From Actinoplanes octamycinicus (GTDB lineage: Bacteria > Actinomycetota > Actinomycetes > Mycobacteriales > Micromonosporaceae): a stretch of DNA of 64,000 nucleotides. The stretch covers positions 6,305,501-6,369,500 of the forward strand of contig NZ_JACHNB010000001.1 in NCBI RefSeq assembly GCF_014205225.1, in the 5' to 3' direction. The number at the start of each line of letters is the position of its first letter. Position 1 is the first letter of the stretch. The notes beneath the pieces were generated by a model. The model did not search any database. It was given only the letters and a program-made list of their open reading frames with translations, and was not told where the DNA came from. Positions 1 to 64,000 of this stretch are shown here, piece by piece. The translations under genes and the position numbers were made by a program.

Positions 1-14
1 CGGGGGAGACTTCG

Positions 15-2414
15 ATGTTGAGGCGTGTACTCGTCGCTGTCCTGCTGATGGCGCCGCTGGTCGCGGTGGCGCCATCAGCGGCGGCGGCCGACCCCGCACC
101 CACCGTCCTCGAACAATTGCGCCAGCGGGTCCAGGATCGGGCCGCGCCGCGGTTCGACGGGACCGTCCGGCTGCCCGACCCGGCACCGCAGCAGGCTCCG
201 GCCGCTCGTCCCGCGGCCAAGTCCGCAGCCGCGGATGGTTGCCAGCCGGCTGGGTCCGCCTATCTGCTCTGTGACCAGCCCGGCACCGAGCATCCCGACC
301 CCGCGCGGCTGCGCACCAGCGGCCGGTCCACCCTGGCGGTCGACCCGATCCCGTTGCCTGAGTGGTGTTACGAATACGCGTACCGAGGATGGCAGTACTA
401 CCGGCAGGACGGCTGCGCCATCCAGAGCCGGACGGCCACCATCGTCGACCGCAACACGCGGGAACCGGTCGGCGCGATCAACTACCTGCTCGCGGAGAAC
501 GTCTTCACCGCCGACGACATCCCCAACTTCGGGCGCCAGGCCTTCATCTCGCCGTTCGGCGGCTGGGGCCTCGGCCTGAGCCCCGGCACCACCGTCGTCG
601 GGGAGCTGACCTGCTCCGGAGCATGCCTCTCGCTGCCCATCCCGTTCGGGCCACAGCCGGCCACCCAGGAATCGGTGGTCAAGGCGATCGGTATCTTCCC
701 GATCCGGACGCTGGCCGCCGGCGCCGTCGACTACGCCAACAGCCGCGTCACCTACACCTTCCTCAACCCGCTGTGGGAGCCCACCCCGATCACGCCGGAC
801 CCGGCGCCACCGCAGATCCGATGCGACAACGCGGTGCCCGGCTACGCGTACGTCGGCTGTGTCTTCCCCGGCTTCGCGCCGATCTATCAGTACGCCCGCA
901 GCGGTCTCTACCCGGAGCTGGCCGAGCACATCGGCGACGCGCAGGGCTCCGGGCTGCCCGGCGCTCCCGGCACGCCGGCCCTGCACCGGATGGTCGATCC
1001 CGCCCGGCAGGACGCGAACGGGAACCGGGCCTGCCCGCGCCGCTATCCCCGGCCGGCGACCAAGAGCTGTGACGAGTACCCGTTCCGCTCCACCATCGAG
1101 GGAGCGAGCACCGCGGTGCCGCAGGGGGTCGCCCGGACCTTCAACTGGTGCACGATTCCCGAGCCGATCGGGACCACCGGGCCGACCGGCTACAGCGTCT
1201 GCATGATCGACGCGCGGCAGAACTCCAACGGCGGATCGGCCCTCAACACCGGGCTGTACCAGTCCGAACGGGTGATCGACGGGGATGCCTTCTACATCGA
1301 GATCGTCGGTACCGGCGGCGGCACCAGTCCCTTCCCGCCCGACTATCCGCCGTCGGTCAACGCCGGACCTGACGTGTCCGGCTATGAAGGGGACTCCATC
1401 GAACTCGCCGGCACCGCGACCGACGACAACGGCACGCCGACGGTGACCTGGTCCTACGCGGCCGGGCCGGACGTCGATCCGGGCGCCACCTGTACCTTCA
1501 GCGGCGGCGGCAGCACGGCCACCACCGCGATCCGGTGCACCGACGACGGTACGTACACCGTCACCATCCACGGTGACGACGGCATTCACGACGAGGCGAG
1601 CACCGACTCGGCCACCGTACGGATGGTGAACGTCGATCCGCGGATCCGGCGCAACACGCGGGATCTGAACGCCGCCGCGGACGTCCCGGCTCTGGGCATC
1701 GTCTCGCCCCGCCCGTGGCAGGTCTACCAGGTCGGCGACCCGGTCACGCTGACCACCAACTTCGAGGACCCCGGCAGCAACGACACCCACACCTGCACGA
1801 TCGGATGGGACGACGGCACCACAAGCAACACGGTCGCCGACGGTCACGTCTGCGGCGGCGCCCACACCTACCAGCACGCCGGCATGTACACGATCACCCC
1901 CGGGATCACCGACGACGACGGCGGCACCGCCGAGCAGACCAGCGTGTTGATCATCGTCTACGACCCGGACGGCGGATTCGCCACCGGCGCCGGACACTTC
2001 ACCTCGGCCGCCGGAAGCCTGCCCGCCAATCCCACCGCGACCGGCAAGACTCACTTCCAGTTCAATCCGAAGTATCTGCCGCACGACACCGGCCCGGTGC
2101 CGAGCAACGGCAAGGCCAACCTGAAGCTCGAAGGTGGCGCCTTCGACTTCACCTCGACCTCGCTGTCCTGGCTGGTGGTCACCCAGGACGGCAAGACCGC
2201 CGTCTCGGGAACCGGCAGTGTGAACGGCAAGGCCGGGTACGGCTTCGTCGCGTACGGCTACGAGACCGGCCACTTCCGGATGGTCGTCTGGGATCTCGCC
2301 AAGGGTGCCTACCCCACCACGGACAAGATCTACGACAACAGCCCATCCCTGGAGTACGACCTGGACCGCGCCCGCCTGCAGCCCATCGACGCGGGCAGCA
2401 TCCACACCCACTGA
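15..2414 (+). CDS. secreted NucA/NucB-type nuclease with PKD domains
   Basis: Predicted secreted DNase-like protein of 799 aa. Residues 1-24 form a Sec signal peptide ending in SAAAA-DP. Around residues 350-430 lies a NucA/NucB-type block: CDEYPF followed by an EGA segment and a NSNGGSALNTG stretch, which match the conserved catalytic region of that non-specific endonuclease family. Two PKD-like Ig folds follow (about 445-540 and 562-650, the second with GWDDGT and GITDDDGG), then a C-terminal domain of unknown type (655-799). The start ATG is preceded by GGGGGAG. A perfect hairpin terminator follows the stop. Likely acts outside the cell on nucleic acid, with the PKD domains as spacers or surface binders. 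The nuclease assignment rests on motif recognition, the activity on inference. Confidence 0.75.
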   Translation: MLRRVLVAVLLMAPLVAVAPSAAAADPAPTVLEQLRQRVQDRAAPRFDGTVRLPDPAPQQAPAARPAAKSAAADGCQPAGSAYLLCDQPGTEHPDPARLRTSGRSTLAVDPIPLPEWCYEYAYRGWQYYRQDGCAIQSRTATIVDRNTREPVGAINYLLAENVFTADDIPNFGRQAFISPFGGWGLGLSPGTTVVGELTCSGACLSLPIPFGPQPATQESVVKAIGIFPIRTLAAGAVDYANSRVTYTFLNPLWEPTPITPDPAPPQIRCDNAVPGYAYVGCVFPGFAPIYQYARSGLYPELAEHIGDAQGSGLPGAPGTPALHRMVDPARQDANGNRACPRRYPRPATKSCDEYPFRSTIEGASTAVPQGVARTFNWCTIPEPIGTTGPTGYSVCMIDARQNSNGGSALNTGLYQSERVIDGDAFYIEIVGTGGGTSPFPPDYPPSVNAGPDVSGYEGDSIELAGTATDDNGTPTVTWSYAAGPDVDPGATCTFSGGGSTATTAIRCTDDGTYTVTIHGDDGIHDEASTDSATVRMVNVDPRIRRNTRDLNAAADVPALGIVSPRPWQVYQVGDPVTLTTNFEDPGSNDTHTCTIGWDDGTTSNTVADGHVCGGAHTYQHAGMYTITPGITDDDGGTAEQTSVLIIVYDPDGGFATGAGHFTSAAGSLPANPTATGKTHFQFNPKYLPHDTGPVPSNGKANLKLEGGAFDFTSTSLSWLVVTQDGKTAVSGTGSVNGKAGYGFVAYGYETGHFRMVVWDLAKGAYPTTDKIYDNSPSLEYDLDRARLQPIDAGSIHTH

Positions 2415-2422
2415 ACCGGCTC

Positions 2423-2458
2423 ACCGGGACGCGCTCGAAAGCACGAGCGCGTCCCGGT
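2423..2458. terminator. perfect 15-bp hairpin terminator
   Basis: The arms 2423-2437 and 2444-2458 are perfectly complementary around a 6-nt loop, 9 nt after the nuclease stop codon. There is no U-tract, as is usual for actinobacterial intrinsic terminators. The hairpin ends where the next gene's promoter begins. Confidence 0.75.
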
Positions 2459-2463
2459 AGCGT
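2458..2463 (+). promoter_or_regulatory. -10 hexamer TAGCGT, leaderless promoter
   Basis: TAGCGT matches TANNNT and sits exactly 7 nt before the ATG at 2471, which has no Shine-Dalgarno. This predicts a leaderless transcript. A TCGAAA about 17 nt upstream may serve as the -35, inside the terminator hairpin. Confidence 0.5.
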
Positions 2464-2470
2464 GGGTGCC

Positions 2471-3043
2471 ATGGCCGTGATCGAGGTCGCCTACCACCAG
2501 TTCTGGCTACTCGACGAGGGATGCCGCCCGGATCCGCAGACACCCGTCGGCAACGGCCTCGCGGGTGTGGCTGGTCTCGGCGTCGTCAAGGTCTGGACCG
2601 GGATAGCCACGGGGCCGGCCACCGTTTCGCTGCGCGCCTTGACCGCCGGCCCACCGCCGGACGAGGCGGCAGAGTGGGATGACGTGGTCGAACTGAGCCT
2701 GGCCGCCCCGACCGGTGCGGTACGGGCGATGGCCCTGATGGCTGATCCACCCGCTGAGCTCGGACCGCTGACGACAGCCGGTCCAGGCCCCTATCGGCTG
2801 CGAGTGCATGTGCGCGGTCGCGACTCCGCGCCCGACGAGTCCGTGTCCGCTCCGGTCGAGGACTATCTGCTGGTGGCGTGGCCCGCCCCTGACGAGCCGG
2901 AACGGATCCTGCGCCAGACCGACAGTTACGGCGCCCAGGTGCGCCGATCCGAGGCGGCTGCGCCGCCTTCACCATCACCCTCGCCGGCCCGAATCGATGC
3001 GCTCCGCGAGCAGCGCCGCAGGGCGCTGCGCGGCCTCCGCTGA
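2471..3043 (+). CDS. hypothetical protein, 190 aa
   Basis: Cytoplasmic protein of 190 aa with no family I recognise. It has no signal peptide or membrane segment. The N-terminal two thirds look like a compact beta-rich domain, with segments such as YHQFWLLDEG and YRLRVHVRGRD. The C-terminus has a proline/serine linker and an arginine-rich tail. The ATG at 2471 is chosen because a -10 hexamer lies 7 nt upstream and because it excludes unrelated low-complexity coding from the longer frame. The gene follows a terminator, so it is a separate transcription unit. Function unknown. Confidence 0.6.
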   Translation: MAVIEVAYHQFWLLDEGCRPDPQTPVGNGLAGVAGLGVVKVWTGIATGPATVSLRALTAGPPPDEAAEWDDVVELSLAAPTGAVRAMALMADPPAELGPLTTAGPGPYRLRVHVRGRDSAPDESVSAPVEDYLLVAWPAPDEPERILRQTDSYGAQVRRSEAAAPPSPSPSPARIDALREQRRRALRGLR

Positions 3044-3076
3044 GCCGCCGAATGCACCGTGCGAGATTCATGATCG

Positions 3077-3626
3077 GTGCGTTGTCGGAGCGATGCCGGA
3101 TCGCTCGTGACCGGCGCGAACGGCGCCGGCAAGAGCACGCTCATGCGGCTGCGGCTGATGGCCGGTGAGCTTCGCGCCGACCACGGAACGGTCACCGTCA
3201 CCGGCCGGGTGGGGCATCTGGGCCAGCGGGAGACCCCGTGGCCACCCGGCATGACGGTGCTTCAGGCGTACGCTCAATCACGCACCGGCGAGCCGCAAGA
3301 GCACGCGGCGGCCCGGCTCTCGCACGGCCTGCCCACCCTGGCGGAACTTGATCTGCGCGTCGGTGAACTCTCCTACGGCCAGCCCGCCGCATCGAACTGA
3401 CCCCGCTGGTCAGCGAACCGTCGACCTGCTGTTGCTGGACGCGCCCACCAACCACCTCGGGCCCGCGCTGGTCGAGCAGCTGGAGCAGGCGCTGACGGCG
3501 TACCTGGGCGCCGTGGTGGTCGTGACTCACGATCGCCGGATGCGAGCCGCCTTCACCGGCTCCCATCTGGAACTCCGCGACGACCGCGCCGGGCCTGGCG
3601 GTGGCGAGGAGCACAGCCCACGATGA
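3077..3626 (+). pseudogene. ABC-F ATPase remnant (second cassette), frameshifted
   Basis: Remnant of the C-terminal nucleotide-binding domain of an ABC-F ribosome-protection type ATPase. One frame carries Walker A (GANGAGKST) and the signature (GELSYGQ). The frame then breaks near 3385: the RIELTPLVSEP segment is in a second frame. It shifts again near 3420 into the frame with Walker B (LLLLDAPTNHL) and the H-loop (VVVTHDRRMR). The Walker B glutamate is also replaced by alanine (DAPTN for DEPTN). The N-terminal cassette and linker are absent. Truncation, at least two frameshifts and loss of the catalytic Glu indicate a decaying gene. Intact relatives protect ribosomes from antibiotics or regulate translation. 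Confidence 0.75.
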
Positions 3627-3758
3627 GACTGCCAAGATCCGCTGGTCCATCGCCCGCGAAGGCACATCGTCCGGCCGGTTGAACGAAGGGGCGCCCAGAA
3701 CGGCGACCCTTACGGAGGATGCGCTCCTTCATCAGTGGGTCGGTCGGAGTCAGTCCAA

Positions 3759-3764
3759 TACGGT
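3759..3764 (+). promoter_or_regulatory. -10 hexamer TACGGT, leaderless promoter
   Basis: TACGGT fits TANNNT and ends 6 nt before the ATG at 3771, which lacks a Shine-Dalgarno. It is the likely leaderless promoter of the broken lipoprotein gene. Confidence 0.4.
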
Positions 3765-3770
3765 TCGGGC

Positions 3771-4332
3771 ATGGACACGAGGCGTTCCCCTTTGTGGTCG
3801 GCTGCGCTTGTCCTCGCGATCTTCTTCGCGGGCGGATGCGGCGGCACCGGCGGCTCCCCGGACGCGGCAGGGGAGCCGGAACCCGAGCCGAGCGTGAGTT
3901 CCCCCATGATCACCGAGGTTCGGTACGGACAACCCGGCGTGCTGTCGACGGAGAGCGGAAACGTGGAGTATGTCATCGGCAAGCCCGAGGCGATGACGTT
4001 CCACGAAGCGGATTACGACGCGACCTCCGACACCTCGACCAAGCCCGGCAAGGCGTTCGGTGGTGCGGGTCAGCGTGCGGATACATGGTGTCTCAGGGCA
4101 GGTTGCCACCGGTGCGGAAGTGCAGCTGACGTACGAGGCGGCGGACGGAACCCTGGCGGGCGAGACGCTTCCGCTGGCGACCTACGAGAAGACGGATCCC
4201 CTCAGCGATCACCCGACCACGGTCACGACCGGCCAGAAGACGAAGGGCGAGGTCTTCTTCGAGTCGGGTGACGCGAGCGGCAAGGTGATAGCGGAAGCCG
4301 GCGGCCGCCGTCAGGTGGTGTGGCGCCGGTAA
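3771..4332 (+). pseudogene. DUF4352-like lipoprotein gene broken by one extra base
   Basis: The first part (3771-about 4059) encodes a lipoprotein signal ending in FAGGC, a Gly/Pro/Glu-rich linker and the start of an Ig-like domain (GKPEAMTFHE, STKPGKAF). Directly after TTC at 4057-4059 the frame breaks. The continuation (VVRVSVRIHG to VVWRR) lies in the next frame, 4060-4332. Removing one G from the GG at 4059-4060 would join them as KPGKAFVVVRVSV-like sequence, the usual core of DUF4352-type extracytoplasmic domains. Intact, it would encode about 186 aa anchored at the outer face of the membrane. It is either a real one-base insertion or a sequencing error. Nothing (slippery site, stem-loop) suggests programmed frameshifting. 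Confidence 0.65.
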
Positions 4333-4495
4333 GGCGAAGATCGCCGGCGTCATCGGCATCTCGTTCCTCTCCAGCACGGCGACGATCTGCCGATAGGCGG
4401 ATCGGCAGGACGGCGCCCGCTGTGGCGGTCGTTACATCGCAGAGTTAGGGGCTGGCCGGGCTTTGTTCGGTCTGACGGATGTCGAAAGAGCTGGC

Positions 4496-6781
4496 ATGAG
4501 GAATGTCGCCCCAGCGCCGTGGCGCCATCTCGCCGCCACGGTCGGCGTCCTGCTGGCCGGCGTGGTGTGGCTCGGCTGGTGGTCCGCGACCGGCGGCGGT
4601 CCCCGGCCGTTCGCCTACGTCTTCGTGCCCGCCGGCATGGCCACCGCCGCGTTCGCGACCATGACCGTGGTGCGTGGCGGCCACCTGGTGCCGGCGGCCC
4701 GGCGCTTCTGGCTGCGGTTGTCCGCCTCATGCGCGTTCCTCACCGTCGGGTACGGGCTGCTGGCCGTCGCCGCGGTCCGTAGCAGCCCCGCCTACCCGGA
4801 GATGCCGGTCCCCGCGACCGTCTGCGTCTGCGCCGGCGTGTTCCTCGCCATCTACGCGGTGGCGCGGGTGCCGCTGGGTGTCACCAGCCGGCACGAGCTG
4901 GGCCGGCAGTGGCTCGACCGGGCGATCGCCTTCCTCGGCTGCGCCGCCGTGCTCTATCACTTCGGGCTGGTCCCGCTGATCTTCCGCTCCGGGCCGCGGG
5001 ACCTCCCGCTCACGGTGATGATCCTGATGGCGTTCGTGCTGGCGGCGGCCAGCATCACGAAGGTCTCCTACATCAACGGCGGCCCGGTGGACCGGGTCGC
5101 GGTGCGGCTGCTCGCGGCGACCGGGCTGACCGGGGCCGTGGTGGCGCTGCTCGCGATCGACCCGTACTCCAACTGGCCGATCGTGGCCCAGGCCCTGGTC
5201 CTGCCGGTCGTCCCGGTGCTGGTCACGTTCGCCGTCTACCGCCAGCGGGTCGCCGCCGGCGTCTCCTCGCGCCGGCCGAACACCTGGCTGCCGTACCTGG
5301 CGGTGGCAGCGGTCCAGGCGCCGGTGGTCGACGTGCTGACGCACCGGACTGCCGCGTCGCCGCTGGTCGTCGCCGCGACAGCGGTCCTGGTGATCACGCT
5401 GGTCATGATCCGCCAGTACCTGGTGATCCGGGAGAACAGCCGTCTGCTGCGCGACCGGCAGGCCTCCGAGCTGCGCCTGCGCTACGAGGCCACCCACGAT
5501 CCGCTGACCGGCCTGGCGAACCGCGTCCTCTTCCGGGAGTGGCTGAACGCGGCGCTCGACGCCGGCGACGTCGAGGTGCTGCTGGTCGATGTCGACGACT
5601 TCAAGGTCGTCAACGACTCGCTCGGGCACGATGTCGGTGACGTGCTGCTGGTCGCCTTCGCCGACACGCTGTGCCGTGCGGTCGGTGACGACGGCAGCGT
5701 GGCCCGCCTGGGCGGCGACGAGTTCGCCGTCCTGGTCGCCGGTCCGGCCGGCACCGCCGACCTGGTGGCGCAGCGCATCATCACCGCGATCCAGGTCCCG
5801 ATCAGCGAGCACGGGTTGCTGGTGCACGCCAGCGTCGGCATCGCCACGGCGCCGGCCGGAGCCCCGGTGGGTGGCCTGCTCCGCGAGGCGGACATGGCGG
5901 TGCACACCGCGAAGCAGCGCGGCAAGGGCAACTGGGTGCGGTTCACCACGGACCTGGAACAGCCCGTGTACGCCGACGCCCGCCTCGGCGGTGACCTGCG
6001 CCGGGCTCTCGACGCCGGCGAGTTCCGCCTGCTGTACCAGCCCATCGTCGACCTGCGGGACCGCCGCGTGGTCGGGGTCGAGGCGCTGGTGCGCTGGCAC
6101 CACCCGCAGCGCGGCCTGATCTCGCCGCTCGAGTTCATCCCGGCGGCCGAACGCACCGGTCTGATCGTGCCGCTCGGCCGGTTCGTGCTGCGCGAGACCT
6201 GCCGGCAGGCGGCGGCCTGGCTCGCCGAGTTCGGCCCCGACGCCCTGCAGAAGGTGGAACCCAACGTCTCGGTCCGGCAGCTGCACGACCCGGACTTCGT
6301 CGCCGACGTCCGGGCCGCGCTGGCGGACAGCGGGCTGCCCGCCGAGCGGCTGGTCCTGGAGCTGACCGAGTCGGCCGTGCTGCGCGGCCCGCGAGTCTCG
6401 CAGGTCTTGCACGAGATTCACGACCTTGGCGTACGACTCGCGCTCGACGACTTCGGCACCGGCGAGTCGTCGCTGAGCCTGCTGCGCGCGTTCCCCGCCG
6501 CCATGGTCAAGCTCGACAAGTCGTTCGTCGACGGCATCGAGGTGGGCCGGCCCGGCACGCCGGAGACCGACGCACGGCAGGCCGTGGCCCGCGCCGTGCG
6601 GCAGCTGGCCGGCGCGCTCGGCCTGGAGGCGGTCGCCGAGGGCATCGAGAACGAGGACCAGGTGCGGCAGCTGCGCCGGCTGGGCTACACCACCGGGCAG
6701 GGCTACCACCTGGGCCGGCCCATGGAGCCCGCCCGGATCACCGAGCTGCTCGCCGCCCAGCGCCAGACCGCAGTCGCCTGA
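4496..6781 (+). CDS. membrane GGDEF-EAL c-di-GMP protein
   Basis: Membrane-bound bifunctional c-di-GMP enzyme candidate, 761 aa. Residues about 10-310 hold roughly eight hydrophobic helices forming a sensory membrane module. A GGDEF domain follows (from DPLTGLANR near 334; intact GGDEF at 406-410). The EAL domain has EAL at 529-531, NVSVRQL, ELTES and DDFGTGESSL, all expected for an active phosphodiesterase. The RxxD inhibitory site before GGDEF is absent (GDDG in its place), so product feedback is unlikely. I chose the ATG at 4496, preceded by GAAAGAG, over an upstream TTG at 4463. It neighbours a second GGDEF protein in the same orientation. Net direction of activity cannot be read from sequence. 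Confidence 0.9.
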   Translation: MRNVAPAPWRHLAATVGVLLAGVVWLGWWSATGGGPRPFAYVFVPAGMATAAFATMTVVRGGHLVPAARRFWLRLSASCAFLTVGYGLLAVAAVRSSPAYPEMPVPATVCVCAGVFLAIYAVARVPLGVTSRHELGRQWLDRAIAFLGCAAVLYHFGLVPLIFRSGPRDLPLTVMILMAFVLAAASITKVSYINGGPVDRVAVRLLAATGLTGAVVALLAIDPYSNWPIVAQALVLPVVPVLVTFAVYRQRVAAGVSSRRPNTWLPYLAVAAVQAPVVDVLTHRTAASPLVVAATAVLVITLVMIRQYLVIRENSRLLRDRQASELRLRYEATHDPLTGLANRVLFREWLNAALDAGDVEVLLVDVDDFKVVNDSLGHDVGDVLLVAFADTLCRAVGDDGSVARLGGDEFAVLVAGPAGTADLVAQRIITAIQVPISEHGLLVHASVGIATAPAGAPVGGLLREADMAVHTAKQRGKGNWVRFTTDLEQPVYADARLGGDLRRALDAGEFRLLYQPIVDLRDRRVVGVEALVRWHHPQRGLISPLEFIPAAERTGLIVPLGRFVLRETCRQAAAWLAEFGPDALQKVEPNVSVRQLHDPDFVADVRAALADSGLPAERLVLELTESAVLRGPRVSQVLHEIHDLGVRLALDDFGTGESSLSLLRAFPAAMVKLDKSFVDGIEVGRPGTPETDARQAVARAVRQLAGALGLEAVAEGIENEDQVRQLRRLGYTTGQGYHLGRPMEPARITELLAAQRQTAVA

Positions 6782-6905
6782 GCCGGCGCGGGCCGCGAGC
6801 AGCGCGCGCTCGTCAGCTCATCGGGATGCCGACGCCGCCGGTGGACATCAAAGTCGGCGGTCCGTCTGTCTCAGGGGTACCGGTGCGCGGTCGATATGAG
6901 CGATC

Positions 6906-8423
6906 GTGAGTCCTCGTCAGCGGGCCGGGAAAGCAGTGCCCGCCACCGCGGCCGCCGTCGCCGTGGTGCTGGCCGGATGGTTCAACCTGACCACCGCCGG
7001 CCTGCGGTTGCAGGTGGTCTGCTGCTGGCTGGCGGTGGCGGTCTTCGCGTCCTCGATGTCGTATTTCGCCTTCCGGGCCAGCCGCCAGATGGACCCCAGC
7101 GACCAGCAGCGCCGGTTCTGGTCGGCGCTGGCGATCGCGGCCGCCGTGTTCGGGATCGGCGAGTGGGCGCAGGTGGTCACCGCGATCGTCAGCCCGTTGA
7201 GCCTGCCCGCGCTGACCGGCACCGGTCCGGTCCGGACGACGGCGCTGGGCGTCGGCTGCCTCGGGTTGACGCTGGTGGTCCTCTCCTATCCGATCCCGCA
7301 CCGGTCCACCCGGGAACGGGTCTGCTACCTGCTCGACCTGGCGACCGTGGTGATCGCCGCCGCCACCTACGGCGTCTACTGGAGCGTGACGTCGGCCAGC
7401 GACCAGCAGTCGATCATGGCGGACGACCTGGCCACCGTGATCGCCGGGCCGGTCGTGGCGATCATGACAGCGTTCACCGTCGGGCGGCTGTACCTGAGCA
7501 AGGTCGCGCCGTTCAGCTGGCCCCTCGGTGTTCTCGGCCCGTTCGCCGCCATCGTGGAGGCGATGGCGCGCGCCCTCGGCCCCAACCTGGTGAGCGCGGG
7601 GCATCCCGGCGTCATCTTCTCGATGACGGTGCTCTCCCACGCCCTGCTGATGACCGCCGCCTGGGCCCAGTACCGGTCGGGCGGCGGGAGCAAGCGACGC
7701 CGCGACGACAGCCGCAAGCGGTCGTTCAGCATGCTGCCCTACGGAGCGCTGTGGCTCACCTTCACGCTGCTGGTGGTCAGTCTGGTACTCAAGGACTCCA
7801 GCCCCTGCACCTGGACGGCGGTCGCCGGCCTGGCGGCGATCACCGGTGTGGTGGTGGCCCGGCAGCTCATCTCGTTCGTCTCGAACGAGGAACTGCTGGT
7901 CGAACGGGACGCCCTGGCCGCCCGCCTGCACACCATGGCGTTCACCGACAACCTGACCGGCCTGGCCAACCGCGCCCAGTTCCTCGACCGCCTCGACGAC
8001 GCCCTCGGCGACCGCGACGCCCAGGTGGGTGTTCTGCTGATCGACCTCGACGACTTCAAACCGGTCAACGACACCCACGGGCACGCCGCCGGTGACGCGG
8101 TGCTGGTGCAGAGCGCCGAGCGGCTGCGCGGCTGCGTCGGCCCGGACGACGTGGTCGCCCGGCTCGGCGGCGACGAGTTCGCGGTGCTGCTGGCCCGGTG
8201 CGGAGCCGACGACCTCGCCGCGGTGGCGGATCGAGTGGTCCAGGCCCTCGACCAGCCCTGCCCGCTGGCCAGTGGTGCCGAGGCGCGGGTCCGGGCCAGC
8301 GTCGGCGGGGCCGTCCCCCTCGACGGAAGCCGCGATCCGCTGGCCCTGCTGCACACCGCTGACCAGGCGATGTACCAGGCGAAATGCGCCGGCAAGGGCG
8401 CGTTCCGCCTGGCGGCGGCGTGA
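6906..8423 (+). CDS. membrane diguanylate cyclase (GGDEF)
   Basis: Predicted diguanylate cyclase of 505 aa making c-di-GMP from two GTP. The N-terminal 310 residues carry about eight to nine membrane helices. The GGDEF domain (about 345-500) has DNLTGLANR, the metal-binding LIDLDDFKPVND and an intact GGDEF at 421-425. No RxxD inhibitory site is seen (GPDD instead). The membrane module resembles that of the preceding GGDEF-EAL protein in layout, suggesting a duplicated sensor type. The start is a GTG with a poor ribosome site. It lies 124 nt after its neighbour, so it may be co-transcribed. A strong hairpin terminator follows. Confidence 0.88.
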   Translation: MSPRQRAGKAVPATAAAVAVVLAGWFNLTTAGLRLQVVCCWLAVAVFASSMSYFAFRASRQMDPSDQQRRFWSALAIAAAVFGIGEWAQVVTAIVSPLSLPALTGTGPVRTTALGVGCLGLTLVVLSYPIPHRSTRERVCYLLDLATVVIAAATYGVYWSVTSASDQQSIMADDLATVIAGPVVAIMTAFTVGRLYLSKVAPFSWPLGVLGPFAAIVEAMARALGPNLVSAGHPGVIFSMTVLSHALLMTAAWAQYRSGGGSKRRRDDSRKRSFSMLPYGALWLTFTLLVVSLVLKDSSPCTWTAVAGLAAITGVVVARQLISFVSNEELLVERDALAARLHTMAFTDNLTGLANRAQFLDRLDDALGDRDAQVGVLLIDLDDFKPVNDTHGHAAGDAVLVQSAERLRGCVGPDDVVARLGGDEFAVLLARCGADDLAAVADRVVQALDQPCPLASGAEARVRASVGGAVPLDGSRDPLALLHTADQAMYQAKCAGKGAFRLAAA

Positions 8424-8518
8424 TCGCTGCGAGGTCCGTTCACGGTGCCGCGGGCGATCCGGGGACGCTGCCAGGCGCGCTCCTGACCACGCCGCAGCCC
8501 CGGCCGGTCTCCGAGACT

Positions 8519-8559
8519 GGTGCGAGCAGCGGCCCGAGCGCCTGGCCGCTGCTCGCACC
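8519..8559. terminator. perfect 16-bp bidirectional hairpin terminator
   Basis: The arms 8519-8534 and 8544-8559 are perfectly complementary with a 9-nt loop, between the convergent GGDEF and sialidase genes. It probably terminates both. Confidence 0.85.
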
Positions 8560-8576
8560 GGTACGCGGACGCCGGG

Positions 8577-10331
8577 TCAGGAGCCCTTGACCCATCCCGC
8601 GGTGAAGCGGGCGAGGTGGATGCCGCCGCTGTCACCGACCTCGTACAGGTCGCCGATGGTGCCGTCGGGCAGCACGGCCATCGTCGAGTAGCCGGCGCCG
8701 CCCGGCTTGATCAGCGCCCGGGCGGGCCAGGTGGTGCCGTCGTCCGCGGACAGTCGCACGGTGAGGTCGTTGCGGGCGCTCGGGTGGGCGTTGTTGCTGA
8801 ACAACGCGGTTCTGGTACGGATCGGTGCCGCGTTCGCGCCGACCTCCGACGGGCGGAGGTAGGAGATCTCGTCGGCGTTGCACAGGGGATCCGTGAGTAC
8901 GGCGCTGGCCGTGGCCGCGCCGAACGTGATCCCGCCGTCGGTGGACGTGGCGTAGAACCGGCTGCGGGTGCTGTTGTGGCGCATGTTCTGCACCACGGCG
9001 CCCGAGCCGCGCTCCAGGACCTTGCTCTCGTTGACCGGCGCCCCGGCGGAGCCCCCGCGCTTCCAGGTGACCCCGTGATCGTCGCTGTAGACGTTCGCGG
9101 CGTGACTGGTGCCCGCGGCGTCGCGATAGGCCACCGGCTGGATCAGCCGGCCGGTGCTGGTCTGGACGCCGTGGCCGGAGGAGAAGAAGACCTGCTGCCA
9201 CGCCGGGTCCTTGGCCATCGGGTTCAGCTCGACCGGGTTGCTCCAGGTGGCGCCGTTGTCGGTGCTCTTGACGTACTGCAGGTGCATGCTGTTCGGGTCG
9301 TCGGCGGTGTTGAGCCCGGTGCCGGCCGACCAGAAGCTGATGCCCGGCCGGGGGGAGTAGGTGTAGAAGCAGTAGACGGTCCCGGTCGTGCGGTCCACCA
9401 GCAGGCTCGGATCGCCGACGCCTTCGCCGGTGGTGGCGGCGGCGTGGATGATGCGTGGTTGTTCGAAGGTGCGGCCGCCGTCGGTGCTGCGGATCATGGC
9501 GAGCTGGATGTTGTTGGTGCCGCCGCCGAGGTCGTACGAGCCGTCGACGCGGGCGTCGGCCACGGCGATGACCGTGCCGTTGCCGGTGACGGCCAGGCCG
9601 GGGATCCGGACCGATTTCGCGGTTCCGTCGTAGCGGCCGCCGGGTCCGTTGAGGTCGCGGATGACGGTCTGCGTGGTCAGCAGCGTCGTGACGGTCATCT
9701 GCGGGGTCCCGGCGGTCAATCCGCACCCGGTGGTGCCGCGCTGGGTGGTGTCGAATCCGGCGGCGGTGACCCGCAGCTGGTACGCGGTGCCGGCTCCCAC
9801 CGTCCAGTAGTGCAGATAGGTGCCGCCGGCGGCCAGCGTGATGGTCCACGGCGAGTTGGCCCGGCCGGGCCAGGTGACGGTGAACGTCCGGGCGGTCGAG
9901 GTGCGGTTCTCCAGGGCCAGCTGCAGCCGGCCCGTCGTGCAGTCGTAACTCACCGGCGCGGACATGCCGGTGCCGCAGTGGAAGATGCCGCTCGCGGTGT
10001 CGTCCATCCCGCTGGGGGTGGTGGTGCGCAGCGTGTACGCCGTACCCGGGGGAAGGGTCCATTGCAGTGGGGTGCTGGCACCGGCGGCGACGGTCCGCGT
10101 CCAGGGCGAACCGCTGCGCCCGGTCCAGGTGACCGTGTAGGTCTGCGCGGTGGTGCTGCGGTTGTCGAGGACCAGCAACAGCTGGCCGGCGGCGCAGTCG
10201 GCACCGACCGTCGCGGTCACTCCGGTGGGCGCGGCGGCCAGCGCCCGGGTGCTCGGCGCCAGCGAGGCGCCGCATGCGACGACAGCCGTGACGGCCACGA
10301 GTCGTCGCCAAAGGGGTCGGGCAGAAGACAA
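8577..10331 (-). CDS. nanH: secreted sialidase (GH33) with two N-terminal repeats
   Basis: Secreted exo-alpha-sialidase, 584 aa, releasing terminal sialic acid from glycoconjugates. A signal peptide covers about residues 1-33. Two tandem domains of about 85 aa follow (37-120 and 125-205), each with a TYTVTW or TFTVTW strand and paired Cys; they are probably carbohydrate-binding or Ig-like modules. The catalytic beta-propeller (215-580) has the arginine motif VRIPGLA near 240, five Asp-box-like strands (STDGGRTF, STDNGATW, SDDHGVTW, STDGGITF, SADDGTTW) and the C-terminal GYSTMAVLPDG...LYE segment, which should carry the Tyr/Glu pair. It starts at TTG 10331 behind GGAGGAAG. A NanR-type operator lies 36 nt upstream, linking it to the sialic acid operon. 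Confidence 0.9.
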   Translation of the reverse strand: MSSARPLWRRLVAVTAVVACGASLAPSTRALAAAPTGVTATVGADCAAGQLLLVLDNRSTTAQTYTVTWTGRSGSPWTRTVAAGASTPLQWTLPPGTAYTLRTTTPSGMDDTASGIFHCGTGMSAPVSYDCTTGRLQLALENRTSTARTFTVTWPGRANSPWTITLAAGGTYLHYWTVGAGTAYQLRVTAAGFDTTQRGTTGCGLTAGTPQMTVTTLLTTQTVIRDLNGPGGRYDGTAKSVRIPGLAVTGNGTVIAVADARVDGSYDLGGGTNNIQLAMIRSTDGGRTFEQPRIIHAAATTGEGVGDPSLLVDRTTGTVYCFYTYSPRPGISFWSAGTGLNTADDPNSMHLQYVKSTDNGATWSNPVELNPMAKDPAWQQVFFSSGHGVQTSTGRLIQPVAYRDAAGTSHAANVYSDDHGVTWKRGGSAGAPVNESKVLERGSGAVVQNMRHNSTRSRFYATSTDGGITFGAATASAVLTDPLCNADEISYLRPSEVGANAAPIRTRTALFSNNAHPSARNDLTVRLSADDGTTWPARALIKPGGAGYSTMAVLPDGTIGDLYEVGDSGGIHLARFTAGWVKGS

Positions 10332-10367
10332 GGCTTCCTCCGGGGGAAGAGGGGCTTACATCGGTCG

Positions 10368-10383
10368 TAGGACGTAGGATGTC
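10368..10383 (-). promoter_or_regulatory. putative NanR operator before the sialidase gene
   Basis: On the sialidase strand this reads GACATCCTACGTCCTA. It matches 13 of 16 bases of the site before satA (11340-11355) and contains the near-palindrome GACAT-N3-ACGTC. The spacing to the following TA-rich position matches that at satA. Likely operator of the GntR repressor encoded next door. Confidence 0.65.
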
Positions 10384-10443
10384 ATGCGAAGATAGGTTGC
10401 CGCTGACAAACCGTCAAGAGATCGATGTCCATACCCCGCGGCT

Positions 10444-10473
10444 CGCCACGCCCGCAGGGCGCCTGGCGTGGCG
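10444..10473. terminator. hairpin after nanR
   Basis: Arms 10444-10452 and 10465-10473 form a perfect 9-bp GC-rich stem with a 12-nt loop, 17 nt downstream of the nanR stop on the minus strand. It probably ends nanR transcription before the sialidase promoter. Confidence 0.5.
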
Positions 10474-10489
10474 TACCGGGGAGGTGGTT

Positions 10490-11212
10490 TCAGCCCTGTT
10501 GTTCGGCCAGCCGTCGGCGGATACCGCTGAAGTGCTCGCGCAGGGCGGCCATCGACTCCTCGACGTCGCCGGCGCGGACGGCGTCGTAGACCCGGCGGTG
10601 GCGCGCGGCGATCTCGACCGGGGACTCGTCCGCCTCGCCGATGTCGGTGTGCAGGGCGTGGTAGACGTCCCAGAAGGCGGCGAGCAACTGGATGACGAGC
10701 GGGTTGCCCAGCGGCTCGTAGAGCAGTTCGTGGAACCGCTTGTCCGTCTCGGGGGAGACCGCGCCGGCCCGCGCCTCGGCCTCCATCTGTTCCATCACCG
10801 CGGCCAACTCGTCGGTCGGCGCGTTCGGCGCGGCGATCACCTGCTGGATCAGCCCCGACTCGAGGACTTCCCGGATCTCGACCAGGTGGCGCAGGTCGTT
10901 GCGGCCGGCCTGCAGGGACATCCGGCCGTGGAAGGTGAGCTCGTCGACGAGCGAGACCAGCGACATGGTGCCGACGTACATGCCGAAGCCGTGCTTGATC
11001 TCCACGATGCCGACGGCCTGCAGCGCCTTGAGGGCCTCGCGCAGCGAGTTGCGGCTGACGTTGATCTCGTCGAGCAGGTCGAGCTCGGTCGGCATCGGAT
11101 CGCCGGCGGACAGGCCACGCTCCAGGATCAGCTGCTTGATCCGCTGCTGCACCTCGTCGGTCCGGCTGGGCCGCCGGGTGGTGGCGGCGGATGACCCGGT
11201 GCGTCGTCTCAT
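10490..11212 (-). CDS. nanR: GntR/FCD-family repressor, probable NanR
   Basis: Transcriptional regulator of 240 aa. A winged helix at about residues 17-80 contains DEVQQRIKQLI, the recognition segment VSRNSLREALKAL and the wing HGFGMYV. An all-helical FCD ligand domain follows (about 95-225), with metal/ligand-type residues in HLVEIREVLES and ERFHELLY-like helices. I chose the ATG at 11212 over a farther in-frame start because the extra residues are low-complexity and would run close to the operator. Lying between the sialidase and the sat-nan operon, it is the obvious repressor of both, relieved by sialic acid or a catabolite. No operator copy was found directly before its own start. Confidence 0.82.
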   Translation of the reverse strand: MRRRTGSSAATTRRPSRTDEVQQRIKQLILERGLSAGDPMPTELDLLDEINVSRNSLREALKALQAVGIVEIKHGFGMYVGTMSLVSLVDELTFHGRMSLQAGRNDLRHLVEIREVLESGLIQQVIAAPNAPTDELAAVMEQMEAEARAGAVSPETDKRFHELLYEPLGNPLVIQLLAAFWDVYHALHTDIGEADESPVEIAARHRRVYDAVRAGDVEESMAALREHFSGIRRRLAEQQG

Positions 11213-11339
11213 CGGAGTCCCTATGTCGAATCGCCCCGTCCGTGCCGGGGATGTGCGGATTCTGTCATCAAAGCCTTCTGCCGGTCGCCCTTGACCGGGG
11301 AGGGAGGCCACCCTAAGGTACCGCATACGAAGTATGTTG

Positions 11340-11355
11340 GACGTAGGACGTCCTA
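11340..11355 (+). promoter_or_regulatory. putative NanR operator before satA
   Basis: GACGTAGGACGTCCTA contains the perfect palindrome GACGT-AGG-ACGTC and abuts the -10. A second palindrome, CATACGAAGTATG, lies just upstream at 11324-11336. The first element recurs at the sialidase promoter; the second recurs there only weakly. Its position between -35 and -10 suits repression. Confidence 0.7.
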
Positions 11356-11360
11356 TAAAT
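11354..11360 (+). promoter_or_regulatory. -10 element TATAAAT of the sat-nan operon
   Basis: TATAAAT is the best -10 in this GC-rich context, 16 nt before the satA ATG. No good -35 is visible 17-18 nt upstream, where operator sequence lies. Confidence 0.55.
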
Positions 11361-11376
11361 AGCTGATGGAGATGCG

Positions 11377-12960
11377 ATGAACAGCAACGGCGTGTCGAGA
11401 CGGGATCTGCTGCGGTACATGGGCGTCCTGGGCGCGGCCACCACCATCACCGCCGGACTCGGGGCGTGCGGCGGCGGCGACAGCGGTTCCTCCGGGTCCG
11501 GGAGCAAGACCATCGAGGCCACGCTGGCCTTCACCCTGTCCAGCGGCTTCGACCCGATGAACGCCTCCAGCGCGGTCGCGACCGCCGTCAACCAGCACAT
11601 CTTCGAGGCTCTGGTGGACCTCGACCCGATCACCCGCAAGCCCTATCCGGCGCTGGCCGCCGCCCTGCCCACCCCGGGCGCGGACCCGCTGACCTGGACG
11701 GTGACCCTGCGCGAGGGCGCCAAGTTCTCCGACGGTACGCCGGTGACCGCCGAGGACGTGGTCTGGTCCTTCCAGCGGGTGCTGGACCCGGCCAACAAGG
11801 CGCTGATGGCCGGTTTCGTCACGTTCCTCGACAAGGTCACCGCCACCGACGCCAAGACCGTCGTGTTCACGCTCAAGACACCGTTCAGCCTGTTCCCGCA
11901 GCGCATCGCGGTCATCAAGATCGTGCCGAAGGCGAAGACCGGTGACCCGGCCGCGGCCAAGGCGTTCGACACCACGCCGATCGGCTCCGGTCCGTTCACG
12001 CTGGTCAGCGCGAACGCCACCGCCGGTGTGGTGCTGGGCGCCAACGCGAACTACGGCGGCTCCCGCAAGGCGCTGGTCGAGAAGATCACCCTGCGGACCA
12101 CGCCGGACAACACGGCGCGGCTCAACGACCTGCAGGGCGGATCGTCACAGGCGATCGAGGCGGTGCCGTACCTGGACGTCAGCGCGGTCTCCGGCGGCAA
12201 GAAGGTGGACGAGAAGCAGGCGTTCAACCATCTCTTCCTGATGTTCAACTGCGCCGCGGAACCGTTCGACGACAAGCGCGTCCGGCAGGCCCTGCACTAC
12301 GCCATCGACACCGACAAGCTGATCAGAACGGCGGTGCAGGGGCACGCCACCGCGGCCACCAGCTACCTCGACGAGGGCAACGCCGGGTACCAGAAGGCCG
12401 CCACCGTCTACCACTACGACCCGGACAAGGCCAAGGCGCTGCTCGCCGCGGCCGGTGCCAGCAATCTGTCGTTCGAGCTGGTCACCACGGACGCCGCCTT
12501 CATCAAGGACAGCGCCCCGGTGATCATCGACGCCTGGAAGGCGATCGGGGTCACCGCCACGCTCAACACCAACCCGTCGTCGGCGGTCTACGGGACCATC
12601 GTGCCGGGCGACGGCTTCCGGGTCCTCGCCGGCAGCGGTGATCCCAGCACCTTCGGCCCCGACGTGGACCTGCTGCTGCGCTGGTTCTACACCAATCAGA
12701 CCTGGACCAGGGACCGGCACCGCTGGGCCGGCACGCCCGCCGCCGCCCAGTGCGCGAAGCTGATCGAGGACGCCGCCAAGTCGACCGGCGCGACGCAGAC
12801 CGGCCTGTGGAAGCAAGCGCTCGACCTGGTCGCCGACGAGGTGCCGATCTACCCGGTCTTCCACGCCAAGACCATCACCGCTTTCGACCCGGCCAAGCTC
12901 AAGGACTTCCAGGGCGCGGCGACCACCGGGCTGTACTTCCTCGGCACGTCCCGCGGGTGA
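11377..12960 (+). CDS. satA: sialic acid ABC importer, solute-binding lipoprotein
   Basis: Extracellular solute-binding protein, family 5 (dipeptide/nickel type), 527 aa. The N-terminus combines a twin-arginine-like motif (SRRDLLRYMG) with a lipobox (LGAC), so it is probably a Tat-exported lipoprotein. Typical family segments are seen: TVTLREGAKFSDGTPVTAEDVVWS-type sequence near residues 108-130, the GSGPF strand and VRQALHYAID near 305. It starts at ATG 11377 after GGAG. It heads an operon with the importer and the NanA-NanK-NanE enzymes, so sialic acid is the likely substrate, as in SatA/NanB systems that use this peptide-type fold. Substrate is assigned by context. Confidence 0.8.
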   Translation: MNSNGVSRRDLLRYMGVLGAATTITAGLGACGGGDSGSSGSGSKTIEATLAFTLSSGFDPMNASSAVATAVNQHIFEALVDLDPITRKPYPALAAALPTPGADPLTWTVTLREGAKFSDGTPVTAEDVVWSFQRVLDPANKALMAGFVTFLDKVTATDAKTVVFTLKTPFSLFPQRIAVIKIVPKAKTGDPAAAKAFDTTPIGSGPFTLVSANATAGVVLGANANYGGSRKALVEKITLRTTPDNTARLNDLQGGSSQAIEAVPYLDVSAVSGGKKVDEKQAFNHLFLMFNCAAEPFDDKRVRQALHYAIDTDKLIRTAVQGHATAATSYLDEGNAGYQKAATVYHYDPDKAKALLAAAGASNLSFELVTTDAAFIKDSAPVIIDAWKAIGVTATLNTNPSSAVYGTIVPGDGFRVLAGSGDPSTFGPDVDLLLRWFYTNQTWTRDRHRWAGTPAAAQCAKLIEDAAKSTGATQTGLWKQALDLVADEVPIYPVFHAKTITAFDPAKLKDFQGAATTGLYFLGTSRG

Positions 12961-12988
12961 CGTGTTCCGTGCGGGTGCTCATCTGCGC

Positions 12989-13012
12989 CGTGGCCGCCTG
13001 CGGGCGGCCACG
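12989..13012 (+). terminator. intra-operon hairpin between satA and satB
   Basis: Arms 12989-12998 and 13003-13012 form a perfect 10-bp stem with a 4-nt loop in the 76-nt gap between satA and satB. Such hairpins often protect or attenuate so that the binding protein is made in excess over the membrane subunits. Confidence 0.55.
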
Positions 13013-13036
13013 CGCCTCCCATGAAAGGAGCGGCGG

Positions 13037-13996
13037 ATGGATGCGTTCCTCGGCATCATCCTGCGCCGGCTGGCGGCGCTGATCCCGCTCATGCTCGGCA
13101 TCATCCTGTTCATCTTCCTGGTCATGGCGTTGTCACCGAACGACGCCGCGCTCTCGGTGCTCGGCGACCAGGCGACACCGGAGCAGGTCGCCGCGTTCAA
13201 CGCCGCCAACGGCCTGGACCAGCCGCTGCTCGTTCGCTATGCCGACTATCTGTGGGCGCTGCTGCACGGCGACCTGGGACAGACGTTCTCGTTGAGCGCG
13301 CCGATCGGTGGGATCATCGCCGCCGCGCTGCCGGTCACGCTGCAACTGACCGCCCTGGGAGTCAGCCTGGCCGTGGTCCTCGCCCTGGTCCTGGGCATCA
13401 CCGGCGCGCTCTACCGCGACCGGTGGCCCGACCAGCTGACCCGGCTGATCTCCATGGCCGGCATCTCCATCCCCTCGTTCTGGCTGGCCATCCTGCTGAT
13501 TCAGCAGCTGTCCACGATCGGCGGCGGATCGCTGCCCAGCGGCCACTACGTCGCCCCGTCCGAGTCGGTGAGCGGCTGGCTCCAGCACCTGATCCTGCCC
13601 GCCGTCGCCCTGGCCGTGCCGACCGGATGCGCGCTGGCCCGCGTCGTACGCACCTCGATGGTCGAGGAGTTGGACCGCGACTACGTGCGCACCGCGGTCG
13701 GCGCCGGCCTGCCCCCGGTCGTCGTGGTCGGCCGCAACGTACTGCGCAACGCCCTGCTCACCCCGCTGACCGTGCTGGGTCTGCAGACCGGATACCTGAT
13801 CGGCGGCGCCGTGATCATCGAGGCGATCTTCACCCTGCCCGGCATGGGCACGCAGATCATGAGCGCGGTCCAGCAGAACGACATCGGCCTGGCCCGCGGC
13901 CTGGTGATCACCATCGCCTTGGGATTCGTCGTGGTGAATCTCGTCGTCGACCTGCTGTACCTGGCGGCCAACCCCCGGATGAGAGGAGCCCACTGA
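13037..13996 (+). CDS. satB: ABC importer permease, DppB type
   Basis: Inner-membrane permease of 319 aa with the N-terminal helix IIPLMLGIILFIFLV-like segment and six hydrophobic helices of the DppB/OppB family. The late EAA-type loop includes RDYVRTAVGAGLP. It starts at ATG 13037 after AAAGGAGC. Its stop overlaps the start of the next gene by one base (TGATG), so translation is coupled. It forms the translocation pore with the permease half of SatC. Confidence 0.88.
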   Translation: MDAFLGIILRRLAALIPLMLGIILFIFLVMALSPNDAALSVLGDQATPEQVAAFNAANGLDQPLLVRYADYLWALLHGDLGQTFSLSAPIGGIIAAALPVTLQLTALGVSLAVVLALVLGITGALYRDRWPDQLTRLISMAGISIPSFWLAILLIQQLSTIGGGSLPSGHYVAPSESVSGWLQHLILPAVALAVPTGCALARVVRTSMVEELDRDYVRTAVGAGLPPVVVVGRNVLRNALLTPLTVLGLQTGYLIGGAVIIEAIFTLPGMGTQIMSAVQQNDIGLARGLVITIALGFVVVNLVVDLLYLAANPRMRGAH

Positions 13997-15924
13997 TGCT
14001 CGCCGGAATTCGGCGCCTGCCGCTGAGCGCCCAAGTCTGCCTCGGGTTCCTGCTGGTCGTCGTCGCCGTCGGCATCGCCGCGCCGTGGCTGACCCGCTAC
14101 GACCCCACCCAGGTCGCCCTCGCCCCGCCCTCGACCGGCCCGTCCGGCGACTTCTGGTTCGGCGTGGACCGGCTCGGCCGTGACATCTATTCCCGGCTGA
14201 TCGCCGGCACCCCGCGCTCCCTGGTCATCGGCTTCGGATCGGCGGGCCTGGCGCTGGCGCTCGGCGCGCTGCTCGGCGCGATCGCGGCGACCAGCCGCCG
14301 GGCCCTCGACGAGACGGTCATGCGGGTCCTCGACGTGATCATGGCGTTCCCGACGATCGTGCTGGCCGCGATCCTGGTCGTCGCCTACGGCCACGACAGC
14401 GTGCCGGTCCTGGTCGGCGCGATCGGGTTCGTGATGATCCCGCAGATCGCCCGGCTGGTCCGGGCCAACGTCGCCGCCCAATATCAGGAGGACTACGTCG
14501 CCGCGGAACGGGTGATCGGCGCCGGCCGCGCGCACATCCTGCGGCGACACGTGGTCCGCAACTGCGCCGCGCCGATCCTGGTCTACACCACCGTCATGGT
14601 GGCCAACGCGATCGTCTTCGAGGCGTCGCTGTCGTTCATCGGCGGCGGCCTGCAGCCCGAGGCCGGGCCGTCGTCCTGGGGCAGCGTCATCGCCTACGGG
14701 CAGCAGCTGCTGGCCAGCGGCGGCTGGTGGGCCACGTTCTTCCCCGGCCTGCTGATCCTGATCACCGTGCTCTGCCTCAACATCCTGGCCGAGGGCATCT
14801 CCGACGCCTGGGCGGCGCCGGCCGCCCGGCGCCGGGCGGGCGCCGCGACCGGACCGATCGAGATCTCCGACGCCGAACGGGAGTCGGCGGTGGCCCTGCC
14901 CGGCCTGGCACAGGCGGCGGCACGGTTGGCGGCCACCGCACGGCCGCCGATCACCCAGGCCCCGATTGTTTCGGTACGAGACCTGCACCTCGGTTTCGCC
15001 GGCAGTCACCACGGGGTGGACATCGTCGACGGCGTCAGTTTCGACGTGCGCCCCGGCGAGGTGCTCGGCCTGATCGGCGAGTCCGGATGCGGCAAGTCGC
15101 TGACCGCGCTGACCGTGATGGGCCTGCAGCCGCGCGGCGCCCGGACGAGCGGCGCCATCGAGTTCGCCGGCACCGACCTGCTCACCCTGAGCACCGCCGA
15201 ACGGCGGAAGATCATGGGCCGTCGCATCGCGATGATCTACCAGGACGCGCTGTCCGCCCTCAACCCGTCGATGACGGTCCGCGCTCAGCTCAAACAGATC
15301 ATCAAGCGCGGCGGCACCCGCACCGCCGAGGAGCTGATGGCCCTCGTCGGACTGGACCCGATCCGCACGCTGTCGTCCTATCCGCACGAACTCTCCGGCG
15401 GCCAGCGGCAACGCGTCGTGATCGCGATGGCGCTGGCCCGCGACCCGCAACTGGTCGTCGCCGACGAGCCGACCACCGCCCTCGACGTCACCGTGCAGGC
15501 ACAGGTCATCCACTTGCTGCTGCGCCTGCGCGCCGAGCTCGGCTTCGCGCTGATCCTGGTCTCGCACGACCTGGCGCTGGTCAGCGACGTCTGTGACCGG
15601 ATCGCGGTGATGTACGGCGGCCGCATCGTCGAAGAGGGCCGCACCGCGCAGGTGCTCGCCGCGCCCACCCACCACTACACCCGCGGGCTGCTCGGGTCGG
15701 TGCTGTCCCTCGAAGCGCAGGCGCCGCGGCTCGTGCAGATCCGCGGCACCGTACCGTCGCCGGCGGATTTCCCGGCCGGCTGCCGGTTCGCCGACCGCTG
15801 CCCGCGAGCCACCCGCATCTGCGCGGACGTTCGCCCGCCGCTGGCCGACGTCCATGGCCACCTGGCCGCCTGTCATCACCCGGCGCAGGTCGAAGAGGTC
15901 GAGAAGGTTGCCGTCCATGACTGA
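13996..15924 (+). CDS. satC: fused ABC permease-ATPase (DppC-DppD type)
   Basis: A single 642-aa polypeptide joins two transporter subunits. Residues 1-290 are a DppC-type permease (FGVDRLGRDIYSRLI, six helices, EAA-type loop AAERVIGAGRAHILR). A 30-aa linker leads to a DppD-type ATPase (about 315-642) with Walker A GESGCGKS, signature LSGGQRQR, Walker B LVVADEPTTALD, H-loop VSHD and the oligopeptide-type C-terminal Cys cluster (GCRFADRCP...C...C). No stop or frame break separates the halves, so the fusion is real. The same fusion is known, as far as I recall, in sialic acid importers of the SatABCD/NanBCDF kind, which supports the substrate assignment. Confidence 0.88.
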   Translation: MLAGIRRLPLSAQVCLGFLLVVVAVGIAAPWLTRYDPTQVALAPPSTGPSGDFWFGVDRLGRDIYSRLIAGTPRSLVIGFGSAGLALALGALLGAIAATSRRALDETVMRVLDVIMAFPTIVLAAILVVAYGHDSVPVLVGAIGFVMIPQIARLVRANVAAQYQEDYVAAERVIGAGRAHILRRHVVRNCAAPILVYTTVMVANAIVFEASLSFIGGGLQPEAGPSSWGSVIAYGQQLLASGGWWATFFPGLLILITVLCLNILAEGISDAWAAPAARRRAGAATGPIEISDAERESAVALPGLAQAAARLAATARPPITQAPIVSVRDLHLGFAGSHHGVDIVDGVSFDVRPGEVLGLIGESGCGKSLTALTVMGLQPRGARTSGAIEFAGTDLLTLSTAERRKIMGRRIAMIYQDALSALNPSMTVRAQLKQIIKRGGTRTAEELMALVGLDPIRTLSSYPHELSGGQRQRVVIAMALARDPQLVVADEPTTALDVTVQAQVIHLLLRLRAELGFALILVSHDLALVSDVCDRIAVMYGGRIVEEGRTAQVLAAPTHHYTRGLLGSVLSLEAQAPRLVQIRGTVPSPADFPAGCRFADRCPRATRICADVRPPLADVHGHLAACHHPAQVEEVEKVAVHD

Positions 15925-16909
15925 ATCATTGGCCGAACTGCGCGAGGTCAGCGTCGACTTCCGCGCCCCGGGCGGCTCGATCCTCAACCGGGCCCGAGTG
16001 CACGCGCTGACCCGGGCCGACGTGCGCGTCGCGCCCGGCGAGACCCTGGGCGTGGTCGGCGAGTCCGGATGCGGCAAGTCCACTCTGGTCAAAGTGCTCG
16101 TCGGGCTGCAACCACCGTCCAGCGGGACGGTGCACATCGGCGGGCGTGACATCTGGGCCATGAGGACCGCCGAGCGTCGCCGGCACGTCGGCCGGCTCGT
16201 CGGGATGGTCTTCCAGGACCCGGCGACGTCGCTGAACCGCCGGCTCAGCGTCGAGCAGATCATCGGCGACCCGCTCGACGTGCAGCGCTGGCGCAGCCCG
16301 GTGGAGCGCGGTGTCCGGGTCGGCGAGCTGATGGACCTGGTCGGTCTGCCCGCCTCGGCCCGGGAAGCGCTGCCCAGCCAGATGTCCGGCGGTCAGCGGC
16401 AACGCGTCGCCATCGCCCGGGCTCTCGCGCTGGAGCCGGCGCTGCTGATCGCCGACGAACCGACCTCGGCACTCGACGTGTCGGTCCGGGCGCAGATCCT
16501 CAACCTGCTGCTCGACCTGCGCACCCGCCTCGGGCTGGCCATGGTGTTCGTCTCCCACGACCTGCAGACCGTGCGCCGCGTCTCGGACCGGATCGTCACC
16601 ATGTACCTCGGCCGCGTCGTGGAGGAACTGCCCGCCGACCGGATCCACGACGGGCGTCACCCCTACACCCGGGCCCTGTTCTCCGCGGCTCCCGGCCTGC
16701 TGCACCCGATGCGGGCCATCCCGCTGGTCGGCCCGGTCCCGTCCGCGGTCAGCCCGCCGACCGGGTGCCCGTTCCGCACCCGCTGCTGGCGGGCCACCGA
16801 TCGCTGCGCCACCGAGATGCCGCCGTACGCCACCGAAGCCGACGGCCGCTACCGCTGCTACCACCCGATCACCGAACCTTCGGATCTTCCCGCTCAGGAG
16901 CCCGCATGA
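15917..16909 (+). CDS. satD: ABC importer ATPase, DppF type
   Basis: Second ATP-binding subunit, 330 aa. It has Walker A GESGCGKST, signature MSGGQRQR, Walker B LLIADEPTSALD and H-loop VSHD, and ends with the Cys-rich oligopeptide-type tail (GCPFRTRCWRATDRC). The ATG at 15917 overlaps the end of satC by 8 nt, and its own stop overlaps nanA by 4 nt, so all are translationally coupled. It pairs with the ATPase half of SatC to drive uptake. Confidence 0.88.
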   Translation: MTESLAELREVSVDFRAPGGSILNRARVHALTRADVRVAPGETLGVVGESGCGKSTLVKVLVGLQPPSSGTVHIGGRDIWAMRTAERRRHVGRLVGMVFQDPATSLNRRLSVEQIIGDPLDVQRWRSPVERGVRVGELMDLVGLPASAREALPSQMSGGQRQRVAIARALALEPALLIADEPTSALDVSVRAQILNLLLDLRTRLGLAMVFVSHDLQTVRRVSDRIVTMYLGRVVEELPADRIHDGRHPYTRALFSAAPGLLHPMRAIPLVGPVPSAVSPPTGCPFRTRCWRATDRCATEMPPYATEADGRYRCYHPITEPSDLPAQEPA

Positions 16910-17874
16910 CCAGCACCGCCGCCACCGCCGCCACGCCGGCCGGAACCCTCGTCCCGGCGCTGACCGGCGTGGTCCCCCCGGTGTGCACCCCCCTGACTCC
17001 CGACTTCGAGGTCGACGTCACCTCGCTGCTGCGGCTGGTCGACTTCCAGCTCGCCGGCGGCGTGGACGGCCTGTTCGTCCTCGGCTCCTCCAGCGAGGTC
17101 GCGTTTCTGCCGGACGCGCACCGCGCCGTGGTGGTCGACAGGGTCCTGCGGCACGTCGCCGGGCAGGTACCGGTACTGGTCGGGGCGATCGACATGACCA
17201 CGCTGCGGGTGCTCGACCATGCCCGGCGCGCCGCCCGGGCCGGTTGCTCCGGCATCGTGGTGACCGCGCCGTTCTACACCCGCACCCACCCCGCCGAGAT
17301 CGAGCTGCACCTGCGTCGCGTCGCGGAGCAGTGCGAGGCGCCGCTGTACGCCTACGACCTGCCGGTGTCGGTGCACAGCAACCTCGACCACGACATGCTG
17401 CTGCGCCTGGCCGCCGAGGGGCTGCTCGCCGGGCTCAAGGACTCCACCGGCGACGACGCCGGCCTGCGAGACCTGATCGTGGCCCGCGACGACGCCGGGC
17501 TGACCGGGTTCAGCGTCCTCACCGGTTCCGAGCTGACCGTGGACAACGCGCTGCGGATGGGCGCCGACGGTGTCGTGCCCGGCCTGGGCAACGTCGACCC
17601 GCACGGCTACGCCGCCCTGCACGCTCATGCCCGCGCCGGCGACTGGGAGCAGGCCGGCCGGGAACAGGAACGGCTGCTGCGCCTGATGCGCATCGTCCGG
17701 GCCGCCCCGGCGTCACGGATGGGCCGCGGCTCGTCCGCGCTCGGAGCCTTCAAGACCGCCCTGCGGCTGCGGGGCGTGATCGAGCACGCGGTCACCGCCC
17801 CGCCGCAGATTCCGCTGGACGACACCGAGACGGACTACGTACGCCGGATCCTGATCGCGGCGGGCCTGCTGTGA
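16906..17874 (+). CDS. nanA: N-acetylneuraminate lyase (DapA/NanA family)
   Basis: Class I aldolase of 322 aa cleaving N-acetylneuraminate to ManNAc and pyruvate. The family features are the catalytic lysine in GLKDSTGD, the tyrosine in LYAYDLPVS and a GSSSEV segment. That segment corresponds to the usual GTTGE/GSTGE substrate loop but has Ser in place of the second Gly. Alone it could be any DHDPS-superfamily aldolase. Its place between a sialic acid-type importer and NanK/NanE makes lyase the best call. It starts at ATG 16906 after CAGGAG and overlaps both neighbours by 4 nt. Confidence 0.8.
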   Translation: MTSTAATAATPAGTLVPALTGVVPPVCTPLTPDFEVDVTSLLRLVDFQLAGGVDGLFVLGSSSEVAFLPDAHRAVVVDRVLRHVAGQVPVLVGAIDMTTLRVLDHARRAARAGCSGIVVTAPFYTRTHPAEIELHLRRVAEQCEAPLYAYDLPVSVHSNLDHDMLLRLAAEGLLAGLKDSTGDDAGLRDLIVARDDAGLTGFSVLTGSELTVDNALRMGADGVVPGLGNVDPHGYAALHAHARAGDWEQAGREQERLLRLMRIVRAAPASRMGRGSSALGAFKTALRLRGVIEHAVTAPPQIPLDDTETDYVRRILIAAGLL

Positions 17875-18800
17875 GCGCTGTCGCCGCTGTCGACATCGGC
17901 GGGACCAAGATCGCCGCGGCGCTCGTCGACGACGCCGGGGTGATCCGCGAGCGGATCCGCGTCGACACGCCGTCCGGTGCTCCCGCCATCCTGTGCGTGG
18001 TCGCCGAACTGGTCACCGACCTGCGCCGCCGCGGGGAGCAGAACTCGGCACCGGTGCAGGCGGTCGGTGTCGGCGCACCCGGTGTGGTCGACACCGCGGC
18101 GGGCGTGGTGCGTTCGGCCACCCAGATCGTGCCCGGCTGGGCCGGCACACCGGTCCGTGACGAACTGACCAGGATGCTGCGGCTGCCGGTCGCCGTCGCC
18201 AACGACGTCCGTGCCGCCGCGGTCGGCGCGGCCCTCGACCCGGCCCTGCGTGACTGCCCCCAGCTGCTGCACGTCTCCGTCGGCACCGGCGTCGGCGGCG
18301 CCCTGATCCAGCACGGGCGCCCGGTCAGCGGTCCGCACGCGGTCACCGGCGAGATCGCCCACCTGCTGGTCCCCGCCCAGGGCGCCATCGCCTGTGGATG
18401 TGGCCGGCTCGACCATCTCGAGGCGGTCGCCGCGGGGCCGGCCATCGCGGCCGCCTACGCCCGGGTCACCAACCGCCCGATCCGATCACTGACCGACGTG
18501 ACCGCTCTGCTGCGCGCCGGGAACCAGGACGCCCGTGCCGTGGTGCGCGACGCGGCGCACCTCCTCGGCCGCGTCCTCGCCGGGCTGGTCGCCGCCATCG
18601 ACGCGAACGCCATCACCCTCGGCGGCGGAGTCGTGCACGGCATTCCGGAATTCGCGACGACCGTCGCCGAGGCCTTCCGTGCCGAAGCGCTGCCACCGTT
18701 GCGGACGCTGCCCGTGCTGGTGCCGGGGACCGCAGCCGACGCGCCACTTCTCGGCGCTGCCCACCTGGCCCGGCAGCTCGGACAGGAGACCGGATCATGA
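17871..18800 (+). CDS. nanK: ROK-family N-acetylmannosamine kinase
   Basis: ROK sugar kinase of 309 aa, probably phosphorylating ManNAc at C6 with ATP. It has the N-terminal phosphate motif VDIGGTK, GAPGVVD, NDVRAAAVG, VGTGVGGALI, the TGEIAHL segment with the conserved His, and a zinc-type cysteine pair (ACGCGRLDHLE, shortened relative to the usual CXCGXXGCXE). It starts at GTG 17871, overlapping the nanA stop by 4 nt. The preceding lyase and following epimerase specify ManNAc as the substrate. Confidence 0.85.
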   Translation: MSAVAAVDIGGTKIAAALVDDAGVIRERIRVDTPSGAPAILCVVAELVTDLRRRGEQNSAPVQAVGVGAPGVVDTAAGVVRSATQIVPGWAGTPVRDELTRMLRLPVAVANDVRAAAVGAALDPALRDCPQLLHVSVGTGVGGALIQHGRPVSGPHAVTGEIAHLLVPAQGAIACGCGRLDHLEAVAAGPAIAAAYARVTNRPIRSLTDVTALLRAGNQDARAVVRDAAHLLGRVLAGLVAAIDANAITLGGGVVHGIPEFATTVAEAFRAEALPPLRTLPVLVPGTAADAPLLGAAHLARQLGQETGS

Positions 18801-19498
18801 TCCTCGGCGACCTGCTGCCGGCCATCGCCGGCAGCCTCATCGTCTCGTGCCAGGCCGGGCCCGATCATCCGCTGCGTGACGCGCCGACGATCGCCCGGAT
18901 GGCCCGGGCCGCGGTTCTCGGCGGCGCCACCGCCGTCCGGTGCGGCGGGGTCGGTGGCCTCGCCGACATCCGCGCGGTCGCCGCCGCCGTGGACGTACCG
19001 ATCATCGGGCTCACCAAACGCGGCACCTCGGGCGTGTTCATCACCCCCACCGTCCACGACGCCGTCCAGGTGCTCGACGCCGGTGCGCACATCGTGGCCA
19101 CCGACGGCACCCGGCGTCCTCGCCCGGACGGCGCCGGGCTGACCGCGACCGTCGACGCCGTGCACGCCGCCGGGGGACTGGTCATGGCGGACGTCGCCAC
19201 CCTCGCCGACGCCGTCGCGGCAGTCGGCGCCGGCGCCGATCTGATCGCCACCACACTGTCCGGCTATACCCCGGACAGCCCGCCCGGGCCCGGCCCCGAC
19301 CTGGACCTGATCGCCGCGCTGCGCACCGCGCTGCCGGCCACGCCGATCATCGCCGAAGGCCGCTACCACCAGCCCGCACAGGTCCGCGCCGCCCTCGACG
19401 CCGGAGCTCTCGCCGTCGTCGTCGGTACCGCCATCACCGACCCGGCCTGGATCACCGCTTCCTTCGCCGCGCGGACCGACCGTCCGCACCACAGCTGA
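18797..19498 (+). CDS. nanE: N-acetylmannosamine-6-phosphate 2-epimerase
   Basis: TIM-barrel epimerase of 233 aa converting ManNAc-6-P to GlcNAc-6-P, the last step before amino sugar catabolism. Diagnostic segments are GLTKRGTSGVFITPT, ADVATLADA, the ATTLSGYT signature and EGRYHQPAQ. It overlaps nanK by 4 nt (ATGA). No nagA/nagB homologue is in the window, so the final steps must be encoded elsewhere. A strong hairpin follows. Confidence 0.9.
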   Translation: MILGDLLPAIAGSLIVSCQAGPDHPLRDAPTIARMARAAVLGGATAVRCGGVGGLADIRAVAAAVDVPIIGLTKRGTSGVFITPTVHDAVQVLDAGAHIVATDGTRRPRPDGAGLTATVDAVHAAGGLVMADVATLADAVAAVGAGADLIATTLSGYTPDSPPGPGPDLDLIAALRTALPATPIIAEGRYHQPAQVRAALDAGALAVVVGTAITDPAWITASFAARTDRPHHS

Positions 19499-19527
19499 TC
19501 CAGGCACCACGCCGGGGGTCGCGAACG

Positions 19528-19571
19528 CAGCCCGGGCGGCGCCGACAACGGCGTCCGTGCCGCCCGGGCTG
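19528..19571 (+). terminator. hairpin terminator of the sat-nan operon
   Basis: Arms 19528-19540 and 19559-19571 form a perfect 13-bp GC-rich stem, 29 nt after the nanE stop and before the esterase gene. It separates the operon from the esterase, or attenuates read-through. Confidence 0.7.
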
Positions 19572-19592
19572 TCCCGCAGAACAGGAGTCCGC

Positions 19593-20534
19593 ATGTCCGG
19601 CCGTGACCGCGTCGACCCGGAGGCCCGCGCCGCCCTCGACGCCCGCCTCGCGGCGGTACCCGGTGGCTTCCAGGCGATCGGGGACATCGTCGCTCGCCGG
19701 GCTGCCATCGAGGAGATGACCAGCACCAGCCAAGCACCGCCGAACCCGCGGATCCACAGCCAGGACCACACGATCCCGGCGACACCGGAGGTCCTGGTCC
19801 GCGTCTACCGCCCGGCCGGCACGAGCGAGACGCTGCCGGGGATCTACTGCATCCACGGTGGCGGCATGGTGCAGGGAAACATCGACGGTGACCGCGCGAC
19901 AGCCTCGCTGCTCTGCGAACAGATCAACGCCGTGGTGGTGTCGGTGCGCTATCGGCTCGCCCCCGAGCACCCCTACCCGGCCGCTGTCGAGGACTGCTAC
20001 ACCGGCCTGACGTGGATGGTGGACAACGCCGCCGAGCTCGGTCTCGACCCGCGCCGGGTGGCTGTCTACGGCGCCAGCGCAGGCGGCGGGCTCACCATCG
20101 CGACCGCCCTGCTGGCCCGCGACCGCGGCGGCCCACCGATCTCGTTCATGATGCCGATCTACCCGATGATCGACGATCGGCACGAGACCGCGTCCAGCCG
20201 TGAGATCACCGATCTCGGCAGCTGGGACCGGGACACCAGCATCCAGGCCTGGACCTGGTACCTCGGCGGTCGCCCCGCCGACGGGTACGCCGCGCCGGCC
20301 CGCGCCGAGGACCTGACCGGCTTACCGCCGGCCTTCATCGACGTCGGCACCGTCGACCTGTTCCGCGACGAGGACATCACCTTCGCGCAACGGCTGATGG
20401 CCGCCGGCGTGCCCACCGAGTTGCATGTGCATCCCGGCAGCTACCACGGCGCCGAATCGCTCGCCCCGGACAGCGCGCTGGCACGACGAACCTGGCAGCT
20501 GCGCCTCGACGCCCTCAGACGCGCCCTCGCCTGA
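19593..20534 (+). CDS. alpha/beta hydrolase, HSL-type esterase
   Basis: Carboxylesterase of 313 aa in the hormone-sensitive-lipase family. It has the oxyanion motif HGGGMVQG, the nucleophile elbow GASAGGG, a catalytic Asp probably in DLFRDEDIT and His in SYHGAES. No signal peptide, so cytoplasmic. The ATG at 19593 follows ACAGGAG; 12 extra upstream residues are possible. It lies in the same direction just after the sialic acid operon but beyond a terminator. A role in removing O-acetyl groups from imported sialic acids is conceivable, but the family is broad. Confidence 0.8.
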   Translation: MSGRDRVDPEARAALDARLAAVPGGFQAIGDIVARRAAIEEMTSTSQAPPNPRIHSQDHTIPATPEVLVRVYRPAGTSETLPGIYCIHGGGMVQGNIDGDRATASLLCEQINAVVVSVRYRLAPEHPYPAAVEDCYTGLTWMVDNAAELGLDPRRVAVYGASAGGGLTIATALLARDRGGPPISFMMPIYPMIDDRHETASSREITDLGSWDRDTSIQAWTWYLGGRPADGYAAPARAEDLTGLPPAFIDVGTVDLFRDEDITFAQRLMAAGVPTELHVHPGSYHGAESLAPDSALARRTWQLRLDALRRALA

Positions 20535-20552
20535 GCCGTGCACCAGCGCGCC

Positions 20553-21683
20553 TCAGAGACTCCGGTCGGTGGCGGCCTCGGCCAGCGCGAGCAGCACGGC
20601 GTGCCCCGCCGCCTCGAGGTCGGTCGTGTCCAGCGCGGTGCGGGCGCGCTCGACCAGCTCGTCGATCATCCGCTCGACCGCGACCGGCGCCCCGGTGTCG
20701 GCGATGACCTCCCGGAGCACGTCGATGTCGGCCGCGGGCAGGCTGCGGTCGCCGAGGAGAGCTTGCAAGACCTTTTTCTGTACGTCGGTGGCGCGCTCGA
20801 CGGTGAGCGCGATCAGCGCCGTACGTTTGCCCTCGCGCAGGTCGTCCCCGGCGGGCTTGCCGGTCCGGGCCGGGTCGCCGAACACGCCGAGCAGGTCGTC
20901 GCGCAGCTGGAACGCCTCGCCGAGCGGCAGCCCGAACGCCGAGAAGCGCTCCAGCACGCCGCTGCCGGCGCCGGCCAGGTGCCCGCCGAGCAGCAGCGGA
21001 TGCTCGACGGTGTACTTCGCGCTCTTGAAGTGCGCGACCCGGCGCGCCCGCTCCAGCGCACCGCGCCGGTCGCGGCCGGCGCCGGCCTGGTCGACCAGGT
21101 CCAGGTACTGCCCGCCCATCAGCTGGATGCGCATCCGGTCGAAGACGCCGCGGCCGCGCGCGAGGGCGGCCGGCGGCAGGCCGCTGCCGGAGAACAGCGC
21201 GTCGCTCCAGGTCAGGCACAGGTCACCGGCCAGCACGGCGGCCGACATCCCGAACTGTTCGGCGTCGCTGTCCCAGCGGTTCGCGGTGTGCAGGGCGGCG
21301 AACCGGCGGTGCATCGACGGGGCACCGCGGCGGGTGTCCGAGGCGTCCATGATGTCGTCGTGGACCAGCGCGGCGGCCTGCAGGAACTCCAGTGCGGTCG
21401 CGGCGGCCAGGACGGCGGGGCCGTTCGGTGCGCCGGCCGCGCGCCACGCCCAGTAGCAGAACGCGGGCCGTAGCCGTTTACCGCCGGACATCAGGTCGGC
21501 CACGTACCGCACCAGCGGCGCGCAGTCGTCGCTGACCTCGGCCAGCACCTCCGTCTGGGCGGCGAGGAACCGCTCGATCTCGGACCGGACCCGGCCGCGC
21601 AGGTCTTCGGCGTCCAGCGGTGAGCTGCGGATGGCCGGCGTGGTCGTGGTGCCGGCCTGCGGCCGGCGCGATGGCGTGAACAT
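20553..21683 (-). CDS. trans-polyprenyl diphosphate synthase
   Basis: Isoprenyl diphosphate synthase, 376 aa from the ATG at 21683 (a GTG at 21722 would add 13 residues). Chain elongation motifs are present: first Asp-rich motif DDIMD, GGKRLRP near the N-terminus, GQYLDLV, KSAKYTVEHPL and the second Asp-rich motif LRDDLLGVFGD. Product length (likely C15-C25) cannot be read reliably. The gene follows the MFS exporter on the same strand with almost no gap, so it is probably co-transcribed and under MarR control. An isoprenoid-linked export or resistance role for the pair is speculation. Confidence 0.88.
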   Translation of the reverse strand: MFTPSRRPQAGTTTTPAIRSSPLDAEDLRGRVRSEIERFLAAQTEVLAEVSDDCAPLVRYVADLMSGGKRLRPAFCYWAWRAAGAPNGPAVLAAATALEFLQAAALVHDDIMDASDTRRGAPSMHRRFAALHTANRWDSDAEQFGMSAAVLAGDLCLTWSDALFSGSGLPPAALARGRGVFDRMRIQLMGGQYLDLVDQAGAGRDRRGALERARRVAHFKSAKYTVEHPLLLGGHLAGAGSGVLERFSAFGLPLGEAFQLRDDLLGVFGDPARTGKPAGDDLREGKRTALIALTVERATDVQKKVLQALLGDRSLPAADIDVLREVIADTGAPVAVERMIDELVERARTALDTTDLEAAGHAVLLALAEAATDRSL

Positions 21684-21729
21684 GGATGCGGGAGCCTTCC
21701 GGTCGGGCGGGGGAGTGGGCACTACCGGT

Positions 21730-23319
21730 TCAGGTGGTGGTTCGGCGCCCGGTCGGGGTGAGCCGGACCGAGGCCAGCAGGCCGAGCAGCAGGAACCCGG
21801 CCGCGGTGAAGGCGGTCCAGCGCGTCGCGGTGGAGAGCGCCTGCTCGGCGTCGCCGGCCAGCGCGGCGGTGCCGGGGTCGGCCGCGAGCCCGGGGATGGC
21901 CGCGCCGGCGCTGTCCTTGACGGCCGCCACGACGGCGGAGCGCTGGTTCTCCGGTACGCCCCGGTCGTCCAGCGCGGTGTCGAGCCGGCCGGCGAGCGTG
22001 CTGAACAGCACGGTGCCCAGCACCGCGATGCCGAGGGCGGAACCCAGCTGCCGGGTGGTGCTCTGGGTGCCGGACGCCTGACCGCTCATCGCCACCGGCA
22101 CGTCCGCCAGCACGATCCCGGTGATCTGTGCGGTGGCCAGGCCGACTCCCAGGCCGTACGCGAAAAGCATCGGGGTGATCTGCCACCAGGCGGTGTCCGG
22201 GGCGGCGACCAGCCCGATGCCGGCGATCCCGGCGATCTCCAGGACGATGCCCAGCCGGACAGCGAACACCGCGCCGCGCGTGGCGGTCAGCCGGGTGGCC
22301 AGCCCGCTGGCCAGGAAGCTGCCGGCGGCCAGCGGCAGCAGCACCACCCCGGTCTCGAACGCGCTGTACCCCCGCACGTTCTGCAACCACAGGGGCAGCG
22401 TGAACAGCAGGCCGAACTCGCCGAGGCTGACCACGGCCGCGACCAGGTTGCCGTTGCGGAACGACGCGATGGTGAACAACCCCAGATCGAGCAGGACCGG
22501 CTGGCCGGCGGCGTTGCGGCGGCCCTCCCACCAGAGGAAGCCGAGCAGGCCCACCACCGCCAGCGCGAACGCGACCGGCACCGGCGACACCTGGGGCGTC
22601 CAGGTGAAACCGGCGACGTCCACCGGGCCGGTGCGCTGCCACCAGCCGTAGCTGCGGCCCTCGATCAGCGCGAAGACCAGACCGGCGAGGGTGATCACGG
22701 ACAGCGCCGCGCCGACCCAGTCGTTGCCGCGCCGGGTGCGCGGCTCGCGGGACTCCGACAGCAGCAGCGGCGCCGCGACCAGCAGCAGCACACCCAGCGG
22801 CAGGTTGATGCCGAATGCCCAGCGCCAGGACAGGTGCGTGGTCAGCCAGCCGCCCAGCAGCGGTCCCAGCGCCGCGGTGCCGCCGATGGTGGCGCCCCAG
22901 ACGGCGAACGCGATGCCCCGCTCCCGGCCGGCGAACGTGGCGTTGAGCAGCGACAGGCTGGTGGGCAGGATCATCGCGCCGCCGATGCCCTGCACCAGCC
23001 GGAAGGCGATCAGCGCCGGCGGCGCCGGGGCCAGCGCGCAGCCGAGGCTGCCGAGCACGAAGACGGCGATGCCGGCCATGAACAGCCGCCGCCGCCCGAC
23101 CCGGTCCGCGGCCCGGCCGGCGACCAGCAGCAGGGCGGCCAGCACCAGCGTGTAGGACTCCTGGATCCACTGCGCGTCGCTGGAGGTGGCGCCGAGGTCC
23201 TCGATGATCGACGGCACCGCGACGTTCACGATCGTCGCGTCCACGATGATCATCGCCACGCCCAGGCTGACCACGAGCAGGCCCAGCCACCGGCGCCGCT
23301 GATGTATCTCAGTAGTCAT
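21730..23319 (-). CDS. MFS drug exporter, DHA2 (EmrB/QacA) type
   Basis: Proton-driven exporter of 529 aa with 14 predicted helices. Motif A is GRAADRVGRRRLF, the DHA2-type first helix is VAMIIVDATIVNVAVPSI and the motif C region follows in helix 5. The start ATG at 23319 has no Shine-Dalgarno but has TATAAC 7 nt upstream, suggesting a leaderless mRNA. It is divergent from a MarR regulator whose palindromic site overlaps this promoter, the classic arrangement of a drug-inducible pump. Confidence 0.9.
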   Translation of the reverse strand: MTTEIHQRRRWLGLLVVSLGVAMIIVDATIVNVAVPSIIEDLGATSSDAQWIQESYTLVLAALLLVAGRAADRVGRRRLFMAGIAVFVLGSLGCALAPAPPALIAFRLVQGIGGAMILPTSLSLLNATFAGRERGIAFAVWGATIGGTAALGPLLGGWLTTHLSWRWAFGINLPLGVLLLVAAPLLLSESREPRTRRGNDWVGAALSVITLAGLVFALIEGRSYGWWQRTGPVDVAGFTWTPQVSPVPVAFALAVVGLLGFLWWEGRRNAAGQPVLLDLGLFTIASFRNGNLVAAVVSLGEFGLLFTLPLWLQNVRGYSAFETGVVLLPLAAGSFLASGLATRLTATRGAVFAVRLGIVLEIAGIAGIGLVAAPDTAWWQITPMLFAYGLGVGLATAQITGIVLADVPVAMSGQASGTQSTTRQLGSALGIAVLGTVLFSTLAGRLDTALDDRGVPENQRSAVVAAVKDSAGAAIPGLAADPGTAALAGDAEQALSTATRWTAFTAAGFLLLGLLASVRLTPTGRRTTT

Positions 23320-23323
23320 GAAT

Positions 23324-23336
23324 CTTGTTATACAAG
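23324..23336. promoter_or_regulatory. putative MarR operator, CTTGT-N3-ACAAG
   Basis: Perfect inverted repeat CTTGTTATACAAG in the 59-nt divergent MFS/MarR gap. It covers the exporter's -10 (23327-23332 on the minus strand). A related half site CTTGCTAC lies at about 23349. Binding here would repress the exporter and possibly the regulator itself. Confidence 0.65.
23327..23332 (-). promoter_or_regulatory. -10 TATAAC, leaderless promoter of the exporter
   Basis: On the minus strand TATAAC lies exactly 7 nt before the exporter's ATG, and no Shine-Dalgarno is present. It lies inside the MarR palindrome. Confidence 0.55.
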
Positions 23337-23366
23337 TATCTAGAAAATCTTGCTACCTGAGAGCCG

Positions 23367-23372
23367 TATGAT
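23367..23372 (+). promoter_or_regulatory. -10 TATGAT, leaderless promoter of the MarR gene
   Basis: TATGAT ends 6 nt before the GTG at 23379, with no ribosome site between, so a leaderless transcript is predicted. Confidence 0.5.
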
Positions 23373-23378
23373 GCGGAC

Positions 23379-23831
23379 GTGAGCGGGCACCCAGCACAGC
23401 GACACAGCGACCTCGCCCTGGCCATCCGGGAGATGCTGCAGGCCAACGGCGAGGCGACGCACAGCCTGGCCGCCCGGCTCGGCGTCGGCGGGACCGACGC
23501 GATCGCCCTCGATCACCTGCTCAGCAGCGACGACGGCCTCGGGCCGACCGAGCTGGGCCAGCGGCTCGGGATCCGGTCCGCGTCAGCGACCACGCTGGTC
23601 GACCGGCTGCAGGCGACCGGCCATGCCCAGCGGGTGCCGCACCCGTCGGACCGGCGCCGGCAGACGGTGGTGGCCACCCCGCACGCGCGCGAGCAGGTGG
23701 TGCGGGCCCTGACGCCGCTGCTCGACCGGATCGAGGAGGCCGCCGCCCGCCTGAGCCCGGAGCAGGCCGAAGTCACCGTGGCGTTCCTGCGCGAGGTCAC
23801 CGCGGCGATGCGGGACTACGCCGCCGGCTGA
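23379..23831 (+). CDS. MarR-family regulator
   Basis: Winged-helix regulator of 150 aa. It has the helix-turn-helix segment GPTELGQRLGIRSASATTLVDRL-like (about residues 50-72), the wing with HPSDRRRQTV and flanking dimerisation helices. It starts at GTG 23379. Divergent from the DHA2 exporter, it most likely represses the exporter-polyprenyl synthase unit and responds to a small hydrophobic ligand. Its end is 6 nt from the convergent next gene. Confidence 0.85.
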   Translation: MSGHPAQRHSDLALAIREMLQANGEATHSLAARLGVGGTDAIALDHLLSSDDGLGPTELGQRLGIRSASATTLVDRLQATGHAQRVPHPSDRRRQTVVATPHAREQVVRALTPLLDRIEEAAARLSPEQAEVTVAFLREVTAAMRDYAAG

Positions 23832-23836
23832 GCCGG

Positions 23837-24898
23837 TCAGCGCAACTCCCGGCTGATCCCCGGATCCAGCTGGAGGGTGACCCGGCCGTTGCGGTCCCAC
23901 CGCTCCAGCGTCCACCAGTTCCGCTGCTGACGGACCGTCACCTGAACGTTCGGGGACTCGCCGTGCCAGGCCGAGCCGCCCGCGGAGACGCCGAAACGGC
24001 CCCGGGCGAAGAGGCCGACCTTGGTCAGGGCGGCGCAGGCGCGGCAGCGGCCGTCCTCGGTCACCACGCAGTCGCCGCAGGCCAAGCCCTGGCACAGCCG
24101 GCACAGGCGAACCGCCTCCGAACAGGAGACGCAGGTCGGCTGCAGGCAGTGCGTGCACCACTGGAGCACGCCGGCCAGGTGGTGGTTCCGGCACGCTTGG
24201 AGGGTGCTGTGCGGCGTACCGTCCGGGTCGGCGACGTACCCCTGGGTCCGGCCCGGCGCCACGTCGTAGACGACCGGGACCTGGAAGCCGTCTGCCAGCT
24301 CCCAGGTCTCGGCGACGCGCAACCCGACCGCGATCCGGGCCACGTCGACCGGTTGACGGCGCAGCCGCCGCAGCAGCGCGGCGGTCAGCTCCTCCGGCAG
24401 GTCGAGCGGCGCGGCGGGCGCCTGGGCGGCGGGCGCGCCGACGACGAAGCGGGCCTCGGCGGGATCCAGCTCCGCGCCCTGCGGGTGCTCGACGATCCGC
24501 GGGACGACCAGTTGCTGGACCCGCCGGGCACCCTGGACCTGGATGCCGGTGAAGTCTTCCTGGCGGGTCGCGGCGGTGACGTCGGCGAGCCGGCCCGGGG
24601 CCACCAGGGTGGCGCCGACGATGCCGCGGTTCATGTCGTCCGGCGACTTGCTCAGCCCGTGCCAGGCCGGGCGGCCGTCGCCGTGCCGCACGCCGAGCTG
24701 CGCGTGCCTGCCGACCCGGGCCAGGACGGCCTCCCACTCGTCGAGCCGGGCCTGCGCGACGATCTCCGGCTCCGGCTGCCAGTCCCGGACCGCCCAGTCG
24801 ATCCGGCCCGACGGCTCGCGCCAGCCGGCGACCGTGTCCCCGCGGACGATGCCGCTGTCGTCGATCCCGGTCTCGTCGTCGAGGATCAGGCGGCTCAC
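23837..24898 (-). CDS. hypothetical protein with Cys-rich zinc-finger-like region
   Basis: Protein of 353 aa from GTG 24898. The longer upstream frame has no recognisable homology and overlaps the next gene. About residues 225-300 contain a dense Cys/His cluster (CRNHH, WCTHCLQPTCVSC, CRLCQGLACGDC, CRACAAL), which resembles tandem zinc ribbons or a B-box-like fold. The N-terminal part has hydrophilic segments (WREPSGRIDWAVRDW); the C-terminus ends with a short beta-rich piece (NWWTLERWDRNGRVTL). No membrane segments. I do not recognise a named family; a metal-binding interaction role is inferred. Confidence 0.65.
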   Translation of the reverse strand: MSRLILDDETGIDDSGIVRGDTVAGWREPSGRIDWAVRDWQPEPEIVAQARLDEWEAVLARVGRHAQLGVRHGDGRPAWHGLSKSPDDMNRGIVGATLVAPGRLADVTAATRQEDFTGIQVQGARRVQQLVVPRIVEHPQGAELDPAEARFVVGAPAAQAPAAPLDLPEELTAALLRRLRRQPVDVARIAVGLRVAETWELADGFQVPVVYDVAPGRTQGYVADPDGTPHSTLQACRNHHLAGVLQWCTHCLQPTCVSCSEAVRLCRLCQGLACGDCVVTEDGRCRACAALTKVGLFARGRFGVSAGGSAWHGESPNVQVTVRQQRNWWTLERWDRNGRVTLQLDPGISRELR

Positions 24899-24957
24899 GC
24901 CGCCGATCTTACTCGGCGAGCGGTATCCGCCAGCTGGGCCGAAACGCGCCAGGCGGT

Positions 24958-26145
24958 TCACGCCGGCGTGGTCACCCGGGGTTCGCCGGACGGGATGGCG
25001 TGGTGGCGGCGGCTCGGCAGCATCGCGGTCGGGTGGGAGATGCTCCAGGCCGCGCTCTTGCAGATGATCTCCTTCAGGCGGGCGGCCGCCCTGCCGGTGA
25101 CCGCGGACGGCTTGGGCCGGTCGTCCGGCGTCACCCACTGCACGATGCCGTCGCGGCGGCCCAGGCTGATGCACTGCGCGGTGTAGCCGATCCGGTTCGG
25201 CGGGATCCGGCGACCGGTCAGGCGCGCCGCGATGACGTCGGCGGCCAGGTGGGCCGACGGCACCCCGGAGGCGCAGGACATCCGCAGCGGTTCGCCGTTC
25301 GCGCCGGGGGCGAACGCGGCGTCCCCGACGGCGTAGACGCCGGGATGCGAGACCGACCGCATGGTGTCGTCGACGACGATCTGTCCGGTGGGGCAGACCC
25401 GCAGGGTCGTGGCCGCGGCGAGCGGATGGACCGCGAAGCCGGCGGTCCAGACCGTCACCTGCGCCGGGAGCGTCCGGCCGTCGGCGGTGACGGCGCCGGT
25501 TGCCTCGACCCGCGCGATGCCGGTGTGCTCGTGCACGACGATGCCGAGCCGGTCGGCGGCCGCCCGCAGGTGAGTGCGGGCCTTGTCGCTCAGCCAGTCG
25601 CCGAGGCCGGCGCGGGCGGCGAGGGAGACCCGGAGGTCCGGCCGGGCCTCTGCGATCTCGGTGACCGCTTCGATGCCGGTCAGGCCGCCGCCGACGACGA
25701 GCACGGTTCCGCCCGGAGCGAGCGCGGCCAGGCGGTCACGTAGCCGCAGCGCGGACTGCCGGCCGGCGAGGTGGTGGGCATGCTCGGCGACGCCGGGAAC
25801 GCCACCGTCGGCGGCGGTGCTGCCGAGGGCGTAGACGAGCGTGTCGTAGGCGATCTCGCCGGGACCATCGGCGCCGACGATGCCGACGGTCCGGCGGTCG
25901 GGGTCGACGGCGTCGACCCGGGCCACCTTCACCTGTACGCCGGTGCCCGCGAAGACGTCGGTCAGCCGCCGGGGCCGCAGCTCCTGGCCGGTCGCCAGTT
26001 GGTGCATGCGGACCCGCTCGACGAAGTCGGGTTCCGCGTTGACCAGGGTGATCCCGGTGTCCGCGGGGTGCAGCCGCTTGGCCAGGCGCCCGGCCGCGTT
26101 GGCTCCGGCGTATCCGGCCCCGAGGACGACGATGCGGTGCTTCAT
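24958..26145 (-). CDS. FAD-dependent pyridine nucleotide oxidoreductase (Ndh-like)
   Basis: Flavoprotein of 395 aa. The FAD-binding GxGxxG motif is VVLGAGYAGANAA, the NAD(P)H-binding GxGxxG is VVGGGLTGIEAV and the C-terminal FAD segment is GVYAVGDAAF. It resembles NADH:quinone oxidoreductases or ferredoxin-type reductases without an obvious membrane anchor. It starts at ATG 26145 after GGGAGCC. It lies directly downstream of an ECF41 sigma factor on the same strand. ECF41 genes are typically next to an oxidoreductase, epimerase or carboxymuconolactone decarboxylase, so this is the probable sigma target. Confidence 0.82.
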   Translation of the reverse strand: MKHRIVVLGAGYAGANAAGRLAKRLHPADTGITLVNAEPDFVERVRMHQLATGQELRPRRLTDVFAGTGVQVKVARVDAVDPDRRTVGIVGADGPGEIAYDTLVYALGSTAADGGVPGVAEHAHHLAGRQSALRLRDRLAALAPGGTVLVVGGGLTGIEAVTEIAEARPDLRVSLAARAGLGDWLSDKARTHLRAAADRLGIVVHEHTGIARVEATGAVTADGRTLPAQVTVWTAGFAVHPLAAATTLRVCPTGQIVVDDTMRSVSHPGVYAVGDAAFAPGANGEPLRMSCASGVPSAHLAADVIAARLTGRRIPPNRIGYTAQCISLGRRDGIVQWVTPDDRPKPSAVTGRAAARLKEIICKSAAWSISHPTAMLPSRRHHAIPSGEPRVTTPA

Positions 26146-26216
26146 GGTCTGGCTCCCATCCGGTCGGTGTTCGCTTCCTGAACCGGATGGCGGTGCGAGA
26201 TCTGACAGCCGCGAGT

Positions 26217-26223
26217 TGTGACC
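26217..26223 (-). promoter_or_regulatory. possible ECF41-type -35 (GGTCACA) before the oxidoreductase
   Basis: On the minus strand GGTCACA, close to the TGTCACA -35 that I recall for ECF41 promoters, lies in the 82-nt gap upstream of the oxidoreductase. A convincing CGTC-type -10 at the right distance is not seen, so this is tentative. Confidence 0.25.
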
Positions 26224-26227
26224 TGAG

Positions 26228-27166
26228 TCACCAGGTGAGCGGCTCCCCGGGTGCCGCAGCGGCCCACTGACGGGTCGCGTGCCGGAGCTTGCCGGGGTTC
26301 GCCTGGGCGTGCACGCCCGCGATGCCGTCGGTGGTCACGTCCAGCGCGAACACCCCGGCGACCCGGTCGCCGACCACCATGACCAGTGCGGGTACGCCGT
26401 TCGCGACCGCGGCGAACAGGTCCGGACGGCCGCCGATCATCTCCCACTTGGCCGCGCTGGGCGTGAACAGCGTCCGCAGGAACCGCGCCACCCGCAGCGC
26501 CCCGGTGATCGGGTGCGGCACGGAGAACACCACGCCGCCGCCGTCACCGATGCTGATCGCGTCGTCGGTCAGCATCCGCACCAGCGAGTCGGTCCGGCCG
26601 CTGAGCGCCGCGGCGAGGAACTCCTCGACGATCCGGCGGGCCGCGGCGGCGTCGACCGGCACCCGGCGGCGCTCGTCGGCCAGGTGCTGCCTGGCCCGCC
26701 GGTGGATCTGCTGGCAGTTCGACTCGGTCAGGTCGAGCACCTCGGCGATCTCGGCGTGCGGGTATCCGAACGCCTCGCGCAGCACGTACACGACGCGTTC
26801 CCGGGCCGAGAGCCGCTCCATCAGCGTGAGCATCGCGAGGGAGACCGACTCGCGCTGCTCGACGGTGTCGGACGGGCCGAGCATCCGGTCCCCGGCGAAG
26901 ACCGGCTCGGGCAGCCACTGGCCCACATAGGTCTCCCGGCGGGCCCGCGCCGAGGTGAGCCGGTTGAGGCAGAGGTTGGTGAGCACCTTGGTCAGCCAGG
27001 CCTCGGGCGTCTCGATGAGTTCCCGCTCGGCGGCCTGCCAGCGCAGGAACGTGTCCTGCACCGCGTCCTCGGCGTCGTTCGCCGACCCCAGCAGCCGGTA
27101 CGCGATCGCCTCCAGCCGCGGCCTGGCCCGCTCGAACACCTCGACGTCATGCGCACCGACCAGCAT
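26228..27166 (-). CDS. ECF41-family sigma factor with SnoaL-like domain
   Basis: Extracytoplasmic-function sigma factor of 312 aa. Region 2 (AIAYRLLGSANDAEDAVQDTFLRW) and region 4 (HAEIAEVLDLTESNCQQIHRRAR) are clear. A C-terminal SnoaL/NTF2-like extension (about 185-312) carries the ECF41 hallmarks: WLPEP in the linker, DGGG near residue 215 and NPGKL near the end. In this family the extension replaces a separate anti-sigma factor and modulates activity. The start ATG at 27166 has no good ribosome site. The downstream flavin oxidoreductase is the expected partner gene. Confidence 0.9.
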   Translation of the reverse strand: MLVGAHDVEVFERARPRLEAIAYRLLGSANDAEDAVQDTFLRWQAAERELIETPEAWLTKVLTNLCLNRLTSARARRETYVGQWLPEPVFAGDRMLGPSDTVEQRESVSLAMLTLMERLSARERVVYVLREAFGYPHAEIAEVLDLTESNCQQIHRRARQHLADERRRVPVDAAAARRIVEEFLAAALSGRTDSLVRMLTDDAISIGDGGGVVFSVPHPITGALRVARFLRTLFTPSAAKWEMIGGRPDLFAAVANGVPALVMVVGDRVAGVFALDVTTDGIAGVHAQANPGKLRHATRQWAAAAPGEPLTW

Positions 27167-27227
27167 GGAGCACAGTTAAGCATCCACACCGGAGACCGTG
27201 ATCCGGCATGCCGGCTGTCGCCGCCGT

Positions 27228-28043
27228 TCAGAGGCCCCCGAGAACCTGGTGGAAGTTCTGCCAGCCGCGGCCGATCGGGTTGCTGGAATGCGGGTGCCAG
27301 CCGGTGGCGCCGGTCTGGTCGGCGGTGCCGTCGCCGGTGTAGCGGTACCAGAGGAGGTCCCCGTCGTGTTTGATGGCCAGGACTTGGCCGTTGCCGATGC
27401 CGAAGACCTGTTGGAAGTTCTGCCAGCCGCGGCCGATGGGGTTGCTGGAGTTGGCGTCCCAGCCGGTGGCGCCGGTCTGGTCGGCCTTGCCGTCGCCGGT
27501 GTAGCGGTACCAGAGGAGGTCCCCGTCGTGTTTGATGGCCAGGACTTGGCCGTTGCCGATGCCGAAGACCTGTTGGAAGTTCTGCCAGCCGCGGCCGATG
27601 GGGTTGCTGGAGTTGGCGTCCCAGCCGGTGGCGCCGGTCTGGTCGGCCTTGCCGTCGCCGGTGTAGCGGTACCAGAGGAGGTCCCCGTCGTGTTTGATGG
27701 CCAGGACTTGGCCGTTGCCGATGCCGAAGACCTGTTGGAAGTTCTGCCAGCCGCGGCCGATGGGGTTGCTGGAGTTGGCGTCCCAGCCGGTGGCGCCGGT
27801 CTGGTCGGCCTTACCGTCGCCGGTGTAGCGGTACCAGAGGAGGTCCCCGTCGTGTTTGATCGCGAGGACTTGGCCGTTGCCGATGCCGAAGACCCGTTGG
27901 AAGTTCTGCCAGCCACGGCCCACCGGGTTGCTGGAATTCGGCTCCCAGCCGGTAGCACCTGTCTGATCCGCCGTACCGTCACCGGTGTACCGGTACCACA
28001 GCAGATCACCATCGTGTTTGATCGCGAACACCACGCCTGCCAT
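27228..28043 (-). CDS. five-bladed tachylectin-2-like beta-propeller lectin
   Basis: Protein of 271 aa made entirely of five repeats: a 50-aa first blade and four 54-aa blades. Each has the pattern AIKHDGDLLWYRYTG, then NSSNP(I/V)GRGWQNF. This fits the tachylectin-2 fold, where the GGW-N/D-F segment precedes each strand set and each blade binds GlcNAc/GalNAc-type sugars. Blades 2, 3 and 4 are identical in protein sequence. There is no signal peptide, so it acts inside the cell or leaves by another route or lysis. I chose the ATG at 28043, directly behind GAGGAG, rejecting an upstream extension of Arg/Pro-rich non-repeat sequence. Sugar specificity is inferred. Confidence 0.85.
   Translation of the reverse strand: MAGVVFAIKHDGDLLWYRYTGDGTADQTGATGWEPNSSNPVGRGWQNFQRVFGIGNGQVLAIKHDGDLLWYRYTGDGKADQTGATGWDANSSNPIGRGWQNFQQVFGIGNGQVLAIKHDGDLLWYRYTGDGKADQTGATGWDANSSNPIGRGWQNFQQVFGIGNGQVLAIKHDGDLLWYRYTGDGKADQTGATGWDANSSNPIGRGWQNFQQVFGIGNGQVLAIKHDGDLLWYRYTGDGTADQTGATGWHPHSSNPIGRGWQNFHQVLGGL
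27246..27893. repeat. four tandem 162-bp units encoding propeller blades 2-5
   Basis: Units 27246-27407, 27408-27569, 27570-27731 and 27732-27893 encode blades 5 to 2. The middle units appear identical base for base, a third differs at only a few positions, and the outermost differs more. A partial fifth copy (27894-28043) is the most diverged. This gradient suggests recent amplification or ongoing gene conversion. Confidence 0.9.
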
Positions 28044-28341
28044 TGCCTGTCTCCTCGTTGAGAAATCGGTGCCACCGCACGGGCCAGCAGAGTTGCCTTT
28101 CATCGTCCTCCGCGGGTGGCAGCGTCGGCCCTGGACGAGCGGCGCATAACCGCTGAGCCTCCGGCCCGGCCCGGCCGTCCGAAAAGCTCCCTCCGCCTGG
28201 GACAGACGGGCGCGCGGTCCGGTAGATCGGCGTGGCGAAGCCCCGGACCGGCCGACCCCGGCCACGAGATGGCGTGCCGGTATCAGGAGGTCAGTGCGCT
28301 GCGGTTGGGCGATGGCTGCCGCCTCCCCGGCAAGCCGTCCG
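28044..28341. other. 298-bp intergenic region upstream of the lectin gene
   Basis: No supported gene. It holds the lectin's ribosome site next to 28043 and presumably its promoter. Short GC-rich inverted repeats (GGTCCGG...CCGGACC near 28220-28255) are present, but no clear -10/-35 pair or known RNA element was seen. Confidence 0.5.
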
Positions 28342-28575
28342 TCACTCGTTCGCGGCGGCTGGGCGTCGCAGGGCGAGAGTGGCGTGGACCTGGGCGAGCT
28401 GCGTGGTGGCGGTGAGCATCGCGAGGTCGGCGCCGGGAACGTACGGCTCCTCCGAATGATCGTCCTCGTTGATGTTGGTGTGGTAGTCGACCAGGCAGAT
28501 CTGGTAGAGGCGTTCGGCCTCGTCGATGAGCTCGGCGGCGCGGGCGGCGTGTTCGTCAGCAGTCATGGTGATCAT
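28342..28575 (-). CDS. small hypothetical protein, 77 aa
   Basis: Small acidic protein, MITMTADEHAARAAEL at the N-terminus, predicted to be mostly helical, with ALIDEAERLYQICLVDYH-like sequence and a central NINEDDHSEEPY loop. It starts at ATG 28575, with a second ATG at 28566 equally possible; neither has a strong ribosome site. No family recognised. Codon usage is typical of real genes and the opposite strand encodes nothing plausible here. Confidence 0.5.
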   Translation of the reverse strand: MITMTADEHAARAAELIDEAERLYQICLVDYHTNINEDDHSEEPYVPGADLAMLTATTQLAQVHATLALRRPAAANE

Positions 28576-28691
28576 GGTGTCATCCAGCCCGCCGATCCTG
28601 CCGATGGCGCGTGGTGCCGGGAGCGGGCTGTGGGCCGGCCTCACTTGCGGCGGTCACCAGAACGCACCCGCGTGCCACGGTGGCCGGAACC

Positions 28692-28697
28692 TATCCT
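28692..28697 (+). promoter_or_regulatory. -10 TATCCT, leaderless promoter
   Basis: TATCCT lies exactly 7 nt before the ATG at 28705, which lacks a Shine-Dalgarno. A leaderless mRNA is predicted. Confidence 0.5.
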
Positions 28698-28704
28698 CGA
28701 AGCC

Positions 28705-29463
28705 ATGATCGCCGCTCACCTCAACGCTCTGGTGGACTTCTGCGCTCAGCGTGACGTCGGCGCGCTGAGCCGTGACGAGGTGGGTGACGTGGATGTCGCC
28801 ATCCTCTTCGGCGGCAGCATCCTCGCGGGCGGTGATCTCTTCGCACGGGCCATCGCCGACGAGCTCGCCGCCTGCTTCATGATCGTCGGTGGGCGGGGGC
28901 ACTCCACCGACGTCCTGCGGGCCGCCATGCGGCGAAGGATGGGATGGGACGACGTCGCGGGTCTGACCGAGGCCGCGCTCTTCGACCGCTATCTCACTGA
29001 GAGGTACGACGTGCGCGCCGACCTGCTCGAACACGAGTCGACGAACTGCGGGAACAACGTCCGTAACGCATTGGCGCTGCTTGCCGACAAAGGAGTGCCG
29101 CATCGGCGGATTCTGCTGATCCAGGACGCCTCGATGCAGCGGCGTATGGACGCCGGGTTCCGGCTGTTGGCGCCTGCCGCGCGGATCGTGAACTTCGCCG
29201 CTCACCGGACGCCGGTCGACCTGATCGGCGGGGAGCTGGGGTTCCGGTCGCCGCCGGAGGGAATGTGGCCAGTGGACCGGTACGTCTCGATGCTGATGGG
29301 GGAGATCCCGCGGCTCACCGATGACGGCGACGGGTATGGGCCGGCCGGGCGGGGGTTCATCGCGCACGTCACCGTTCCGGAAAGGATCCAGCAAGCGTAC
29401 GAGGCCCTGCGCCGCGCTGGGGTGGGGGCGCCTCGCGCCGCCGATCAGCGGTGGGCGGGCTGA
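28705..29463 (+). CDS. YdcF/ElyC-type DUF218 protein
   Basis: Protein of 252 aa in the DUF218 (ElyC/SanA/YdcF) superfamily. Visible features are the nucleotide-like first strand VAILFGGSIL, GGRGHSTDVL, the conserved acidic/Asn segment EHESTNCGNNVRNA-like and LIQDASMQRRM. There is no membrane anchor, so it resembles cytoplasmic YdcF (reported to bind S-adenosylmethionine) more than the envelope ElyC/SanA members. The ATG at 28705 is supported by the leaderless -10. The frame extends upstream without homology. Substrate unknown. Confidence 0.75.
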   Translation: MIAAHLNALVDFCAQRDVGALSRDEVGDVDVAILFGGSILAGGDLFARAIADELAACFMIVGGRGHSTDVLRAAMRRRMGWDDVAGLTEAALFDRYLTERYDVRADLLEHESTNCGNNVRNALALLADKGVPHRRILLIQDASMQRRMDAGFRLLAPAARIVNFAAHRTPVDLIGGELGFRSPPEGMWPVDRYVSMLMGEIPRLTDDGDGYGPAGRGFIAHVTVPERIQQAYEALRRAGVGAPRAADQRWAG

Positions 29464-29514
29464 GCCGGCCAACGGCGTCGGTGTATTCGTGCCCCGGTGG
29501 GGTAGCCGGACGGC

Positions 29515-29637
29515 ATGCGTATCGGAAACATGCAAGTCCGGTTCCTCGGCGGGCCGGTCGGCTGCCTCGGCATGATCCTGGTGTCGATCCTGTTGTCGGT
29601 CGGACTGACCGTCCTGCTCAACCTCTTCCTGCGGTAA
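29515..29637 (+). CDS. 40-aa single-helix membrane protein
   Basis: Short gene encoding MRIGNMQVRFLGG followed by one hydrophobic helix (CLGMILVSILLSVGLTVLL) and NLFLR at the end. A GGGGT lies 11 nt before the ATG. A large hairpin terminator follows directly, which supports a transcribed unit. It resembles small single-pass proteins common in actinomycetes; function unknown. Confidence 0.55.
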   Translation: MRIGNMQVRFLGGPVGCLGMILVSILLSVGLTVLLNLFLR

Positions 29638-29641
29638 TCCG

Positions 29642-29702
29642 GGCTTCTCCGGGCGCGGCAGGGTCTTCTGACCCCGCCGCGCCCACGAATGCCGGAGAAG
29701 CC
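29642..29702. terminator. large bidirectional hairpin terminator
   Basis: A perfect outer stem (29642-29652 with 29692-29702) encloses an inner 15-bp stem (29651-29665 with 29670-29684, one mismatch). It lies between the convergent 40-aa and 99-aa membrane-protein genes. Confidence 0.85.
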
Positions 29703-29704
29703 GA

Positions 29705-30004
29705 TCAGTGCGTGCGCGGGTCGACGTCGTTGCTGCGGCTGCCGGCCTTGGCCAGACCCCGGCTGATCATGTAGCCGATGGTCAGCAGGGTGATGTACCA
29801 CCACGCCTTGTCGGCGGCGAAGTAGTCCGAGCCATTGTTCGCCGCCCCGTCACCGACGACGTAGGAGGCGATCAGTACACCGATTACCGCGAGCACGTAA
29901 ACCACCAGTTCGGTGGTTTTGTAAGAGGGCTTGGTCTCCTCGCCCCGGAACCGGGTGCCCTTCACGGTCACGTTCTCGTTGTGGGCGTGGGTACTCATAG
30001 CCAT
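29705..30004 (-). CDS. 99-aa two-helix membrane protein
   Basis: Small membrane protein with a charged N-terminus (HNENVTVKGTRFRGEETKP) and two helices (about 30-50 and 65-85, including WWYITLLTIGYMIS). The ATG at 30004 follows AGGAG at good spacing. Its 3' end meets a bidirectional terminator. Conserved-looking actinobacterial membrane protein without assigned function. Confidence 0.7.
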   Translation of the reverse strand: MAMSTHAHNENVTVKGTRFRGEETKPSYKTTELVVYVLAVIGVLIASYVVGDGAANNGSDYFAADKAWWYITLLTIGYMISRGLAKAGSRSNDVDPRTH

Positions 30005-30243
30005 GGTTGTCTCCTGGGGGGATCGTATTCAAACCGTCGAGCGGCGGTGACCAGCAACTACCCAGTCGATGAGCCCGCAATCAGGATTCACCCAGCCCGT
30101 TTCCAGACTGTTACCAGAAACGTGAAACGACGCCGCCACCGATAGGAGAAATTCTCACCTGCGCGGTGCGTTCATTGGGGGAGACCGGTTCCGGTGGCGA
30201 TTTCAGCACCACGGCCCCGCGTCAGCCGGGCAAACTGGCGAGG

Positions 30244-31134
30244 GTGAGCGGTTTCGGATCGCCGAGTCAGGAAGAACTGCCGCTGGAATTGTTGTTGCGG
30301 CTGGCGCAGCGGGAGATCCAGGACGATGACGGCGTGGTCGGGTTGCCGTCTCTGCTCGCCCTGCATCGCCGGCCGACCCGGGACGTGTTCGACCGTGCCG
30401 CCGCGCTCACCGGCGACAGCAGCCCCCGGCGGCGGGAACTCGGCGTGCGGATCCTGCGCGAACTCGGTGACGAGCAGGCCGACGGGCGCCGGCCCTTCAC
30501 CGAGGAGACCGTGCCCCTGCTGCTTGACCGCCTTCGCGACGAGGCCGAACCGTCGGTCACCTGCTGGATCGTCTCCGCGCTCGGTTACCACCGCGCCCAG
30601 GAGGCGTTGCCGCGGGTGGCGACGCTGGCCGATCACCCGGACGAGCGGGTCCGGTTCCACGTGGCGGCTGCCCTGCCCGGGCTGGTCGACCTCGATCGGG
30701 TGGCACCCGAGGCGGCCGCGGCGTTGATCCGGCTCTGCCACGACGACGACGCCGAGACCCGTTATTACGCGCTCTACGCGGTCACCCGCGAGATCCCGAG
30801 TCTGGACGTCGAGGTGGTGACCAGGCTGACCGAGCAGCTCGCCGGCGATCCCGACGAGCAGATCAGCGCGATGGCCGCCGCCCACCACAGTGCGATCGGC
30901 GAGGTTCGCGAGCTGCTCGGCGACGCCCTGGAACGGGGCATCGCGACTGGCGCCTACGACCATCTGATCGGGCCGGTCCTGGTCACCCTCGCCTGTGCCG
31001 GCGACGCCGGCCTGCTCGATGAGGAAGTTCGCCGCAGGCTCGGAGCGGCAGCGGAACCGATCCACACCGCGCGTCTCGCCGGTGATCTCGTCGCCTGGTG
31101 GACCGACAAGGAAAGCCGGATCACCTGGGACTGA
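30244..31134 (+). CDS. HEAT-repeat protein
   Basis: Helical repeat protein of 296 aa from GTG 30244 (a GTG at 30166 would add 26 residues). Tandem HEAT-like units are seen: ELGVRILRELGDE, VTCWIVSALGYHR, ERVRFHVAAALPGL, AETRYYALYAVTRE and EQISAMAAAHHSA. These fold as a superhelical scaffold. It is acidic and presumably a protein-interaction module in the cytoplasm. No catalytic motif. The start is uncertain because neither candidate has a well-spaced ribosome site. Confidence 0.7.
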   Translation: MSGFGSPSQEELPLELLLRLAQREIQDDDGVVGLPSLLALHRRPTRDVFDRAAALTGDSSPRRRELGVRILRELGDEQADGRRPFTEETVPLLLDRLRDEAEPSVTCWIVSALGYHRAQEALPRVATLADHPDERVRFHVAAALPGLVDLDRVAPEAAAALIRLCHDDDAETRYYALYAVTREIPSLDVEVVTRLTEQLAGDPDEQISAMAAAHHSAIGEVRELLGDALERGIATGAYDHLIGPVLVTLACAGDAGLLDEEVRRRLGAAAEPIHTARLAGDLVAWWTDKESRITWD

Positions 31135-31159
31135 CGGCACCGCACCGGCATGCGGAGTC

Positions 31160-31534
31160 CTAGCTCCCCGAGTCTGCGGTGCGGAGGCGGATGAGGAATC
31201 CGGCGAACCGCCGATCGTCGAGGTCGTTGTTCCACTTCTCCGCCGCGATGACCGGCGTCACGACACCGGATCCGGCGACCGGCTCGGGAGCGAAACGGCA
31301 GTGCAGCGTGGCGATCGAGACCACCGTGCCCGCGGTCCGCGGAGCGCTTCCATCGCCATGGTGGTCCTCGACGGCGTCGATGGTCGCGGCGACGCCGTCG
31401 TGCAGTACGGTGTCGAGCCAACTCAACTCGGTGGGATTGGGGTTCCGCAGCCGCCACGCCACGTCGCTGCGCTCCCCGAACGGCGTACCGCAGCACTCCA
31501 TCTGCCAGCCGTCCATCCATACGTCAAGGTGCAC
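31160..31534 (-). CDS. DUF6578-family protein
   Basis: Actinobacterial protein of 124 aa with the N-terminal signature VWMDGWQMECCGTPFG of DUF6578. A beta-rich body contains WRLRNPNP and TVVSIATLHCRF. Function is not known. Its ATG at 31534 overlaps the end of the Fic gene by 11 nt, so the two are translationally coupled and probably act together. Confidence 0.8.
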   Translation of the reverse strand: MHLDVWMDGWQMECCGTPFGERSDVAWRLRNPNPTELSWLDTVLHDGVAATIDAVEDHHGDGSAPRTAGTVVSIATLHCRFAPEPVAGSGVVTPVIAAEKWNNDLDDRRFAGFLIRLRTADSGS

Positions 31535-32981
31535 GGTTCAAGTCTCCCAGATAGGAATCTTGTGACCGTCGGGTCTGCTTGATGAGCGTGGCGACGAATC
31601 GGGCCAGCCCTTCGGCGCCGTGCGCGTCGGGGGTCGGCCAGCGGGTCATCAGCAGCGGGGCGGCGCGGTCCAGCACCACCTCCTCGCGCGCGAGCACGAA
31701 GTACAGCGCGAGCGCCGCCGATCGCGCGTTGCCGTCGGCGAACGGGTGGAAGTGCAGCACGTCGAGGTACACCCGCGCGGCGCGCGACGGCAGCGGTACC
31801 GCCGGGTCGGTGGCTTCGGCGAGACACACCTCGAAGGCCCCGGGCAGCTCCTCGCGGTATGCGTAGCGTTCCCGGCCGCCTCGCGCCCAGGCGGACGTCG
31901 TACGAAACGGTACGGCGGCTGCCGCGAGCACCTTCCGTTGCCACGTCTCCAGCCGCGCGAACGTGAGCGAGCCGCCCTCGGCAGCGTCCGCGCGCACCAG
32001 CTCCACCGCGGCCAGAGCACGGCTGCCGTCGTACTTGCGCCGCGCCAGATGCTCGGCGATGCCGTCGCGTGCCGTCCGGACCGGCCCGGTGACGTGCTCG
32101 ACCGCGTGCTCCCACCGAGCCGCCTCCCGGACCTGCCGCCAGGCCTCCAGCGTGTCGGGCACCGCAGGCGCGGTGACCCACGGCGCCCGGGCGGCGGTGG
32201 GCAGCTCGGTGCTCCGCCAGCTGGGCCAGTCCTGCGGCCAGGTGTCGGGCCAGACGTCGTCCGGTGCGGCCGGGACGCCGGTGAGCATCGCCGCCAGGGA
32301 CTCCGCGGCGTCGGCCACCTCGGCGCCCAGCGGGGAGACGAAGCTCCAGAACCGCCCGCCGATCGCCGCGTCGACGAGCGCGTCGTGGTTCTCGCCGGGC
32401 ACCTCGGCGACGGCCAGGAACCACTTCAGGACCAGGGCGCAGACCGGGTACCAGTGCTCGTCGGCACCGGATCGCGCCGCCACGGTGGCGACCAGGGAGG
32501 CGACGGTGGCCTCCCACGCGCGGGACGCCGCGCGCGGGTCGGCGGGCAGCGGCAGATGCCGCGGGAACAGCTCGGCCAGGTCGTCGAGGAAGATCCGCCA
32601 GTCCACGAGCGCCCCGGCGACGGCGTCGAGCGTCTCCTCCGGCGTCGTGATCGACTCCCGGGCGCCGCTCCACCGCACCACCATGGCGCCGTCGGCCGTG
32701 AGCCCGGCCATCTCGGCGAGCCAGCCGCAGGCCCAGACGCCGTAGTGCTCGGCCAGGGCAACGGTCATCGCCCGCTGCCAGTCCCAGCGCGCCTGATCCG
32801 CGAGGTGATCGAAGCCGCGGCCCGGGTCGTACCGGAAAGGCTCCGGCACGCCGCCCGCCGGCGCTATCGCTCGCACGACGTCGTGCACGGTGCCCGGATC
32901 GAACGGGTGCCGATCGGGGTCCACGTCTGCCCAGGTGAGAGCGTTGACGCGCAGCCGTGGAAAGGAGAACTCGCTCGTCAT
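31524..32981 (-). CDS. Fic-domain protein (putative AMP transferase)
   Basis: Protein of 485 aa. The C-terminal Fic/DOC domain has the active-site loop HPFADGNAR (near residues 411-419), close to HPFx(D/E)GN(G/K)R, with Ala at the variable position. Catalytic His and the phosphate-binding Arg are kept, so transfer of AMP or another nucleotide monophosphate to protein hydroxyls is plausible. The N-terminal 300 residues are an uncharacterised, Trp-rich helical domain. No clear inhibitory (S/T)xxxE(G/N) motif was found. I chose ATG 32981 (MTSEF); 32999 is possible. It is followed by the overlapping DUF6578 gene, which may be a partner, antidote or target. Confidence 0.8.
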   Translation of the reverse strand: MTSEFSFPRLRVNALTWADVDPDRHPFDPGTVHDVVRAIAPAGGVPEPFRYDPGRGFDHLADQARWDWQRAMTVALAEHYGVWACGWLAEMAGLTADGAMVVRWSGARESITTPEETLDAVAGALVDWRIFLDDLAELFPRHLPLPADPRAASRAWEATVASLVATVAARSGADEHWYPVCALVLKWFLAVAEVPGENHDALVDAAIGGRFWSFVSPLGAEVADAAESLAAMLTGVPAAPDDVWPDTWPQDWPSWRSTELPTAARAPWVTAPAVPDTLEAWRQVREAARWEHAVEHVTGPVRTARDGIAEHLARRKYDGSRALAAVELVRADAAEGGSLTFARLETWQRKVLAAAAVPFRTTSAWARGGRERYAYREELPGAFEVCLAEATDPAVPLPSRAARVYLDVLHFHPFADGNARSAALALYFVLAREEVVLDRAAPLLMTRWPTPDAHGAEGLARFVATLIKQTRRSQDSYLGDLNRAP

Positions 32982-33172
32982 CGCCGGCCATCGTGCCACG
33001 GCCGTGGCACGGATGGTGACCTATTAATCGGTGCTCGGTCCACTTCGAAGATCAGGTCCAGGCCCTGGGCCACGACGGCCCACGTGGACACCTGGTGGCG
33101 GGTCGGCGTGCGCGGACCGGCGCCCACCACGAGGATAGTGATCATGATGGTTGAGGCGGGGGAAATCGCGCA

Positions 33173-34468
33173 GTGCCCACCATGGTTGTCTGTGGTGTGT
33201 GGCCGGACCGTCGTCTCCTGTCAGCGCCCTCCCCGGTGAGACCGTCTCGCCGGCTGGTGCGGGCCGCCCCGGTCCTGGCCGTGGTCATCGTCGCCGCCGC
33301 CGTGGCCGGGGCCGCGGCCTGGGCGAACGTCCCGGCGAAGCTGAGCTTCCACGGCGGGTTCGTGGATCTCTCCGTCTACCGGTACGGCGGCCGCCTGGCA
33401 GTCGACGGCCTGCCGCTCTACGGCTCCCGGGACCCGGCCACCCACCTGCGCTTCACCTACCCGCCCTTCGCCGCGGTGGCGATGGCGCCGCTGGCGTGGC
33501 TGCCGCTCTGGCTGGCCACGGCGTTGTGGACCGCCGCGTCGGTGGGCGCGCTGGCCGCGGTGATCGCGCTGGTCCTCCGGTCGCTGCGCGGCACCGCTCC
33601 CGGCTCGCTGGTCGCCCTGCTCACCCTGGCCGCGCTCACCCTCGAACCGGTCTGGCAGAACCTCACCTTCGGCCAGATCAACCTGCTGCTGATGCTCGCC
33701 GTGCTCGTCGACCTGGTGCACCCGGACCGGCGCTGGTCCGGCGTCCTGGTCGGCATCGCGGCGGGCGTGAAGCTGACCCCGCTGCTGTTCGTCGTGCTGC
33801 TGTTCCTCGTCGGCCGGCGCCGGACGGCGGCGCGAGCGCTGCTGGCCTTCGCCGGCACCGTCGCGATCGGGTTCGCCGTGCTGCCCGGCGCGGCGCGCAC
33901 GTACTGGACCGAGGACCTGGTCCGGGCCGGCCGGGTAGGCCCTCCGGAGCTGGCCCACAACCAGTCGGTTTTCGGTACGCTCACCCGCCTGCTCGACCAT
34001 CCGCCGGCGACGCCGCTGTGGCTCGCCGTGGCCGGGCCGCTCGCCGTGGCGGTGGTGGCCGTCGCCGCCGTCTGCTGGCGCCGCGGCGACCGGGTGCTCG
34101 GCACCGGGCTGGCCGCCCTGGCCATGTTGCTCGCCTCGCCCATCTCCTGGTCCCACCACTGGGTGTGGGCCGTGCCGATCGGACTGGCGCTGGGGGAGCG
34201 CAGCCGGATCGCGAGCATCCTGTGGACCGCGACCTTCCTGACCCGCCCGTTCGTCTGGCCGCCTTGGGGCCAGCGCCGCGAGTACGAGTGGGCCCCGATC
34301 GAACACCTCCCGGGCAACGCCTACCTGCTCGCCGCCCTGATCCTCACCTTGTGGACGGCGGTGCGGCTCGGTCGCCCGGCAAAGAGCGGACCAACCAAAG
34401 TTGTAGGCGGCCCCGACCGGAGAGGGCGCGGTCCGTTCCTGCGGTCCGATGTGGCGCGGTGCCGGTAG
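33173..34468 (+). CDS. GT87-family membrane mannosyltransferase-like protein
   Basis: Integral membrane glycosyltransferase, 431 aa, about nine to ten helices. The GT87/DUF2029 family signature is complete: DLSVYRYGGRLAVDGLPLY near the N-terminus (with the catalytic Asp), FTYPPF, FGQINLLLM, GVKLTPLLF, HNQSVFG and SPISWSHHWVW. Family members use polyprenyl-phosphate mannose or arabinose outside the membrane. The start is uncertain: GTG 33173 has GGGGGAA upstream, while GTG 33236 is possible. The C-terminal 30 residues are hydrophilic and Arg-rich. Confidence 0.85.
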   Translation: MPTMVVCGVWPDRRLLSAPSPVRPSRRLVRAAPVLAVVIVAAAVAGAAAWANVPAKLSFHGGFVDLSVYRYGGRLAVDGLPLYGSRDPATHLRFTYPPFAAVAMAPLAWLPLWLATALWTAASVGALAAVIALVLRSLRGTAPGSLVALLTLAALTLEPVWQNLTFGQINLLLMLAVLVDLVHPDRRWSGVLVGIAAGVKLTPLLFVVLLFLVGRRRTAARALLAFAGTVAIGFAVLPGAARTYWTEDLVRAGRVGPPELAHNQSVFGTLTRLLDHPPATPLWLAVAGPLAVAVVAVAAVCWRRGDRVLGTGLAALAMLLASPISWSHHWVWAVPIGLALGERSRIASILWTATFLTRPFVWPPWGQRREYEWAPIEHLPGNAYLLAALILTLWTAVRLGRPAKSGPTKVVGGPDRRGRGPFLRSDVARCR

Positions 34469-34485
34469 CCGAGATGCTCATCGGC

Positions 34486-34899
34486 ATGACGAACCAGATG
34501 CAGACCACCGCTTTCGGTACGACCGGCCGGACCGCCCGCCTGATCACCATCGGCGCTGCCACGACGGCCGTGCTGGTGCAGTGGACGAGCAACGAACTGT
34601 GGGCCGACACCCCGCTGACCGTCGTGCGGGGCGGCGCCACCCAGCACCTCGGCGCGGGCGCGGTCACCGTCACCGCCCTGGTTGCCGGGCTGGCCGCCTG
34701 GGGCCTGCTCGCCGTGCTCGAACGCACCACCCGCCGCCCGGTCCGCGCCTTCCGGATCATCGCCACGGTCGGGCTGCTGCTGTCGCTGGCCGGGCCGCTC
34801 GGCAGCGGCGCGGACCCGCAGTCGACGACGACCCTGCTGGCCATGCACACCACCGTCGCCGCCGCCCTGATCCTCGGGCTGCCCCGCCGTCACTGCTGA
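34486..34899 (+). CDS. DUF6069-type four-helix membrane protein
   Basis: Membrane protein of 137 aa with four helices (about 17-35, 60-80, 88-106 and 112-130). The NELWADTPLTV loop and final MHTTVAAALILGLPR helix resemble the actinobacterial DUF6069 family. The start ATG at 34486 could be 34474. Function unknown. Confidence 0.65.
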   Translation: MTNQMQTTAFGTTGRTARLITIGAATTAVLVQWTSNELWADTPLTVVRGGATQHLGAGAVTVTALVAGLAAWGLLAVLERTTRRPVRAFRIIATVGLLLSLAGPLGSGADPQSTTTLLAMHTTVAAALILGLPRRHC

Positions 34900-35102
34900 T
34901 CCGGTACGCCGGGCGTACCGGTACTGTGGGGTGCGGTCCTGATCCGCGAGGCCGGGCCGATCCTGTCCACGCCCGGAGACCAGACTGCCGTAGTGATCAT
35001 CATTGTTCTTGCGGGGCGCCGCCCGACACGCGCCGCCGCCGGTCCACAGCACGGCATCGTCGCAGCGGGGGCCGGTGTCCGCCGACCGCGCCGTGCAGTG
35101 GC

Positions 35103-35366
35103 ATGACCTCCTCCTCCCCGCGATCCGGGCGAGACCGTCCGGCGGCGCCGCGCCGCCGGACCGGGCCGCGGATGCCGATGTACCGGGCGGTCCTCGCGCT
35201 CGGCCTGCTGTCGGCGGGACCGCCGCTGGTGATCCATGACGGCTGGGCCGGCGCGGTTCCGGCGGCGGCCGCGGCCGGCTACGCCGTCTTCCTGCTCGGC
35301 GGCAAACGGTGGCCGCGCCTGTCCCGGCGCCGCAAACCCGCTGCCCGCGGCGGCGACCAGGACTGA
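35103..35366 (+). CDS. small two-helix membrane protein
   Basis: Possible 87-aa protein: an Arg/Pro-rich N-terminus, then two hydrophobic segments (YRAVLALGLLSAGPPLVI and AVPAAAAAGYAVFLLGG) and a basic tail. An internal ATG at 35173 would give a shorter product starting just before the first helix, which may be the true start. No family recognised and no clear ribosome site; the gap before it (34900-35102) shows no other gene. Confidence 0.4.
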   Translation: MTSSSPRSGRDRPAAPRRRTGPRMPMYRAVLALGLLSAGPPLVIHDGWAGAVPAAAAAGYAVFLLGGKRWPRLSRRRKPAARGGDQD

Positions 35367-35379
35367 TCAGCTCGGGTGA

Positions 35380-36720
35380 TCACGAGGCCGCGGTGCGCTG
35401 GAAGGCGAGGACCGCGCCCGGATGCTCGAGCTTCGTCGTGGGCTTTCCGTTCCGGCCGAGGGCGCTGCCGGCGGGATCGGTGGCGACGAAGACGGTGCGG
35501 CCGTCCGGGCTGATCGCGACGTCGCGGTAACGGTCGACGGTGCGCAGCTCGGGGATCGGATCGGTGTGCCGGCCGAGCGGGATCCGGTACACGGTGCCGT
35601 CCTTGAGGGCCGGCATCAGCAGCGATCCGCGCCAGCCCGGGATGCCGGGCGCGTCGTAGAAGTCGAGGCTCGACGGTGCCACCGTGGGCCAGCACATGTT
35701 CAGGTCGTCGGCGCATCGCCGGTCACGGAAGTCGTGTCCGTCCGGCACGGTGCCCACCGTCAAGAGCGGTTCGGTGTACGCCACGCTGCTGAAACTCGTC
35801 TCGGAGTGGGTGGGCACCGAGGGCGGGACGGTGTAGTCGCTGTAGGTCAGCGACGAGCAGGGGACCGGCGCGGAGGCCGACCAGTCGGCGTACCGGTAGG
35901 CCTGGTCGTCGCGACGCCCGGCGACCCGCGGCCAGCCGTAATCACCGCCCGCCCGGATCTCGTTGATCTCGTCGTCGGTCTTCGGCCCCTGCTCGCTGGC
36001 GTACAGGCGGCCGCGCCCGAAGACCAGGCCCTGCGCGTTGCGGTGCCCATAGGACCAGACATGCGTCCGTACGCCGCCGAGCACCGGGTTGTCCGCCGGG
36101 ACCGAGCCGTCGCGTTCCAGCCGCAGGACCTTTCCCTGGTACGCCGACCGGTCCCGGGCGTCGGCCGGCAGGTCCCGGGCCCGGTTGCGCAGGCAGAACC
36201 GGTCGAACTGATTGTTCCCCTGGTCGCCGATCGTGTAGTACAGCTTGTCGTCGGGGCCGAGCACGAGCCGCCCGGAGTCGTGGTCGGGACTGGCCGGCAG
36301 CCCGGTCAGCAGGTCGGCTCGGTGACGTAGCGTGCCGGTCGTGACGTCGTACCGGAAATTGGCGATTTTGAATCTCTCGGCGATCGCCGGGGACGGATCG
36401 CTGTCGTAGCTGTAGGCGAGGTAGACGTCCGGCAGGCGCAGGGCCATGCCGAGCAGCCCGTCCTGGCTGCGGTCGCCGCCGATCGCCTCGGTGACGGTGG
36501 CCGCGACCTTGGTCGTGCCGGTCGCCGGGTCGATCCGGAGCACCCGGTGGCCGGCGCGCTCGGTCACCCAGAGCCATCCGTCCGGACCGGTCAGGATCTC
36601 CCACGGGTTGCGCAGGCCGGACGCGAGCACGCGCGGCGTGAAGCCGGCTGCGGCGGGCGCCGCGGTCGAGCAGGTCAGCAGGACGGTGACGGCGACCGCG
36701 GCAACCAGGAGTCTGCGCAC
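35380..36720 (-). CDS. soluble PQQ glucose dehydrogenase-like enzyme
   Basis: Secreted quinoprotein dehydrogenase of 446 aa with a signal peptide (1-25). It matches the Acinetobacter soluble glucose dehydrogenase pattern rather than the wider sugar dehydrogenase group. It has HDSGRLVLG with the catalytic-base His, YYTIGDQG, GKVLRLERDGS, GHRNAQGLV with the PQQ-contacting Arg-Asn, EQGPKTDDEIN with the calcium site, and GGDYGWPRVAG. It oxidises an aldose or similar sugar outside the cell using PQQ and Ca2+. No PQQ biosynthesis gene is in the window, so the cofactor must come from elsewhere in the genome or the environment. Confidence 0.87.
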   Translation of the reverse strand: MRRLLVAAVAVTVLLTCSTAAPAAAGFTPRVLASGLRNPWEILTGPDGWLWVTERAGHRVLRIDPATGTTKVAATVTEAIGGDRSQDGLLGMALRLPDVYLAYSYDSDPSPAIAERFKIANFRYDVTTGTLRHRADLLTGLPASPDHDSGRLVLGPDDKLYYTIGDQGNNQFDRFCLRNRARDLPADARDRSAYQGKVLRLERDGSVPADNPVLGGVRTHVWSYGHRNAQGLVFGRGRLYASEQGPKTDDEINEIRAGGDYGWPRVAGRRDDQAYRYADWSASAPVPCSSLTYSDYTVPPSVPTHSETSFSSVAYTEPLLTVGTVPDGHDFRDRRCADDLNMCWPTVAPSSLDFYDAPGIPGWRGSLLMPALKDGTVYRIPLGRHTDPIPELRTVDRYRDVAISPDGRTVFVATDPAGSALGRNGKPTTKLEHPGAVLAFQRTAAS

Positions 36721-36863
36721 GCGGCGGGCATACCCGCGATCCGGCCGGCCAAGCAGCCATTTACCTGGGCGTTCGCCAAGAACTCGGGCCCGATTGTCAT
36801 AACCTGGTATGGATTGCCCCTTCGCCGAGGCCGGTCCGCCCGCCCGGCGGGACTGAGGTTTCG

Positions 36864-39800
36864 ATGGCGCAGATCCTGGTGACGTCGCTGTTCGCGCTGA
36901 TCATGGCGTGGGTGTCCTGGCGATACCTGCGGCGCCGTGATCCGCTGATGCGCGACGTGATGTGGATGTTCTCCTCGGTCGCGATGCTGTTCGTGCTCGG
37001 CCTGGTCCGCCTCTTCGTGGGGACGCCGCCGCGCTCGGTACTGATGCTGGCGATCGCCCTGTTGCTGGCCAAGCCGCTGTTCAGCCTGCGGCTGGCGAGC
37101 CGGCTACGGCCGTTGCGCTCCTGGTGGTGGCCGTCGGCGCTGGCCGGATGGGCGGTGACCGCGGTGCCGGTCCTGGTGTCGGCCACCCGGCCGCTGCCCC
37201 GGCCCGCGGTGTGGCCCGCGGTGACCGTTTTCTTTGCCGTCGAGACGCTCGCGGCCTGGCTGCTGGGTGCGGAGGCACAGCGCCGGGGCGGCGCGGCCCG
37301 GGCCCGCCTGCGGTGCGCCGCCGCCGGCACCGGCGTGTTCGGCGCCGCACTGCTGATCTCCGCCGCCGATCGTGCCGTCGCGGCGCGCGTCCTCGCCGTG
37401 GTGTCCGGCCTGCTGTACCTCATGGCGTTCGTGCCGCCCCGCTCGCTGCGCCGGATGTGGGCGCAGGGCGCCACCCACGCGGTGATCCGCCGGCTGCTCG
37501 CCGTGCCCGCGAACGAGTCCAACCGGACGTGGCAGAGCTACTGTCAGGACGCCGCCGCGGTGCTCGGCGCGGATGCCGTCGTGGTGCTGATGACCGACGC
37601 CGACGACCGGGTGCGGGTGGCCGGCTGCGGCGGACCGCCGCCGGTCCAGCGGGAATGGACCCGGGCGGAACTCGCCGAACTGCTGGCCGCCGGCGACACG
37701 ATCGACGCACTGGCGGGCTGGACCCACCCGCCCGGGCTGGCGGTCACGCTCGCGCACGAGACCGAGACCCGGTACGTGACCGTGGCGCCGGTGCCCGCCT
37801 CGGCCCGACCCGGTGCGCTGGTGCTGCTCAGCCGCTACCGCAGCCTCTTCGCCGAGGACGACGTCGCCGCCTTCACCGAACTGGCCGGTCACGCCGCGGC
37901 GCTCGCGGACCGGGCCCGCACGCTCGCCGAACGGGAAAGCCTCGCGGTGATCGTGGACTCCTCGCACGACGCCATCGTCAGCAAGAACCTGGACGGGACG
38001 ATCACCAGCTGGAACAGCGGCGCCGCCGACCTCTACGGCTACCGCCCGGAGGAGATCGTCGGCCGGTCCGCCGCCATCCTCTTCCCACCCGGGCGGCGGG
38101 ACGCCGAAGAGCAGTACATGCTCCGCATCGCCACGGGGGAGCGGATCGACCAGCAGCGGGTCGAACGCTGCCGCAAGGACGGCACCACGATCACCGTCGC
38201 CCTGACGTTGTCACCGATCACCGGCCCGGACGGCAGGATCGTGGGCGTCGCGTCGGTGTCGCGCGACATCACCGAACGCGAACGTGCCGAGGCCATGTTC
38301 GAAGGTCTGCTGGAAGCGGCACCCGACGCGATCATCGGGGTCACCCGGGACGGCACCGTCACGCTGATCAACGCCCAGGCCGAACGCCTGTTCGGCTACC
38401 GGCGGGAGGAGCTGCTGGGCCGGTCGGTCGAGGTCCTCGTCCCGGAACGGTTCCGGGCCGGTCACTCCCGCCACCGCGACGGCTACTTCGCCCATCCCCG
38501 GATCCGGCCGATGGGCGCCGGGGCGGCACTGGCCGCCGTCCGCAAGGACGGCACCGAGTTCCCCGCCGAGATCAGCCTCTCCTCGGTCGACACCGACCAC
38601 GGCATGATCGTCACCACGGCCATCCGGGACGTCACCGACCGCCTCATCGCCCAGGCCGAACGGGAACGCCTGATCGGCCAGGCCGAACGCGATGCCAGCG
38701 AACGCCGCATGCAGCACACCCGCCGGCTGGAGAGCCTCGGCCAGCTCGCCGGTGGCGTCGCCCACGACTTCAACAACATCCTCGCGGTGATCAGCAATTA
38801 CGCCGAGATGATCGCGGAGACCCTGGACACGCCGAACCCCGGTCCCGACGACCTGGCCGAGGCCCGCACCGACATCGGCCAGATCAGCCGCGCCGCGGAA
38901 CGCGCCGCCCAGCTGACCAAGCAGCTGCTCGCCTTCGGCCGCCGCGACATCACCCAGGCCGAAGTCCTCGACCTCAACCACGTCATCGGCGACGTCGAGC
39001 AGATGCTGCGCCGCACCCTCGGCGAACACATCCACCTGATCACCACCCCGCACCGCGACCTGTGGCCGGTCTACGCCGACGCCGGCCAGATCGAGCAGAT
39101 CCTGGTCAATCTCGCCGTGAACGCCCGCGACGCGATGCCTGGCGGCGGCACCCTGTCCATCGACACCACCAACGCCGAGATCGACGACGACGACCTCACC
39201 GGCTCGCCGCTGGCCGCCGGCCGCTACGTGCGCATCCGGGTCAGCGACACCGGCAGCGGCATGCCACCCGAGGTGATCGAACGCGCCTTCGAACCGTTCT
39301 ACACCACCAAACCCAAAGGCTCCGGCACCGGCCTGGGCCTGGCCACCGTCTACGGCATCGCCACCGCCGCCGGCGGCGACGTCCGCCTGTACTCCGAGAA
39401 CGGCATCGGCACCACCGTCACCGTCATCCTGCCCGCCGCCGACGCCGCCACCGGCCATCCCGCCATCAGCACCGAACCGGCGGCGGCGCCGGTGCCCGGC
39501 ACCGCACCGCACGAGACGATCCTGATGGCCGAGGACGAGGACGACCTGCGGGTGACCACCGGCCGCATCCTCACCCGCGCCGGTTACCGCGTCCTCATCG
39601 CCAGCGGCGGCGACCAGGCCCTGCACCTCGCGAGCACGCACGAGGGGCCGATCGACCTGCTCCTCACCGACGTGATCATGCCCAAGATGACCGGCAACGA
39701 ACTCGCCGCCCGCCTGCGCGCCCTGCGTCCCGACCTCCCCGTGCTCTACATGTCCGGCTACGCCGAACCGGTCCTCGCCGAGAACGGCACCCTGCCCGAG

Positions 39801-39896
39801 GGCGTCACCATCGTCGAGAAGCCCTTCACCAGCCGGGACCTGCTCACCCGGGTCCACAACGTCCTGCATCAGCGCACCACCGCCAGCCCTCGCTGA
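36864..39896 (+). CDS. membrane hybrid histidine kinase (GAF?-PAS-PAS-HK-REC)
   Basis: Hybrid sensor kinase of 1010 aa. About seven to eight membrane helices (1-205), a GAF-like domain (210-345) and two PAS domains (about 345-465 and 475-590) come first. The phosphoacceptor helix has GGVAHDFNNIL (His about 633), with the ATPase domain having NLAVNARDAM, DTGSGM and GTGLGLATVYG. The C-terminal receiver (about 890-1005) has phosphoacceptor Asp about 936 in LLLTDVIMPKM and the KPF lysine. The ATG at 36864 follows GAGG. The internal receiver suggests a phosphorelay with an output protein not obvious nearby. Confidence 0.9.
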   Translation: MAQILVTSLFALIMAWVSWRYLRRRDPLMRDVMWMFSSVAMLFVLGLVRLFVGTPPRSVLMLAIALLLAKPLFSLRLASRLRPLRSWWWPSALAGWAVTAVPVLVSATRPLPRPAVWPAVTVFFAVETLAAWLLGAEAQRRGGAARARLRCAAAGTGVFGAALLISAADRAVAARVLAVVSGLLYLMAFVPPRSLRRMWAQGATHAVIRRLLAVPANESNRTWQSYCQDAAAVLGADAVVVLMTDADDRVRVAGCGGPPPVQREWTRAELAELLAAGDTIDALAGWTHPPGLAVTLAHETETRYVTVAPVPASARPGALVLLSRYRSLFAEDDVAAFTELAGHAAALADRARTLAERESLAVIVDSSHDAIVSKNLDGTITSWNSGAADLYGYRPEEIVGRSAAILFPPGRRDAEEQYMLRIATGERIDQQRVERCRKDGTTITVALTLSPITGPDGRIVGVASVSRDITERERAEAMFEGLLEAAPDAIIGVTRDGTVTLINAQAERLFGYRREELLGRSVEVLVPERFRAGHSRHRDGYFAHPRIRPMGAGAALAAVRKDGTEFPAEISLSSVDTDHGMIVTTAIRDVTDRLIAQAERERLIGQAERDASERRMQHTRRLESLGQLAGGVAHDFNNILAVISNYAEMIAETLDTPNPGPDDLAEARTDIGQISRAAERAAQLTKQLLAFGRRDITQAEVLDLNHVIGDVEQMLRRTLGEHIHLITTPHRDLWPVYADAGQIEQILVNLAVNARDAMPGGGTLSIDTTNAEIDDDDLTGSPLAAGRYVRIRVSDTGSGMPPEVIERAFEPFYTTKPKGSGTGLGLATVYGIATAAGGDVRLYSENGIGTTVTVILPAADAATGHPAISTEPAAAPVPGTAPHETILMAEDEDDLRVTTGRILTRAGYRVLIASGGDQALHLASTHEGPIDLLLTDVIMPKMTGNELAARLRALRPDLPVLYMSGYAEPVLAENGTLPEGVTIVEKPFTSRDLLTRVHNVLHQRTTASPR

Positions 39897-39916
39897 CCGC
39901 GGCGGGCCAGCACTGA

Positions 39917-41143
39917 TCAGCTGGGGACGGGCAGGACGACGCAGACGGTGGTGCCGCCGCCCGGCGTCTCACCGAACTCCAATCGGCCACCGTGCGCGTA
40001 GGTGATGCGGGCGCACGTCGACAGCCCGATCCCGAAGCCGGCCGCGCCGGTCGGGTCGAGCCGGGTGAACGGCTCCAGGATCACCTCGCGCTGGTCGGCG
40101 GGGATGCCGATGCCGTTGTCCGCGACGCACACCCGGAGGCAGTCGTCACCGGTGCGGGCGCCGACGCTGACCTGGCAGGGGCGCTGCGGGTGGCGGTACT
40201 TGACCGCGTTGCCGATCAGGTTCTGCAGCAGGATGCGCCACTGCGTCACCTCGCCGGTGACCACGGGCAGCGCTCCCACGGTGAGGTCGGCGCCGGCTTC
40301 CTTGATCGGTACGGCGAGATCCTCGATCACCTCGCGGGCGACCTCGGCCAGGTCGACGTCCACCCGATGGCCGGCGGCGTCGGTGGTGGCCTGCCGCAGC
40401 ACGTCGTCGATGAGCTGAGTCATCCGCTGGGCGGACGAGGCGACGCGCTCGGTGCACCAGCGGGCGTCCGCGTCGCCGGCGACCGCGGGCAGTGACCGGA
40501 GCTCGGCGGCGCAGGCCAGCACACCGGTCAGCGGGCTGCTCAGGTCATGGGCGACCTGGGCGGCGAAATGGCGCAGCGTGGCGTTGGTCTGCTCCAGCGC
40601 GATCCGGGTGCGCTGTTGCTCCTGAAGCAGGTCGGCGACGAGGAACCCGTGGCGGCGCAGCTCCAGCACGTCGACGGCCAAGCGCCCGAGACGTTGCAGA
40701 CCCTGCTTCTGCTGCTCGGTCAGCTGCCGCGGGACCTGGTCGAACACGCACAGCGTGCCGAGCACGAACCCGTCGGGCGTGCAGAGCCGGCAGGAGCCGT
40801 AGAACCGGAACCGCTGGAACTTCCCGGTGACGAACGGATTCTCGGCGAACCGCTCGTCCAGCCGGGCGTCCTCGATGAAGGTCGGCTCCGGATTCACCAG
40901 GGCGACGGAGCACATCGACTCGTCGCGCCGGCAGGCGTCCACCTCGATGCCGATCGCGGCGATCTGCTGCTGCCGATCGGCGTCCAGCACGAACAGCACC
41001 GCGATCGGCACCTCGCACAGCTGTGCGGCCAGCTCCACCACGGTCTGGAGATCCGGCTCCTTCGGCCCGTCGAGCAGCCGGTACCGGGCGAGGGCCGCCG
41101 CCTGCCGCTCGATCGTCTCGGCGGGCATGGTGCCGGGCGTCAT
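39917..41143 (-). CDS. GAF-domain histidine kinase
   Basis: Soluble sensor kinase of 408 aa. The N-terminal GAF domain (about 20-165) contains the PIAVLFVLDADRQQQIAA-like and FRFYGSCRLCTPDGFVLGTLCVFD-like segments typical of this large family. The kinase core has the phosphoacceptor region QVAHDLSSPL (His about 200) and ATPase boxes NLIGNAVKY, DNGIGIP and GFGIGLSTC. The ATG at 41143 has an excellent GGAGGTGA ribosome site, so an upstream frame extension is rejected. It is convergent with the hybrid kinase; no cognate response regulator is adjacent. Confidence 0.88.
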   Translation of the reverse strand: MTPGTMPAETIERQAAALARYRLLDGPKEPDLQTVVELAAQLCEVPIAVLFVLDADRQQQIAAIGIEVDACRRDESMCSVALVNPEPTFIEDARLDERFAENPFVTGKFQRFRFYGSCRLCTPDGFVLGTLCVFDQVPRQLTEQQKQGLQRLGRLAVDVLELRRHGFLVADLLQEQQRTRIALEQTNATLRHFAAQVAHDLSSPLTGVLACAAELRSLPAVAGDADARWCTERVASSAQRMTQLIDDVLRQATTDAAGHRVDVDLAEVAREVIEDLAVPIKEAGADLTVGALPVVTGEVTQWRILLQNLIGNAVKYRHPQRPCQVSVGARTGDDCLRVCVADNGIGIPADQREVILEPFTRLDPTGAAGFGIGLSTCARITYAHGGRLEFGETPGGGTTVCVVLPVPS

Positions 41144-41364
41144 GGGACTCACCTCCGCCCGCGAGCGCCTGTGCGTCGCTGTACCGCATTCACCGTATCG
41201 GCCGGTGACGCCGCTGGTGAGCCGAACGACCGCAACGGTCACCCGTCACGGGTGACGACCCGGTGCGCGGGCGCGGGGATCATCGGGCCTGCGGGGAGCC
41301 ATGCGGCCGGGTCTCACCTCCGGGCGGCGAGCCGCTGAGTCGCGACTTCCGACGAGGGGAACCG

Positions 41365-43668
41365 ATGGACGTCCATGAGGTCTTGCCTTTCCCGCCGGTC
41401 CCGTCCGCGAGCATCGCCGGCCGGACCCTGCAGGAATCGGTGTACGCGCAGCGTGCCGAGCCGCGACGGCTGCCCGAGGACGCGCCCAACATCCTCATCG
41501 TGCTGATCGACGACGCGGGGCCGGGACTGCCCAGCACCTTCGGCGGCGAGGTCCGCACCGACACGCTGACCCGGATCCACCAGGAAGGCATCGGCTTCAA
41601 CCGGTTCCACACCACGGCGATGTGCTCGCCGACCCGGGCGTCGCTGCTGACCGGCCGCAACCATCACCGGATCGGCAACGGGCAGATCGCCGAGCTGGCC
41701 AACGACTGGGACGGCTACTCGGGGACGATCCCGAAGAGCAGCGCGCTGGTGGCCGAGGTGCTCAAGCAGTACGGGTACGCGACCTCGGCGTTCGGCAAAT
41801 GGCACAACACGCCGGCGGCCGAGACCACGCCGGCCGGCCCGTACGATAATTGGCCCTCCCACATCGGCTTCGAGTACTTCTACGGCTTCCTGGCCGGTGA
41901 GGCCTCGCAGTACGAGCCGAACCTGGTGCGCAACACCACCGTGGTGCGACCACCGAAGAGCGCGGCCGAGGGCTACCACCTGAGCGAGGACCTGGCCGAC
42001 GACGCCATCGGCTGGTTGCACCGGCACCACGCGTTCACCCCGGACAAGCCGTTCCTGATGTACTGGGCCAGCGGCTGCCTGCACGGGCCGCACCACGTGG
42101 CCAAGGAATGGGCCGACAAGTACGCCGGGAAGTTCGACGACGGCTGGGACGCGTACCGGGAGCGGGTCTTCCACCGCGCCAAAGAGATGGGCTGGATCCC
42201 GGCGCAGGCGCAACTGACCCCACGGGACCCACGGATGCCGGCCTGGGAGGACATCCCCGAGCACGAGCGGCCGTTCCAGAGCCGGCTCATGGAGGTCGCC
42301 GCCGGCTTCGGCGAACACGTCGACGTGCAGGTCGGCCGGCTGATCGACGAGGTCGACGCGCTCGGCTACGGCGACAACACGCTGGTGTTCTACATCTGGG
42401 GCGACAACGGCTCCTCCGGCGAGGGCCAGAACGGCACGATCAGCGAACTGCTGGCCCAGAACGCCATCCCGACCACCGTCGACATGCACCTCGAGGCGCT
42501 CGACGAGCTCGGCGGCCTGGACGTGCTCGGCTCACCGAAGGTGGACAACCAGTACCACGCCGGCTGGGCGTGGGCCGGCAGCGCCCCGTACAAGGGCATG
42601 AAGCTGCTCGCCTCGCACCTGGGCGGAACCCGTAACCCGATGGCGGTCCGCTGGCCGGCGCGGGTCGCTCCGGACGCGGCGCCGCGGGCCCAGTTCCACC
42701 ACTGCAACGATCTCGTCCCGACGATCTACGACATCGTCGGGATCACCCCGCCCCGGGTGGTCAACGGCGTGCAGCAGGACCCGATCGACGGGGTGAGTTT
42801 CGCCTACACGTTCGATCAACCGGACGCGCCCGGCCGCCTGAGGACCCAGTATTTCGAGATCATGGGCAGCCGGGCGATCTACCACGACGGGTGGATGGCG
42901 TCCGCCTTCGGCCCCCGAGCCCCGTGGGTGCCCGGCCTGCCGCCCGGCATCGGCGACTGGACGCCGGACCGGGACACCTGGGAGCTGTACCACCTCGACG
43001 AGGACTGGACGCAGGCCAACGATCTCGCCGGCCAGCGGCCCGACAAGCTGGCCCAGTTGAAGGAGACGTTCGCCATCGAGGCCGCCCGCAACAGCGTCTA
43101 CCCGATCGGGGGCGGCCTGTGGATCCCGGTCTTCCACCCCGAACTGCGCATCTCCACGCCGTACCGGGAATGGAACTTCGCCGGGGACATCACCCGGATG
43201 CCGGAGTTCTGCGCGCCGGCGCTGGGCAACCGGGCCAACCGGGTGAGCATCGACCTCGACCTCCCGGCCGACGCGAACGGTGTCCTGTACGCCCTCGGCG
43301 GCACCGGCGGGGGACTGACCTGCTACCTCGAGGACGGCATCCTCTGCTTCGAGTACAACCTGTTCATCGTGATGCGCACGAAGATCCGCGCGGAGCGCAA
43401 GCTGCCGGTCGGCAAAGCGCGGATCGACATCGAGACGACGTGCCCGGAGCCTCGCCCGGCGGGACCGCTGGACATCACCATCGCGGTCAACAAGGAGCAG
43501 TACGCCGCCGGCCGGGTCCCGGTCAGCGCGCCGCTGCTGTTCTCCGCCAACGACTGCCTGGACATCGGCACCTGTCTGGGCGGCCCGGTCTCGCTCGACT
43601 ACTTCGACAAGGCCCCGTTCGCGTTCAACGGCACGATCGAGAAGGTCACCGTACGCTATCTGTCCTGA
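41365..43668 (+). CDS. type I sulfatase (formylglycine-dependent)
   Basis: Arylsulfatase-family hydrolase of 767 aa. The first metal site is ILIVLIDDAG. The active-site signature is CSPTR with Cys87, the residue converted to formylglycine, followed by LLTGRNHH. Further motifs are FGKWHN, the second metal site GDNGSSGEG, and KGMKLLASHLGGTRNP. It lacks a signal peptide, so cytoplasmic or exported by another route. The ATG at 41365 follows GAGGGGA. An unusually long C-terminus (about 600-767) is beta-rich. No formylglycine-generating enzyme gene is in the window. It cleaves a sulfate ester of unknown identity. Confidence 0.88.
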   Translation: MDVHEVLPFPPVPSASIAGRTLQESVYAQRAEPRRLPEDAPNILIVLIDDAGPGLPSTFGGEVRTDTLTRIHQEGIGFNRFHTTAMCSPTRASLLTGRNHHRIGNGQIAELANDWDGYSGTIPKSSALVAEVLKQYGYATSAFGKWHNTPAAETTPAGPYDNWPSHIGFEYFYGFLAGEASQYEPNLVRNTTVVRPPKSAAEGYHLSEDLADDAIGWLHRHHAFTPDKPFLMYWASGCLHGPHHVAKEWADKYAGKFDDGWDAYRERVFHRAKEMGWIPAQAQLTPRDPRMPAWEDIPEHERPFQSRLMEVAAGFGEHVDVQVGRLIDEVDALGYGDNTLVFYIWGDNGSSGEGQNGTISELLAQNAIPTTVDMHLEALDELGGLDVLGSPKVDNQYHAGWAWAGSAPYKGMKLLASHLGGTRNPMAVRWPARVAPDAAPRAQFHHCNDLVPTIYDIVGITPPRVVNGVQQDPIDGVSFAYTFDQPDAPGRLRTQYFEIMGSRAIYHDGWMASAFGPRAPWVPGLPPGIGDWTPDRDTWELYHLDEDWTQANDLAGQRPDKLAQLKETFAIEAARNSVYPIGGGLWIPVFHPELRISTPYREWNFAGDITRMPEFCAPALGNRANRVSIDLDLPADANGVLYALGGTGGGLTCYLEDGILCFEYNLFIVMRTKIRAERKLPVGKARIDIETTCPEPRPAGPLDITIAVNKEQYAAGRVPVSAPLLFSANDCLDIGTCLGGPVSLDYFDKAPFAFNGTIEKVTVRYLS

Positions 43669-43800
43669 ATGTCGGTGGTCGTAGCACCGTCGTAGCCTCG
43701 GCTTCGCTTTTCTCGCCGATGGTGTCGGATCCGGGCCGGGTCTTTCGTAGAACAGGTGAGGGGCGGACATCTCTGCCCGCGCGCGCCGGGAGGAAGAGGC

Positions 43801-44364
43801 ATGGCCAAGCTGACCTACATCACCAACGTGTCGATCGACGGGTACATCGAGGACGAGAAAGGGACCTTCGCCTGGTTCCCGCCCGACGACGAGGTGTTCG
43901 CGTTCACCACCGGCCTCATCCGGTCCGCGGGGACCTTCCTCTACGGGCGGCGGCTGTACGAGATGATGGCGGTCTGGGAGACCGACGCTGCTCTCGCCGC
44001 GCAGTCCGGCCTCTTCGCCGACTTCGCGAGCGCCTGGCAGGCGGCGGACAAGATCGTCTACTCCACGACTCTCACCGAGGTGCCCACGGCGCGCACCAGC
44101 GTGGAACGCCGTTTCGACCCGGCCGCCGTGCGCCGGCTCAAGGACACGGCCGGCAGCGACATCATCGTCGGCGGTGCGCACCTGGCGGCGCAGGCCATCC
44201 AGGCCGGACTGGTCGACGAGTGTCAGCTGCTCGTCTGGCCCCTGGCCGTCGGCGGCGGCAAGCCGGGCCTGCCGACCGGCACCCGCACCGACTTCACGCT
44301 TCTCGACGAGCGCCGATTCGGCAACGGCGTCGTCTTCCTCCGCTACGGCGTGGCCGGCCACTGA
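43801..44364 (+). CDS. RibD C-terminal/dihydrofolate-reductase-like protein
   Basis: NADPH-dependent reductase-like protein of 187 aa (RibD_C/DHFR fold). Segments are TYITNVSIDGYIED, TFLYGRRLYEMM, the nucleotide-binding SDIIVGGAHLAAQAI and LLVWPLAVGGGKP. The ATG at 43801 follows GAGGAAGAGG. Small stand-alone members of this family are common in actinomycetes; the substrate is unknown. It ends before a perfect bidirectional hairpin. Confidence 0.82.
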   Translation: MAKLTYITNVSIDGYIEDEKGTFAWFPPDDEVFAFTTGLIRSAGTFLYGRRLYEMMAVWETDAALAAQSGLFADFASAWQAADKIVYSTTLTEVPTARTSVERRFDPAAVRRLKDTAGSDIIVGGAHLAAQAIQAGLVDECQLLVWPLAVGGGKPGLPTGTRTDFTLLDERRFGNGVVFLRYGVAGH

Positions 44365-44404
44365 TCGAGCTTCCACCTCGGTCGCGGCCGGAATGACGAC
44401 GGTG

Positions 44405-44442
44405 CCGAAGGGTGGCGTCTCGCTGGAGACGCCACCCTTCGG
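44405..44442. terminator. perfect 17-bp bidirectional hairpin terminator
   Basis: Arms 44405-44421 and 44426-44442 are perfectly complementary with a 4-nt loop, between the convergent reductase and tautomerase genes. Confidence 0.88.
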
Positions 44443-44508
44443 GACCCTTGCGCTGGCGGCCAAGCGCAGGGACTTCGCCCCCGAACACCGGAGTTTGGTG
44501 CAGCAGGA

Positions 44509-44712
44509 TCAGGTGGCACTCTTGCGGAACTCGGGAACCGGCAGCCCTCCGATGCCCCAGTCCTCGAGATCCACCTCGTCGATGACGACGAAGGTGGTCC
44601 GCGGATCCTTGCCGAGCACGTCGGCGAGCACCTGGGTCATCGCACTGATGATGCGGCGCTTCTGGTCCCGCGTCACACCCTCACGGGTGATCTTCACGTT
44701 GACGTACGGCAT
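44509..44712 (-). CDS. 4-oxalocrotonate tautomerase-family protein
   Basis: Small tautomerase of 67 aa. Proline immediately follows the initiator Met (MPYVNVKITREG), giving the catalytic N-terminal Pro1 after Met removal. VIDEVDLEDWGIGG is the usual C-terminal part. The ATG at 44712 follows GAGGAGG. It lies 2 nt after the NTF2-like gene in the same operon. Catalyses keto-enol tautomerisation of an unidentified substrate. Confidence 0.85.
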   Translation of the reverse strand: MPYVNVKITREGVTRDQKRRIISAMTQVLADVLGKDPRTTFVVIDEVDLEDWGIGGLPVPEFRKSAT

Positions 44713-44714
44713 GG

Positions 44715-45113
44715 TCAGCCCTCCTCGGCACGGCGTCGCGCAGTCGCGTGGAACGCCTTCGTCACGATCTGCCAGCGCCCGCCGGCATCGAGCAGGGTCA
44801 GCACATCGAGGTAGTCGACGTCGCCCAGCGAGCACTCGACAACGGCAACGATGAGGCTCGGCGCGACCTGCGTGATCGAGACGACCCGGTCGTTGCGTGG
44901 TTCCCCGCGTGCTGCCGGAGACGTCCGGTGCGCGACCACGTCGAGGTAGGTCGGCAGGTCGCGGTGCAGCGTGCCGTCCGGCGTCTGGGTGATGTACAGC
45001 GCGGCGGGGTGGAAGACAGCCGCGAGACGGTCGGCGTCGCTGCGGTACAACCCTTCGAAGTAGGTCGTCAGCACACTCTCGATGTCCTGGAACCCGATGG
45101 CGGCGGCGGTCAT
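44715..45113 (-). CDS. NTF2-like (putative lumazine-binding family) protein
   Basis: Protein of 132 aa with the NTF2/SnoaL-like cone fold of the putative lumazine-binding group. Typical segments are LTTYFEGLYRSDADRLAAVFHPAA, TLHRDLPTYLD and RWQIVTKAFHA. The start overlaps the SDR stop by 4 nt. Co-transcribed with a short-chain dehydrogenase and tautomerase, it may act as a small-molecule isomerase/binding component. Function inferred only from fold. Confidence 0.75.
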   Translation of the reverse strand: MTAAAIGFQDIESVLTTYFEGLYRSDADRLAAVFHPAALYITQTPDGTLHRDLPTYLDVVAHRTSPAARGEPRNDRVVSITQVAPSLIVAVVECSLGDVDYLDVLTLLDAGGRWQIVTKAFHATARRRAEEG

Positions 45114-45847
45114 GACCGGACCGCGACGAAGCCGCCGTCAACCGCGAGGACGTGACCGGTGACGAACTGCGCCGTCGCGAGGTAATGCACCGCCTCGGCG
45201 ATCTCGTCGGCCTCGCCGACGCGGTTCAGCACGGCGAGCCCCGCGAACGCGTCGACGTCGACGCCGGCGTGCAGCGGGGTCCGCACCACCCCGGGAGCCA
45301 CCTCATTGACCCGGATCGCGTGCGGCGCGAGTTCGGCGGCGAGTGCCACGGTGAGCGCACGGACCCCGCCCTTGGACACCAGTGCCGCGGACGCGGGGAA
45401 GCCGGTGACGGCGTGGTCGTTGAGCACCGTGCCGATGTTCACCACGCTGCCACCCCGGCCTCGCGCGACCATGTGGGCAACGACCGCCTGAGTGGTGAGA
45501 TAGGTGCCCCGGAGGTTTCCGCCGAGGAAACCGTCGAGCTCCTCGCCGGTCACGTCGAGGAACGGTTTCGCGGCGAACGTGCCGGCGCTGTTGACCAGTA
45601 CGTCGACCCCGCCGAACCGGTCGACGGCAGTGCCGACGAGGCGCTCACCGGTGTCCACGGCACCGATGTCACCGGCGACCGTGGCCACCCGGTCACCCGC
45701 TGACAGGTCCTCCTCGGCCTGCTTGAGCCGCGCAGCACTACGTCCGCCCAGGACGACCTGATAGCCGTCGCCGAGGAAGCGGCGCGCTGCGGCGAGGCCC
45801 AGCCCGCTACCGCCACCCGTGATGATCACTGTCGAGGAACTGCTCAT
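45110..45847 (-). CDS. short-chain dehydrogenase lacking the catalytic Tyr
   Basis: SDR-family protein of 245 aa with the NAD(P)-binding TGGGSGLG motif, NSAG and the structural EVAPGVVRTPL segment. The catalytic YxxxK is altered: the motif is ASAALVSKGG, with Ala where Tyr is expected four residues before Lys, and the Ser position is Thr (NIGTVL). It may use another residue, have a non-redox role, or belong to an SDR subfamily with atypical sites. It is first gene of an operon with the NTF2-like and tautomerase genes and is divergent from the LysR regulator. Confidence 0.85.
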   Translation of the reverse strand: MSSSSTVIITGGGSGLGLAAARRFLGDGYQVVLGGRSAARLKQAEEDLSAGDRVATVAGDIGAVDTGERLVGTAVDRFGGVDVLVNSAGTFAAKPFLDVTGEELDGFLGGNLRGTYLTTQAVVAHMVARGRGGSVVNIGTVLNDHAVTGFPASAALVSKGGVRALTVALAAELAPHAIRVNEVAPGVVRTPLHAGVDVDAFAGLAVLNRVGEADEIAEAVHYLATAQFVTGHVLAVDGGFVAVRS

Positions 45848-45955
45848 GGCGCATCCTGTCGTCGCACGCCGGCCGATCGAGTTCGGCCGGTCCGTCGAGC
45901 AGTGACGCTACGGAGGAAGCAACCGATCAGTCCAAGACGCAATGGACCCGAATAT

Positions 45956-45972
45956 CATAAGCTCACCTTATG
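45956..45972 (+). promoter_or_regulatory. LysR-type box CATAAG-N5-CTTATG over the lysR start
   Basis: Perfect 6-5-6 inverted repeat containing the T-N11-A core (TAAG...CTTA). Its right arm includes the lysR ATG, and a TATCAT -10-like hexamer overlaps the left end. It is the probable autoregulatory binding site of the divergent LysR regulator. Confidence 0.6.
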
Positions 45973-46911
45973 AACGTGGATGTGCGCGACCTGGAGCTCC
46001 TGGCAGCGCTGGCAGGCGGCGGGACGCTGCTGCAGGCAGCCGAGAAGCTCTATGTGAGCCAGCCGGCGCTCAGCCAGCGACTCGCCAAGATCGAGGCACG
46101 CGTCGAGGCGCATCTCTTCGAACGCCGCGGGCGCCGCCTGGTGGCCACCGAGGCGGGCAGACGCCTCACGACCACCGCCGTTCGCGTGCTGCGCGAGCTC
46201 AGCGCGGCCGAAGACGACGTGCGCCGCATCGCGCACTTCGGGCGCAGCCGGGTGCGGGTCGCCACCCAGTGCAGCACGACGTTCAGCTGGCTCACCCCGG
46301 TGATCCGCAACCACCGTGCCGACCATCCCGACAGCCAGGTCCGGGTCGAGTCCGTGCTGGATGACGACGTGGTCGGCGCGCTGCTCGACCAGCGCCTCGA
46401 CGTCGCGGTCCTGACCAAGCTCGACCGGCGGGCCGAAGAACTCCACCTGACCCGGCTCTTCGACGACGAGATGGTCGCCGTGGTGGCGCCGCATCATGCG
46501 TGGACGCGGCGCGACCACGTGGTGGCCCGCGACTTCACCCACGTCGATCTGATCATGTACGACTCCTACGACCCGGGCCGGGCACTGGCCACGCCGCTGC
46601 CGCTGCCACCCGGCGCCCATCCCCGCAGCCTGACAACGGTCCCGATGGTCACGGACCTCGTCGTCGAGCTGGTCACCGCGCAGGAAGGCGTCTCCGTGCT
46701 CCCCTCCTGGGTGATCGCGCCCTACGCCGAGCGCGGCGACGTCGCGGTGGTTCACATCGGTGCGCGGCCCACCACCCGCACCTGGTACGCCGCGGTCCGC
46801 GCCGGCGACGAGCGCGCCTCGGTACACGGCTTCGTCGACGCGCTGCGGCAGCACTTCACCGGCCAGGGCCCCCGCGCTGTCCTGCCGCCGGATCGAGCGG
46901 TCGCGATCTGA
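45970..46911 (+). CDS. LysR-family regulator
   Basis: LysR-type transcriptional regulator of 313 aa. The N-terminal helix-turn-helix (LQAAEKLYVSQPALSQRLAKIE, about 20-45) is clear, with a substrate-binding domain from residue 90. Divergent from the SDR-NTF2-tautomerase operon, which it most likely controls. The start codon lies inside a T-N11-A palindrome with no ribosome site, consistent with a short-leader or leaderless, self-repressed transcript. Confidence 0.88.
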   Translation: MNVDVRDLELLAALAGGGTLLQAAEKLYVSQPALSQRLAKIEARVEAHLFERRGRRLVATEAGRRLTTTAVRVLRELSAAEDDVRRIAHFGRSRVRVATQCSTTFSWLTPVIRNHRADHPDSQVRVESVLDDDVVGALLDQRLDVAVLTKLDRRAEELHLTRLFDDEMVAVVAPHHAWTRRDHVVARDFTHVDLIMYDSYDPGRALATPLPLPPGAHPRSLTTVPMVTDLVVELVTAQEGVSVLPSWVIAPYAERGDVAVVHIGARPTTRTWYAAVRAGDERASVHGFVDALRQHFTGQGPRAVLPPDRAVAI

Positions 46912-47004
46912 CGGGAGCCGACGGGGAAGGCGACCGCGCCGACCATCTCGCTGCGTAAGCTGTCGGCTCGTCCACCCGTCCGTGATCACCCGAAGGACTG
47001 AGTT

Positions 47005-47328
47005 GTGCCCGATCGGCCGGAGATCGTCTGCATTTGTGGCTCCCTCCGGTTCGCGGATGCGATGAGCGCGGCGAACCGTGAGCTGACCCTCGCCGGTGCC
47101 ATCGTCGTCGCGCCCGGCGTCTTCCCGCACGCCGAGGATCATGCGGTGGCCGAGTCGATCACCGACGAGCAGAAGGCCGCGCTGGGCGCCCTCCACCTGC
47201 GCAAGATCGACCTGGCGGACCGGGTGCTGGTCGTCAACCCGGGTGGGTATGTCGGCGAGTCCACCAGCAGGGAGATCGCCTACGCCCGGGCCGCCGGCAA
47301 GCCGATCTCGTTCACCGATCCCGTCTGA
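47005..47328 (+). CDS. nucleoside 2-deoxyribosyltransferase-like protein
   Basis: Protein of 107 aa with an N-deoxyribosyltransferase/DUF4406-like Rossmann fold: VCICGSLRFADAM at the N-terminus, LHLRKIDLADRVLVVNPGG and the GESTSREIAYARAAGKP segment that normally contributes nucleotide binding. The GTG at 47005 follows GAAGGA. It may hydrolyse or transfer a nucleotide base; the precise substrate cannot be stated. Confidence 0.75.
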   Translation: MPDRPEIVCICGSLRFADAMSAANRELTLAGAIVVAPGVFPHAEDHAVAESITDEQKAALGALHLRKIDLADRVLVVNPGGYVGESTSREIAYARAAGKPISFTDPV

Positions 47329-47350
47329 TCGGCGGCCGCCGCGGGTGCGG

Positions 47351-47356
47351 TAGCTT
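47351..47356 (+). promoter_or_regulatory. -10 TAGCTT, leaderless promoter
   Basis: TAGCTT lies exactly 7 nt before the ATG at 47364 and no Shine-Dalgarno is present. Confidence 0.5.
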
Positions 47357-47363
47357 GCCGGGC

Positions 47364-48032
47364 ATGCAGATCGGTGTGCAGGCCGCCGTGCCGGTGCTTT
47401 ACGTGCGCGGCGTCGAGTCCGCCCGCGCCTTCTACGGGCTGTTCGGCTACGGCGAGGTGAAAGCGGGCGGTGACGGCGCGGCCCGCTGGTCCTATCTGCA
47501 GTGCGACGAGCACACGCTGCTGCTGGCCTGCGTGCAGCCGCCACTCGTCCAGGTCGAACTGCCGCTGCTGATCTACCTGTACGTCACCGACCTGACCGGC
47601 CTGCGCGCCCGGCTCGACGAGGCCGGCCACGCCTACGAGATGGCCGGCTACCCGGAGCACGCACCCGGCGGCGAGCTGCGCACGCACGATCCGGACGGCA
47701 ACGTGGTGCTGGTCGGGCAGCGGTCGCCGGCCGCCGCCGAGGCGCGGGTGGAGCCGACCGGGCCCGAGGCGCGGTTCTCACTCATCCGGCAGGCGGCCGA
47801 GACGGTCGCCCGGCGCGGTGGTGCGCCCGCCTCCTGCCAGATCGGTGCGGCGGACGGCACGGCGTGCCCGGAGCCGGCCGAGGTCAAGCTGGCCGACACC
47901 TGGGGTGCGACGGTCTGGGGGTGCCTGTCGCACGTCGACGAGGCGCTGATCAACGCGCCGGCGGCGTTCATCGCCGTCGAGGACGACCAGGGGCTCGGGC
48001 CGTGGCTCAGCCGCCGCTCGGCCAAGCTTTGA
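47364..48032 (+). CDS. VOC/glyoxalase-fold protein with C-terminal extension
   Basis: Protein of 222 aa. Residues about 5-115 form a VOC (glyoxalase/bleomycin resistance) domain: AVPVLYVRGVESARAFYGLFGY, LLIYLYVTDL and the closing HDPDGNVVLVGQ. A C-terminal extension (about 125-222) contains a Cys pair (CQIGAADGTACPEP) and WGATVWGC, not part of the usual fold. The extended upstream frame is excluded because of the leaderless -10. Could be an antibiotic-binding or metalloenzyme protein; no evidence decides. Confidence 0.75.
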   Translation: MQIGVQAAVPVLYVRGVESARAFYGLFGYGEVKAGGDGAARWSYLQCDEHTLLLACVQPPLVQVELPLLIYLYVTDLTGLRARLDEAGHAYEMAGYPEHAPGGELRTHDPDGNVVLVGQRSPAAAEARVEPTGPEARFSLIRQAAETVARRGGAPASCQIGAADGTACPEPAEVKLADTWGATVWGCLSHVDEALINAPAAFIAVEDDQGLGPWLSRRSAKL

Positions 48033-48107
48033 CCAGGTGTGCCGTTCCCGGTTGTGGGTAATGGTCGGCGACCGGGACAGGCGAACAGTGAGTGGTGATC
48101 GGGTTTC

Positions 48108-51760
<3,653 letters not shown>

Positions 51761-51764
<4 letters not shown>

Positions 51765-52252
51765 CGCCTCTCCCGCATGGCGGTCTTCACGGCCTGCACC
51801 ACGCGGGCGAACTCGCGGGCGTCGTCCGACTCGTACAGTCGCAGCTGGCCGTCCCAGATGCCGCAGAACAGCGTCCATTGCGGGGCGTTGCGGGTCTGGA
51901 CGAGCGAGGTCACGCAGTGGATCAGCAGGGACCCGAAGAAGCCCACGAGTCCGGCCACCACCAGCTTCTCGCCACTCTGGTACGCGAGCAGCCCGCCCAC
52001 CACCACGATGAGCAGCGAGGCAGCCCCGAGGAGCAGGTTGCGCCGCCGCTTGGTCGCCCGATGCCCCACGGTCAGCGACCGCATGTCGGCCAGCCGCAGC
52101 CGCCCCTGCGCCGAGCCCGGCTCGTGCAGGATGAAGTAGTCGCTGGTGACCGCGATGCCGGGCCCGCGGTAGTAGACACGTCCGGGAAGGTCGTCCTCGT
52201 CGATATCCACAGTCGTCGAGTATCCGATACGCCGGGATGCCGCGACATTCAC
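51761..52252 (-). CDS. DUF6232-family membrane protein
   Basis: Protein of 163 aa with two adjacent hydrophobic helices (about 75-110). The N-terminal VYYRGPGIAVTSDYF segment is typical of actinobacterial DUF6232 proteins. Function unknown. It is last in a three-gene minus-strand operon, overlapping the upstream gene by 4 nt (ATGA). Its 3' end overlaps the convergent hybrid kinase by 4 nt. Confidence 0.72.
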
Positions 52253-52740
52253 GGAGTGAGCTGCCGTCCCTCGCCGTCGTAGAGGTCGACGGCGACCAGG
52301 CCACTGTCCCGGTCCGCCGGGGCGAGGCCGACGACATAGCGTGCCGACGAGCCGTAGGTGCCGACCCGCAGCGGGGTGCGCGCGGTTCCCGGGCCCGGCG
52401 CGAGTTCGGCACGGGCCGCGGCCGCCGGCACCATGCCGATGACGACCTTCTCGGTGGTGCCCGGCAGGGTCACCACCTCCGCCTGGTAGTCGTCCAGCAC
52501 GCTCAGCACCGTGCAGGAGCGGTGCACCTGCACGCCTGCTCGCCGCAGCTGCAGGCAGTCGCCCCAGTCGCGTTCCCGCACCACCACCACCGACCAGCCC
52601 GGCGTGCCCTGGGCCAGCACCCGGGGGTTGGTGACCGGCGGTGACCGGCCGTCGAATCCCTCCCAGGACAGCACGGCGACGGTGAGCCCGATAGCCAGTC
52701 CGACCACGCTGAGCCCGAGCCGGATCCGGTCATACGACAC
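52249..52740 (-). CDS. hypothetical membrane-anchored protein, 163 aa
   Basis: From GTG 52740, overlapping the upstream gene by 11 nt. One N-terminal helix (LGLSVVGLAIGLTVAVL) is followed by an extracytoplasmic beta-rich domain of about 130 residues. That domain has a Cys pair in WGDCLQLRRAGVQVHRSC and repeats of the type GTYGSSARYVVGLAPA. Translational coupling with both neighbours suggests a joint function. It resembles the preceding protein in layout (single helix plus external domain). Not assigned to a family. Confidence 0.62.
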   Translation of the reverse strand: MSYDRIRLGLSVVGLAIGLTVAVLSWEGFDGRSPPVTNPRVLAQGTPGWSVVVVRERDWGDCLQLRRAGVQVHRSCTVLSVLDDYQAEVVTLPGTTEKVVIGMVPAAAARAELAPGPGTARTPLRVGTYGSSARYVVGLAPADRDSGLVAVDLYDGEGRQLTP

Positions 52741-53287
52741 GCAGCTCACCGCCTCCGGCGTCGTGCAGCACGAGCCCGATGAGCTGGGCCCGGGCGCCGG
52801 CCTGGTAGTGCCCGTAGAACCGGTTCGAGCCGTCGCCACCGGCCTTCGTCGGGATCCGCCGCGTCACCCCCGCGGGGAAGGTCAGCACCACCTCGGTGGC
52901 GGCCGACGGCACGATCCCGTAGAAGATCCAGCCTTCGGTACGGTCGTCGGCGGACACCTCCTCGGCCTGCCCGCCGCCCAGCCACCCGTCGCCGCCGGCG
53001 AGCCGCGGCCAGGCACAGTCCAGGCTCCTCGCCTGCCAGTTGTCGTACCGCGCGTTCGGCTTGTAGCGCTCCAGCTTGGCGCACTCGACGCCGAAGTGGC
53101 CGCCGGTGACCCGGACCCGGTAGTCCGTGCCGGCCACCTCGAAGGTGAACAGCGACTTCTTCCAGTCCTCACCGCACGCCAGGAACAACCAGAGGCTGAC
53201 CAGGGCCAGGATCACCAGCGTCACCAGCACCCGCGTACCGGCCTTGCGGGGCGTGGTGCCGGGCGGGGGTGGGCTCTGCGCGGTCAT
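52730..53287 (-). CDS. hypothetical membrane-anchored protein, 185 aa
   Basis: First gene of the operon. One N-terminal helix (VLVTLVILALVSLWLFLACG) is followed by an external domain with VAGTDYRVRVTGGHFGVEC and FYGIVPSAATEVVLTFPAG. The second half resembles the neighbouring gene product (IGMVPAAAARAELAPG versus YGIVPSAATEVVLTFP), suggesting an old duplication. The ATG at 53287 is at the start of a Pro-rich cytoplasmic tail. No function assigned. Confidence 0.65.
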   Translation of the reverse strand: MTAQSPPPPGTTPRKAGTRVLVTLVILALVSLWLFLACGEDWKKSLFTFEVAGTDYRVRVTGGHFGVECAKLERYKPNARYDNWQARSLDCAWPRLAGGDGWLGGGQAEEVSADDRTEGWIFYGIVPSAATEVVLTFPAGVTRRIPTKAGGDGSNRFYGHYQAGARAQLIGLVLHDAGGGELRVV

Positions 53288-53348
53288 CCAGGCTCCTCGG
53301 CGCCGTCGGATCCGCCCTCAAGCTATCGGCAGGCCGCAACGCCGCGGT

Positions 53349-55592
53349 TCACGCCCGGTTGCTGCTGGAGTGGGACCGCTGGGCGGCGAGCAGCTCGTGC
53401 AGCTTGGCTACCGGGGCCGGGCGGGCGAAGTGGTAGCCCTGGGCCAGGTGGCAGCCGAGGTCGCGCAGCCGTTGCGCCTGCGTCTCGGTCTCCACCGCCT
53501 CGGCCAGCGTGCACAGGTCCAGGCTGCGGCCGAGGTCGACGATCGTCCGTACGAAAGCGATCTCCTTGGGGCTGCCCGCCTCGATCTGCTGGGACGTGAA
53601 CGAGCCGTCCATCTTCAGGATGTCCACCGGCAGTTCGCGCAGGTACGCCAGCGACGAGTAGCCGGTGCCGAAGTCGTCGATGGCGATCCGGACGCCGTGG
53701 TCGCGCAGCTGCTGCAGCTGGACGATCGTGGTGGCGGCGTCGGTGACCGTGGTGACCAGGACCGTCTCGGTGATCTCGGCGATCAGCGCGGCGCCGGGCA
53801 GGCCCACCTGGCCGAGCCGTTCGAGCAGCCGGGTGGCGAAGCCGGTGTCGCGCAGCTGATGGGCCGACACGTTCACCGTCACCGGCAGCCGGTACGCCTC
53901 CCACAGCCCGGCCAGGTCGGTGCAGACCCGGCCGAGGACCCATTCGCCGAGCAGGGTGATGTCGCCGCTCTGCTCGGCCAGCGGGATGAAGTGGGCGGGG
54001 GAGACCGGGGTGCCGTCCGGCCGGGTCCAGCGCAGCAGCGCCTCGGCCGCCACGATCCGGCCGGTCTCCAGGTCGACGATCGGCTGGTAGTGCATGCTCA
54101 GCTCGTCGGTGCCGAGCGCGTGCTGCAGATCCGCGACCAGATCACGGTTGGCCCGCCACTGCGCGTACGCACCCGGGTCGAAGACCGCCACCCCGTTGCC
54201 CTCGGCCCGGGCAGTCTGCAGGGCCAGGTCGGCGTCGCGCAGCGCGGTGGCGCCGTCCGCGCCGGCCCGGATGGTGACGGCGCCGATGCTGGCCCGGACC
54301 CGGCGCCCGGTCAGCCCGGCGGTCGGGTACGGCTCGGCGAGCACCTGCAGCAGCCGCTCGGCCAGCGCGTGCAGTGCCTGCTCGCCGCCGCGGGTGAGCA
54401 CGGCGAAGGCGTCGCCGTCGAGCCGGACCACCACGGCGTCGCTGGGTGTCGCCGCGCGCAGCCGGTGCCCGCTCTCGGTCAGCACCGCGTCGCCGGTCTT
54501 GTGGCCGAACGCGGCGTTGATGTCGCGGAACCCCTCGAGGTCCAGGAGCAGCAACATCCGGTCGTCCGGGCTGGGCCGGTGCAGCGAGTTCTTCAGGGCG
54601 GCCCGGTTACCCAGGCCGGTCAGCGGATCCACGTGGGCGCGCTGGTTGAGGGCCGCGCCCAGCTGCGCGAGCCGGCCGATCAGCAGCACGGACGTGACGC
54701 AGCCGAGGCACAGCAGCACGATCAACCGCCAGGCCCGGCCACCGGCCGCCACCCCGGCCGCCTCCGCCACTCCGAGCCCGGCGACCAGCGCGCTCAGCAC
54801 GACGTACGCCAGCAGACGGGTCCGGGTCAGCAGCGCCGCGTTGCGCGGCATGCTTCCGGTGCTGCGCGCCATCGACGGGTGCAGCGCGGCGGCGCCGATC
54901 ATGAGGTACGCCGCCAGCCAGCCGACCTGGACCCAGTCGGCCGCGCCCCGCCTGCCGTGCGCCAGCGTGGCGTAGAAGACGACGTCGGTGGTCACCCACA
55001 GCGCCGCCGCGGCCACCATCAGCCGGTAGGCCGCCGTGCGGACCCGGGAGACCACCGCGACCCGCACGGTCAGCGCCAGAACCAGCAGGTCGAGGCCGAG
55101 GTAACAGAGGTAGCTGCCCAGGCGCAGTCCGCTGAACCGGCCGCCGAACAGCAGCGGCGCGACCACCGCCGCCCAGACCACGGCGCCGCCACCGGTCAGC
55201 GCGATCGCCGCGTCGAGCAGGCCGCCGCGATAGCGGCCGGGCCGGACCCACCAGTAGACGCTGGTGAGCAGCATCCCCATCGAGGCGAGGAAGAACAGGT
55301 CACCGGCCGACGGGAACCGGGGCGTGCCGCTCGGCGTCATCGACGCGGCCCACCCGACGTTGGCCAGCACCGACGCGCCCACCGTACCGACCAGCAGCCG
55401 CCAGGGCCGCGACCACACCGGCCGGTGCCGGCGGATCCCGGTGACCAGCGCGGTCAGCACCAGCACGGCCACCAGCATGTAGAGCCACATCCGGTGCGGT
55501 GACGGCGTCGCCAGGACGGCAGCGGCGAGCGTGCCGCCGAGGCCGAGGTACCAGCGGGGCACGGCTTCGGCGGCCCGGTCCGGTCTTGTCAC
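53349..55592 (-). CDS. membrane c-di-GMP phosphodiesterase (degenerate GGDEF plus EAL)
   Basis: Protein of 747 aa with about nine to ten membrane helices (1-310), a GGDEF-like domain and a C-terminal EAL domain. The cyclase signature is broken (DGDAF where GGDEF is expected), so synthesis is unlikely. The EAL side is intact: AEALLRW, NVSAHQL, EITETVL, DDFGTGYSSL and KMDGSF. The expected role is c-di-GMP hydrolysis, with the inactive GGDEF as a GTP-binding regulator. The starting ATG is at 55592 with no strong ribosome site. Confidence 0.87.
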   Translation of the reverse strand: MTRPDRAAEAVPRWYLGLGGTLAAAVLATPSPHRMWLYMLVAVLVLTALVTGIRRHRPVWSRPWRLLVGTVGASVLANVGWAASMTPSGTPRFPSAGDLFFLASMGMLLTSVYWWVRPGRYRGGLLDAAIALTGGGAVVWAAVVAPLLFGGRFSGLRLGSYLCYLGLDLLVLALTVRVAVVSRVRTAAYRLMVAAAALWVTTDVVFYATLAHGRRGAADWVQVGWLAAYLMIGAAALHPSMARSTGSMPRNAALLTRTRLLAYVVLSALVAGLGVAEAAGVAAGGRAWRLIVLLCLGCVTSVLLIGRLAQLGAALNQRAHVDPLTGLGNRAALKNSLHRPSPDDRMLLLLDLEGFRDINAAFGHKTGDAVLTESGHRLRAATPSDAVVVRLDGDAFAVLTRGGEQALHALAERLLQVLAEPYPTAGLTGRRVRASIGAVTIRAGADGATALRDADLALQTARAEGNGVAVFDPGAYAQWRANRDLVADLQHALGTDELSMHYQPIVDLETGRIVAAEALLRWTRPDGTPVSPAHFIPLAEQSGDITLLGEWVLGRVCTDLAGLWEAYRLPVTVNVSAHQLRDTGFATRLLERLGQVGLPGAALIAEITETVLVTTVTDAATTIVQLQQLRDHGVRIAIDDFGTGYSSLAYLRELPVDILKMDGSFTSQQIEAGSPKEIAFVRTIVDLGRSLDLCTLAEAVETETQAQRLRDLGCHLAQGYHFARPAPVAKLHELLAAQRSHSSSNRA

Positions 55593-55644
55593 AAAGCTAA
55601 GCAGAGCATGTCGTGCGCGCCGCGCGGGGCCGAATCCGACGCAG

Positions 55645-58600
55645 TCAGGAGGTGGCCGGGTCGAGGTGCATCAGCAGCGTGGCGGCCAGGCCACCGGCCC
55701 GGATCGGGTGCAGGTGCAGCCCGTCGGCGAGCTGCCGGGCGAGCCACAGGCCGCGGCCGCCCGGCGTGTCCGGCGCGGGCGGCGTGTCCGCCGGGCTCAC
55801 GCTGCCGCCGGTCGTACCGTCGTCGCGAATCTCGCAGGCCAGCATGGTCGCGGTGCGGCGCAGGCGCAGCTCGCCCCGGCCGCCGCCGTGCCGGACGGCG
55901 TTGGTGAGCAGCTCGTACACCGCGATGGTGAAGTCCTCGGCCCGGTCGGGGGAGAGGCCGGCGCGCTCGGCCGCCGCCCGGGCGGTGTGCCGCAGGCCGC
56001 CGATCATCTCCGCGGTGAACGCCGTCCGGAAGTCGTCCGCGTCGTCCCGGGCGGCCCTGGGCCGGTGCCGGACCACGACGAGCGCCTGGTCGTCCTCCCC
56101 GGCGTGGGCGGCGGCCAGCACCGCGTCGGCGATCTCGTCGGCGGAGGCCTCGGCGCTGGTGGCGGCCAGGGTGGCGTGCAGCTCGCGCACCTCGTCGTCG
56201 TATCCGGTGTCGCGACGCTCGACCAGCCCGTCGGTGTAGGCCAGCAGCGCGGTGCCCGGCGCGAACGGCACCGAGGTGACCGGGACCGGCCGGGTCACCA
56301 GGCCGAGCGGCGGGGTGCGGTCGGTGGCGACCGCCGCCGGCGCGAGGTCCGCGCCCAGCATGATCGGGTACGGGTGTCCGGCCCGGACGACGTCGGCGCG
56401 TTCCCGGTCCGGGTCGAAGACGGCGACCACGGCCGTACCCCAGAAGTCGCGGCCGACCAGAGCGGTGAACCGGGCGAACAGGTCGGCGAGCGGCACCTGC
56501 AGCCGGATCAGCGTGTTGATCACGGTACGCAGCTGTGCCATGTCGGCGGCCGCGTCGATGTGGTGCCCCACCACGTCGCCCACCACCACGGCGAACCGGC
56601 GGCCGGGGAGGCTGATCAGGTCGTACCAGTCGCCGCCCAGACCGAGGCCGGACAGCGCCGGCCGGTACCGCACGGCGATGTCCAGGTCGTCCGGCACGGC
56701 GGCCGACGCCGGATGCAGGCGGGTGGCCAGCCGGGTGATCAGCTGGTGTTCCGCGGCGACCAGCCGGGTGCGCTCCAGGGTCTGCTCGCACAGGTCGGCC
56801 ACGGTGTCGAGCCGGGCCAGGTCGTCGGCGCCGAAGTGCCGCCGGTCCGGCCAGCCCAGCCCGAGCGCGGCGACGGTGCGGCCCTGCGAGTCGTGCAGTG
56901 GCAGCGCCGCCGTGGTGGCGACCTCCTGCCCGGCGCCGGCGTACTGAACGGTCCGCTGCCCGGTGCGCAGCGCCACCGCCACCGCTCGCGAGTCGTCGGG
57001 TCGCAGGTCGGTGTACGCCGCGGCGGCGGCGTCCGAGCCACCGGTGAACAGCCGCAGCCGGTCGGCCGGCTCCAGCACGAGCAGGCACGACTCCGCGACG
57101 CCGAGCACCGCCGGAACCGTCTCCAGCACCACGGCGATGGTCTCGTCCGGGGTGCGGGTGACGCTGAGCCTCGCGGCCAGCGTGGCCATGCCGGAGGCGG
57201 CGGCGATCAGATCGGTACGCTGCAGCGCCTGGCCGATCAGGTCGGCCACGGTCTGCAGCACGCTCCGCAGCCGGTCGTCGATCTCGACCGGCCGCCGCCA
57301 GCGGAGCAGCACGGCCCCGTCCGAGATCGCCGAGCTGCGGACCACCGGCACCGTGAACGCCGAGCCGGACTCCGCGACCGCACCGGCCGTGGCGTCCGAG
57401 GCCGCCAGCCACGTGGCCGAGGCGGCCTCGGCGACGGCCGGCAGCAGCAGCCCCACCGCGTCGATGACCGCCGCCCGGTCGGTGGCGGAGCTCAGCGCGC
57501 CGGCCAGCCGGGCCAGCGCCTCGGCCTGCCGTAACGTGCGCTGCCGATCGGTCACGTCGCGGGCCACCACCGCGAGGTGCGGAGTCGCCTCGGTGTCCCC
57601 GGCCACGGTGAAGGCCTGCAGATCCACCTCGGCGGGGACCCCGGTGCGGGCGGTGGGCAACGCCTGGATGGTGCGCTGCGGTGACGGGCGGTCCGCGTCG
57701 CGGGCCTGCAGCGGCTCCCCGATCAGGTCGGTGAGCCGCTCCGGCGGCCGGGTGCGCCCGGTCATCCGCAGGCCGGCCGGGTTGACGTAGCGCACCGAGC
57801 CGTCCAGCCGGGCCACGGCGATCAGGTCCCCGGAGCGCTCCACCAGCGCCTGGAAGAGCCGGGACTCCGCCTGCGCGGCGCGTTCGGCGGTCAGGTCGGC
57901 GGCGTACGCCAGCCAGCGCAGCGGCGCCTGATCCAGCGCCACCACGCCGATCAGCACCGGCACCCGGTGCCCGTCGGCGTGCAGATATTCCTTGGGGAAC
58001 GCGCTGGACCGCCCGGTGGTGGTCAGCTCCTCCAGGGAGCGCCGGTCCGCGTCCTCCCAGCCGGGCGGGGTGAGGTCCGGCCAGCGCAGCCGGCCCTGGT
58101 TCAGGTCCTCCCGGGTGTGCCCCAGCATGGTCAGGAAGGCGTCGTTGGCCTCGACGATCGTCTCGTCGATGCCGCCGAAGACCGCCAGCACGTCGGTGTC
58201 CACCAGCCGCTCGAACCGGGTGCGCTGCTCGCCGAGGGCCTGCAGCAGGCGGGTCCGCTCGGTGACGTCGACGATGGTGAACCCGACGCCGACGTCCTGC
58301 GCCGAGCCCGCGATACGGATCGGGAAGTAGCTGGCCACCCGGTGCCGTGGCAACCCGGTGTCCGGCGCGGGCGCGGTGAACTCGACCCCGGTCACCGGGC
58401 CGTGCTCGATCGCCTGGCGCATCAACTCCTCGATCCGCCGCCCGGTCGCACCCCACAGCTCGGCCGGGCGCCGCCCGAGGTGGTCGGCGACGGACAGGCC
58501 GTTGATCCGGGACAGCGCCGGGTTGATGTGCCGCAGCCGCAGGCCGAGATCGGCCCAGCCGATGCCGACCGGCGCCTCCCGCAGGATCGCGTCGATGATC

Positions 58601-59871
58601 GCGGTGGCTCGGCGGACGTCGTCCTCGGCCGCGACCTGCCCGTGGACGTCGGCGATCGTGCCCAGCCACTCCACGACGTCGCCGTGCTCGTCCCGGATGG
58701 CGGCGGCCCGGCCGAGCACATGCCGGTAGGCGCCACTGCCGGCGTGCCACAGCCGGTAGCCGACCTCGCCGGCCGCCTCCGGCACCGCGGCCGCCAGCCG
58801 GGCCCGGTCGTCCGGGTGGACCATCTCCAGCCAGCCGGACCCCCGCTGGTCCGGCCACGGCTGGCCGGTGTAGCGCGCCAGGGAGTCCTGCGGCTCGCGG
58901 ATCATGCCGTCCGGGTCGCGGGACCAGACCACCGTGTTGGTCGCCTCGACCAGCGAGCGGAACCGGCGCTCGGCGCGGGTCTGCTCGGTCTGGATGGCCG
59001 CCTCCAGCTGCCAGGCCCGCGCCTGCTCGGTGGCGCTGGCCGCCGCCGAGCGCAGCTGATCGGTCAACCGCCGCTGCTCGTCGCGGGTGTGCAGCCGCTG
59101 CAGCGCCTGCCCCGCGGCGGTCGCGGCCAGCCCGAGCACCAGGTGCTCCTCGCCGGTGACCGGGCGCGGCTCGGCGAACGCGATCCACAGCCGCCACTCG
59201 CGGCCGGCGGCCCGGATGCGGGCCGGCACGCCGGGCACCGGGCCGGCCGACTCCGCCGGGGCCGGCCCGTCGCCCGGCACCGGTCCGGGCGACTCCGCCC
59301 GGGCCGGCCCGTCGTCGTGGACGGCCAGATAGACCTCGGCGTCGAACATCTCGGCCAGGTCATGTTTCAGCAGCTGCAGGACCTCGTCGACGTCGGAGGC
59401 GTCGTTGAGCCGCTGGGACAGCGTGACGGCGAGCTGCTGCCGCCGCCGCACGGCGCGGTGCTCGGTGACGTCGCGGGCCGTGCCGACCAGCAGCCGCCGC
59501 GCCGCACCGGGATCGGGCACCGACGTCGCGGTGATCGACACCCAGATCCGGCGGCCGCTGCGGTGGCGGAACCGGACCTCGTACGATCCGCTGCTCCCGG
59601 CGCGCAGCTGAGCCAGCGCCGCATCCAGTTGGGCGCGCACCTCGGGATCGTCCCCGGACTCCGGCCACCAGGGATGCGGTGGAGGATAGGGAGCCTGGTC
59701 GCGCCCCCAGCCGACGAGCCGCGCCCAGGCCTCGTTGACCTCCAGCACGACGCCGTCCTCATCGGCCACGAAGATGCCGTCGTCGCTGTCCCGGAACAGG
59801 CTCGCCGACCATTCCGCCAGCTGCACCGACTCGGTCCGCACGGCGTGCCGGGTGGCCTCGGCGTCGCTCAC
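55645..59871 (-). CDS. giant PAS/GAF PP2C phosphatase with RsbW-like ATPase
   Basis: SpoIIE-type phosphatase of 1408 aa. Approximate order: PAS (20-135), GAF-like (150-270, containing a duplicated GPVPG Pro/Gly linker), four PAS domains (305-415, 425-545, 560-675, 685-790), GAF (800-910), GAF (925-1045), SpoIIE/PP2C (1060-1255) and an anti-sigma ATPase (1275-1400, ELLTNAVRHGGG). The phosphatase metal motifs are intact: GGDWYD at about 1079-1084 and GDVVGHH. It should dephosphorylate an anti-sigma antagonist while its ATPase binds or phosphorylates a partner. Its neighbour 48108-51764 has the same endings but a degenerate phosphatase. Confidence 0.87.
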   Translation of the reverse strand: MSDAEATRHAVRTESVQLAEWSASLFRDSDDGIFVADEDGVVLEVNEAWARLVGWGRDQAPYPPPHPWWPESGDDPEVRAQLDAALAQLRAGSSGSYEVRFRHRSGRRIWVSITATSVPDPGAARRLLVGTARDVTEHRAVRRRQQLAVTLSQRLNDASDVDEVLQLLKHDLAEMFDAEVYLAVHDDGPARAESPGPVPGDGPAPAESAGPVPGVPARIRAAGREWRLWIAFAEPRPVTGEEHLVLGLAATAAGQALQRLHTRDEQRRLTDQLRSAAASATEQARAWQLEAAIQTEQTRAERRFRSLVEATNTVVWSRDPDGMIREPQDSLARYTGQPWPDQRGSGWLEMVHPDDRARLAAAVPEAAGEVGYRLWHAGSGAYRHVLGRAAAIRDEHGDVVEWLGTIADVHGQVAAEDDVRRATAIIDAILREAPVGIGWADLGLRLRHINPALSRINGLSVADHLGRRPAELWGATGRRIEELMRQAIEHGPVTGVEFTAPAPDTGLPRHRVASYFPIRIAGSAQDVGVGFTIVDVTERTRLLQALGEQRTRFERLVDTDVLAVFGGIDETIVEANDAFLTMLGHTREDLNQGRLRWPDLTPPGWEDADRRSLEELTTTGRSSAFPKEYLHADGHRVPVLIGVVALDQAPLRWLAYAADLTAERAAQAESRLFQALVERSGDLIAVARLDGSVRYVNPAGLRMTGRTRPPERLTDLIGEPLQARDADRPSPQRTIQALPTARTGVPAEVDLQAFTVAGDTEATPHLAVVARDVTDRQRTLRQAEALARLAGALSSATDRAAVIDAVGLLLPAVAEAASATWLAASDATAGAVAESGSAFTVPVVRSSAISDGAVLLRWRRPVEIDDRLRSVLQTVADLIGQALQRTDLIAAASGMATLAARLSVTRTPDETIAVVLETVPAVLGVAESCLLVLEPADRLRLFTGGSDAAAAAYTDLRPDDSRAVAVALRTGQRTVQYAGAGQEVATTAALPLHDSQGRTVAALGLGWPDRRHFGADDLARLDTVADLCEQTLERTRLVAAEHQLITRLATRLHPASAAVPDDLDIAVRYRPALSGLGLGGDWYDLISLPGRRFAVVVGDVVGHHIDAAADMAQLRTVINTLIRLQVPLADLFARFTALVGRDFWGTAVVAVFDPDRERADVVRAGHPYPIMLGADLAPAAVATDRTPPLGLVTRPVPVTSVPFAPGTALLAYTDGLVERRDTGYDDEVRELHATLAATSAEASADEIADAVLAAAHAGEDDQALVVVRHRPRAARDDADDFRTAFTAEMIGGLRHTARAAAERAGLSPDRAEDFTIAVYELLTNAVRHGGGRGELRLRRTATMLACEIRDDGTTGGSVSPADTPPAPDTPGGRGLWLARQLADGLHLHPIRAGGLAATLLMHLDPATS

Positions 59872-60107
59872 GGTGCGACCTCCACCCGACCAAGAGACAA
59901 GAACCGAATCTTATCCTCCCCGTCCGGGTCGAACCGCCACTGACGGCCGCCCGGGGCCGGCTCAGCTCGCACCCGCGGGCGCCGCGCCGTACCGAACGAT
60001 GTCGATCTGCCCCGCGGCCTGACCACTGTGGTGACGAAGCTGGCTCTCCTGACCGCAGAAGAATCGGCAAGCGCCAGTCTCGCCATGGTCACGTGGGTCG
60101 AGCGGGT

Positions 60108-60434
60108 CTACGACCTTACGACCTGTGATGGCGAGGACGTGGCGGTGGAGGGGTATTCCAGCCTTACCAGACACCCGCAGCTGCACGGCGCGGGGCCTGA
60201 GGATCGGACATCACGCCGGTCGAGCCGACGCGCTTTGGCAGCCAGATCCAACGCTCGCCAGAGCCGTAACCGACGGGAACTGTCGGCTGCGGCGAGGAGC
60301 TGAGCGAGGTCCCGTCGTTCCAGCGGAGGAACGCACACAATGACGATGATCATCGGCAGTACAGCTACAGCCAGCTCGGTGACGACGAACAACGTGATCA
60401 CCATCAAGGCAGCGACCACGAACACACCGTTCAC
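60108..60434 (-). CDS. small membrane protein, second of a pair
   Basis: Protein of 108 aa: one long N-terminal hydrophobic stretch (VAALMVITLFVVTELAVAVLPMIIVIVCV) then a basic cytoplasmic region (DLAQLLAAADSSRRLRLWRALDLAAKARR). It starts at GTG 60434, one base after the upstream gene's stop, so it is coupled to it. The last 40 residues look non-conserved; a stop earlier by frameshift cannot be excluded. Function unknown. Confidence 0.5.
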   Translation of the reverse strand: MNGVFVVAALMVITLFVVTELAVAVLPMIIVIVCVPPLERRDLAQLLAAADSSRRLRLWRALDLAAKARRLDRRDVRSSGPAPCSCGCLVRLEYPSTATSSPSQVVRS

Positions 60435-60435
60435 G

Positions 60436-60666
60436 TCAGGCCCCTTGAACCGCGACGGCGATGATCAGGATGAGCGCGACGCAAATTCCGGCCCCTGCCG
60501 TGGCAGCTGCCGCAAGTGCCCGGAGGAGCGGGCCTATCGGAGCGAGCGCGCGTCTGAGCCCGACAAGCGCGACGGCGAGGCAGGTCGCGGCGGCAAGCAG
60601 CGTGAGTTGCCCGAGCGAGAGTGGCGGCCACATGCCGGTTGTCGTGGTTGCGGCGAGTTGCAACAT
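60436..60666 (-). CDS. small membrane protein, first of a pair
   Basis: Protein of 76 aa with two hydrophobic helices (LTLLAAATCLAVALVGL and AAAATAGAGICVALILIIAVAV). The ATG at 60666 is preceded by AGGAGGT at ideal spacing, so the upstream frame extension is rejected. Coupled to the next gene. Small two-helix proteins like this often sit near XRE regulators in actinomycetes; no function assigned. Confidence 0.65.
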   Translation of the reverse strand: MLQLAATTTTGMWPPLSLGQLTLLAAATCLAVALVGLRRALAPIGPLLRALAAAATAGAGICVALILIIAVAVQGA

Positions 60667-60993
60667 GCGAACCTCCTGGCCATTGCTTCGTTTGAGATGG
60701 CGACGGATCCCGGTCTGTCGGTCCACTTCCGGAGCGATGTCGGACCTACCGCCGGATGATCCAGAATGGCGGCCTATTGTCAGGGTGAAGCTCACCTGCA
60801 CTCGCCACAAGCGCATATGCAGCTGACGCGAATAACGGACATAGGTCCTCTAAACGGCAAGGTAGCAGGCTGCAACATGACTGATCGTCACCAAGGTCCG
60901 CTATCGGAGGGCTGACGCGCCTCGGGCCGATCACATAATTCCGGTTGGTGTCTTCATGACGCCCGCCCAAGAAGAACGGTGGCGTAAGAGACT
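60667..60993. other. 327-bp divergent intergenic region of lower GC
   Basis: No gene supported. The sequence is much less GC-rich than its surroundings (stretches such as 60820-60870 are near 50%). It separates the minus-strand membrane pair from the plus-strand small protein and XRE gene, so it must hold both promoters, but no convincing -35/-10 pair stands out. Confidence 0.5.
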
Positions 60994-61227
60994 ATGATCA
61001 ATGCTGAGAATGGGGTCCGCGAGACTGCCCGACCGGCGCTAGAACTGCTGGCAACGAGCTGTTCAAGTGGGACCTGCCCGACCGTCTTCCGGACCGACCG
61101 TGGGACGATCCTCGTCCAGGGATATGCAGTGGACGCGCAACAAGCCGGGGTGACCCTCACTGCTGGTGAGCTGCTGGTAGAGATTCCCGCCGAGCTTCTG
61201 ACGGCTGCCCATCAAGCCGCTGGCTGA
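60994..61227 (+). CDS. small Cys-containing protein next to XRE regulator
   Basis: Protein of 77 aa. The central part, ELLATSCSSGTCPTVFRTDRG, with its C-x5-C pair, and the following ILVQGYAVDA and GELLVEIPAELL segments look like a small protein family often found beside XRE/DUF5753 regulators in actinomycetes (family recollection, no name available). ATG 60994 has only a weak AAGAG; GTG 61015 is possible. Likely co-transcribed with the XRE gene 45 nt downstream. Confidence 0.65.
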   Translation: MINAENGVRETARPALELLATSCSSGTCPTVFRTDRGTILVQGYAVDAQQAGVTLTAGELLVEIPAELLTAAHQAAG

Positions 61228-61272
61228 ATGTAGCTCCAACGCGGCGATTGCCGCACCGAGGGGGAGGCGAGG

Positions 61273-62145
61273 ATGAGCACCGGTCCTACCGACGAATCCG
61301 GTAACCCGTCCGAGTCGCCTGGTGCGGCCATCGCCCGCATGCGCCGCAAAGCCGGCATCACCGGACAACAGCTCGGCCAGATGACGAAGATGAGTCAGGC
61401 CAAGATCTCCCGGATCGAGACCGGACAGACCTCTGTGTCGCCTGAGGATGTCGCCCGTCTCGCCCGAGCCCTCGGCGCCTCACCAGAGGTCACCAATCGT
61501 CTGATCAACCATGCCGAACGTGTTCATAACCGCATGACCGACTGGCGACAGACGACCGGCTCGGTCGGAGGCATCCAGTCCGAGGTCGCCCGGATCGAAG
61601 CTAATACTCGCGAGTTTCGTGTATTCCAACCAGGTGTCATGATCGGCCTGGTCCAGACCAGCGAGTACGCACGCGCGATCTTGTCGTCGATCGATGTGGT
61701 CTACGGGCCTCGGCACCGCGAGGGACGCGTCACCAGCGTCGCGGAAGCCGTCTCCGCTCGCGTAGCTCGCCAGGAGATCCTCGTAGAGCCTGGCCGTCAA
61801 TTCAACTTCATGCTCGGGGAAGCCGCTCTGAGCAGCCGGGTGGCTAAACCCATTCACATGCTCGGCCAAATCGAACGCCTCCGCCAAGTGGCAGGCCAGG
61901 CCAACGTCAGCCTGAAATTCATTCCGGCCGACGCGACGCTTCCGTTGCCGCTCATCCACGGCTTCGAGCTACTCGACGACACCTGCGTAGTCATCGACGC
62001 CTTCAACACGGCGATGATGAGCCGAGGCCCAGATGACGTAGCGTCATACCGGCAGGTGTTCGACATGCTCGACGATGCGGCTACCGACGATGTTGAACCG
62101 CTTCTCGAAAAGTATCTGCGCCAGTACCGCGATCTCGCGGCCTGA
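61273..62145 (+). CDS. XRE-family regulator with DUF5753-type domain
   Basis: Helix-turn-helix regulator of 290 aa. The XRE domain (about 15-75) has RRKAGITGQQLGQMTKMSQAKISRIE-like sequence. The C-terminal domain (about 105-285) is of the DUF5753 type: FQPGVMIGLVQTSEYARAIL, RQEILVEPGRQFNFMLGEAAL and FEL-LDDTCVVID-like segments. It starts at ATG 61273 with GGGGGAGGCGAGG upstream. In actinomycetes such regulators usually pair with a small DUF397-type or Cys-containing protein; here the 77-aa protein fills that place. Confidence 0.88.
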   Translation: MSTGPTDESGNPSESPGAAIARMRRKAGITGQQLGQMTKMSQAKISRIETGQTSVSPEDVARLARALGASPEVTNRLINHAERVHNRMTDWRQTTGSVGGIQSEVARIEANTREFRVFQPGVMIGLVQTSEYARAILSSIDVVYGPRHREGRVTSVAEAVSARVARQEILVEPGRQFNFMLGEAALSSRVAKPIHMLGQIERLRQVAGQANVSLKFIPADATLPLPLIHGFELLDDTCVVIDAFNTAMMSRGPDDVASYRQVFDMLDDAATDDVEPLLEKYLRQYRDLAA

Positions 62146-62307
62146 TCCGGCGCCAACCGCCAACCGCCAACGCGCAACCAGCGCGAGGGCAGCCGACCTC
62201 GTCGAGGTCCATTGTCCGGGTCTGAGGCGCCCTCAACAAGCGTTCCCACCTACAGCGCCGGTGTCCTGGTAGGCCCTTGGACGACCGAGTCCGACGTGGA
62301 GGAGCCG

Positions 62308-62808
62308 ATGGAGATCATCAACGGTCCGGCGATCGTCGCCCAGCCCGACCGGCACTGCGTCGGCATCCGCACGGTCACCCCCTTCCGCGGCATGTTCGCC
62401 GTCCGCGATGAGCTCATGCAGGAGCTTTACTCGTGGGCGGACGAGCGGGCGTTCGCGTACGGTCACACGTTCTTCCGCCTGCACGTGGTGGACATGGACG
62501 GTCCGATGGACATCGAGGTGGGCGTCCTCACCGACGAACCGGTCGCGGGCGACGACCGGATCCGGCGCGGCGTGCTGCCGGCCGGCCGCTACGCGAGCCT
62601 GACCTACGTCAATCACGGCCGGCGCGCGAACGGCTTGCTGCGCGACTGGGCCACCGAGCAGGGACTCGCGCTGGACCGGGCGGACACTCCCGAGGGTGAG
62701 TGGTTCGGCTGCCGCTACGAGGCCTACCTCACCGACCCGCGCTCGGAGCGGATGAAGACGCGCTGGCGCACCGAGTTGGCGATCCGCCTGGCCGACGATC
62801 CTTCGTGA
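62308..62808 (+). CDS. GyrI-like effector-binding domain protein
   Basis: Stand-alone effector-binding (GyrI/SOUL-type) protein of 166 aa. It has the pattern HCVGIRTVTPFRGMFAVRDEL, TFFRLHVVDMDGPMDIEVGVLTDEP, GVLPAGRYASLTYVNHG and GCRYEAYLTDPRSE. Such domains bind small hydrophobic drugs or peptides. The ATG at 62308 follows GGAGGAG. A helix-turn-helix remnant follows in another frame. Confidence 0.8.
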   Translation: MEIINGPAIVAQPDRHCVGIRTVTPFRGMFAVRDELMQELYSWADERAFAYGHTFFRLHVVDMDGPMDIEVGVLTDEPVAGDDRIRRGVLPAGRYASLTYVNHGRRANGLLRDWATEQGLALDRADTPEGEWFGCRYEAYLTDPRSERMKTRWRTELAIRLADDPS

Positions 62809-62839
62809 AAGCCGGGGACACCTTCCGCCGCCGGAGCTC

Positions 62840-62986
62840 CTGAGCGTCGATGCCGCGGCGCACGTCCTGGGGCTCACCCGGACCGCGGTATTCGATCTCG
62901 TGGCAGCCGGCCAGCTGGAACTCTTCCGCTCGGGCGCCGATCTGCTGGTCCGCCGCACGAGTGTGGACGACTTGCGCGGCCGTTGA
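62840..62986 (+). pseudogene. helix-turn-helix (excisionase/MerR-like) remnant
   Basis: A conserved-looking HTH segment: LSVDAAAHVLGLTRTAVFDL, then AAGQLELFRSGADLLVRRTS and VDDLRGR, ending at TGA 62986. It fits the helix-turn-helix of DNA-binding excisionase-type proteins. In this frame there is no ATG, GTG or TTG between the last upstream stop (62753-62755) and the motif. The start shown (CTG 62840) is only a placeholder. It is either a remnant or a gene with a rare start codon. Confidence 0.4.
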
Positions 62987-63215
62987 CGCCCAGGCAGCCG
63001 GGGGATCGCCGGGCGAGCGCGACCGCCGCACGCCCACCAGCGGCCTCCCCAACCACCTCGATGCTCGGCCGCGCGGAAGGACGGCCCGGCGGATCCAGCC
63101 GCGATCCGGAGTCGGCTCGGCGATGAGCGCGGAGTGGCCAGGTGCGCCGACCGGCACGTGGCAGCATCTACAGCTGAGGTCCCCGAGAAGCGCGACATGG
63201 GCGGTGGAACGGTCG

Positions 63216-64000
63216 ATGGGCATACGTGGCCGTGCCTCCAGGCTGCTCAGCGACCGTGTCGACTGGCGGCCGCGGCCGTTGTGGGGCCTGCTCGCGGCGG
63301 TGCTGCTGCTGCTCCTGCTCACGGCGATCGGTCTCGGGCTGCGCGGCGGCGGCCAGGTGGCGCTGTCCAGCGCGGTGCTGGTCTACCTGGTCGCGGTGGT
63401 GATCGTGGCGATCGTCGGCGGCGTCTGGCCGGGGGTGGCCGCGGCGGTGGCCAGCGACGCGTTGCTGAACTGGTTCTTCATCCCGCCCTATCGCACCCTC
63501 GCGGTGGATGATCCGGACAATCTGACCACGCTGGTGGTGTACGTGCTGGTCGCCGTGACGGTCAGTGTGCTGGTCAACGTCGCTGCCGGGCAGCGGGCCG
63601 CCGCCGAGCGCAGCGGTTCGCGGGCGCAGCAGCTGGCCGAGGTGGACCGGCTGCGCACCACGATCCTGCGGGCGGTCGGCCATGATCTGCGGACGCCGTT
63701 GACCGCGATCAAGACCGCGGCGTCCGGGCTGTCCAGCCGTGATGTGCGATTCAGCGACGAGGACCGGGCCGAACTGGTCGACACCGTCGTGGAGTCCGCC
63801 GACCGGCTCGGTGACCTGATCGAGAACCTGCTGGCGCTGAGCCGGCTGCAGGCGGGCGTGCTGTCGGTCGAGCTGCAGCCGATCGGCGTCGACGAGGTGG
63901 TGGCCCAGGCCGCGCTCGGGTTCGACCCGGCCCGCCTGCACGCGCAGGTGCCCGACGACCTGCCGCTGGTGTACGCCGACCCGGGCCTGCTGGAACGGGT
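63216..64000 (+). CDS. KdpD-like sensor histidine kinase (partial, cut by window end)
   Basis: N-terminal 261 residues of a sensor kinase that continues past the window. A DUF4118 transmembrane module (about 25-120) has four helices and ALLNWFFIPPYRTLAVDDP. The phosphoacceptor region is ILRAVGHDLRTPLTAIKTAASGL, followed by the linker to the ATPase domain. It lacks the N-terminal KdpD cytoplasmic sensor/USP domains of full-length KdpD, so it is the short, KdpD-C-type class. ATG 63216 has no strong ribosome site. Confidence 0.85.
   Translation, partial: MGIRGRASRLLSDRVDWRPRPLWGLLAAVLLLLLLTAIGLGLRGGGQVALSSAVLVYLVAVVIVAIVGGVWPGVAAAVASDALLNWFFIPPYRTLAVDDPDNLTTLVVYVLVAVTVSVLVNVAAGQRAAAERSGSRAQQLAEVDRLRTTILRAVGHDLRTPLTAIKTAASGLSSRDVRFSDEDRAELVDTVVESADRLGDLIENLLALSRLQAGVLSVELQPIGVDEVVAQAALGFDPARLHAQVPDDLPLVYADPGLLER

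Follow-up and report, generated by a model that had tools for sequence, protein, structure and literature searches.

Most major families of the beta-propeller fold include members whose blades are nearly identical, and the highly repetitive propellers of tachylectin-like type are unique to Actinobacteria and Cnidaria, as described in the cited parts of the survey by Pereira and Lupas (2022; PMC9218822); tachylectins of corals are treated in sections of PMC2880987. In VCBS propellers, internal blades have been amplified again inside an older amplification (PMC9218822, same parts). For the tachylectins, the experiments excerpted from PMC4735018 indicate that fusions of identical motifs are functional and very stable but also aggregation-prone, and that diversification of the motifs improves folding.

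The lectin gene described here lies in the window, which is the whole stretch of 64,000 nucleotides from Actinoplanes octamycinicus that was analysed. It has in common with tachylectin-2 of Tachypleus tridentatus (PDB entry: 1TL2) and its Nematostella homologue the five tandem motifs and the family profile, and it appears to have the chain frame of tachylectin-2, in which the N-terminal blade lacks a strand that the C-terminus has to supply (Velcro closure, in the terms of the excerpted PMC4735018). However, its motifs of 54 residues are 86–100% alike over the 42 residues compared (mean 91.7%), which is above the 60% mark of highly repetitive propellers, whereas the motifs of tachylectin-2 average 54% (PMC4735018, same excerpt). 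The lectin is also bacterial and leaderless, and the likeness in chain frame is drawn from sequence. Near-identical blades are shared with the highly repetitive tachylectin-like and VCBS propellers of PMC9218822; the cited parts of its main text do not name this gene. The propeller WRAP Npun_R6612 (PMC6805158 and PMC9218822, both in part) is, like the lectin, recently amplified, with blades reported to carry no synonymous changes, but it is of WD40 type, has 14 blades and is thought to have been amplified in one event, whereas the lectin is recent only in its centre. The Anc5V-type proteins (PMC4735018, in part) share with the lectin the five near-identical motifs and the Velcro frame, but these are laboratory constructs with fully identical motifs, whereas the lectin is natural and its terminal motifs have diverged. 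No publication on the lectin gene was found in searches of the literature on tachylectin and Actinoplanes or on tachylectin-like propellers of Actinobacteria. The gene and its likely ribosome-binding motif are the following:

27228..28043, minus strand: tachylectin-type lectin gene with five units (ORF, upstream GAGGAG, Pfam PF14517)
28051..28056, minus strand: GAGGAG, 7 bases upstream of the lectin ATG, by inspection a likely ribosome-binding motif

The ORF begins with the ATG at 28043 and encodes 271 amino acids followed by TGA, with three residues preceding unit 1. A sequence-only reading had given the span as 27246..28043; the end at 28043 is correct, but the other lies 18 bases inside the true 3' end. 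It had also described the protein as lacking a signal peptide, and by inspection no hydrophobic leader follows the ATG at 28043, nor does one follow a second in-frame ATG, which lies 20 codons upstream at 28103. A search for sites resembling promoters or terminators of the gene found none. The protein matches the Pfam family Tachylectin (PF14517) with an E-value of 2.4e-27 and 96.6 bits (cut-off 29.8), over residues 7–265 of the protein and positions 1–229 of the 230 of the profile, and the five tandem blade motifs that characterize this family are present. Two further Pfam models, FG-GAP_3 and Death, come up to their cut-offs only as the sum of several weak matches, none of which passes singly; among the NCBIfam models none is above its cut-off for this protein. 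The profile of a four-sequence alignment matches PDB chain 5c2m, listed as 'predicted protein', with an E-value of 3e-8, and PDB entry 3kif, a '5-bladed beta-propeller lectin', with an E-value of 0.0083; we take 5c2m to be Nematostella tachylectin-2. As a single sequence, the lectin matches the solved tachylectin-type structures weakly (E 0.0098).

The gene consists of five tandem units of 54 residues, the last of which is shorter:

27873..28034, minus strand: unit 1, at the N-terminus, with the greatest synonymous divergence (differs from unit 2 at 23 codons, at 16 of them synonymously)
27711..27872, minus strand: unit 2, identical in protein to units 3 and 4, with three synonymous differences
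27549..27710, minus strand: unit 3, identical in DNA to unit 4
27387..27548, minus strand: unit 4, identical in DNA to unit 3
27231..27386, minus strand: unit 5, C-terminal, first 20 codons equal to those of units 3 and 4, remainder diverged (codon table)
27326..27812, minus strand: perfectly periodic core of 487 bases in three units (exact self-match and mismatch map)

Three blades had been reported as identical in protein and two 162-bp units as apparently identical in DNA; this is what is observed, the three blades being units 2, 3 and 4 and the two DNA units being units 3 and 4 (162 of 162 bases). Unit 2 differs from each of these two at three bases, all synonymous. Unit 5 differs from unit 4 in 12 codons, stop codon counted, 3 of which are synonymous, and unit 1 differs from the other units at 16 to 19 synonymous codons. 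The rough Nei–Gojobori dS, calculated over 51 codons, is 0.94–1.32 between unit 1 and the other units, 0.18 between unit 5 and units 3 and 4, 0.30 between unit 5 and unit 2, 0.096 between unit 2 and units 3 and 4, and 0 between units 3 and 4. That copied blades hardly differ at synonymous sites, which is taken as the mark of recent amplification, thus holds for units 2–4 and not for unit 1. At the rate seen between units 1 and 2 (16 of 47 same-residue codons), the chance of zero differences in 54 codons is 1.7e-10.

The core extends from codon 21 of unit 2 to the first base of codon 21 of unit 5 and has an exact self-match of 325 bases at a shift of 162; the array also gives the highest score (1318) of the 10 rows returned by Tandem Repeats Finder for the window. 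When the gene is compared with a repeat of unit 3, mismatches are found at 49 of 804 positions, 33 in gene bases 10–231, none in 232–718 and 16 in 719–812, such that all 49 lie outside the core, towards the gene ends. When 49 mismatches were placed at random 10,000 times, the largest gap was 70 on average and at most 201, as against the observed 487, and in no placement did the mismatches lie on average as far from the centre as observed. Units 1 and 5 share states that distinguish them from units 2–4, namely Thr at codon 21, Pro at codon 32 and CCG at codon 37. Because this Pro is found in units 1 and 5 and also at that blade position in 13 of the 15 blades of three relatives (G050, G395 and G838, see below), it is the core units 2–4 that carry states of their own. 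The GC3 value is 0.745 for unit 1 and 0.92–0.94 for the other units, and codon choice near the gene start, instead of age, may be part of the cause of the synonymous divergence of unit 1.

Relatives were counted at an E-value of 0.001 in overlapping genome sets, the genome of the window being included each time and the order and class sets being samples; a match to the lectin is present in 9 of 67 genomes of the genus, 40 of 354 of the family, 13 of 150 mixed relatives, 18 of 397 in the order sample and 6 of 394 in the class sample. The best relatives are G395, from the same family (48% identity), which is fused to an apparent metallopeptidase as judged by inspection, and two standalone proteins, G050 from the same genus (45%) and G838 from the same class (49 and 50% over two pieces). 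Their identity to the lectin is 45–50% in these search pieces and 42–44% in the alignment, and G050 and G838 have no evident leader by inspection. All three have five units, as has the lectin, but the mean blade identity within each protein is 51% for G395, 50% for G050 and 54% for G838, as against 92% in the lectin. An equally homogeneous orthologue, which would have spoken for long-standing selection, was not found in the genus, family, mixed, order and class sets searched, and the proposal of recent copying has therefore survived this comparison. The closest homologues found are distant and non-homogeneous, leaving no close homologue with which the amplification could be compared, and a second strain with the lectin gene was likewise absent from the genus, family, mixed, order and class sets. 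The genome of the window is a single contig of 10,277,926 bases, in which the only match to the lectin is the gene itself. Four plasmid records match it at 26–31% identity, no phage record matches, and a viral scan with the alignment returned 38 pattern stretches and no relative. The only locus from the genome-contig scan (L017) was set aside, being a propeller of PQQ type by the look of its protein.

When the blades of G050 and G838 are compared, blades 1, 2 and 3 each have their best partner at the same position (61, 63 and 72%), blade 4 of G050 is nearer to blade 3 of G838 (65%) than to its blade 4 (58%), and blade 5 ties; against G395, position is clearly best only for blades 2 and 5 of G050 and blade 5 of G838. 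Since blades 1–3 pair by position, the five-blade layout looks older than the lectin core, an impression that comes mainly from G050 and G838. The blade tree, calculated from 43 columns, leaves 14 of its 20 inner branches open, and the five lectin units group together in just 30% of the 200 bootstrap trees, which leaves a single origin of these units without tree support.

The chain frames also differ. The three relatives have an extra strand-bearing stretch at the front and end after the IG.GW region, whereas the lectin starts one strand later, and its last strand is the one found at the front of the relatives. In the terms used in the cited part of PMC4735018, the lectin looks like a protein in the Velcro frame of tachylectin-2 and G050, G838 and G395 look like proteins in the intact-blade frame. 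The single-sequence structure model of the lectin is poor (mean pLDDT 51, pTM 0.30) and gives the Velcro frame no support, having a helix in place of the closing strand.

Blade homogeneity was also scanned for in 57 relative loci, some of which come from one gene, as self-identity at shifts of 117–195 bases in a 150-base window. Six of the 57 reach at least 80% (L005, L006, L038, L039, L040 and L057), and blade homogeneity is therefore recurrent among the relatives of the lectin; by inspection, four of these are FG-GAP/VCBS-like and two are tachylectin-like. One locus (L048) was left out, its perfect score being due to a run of N. Another (L047, about 1413–2945), which was below 80% and is outside the six counted, had been matched by the lectin query and is probably a false hit, with no propeller but a repeat array whose translation is reminiscent of CRISPR. 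The locus L006 (1–2034, from genome G029 of the same genus) is by inspection an FG-GAP/VCBS-like propeller with the blade order A-B-A-B-B and a self-identity of 95% in its best 150-base window. It looks like an amplification from a two-blade unit, of which a single case, called the only one observed so far, is described in the cited part of PMC9218822. The loci L038, L039 and L040, from the same family, are VCBS-like by inspection, with 86–95% blade identity in DNA (best 150-base window), and their propellers are C-terminal, behind a glycine-rich linker. The locus L005, from genome G142 of the same order, has another domain followed by tachylectin-like blades with a DNA identity of about 87%, and this may be an independent amplification.

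Downstream of the lectin gene are two genes that are no part of it, the first of which adjoins it directly:

26228..27166, minus strand: ECF sigma factor of SigJ type (NCBIfam NF007214 SigJ, 291.3 bits, cut-off 271)
24958..26145, minus strand: pyridine nucleotide-disulfide oxidoreductase-like gene, paired with the sigma factor (listed NCBIfam matches all below their cut-offs)

A sigma factor match beyond 1e-80 is present in 25 of the 67 genus genomes, that of the window included, and the oxidoreductase gene is adjacent in all 25; the lectin is found within 1.5 kb on either side of the sigma gene in one of these, the window's own. The lectin and the sigma factor are linked by nothing beyond position, and no regulatory link is claimed because a scan of 24901–29600 with one sigma-factor target pattern gave no site. 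In four relatives (L085–L088) the DNA similarity to the window stops at 27160–27168, at the start of the sigma gene, so that the insertion site of the lectin gene is not mappable from them. The G+C content is 66.4% for the lectin gene vs 71.7% for the window, which only hints at horizontal arrival of the gene, but the DNA from there to about 30.5 kb has a lower G+C as well. A gene with a DUF218 domain at 28705–29463 has matches in 30 of the 67 genus genomes, own genome included, and was not found in the 15-kb stretches that surround the sigma pair in the four relatives. Further on, the ORF at 31524–32999 holds the stretch HPFADGN, presumably like the motif of Fic domains.

It is likely that this gene encodes a cytoplasmic (leaderless) five-bladed lectin of tachylectin type, the ring of which was recently re-grown from within. 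The ancestral gene would have possessed units 1 and 5 at its ends and one or more middle units. Unequal exchange or slippage, as forms of recombination between its direct repeats, would then have multiplied one middle unit of 162 bases, or overwritten existing middle units, with the perfect three-unit core and five units in total as the outcome. In a tandem array, the ends of which escape homogenisation, unequal exchange and conversion leave a homogeneous centre with diverged ends. We infer at least two layers of copying, an older amplification from which the likeness of units 1, 5 and a middle unit would stem, and a second, recent one confined to the core. Synonymous identity cannot be explained by selection at the protein level alone, and the centre has therefore been expanded or homogenised recently, which for the centre bears out the earlier proposal of recent amplification or gene conversion (0 or 3 synonymous differences among units 2–4, clean 487-base core). 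The view of the locus as a snapshot of propeller birth finds no support, since relatives with five diverged units exist in the genus, the family and the class, and the gene itself shows two or more layers of copying. It is possible, although not likely, that gene conversion homogenised the middle of an existing five-unit gene and no unit was added. This would agree with the five units of G050, G395 and G838 and with the concerted evolution that a homogeneous centre between diverged ends suggests, but a perfectly periodic block of three units needs the fewest steps when two copies of one hybrid unit are added, which is an argument of parsimony and not proof, and the usual trace of conversion is patchy tracts. 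A multivalent lectin may gain from equal sites, as argued for tachylectin-2 in the cited part of PMC4735018; that protein selection alone keeps the blades identical, with no recent copying, is nevertheless extremely improbable when units 3 and 4 have no synonymous difference and unit 2 has three from them, 16 codons differ synonymously between units 1 and 2, and the blades of the three closest relatives found are only about 50% alike. Short-read assembly can be misled by a perfect repeat core of 487 bases, but a collapsed or expanded unit number is very unlikely here, as the genome is one 10.28-Mb contig, suggesting long reads, the three closest relatives found also have five units, and the ends of the array are unique and in frame.

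For the re-grown ring, the molecular function can be proposed from family membership. The protein would fold as a five-bladed ring closed by the C-terminal strand and would have several binding sites for N-acetyl sugars, of which the family is expected to bind one per blade, or for other glycans. It may act on glycans of the cell wall or of competitors once lysis or a non-classical route has released it. The weak similarity of the single sequence to the solved tachylectin-type structures would also fit a propeller that binds proteins or is structural and binds no sugar; we regard this as rather doubtful, as the lectin belongs to the Pfam family Tachylectin, and VCBS-like propellers are typically tied to carbohydrate recognition, although also to protein contacts, according to the cited part of PMC9218822.

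The lectin is a clean, recent re-amplification inside an existing lectin family, and the process itself has already been published for such propellers. What is added is a natural five-motif tachylectin with near-identical motifs, apparently in the Velcro frame, the three closest relatives found having a different frame. It is conceivable, but we think it unlikely, that an intact-blade ancestor with five motifs was re-amplified and re-cut into the Velcro frame, with the terminal motifs diverging first, which would make the lectin a natural intermediate on the laboratory route to tachylectin-2. If so, the diverged ends would relieve the folding frustration of identical motifs, and the recombination-prone core could change the blade number. 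A natural protein whose three central motifs are identical and whose ends have diverged makes the trade-off between stability and aggregation measurable in something that a cell keeps, and the DNA pattern predicts strains that would differ by whole 162-base units of the core, with the ends fixed.
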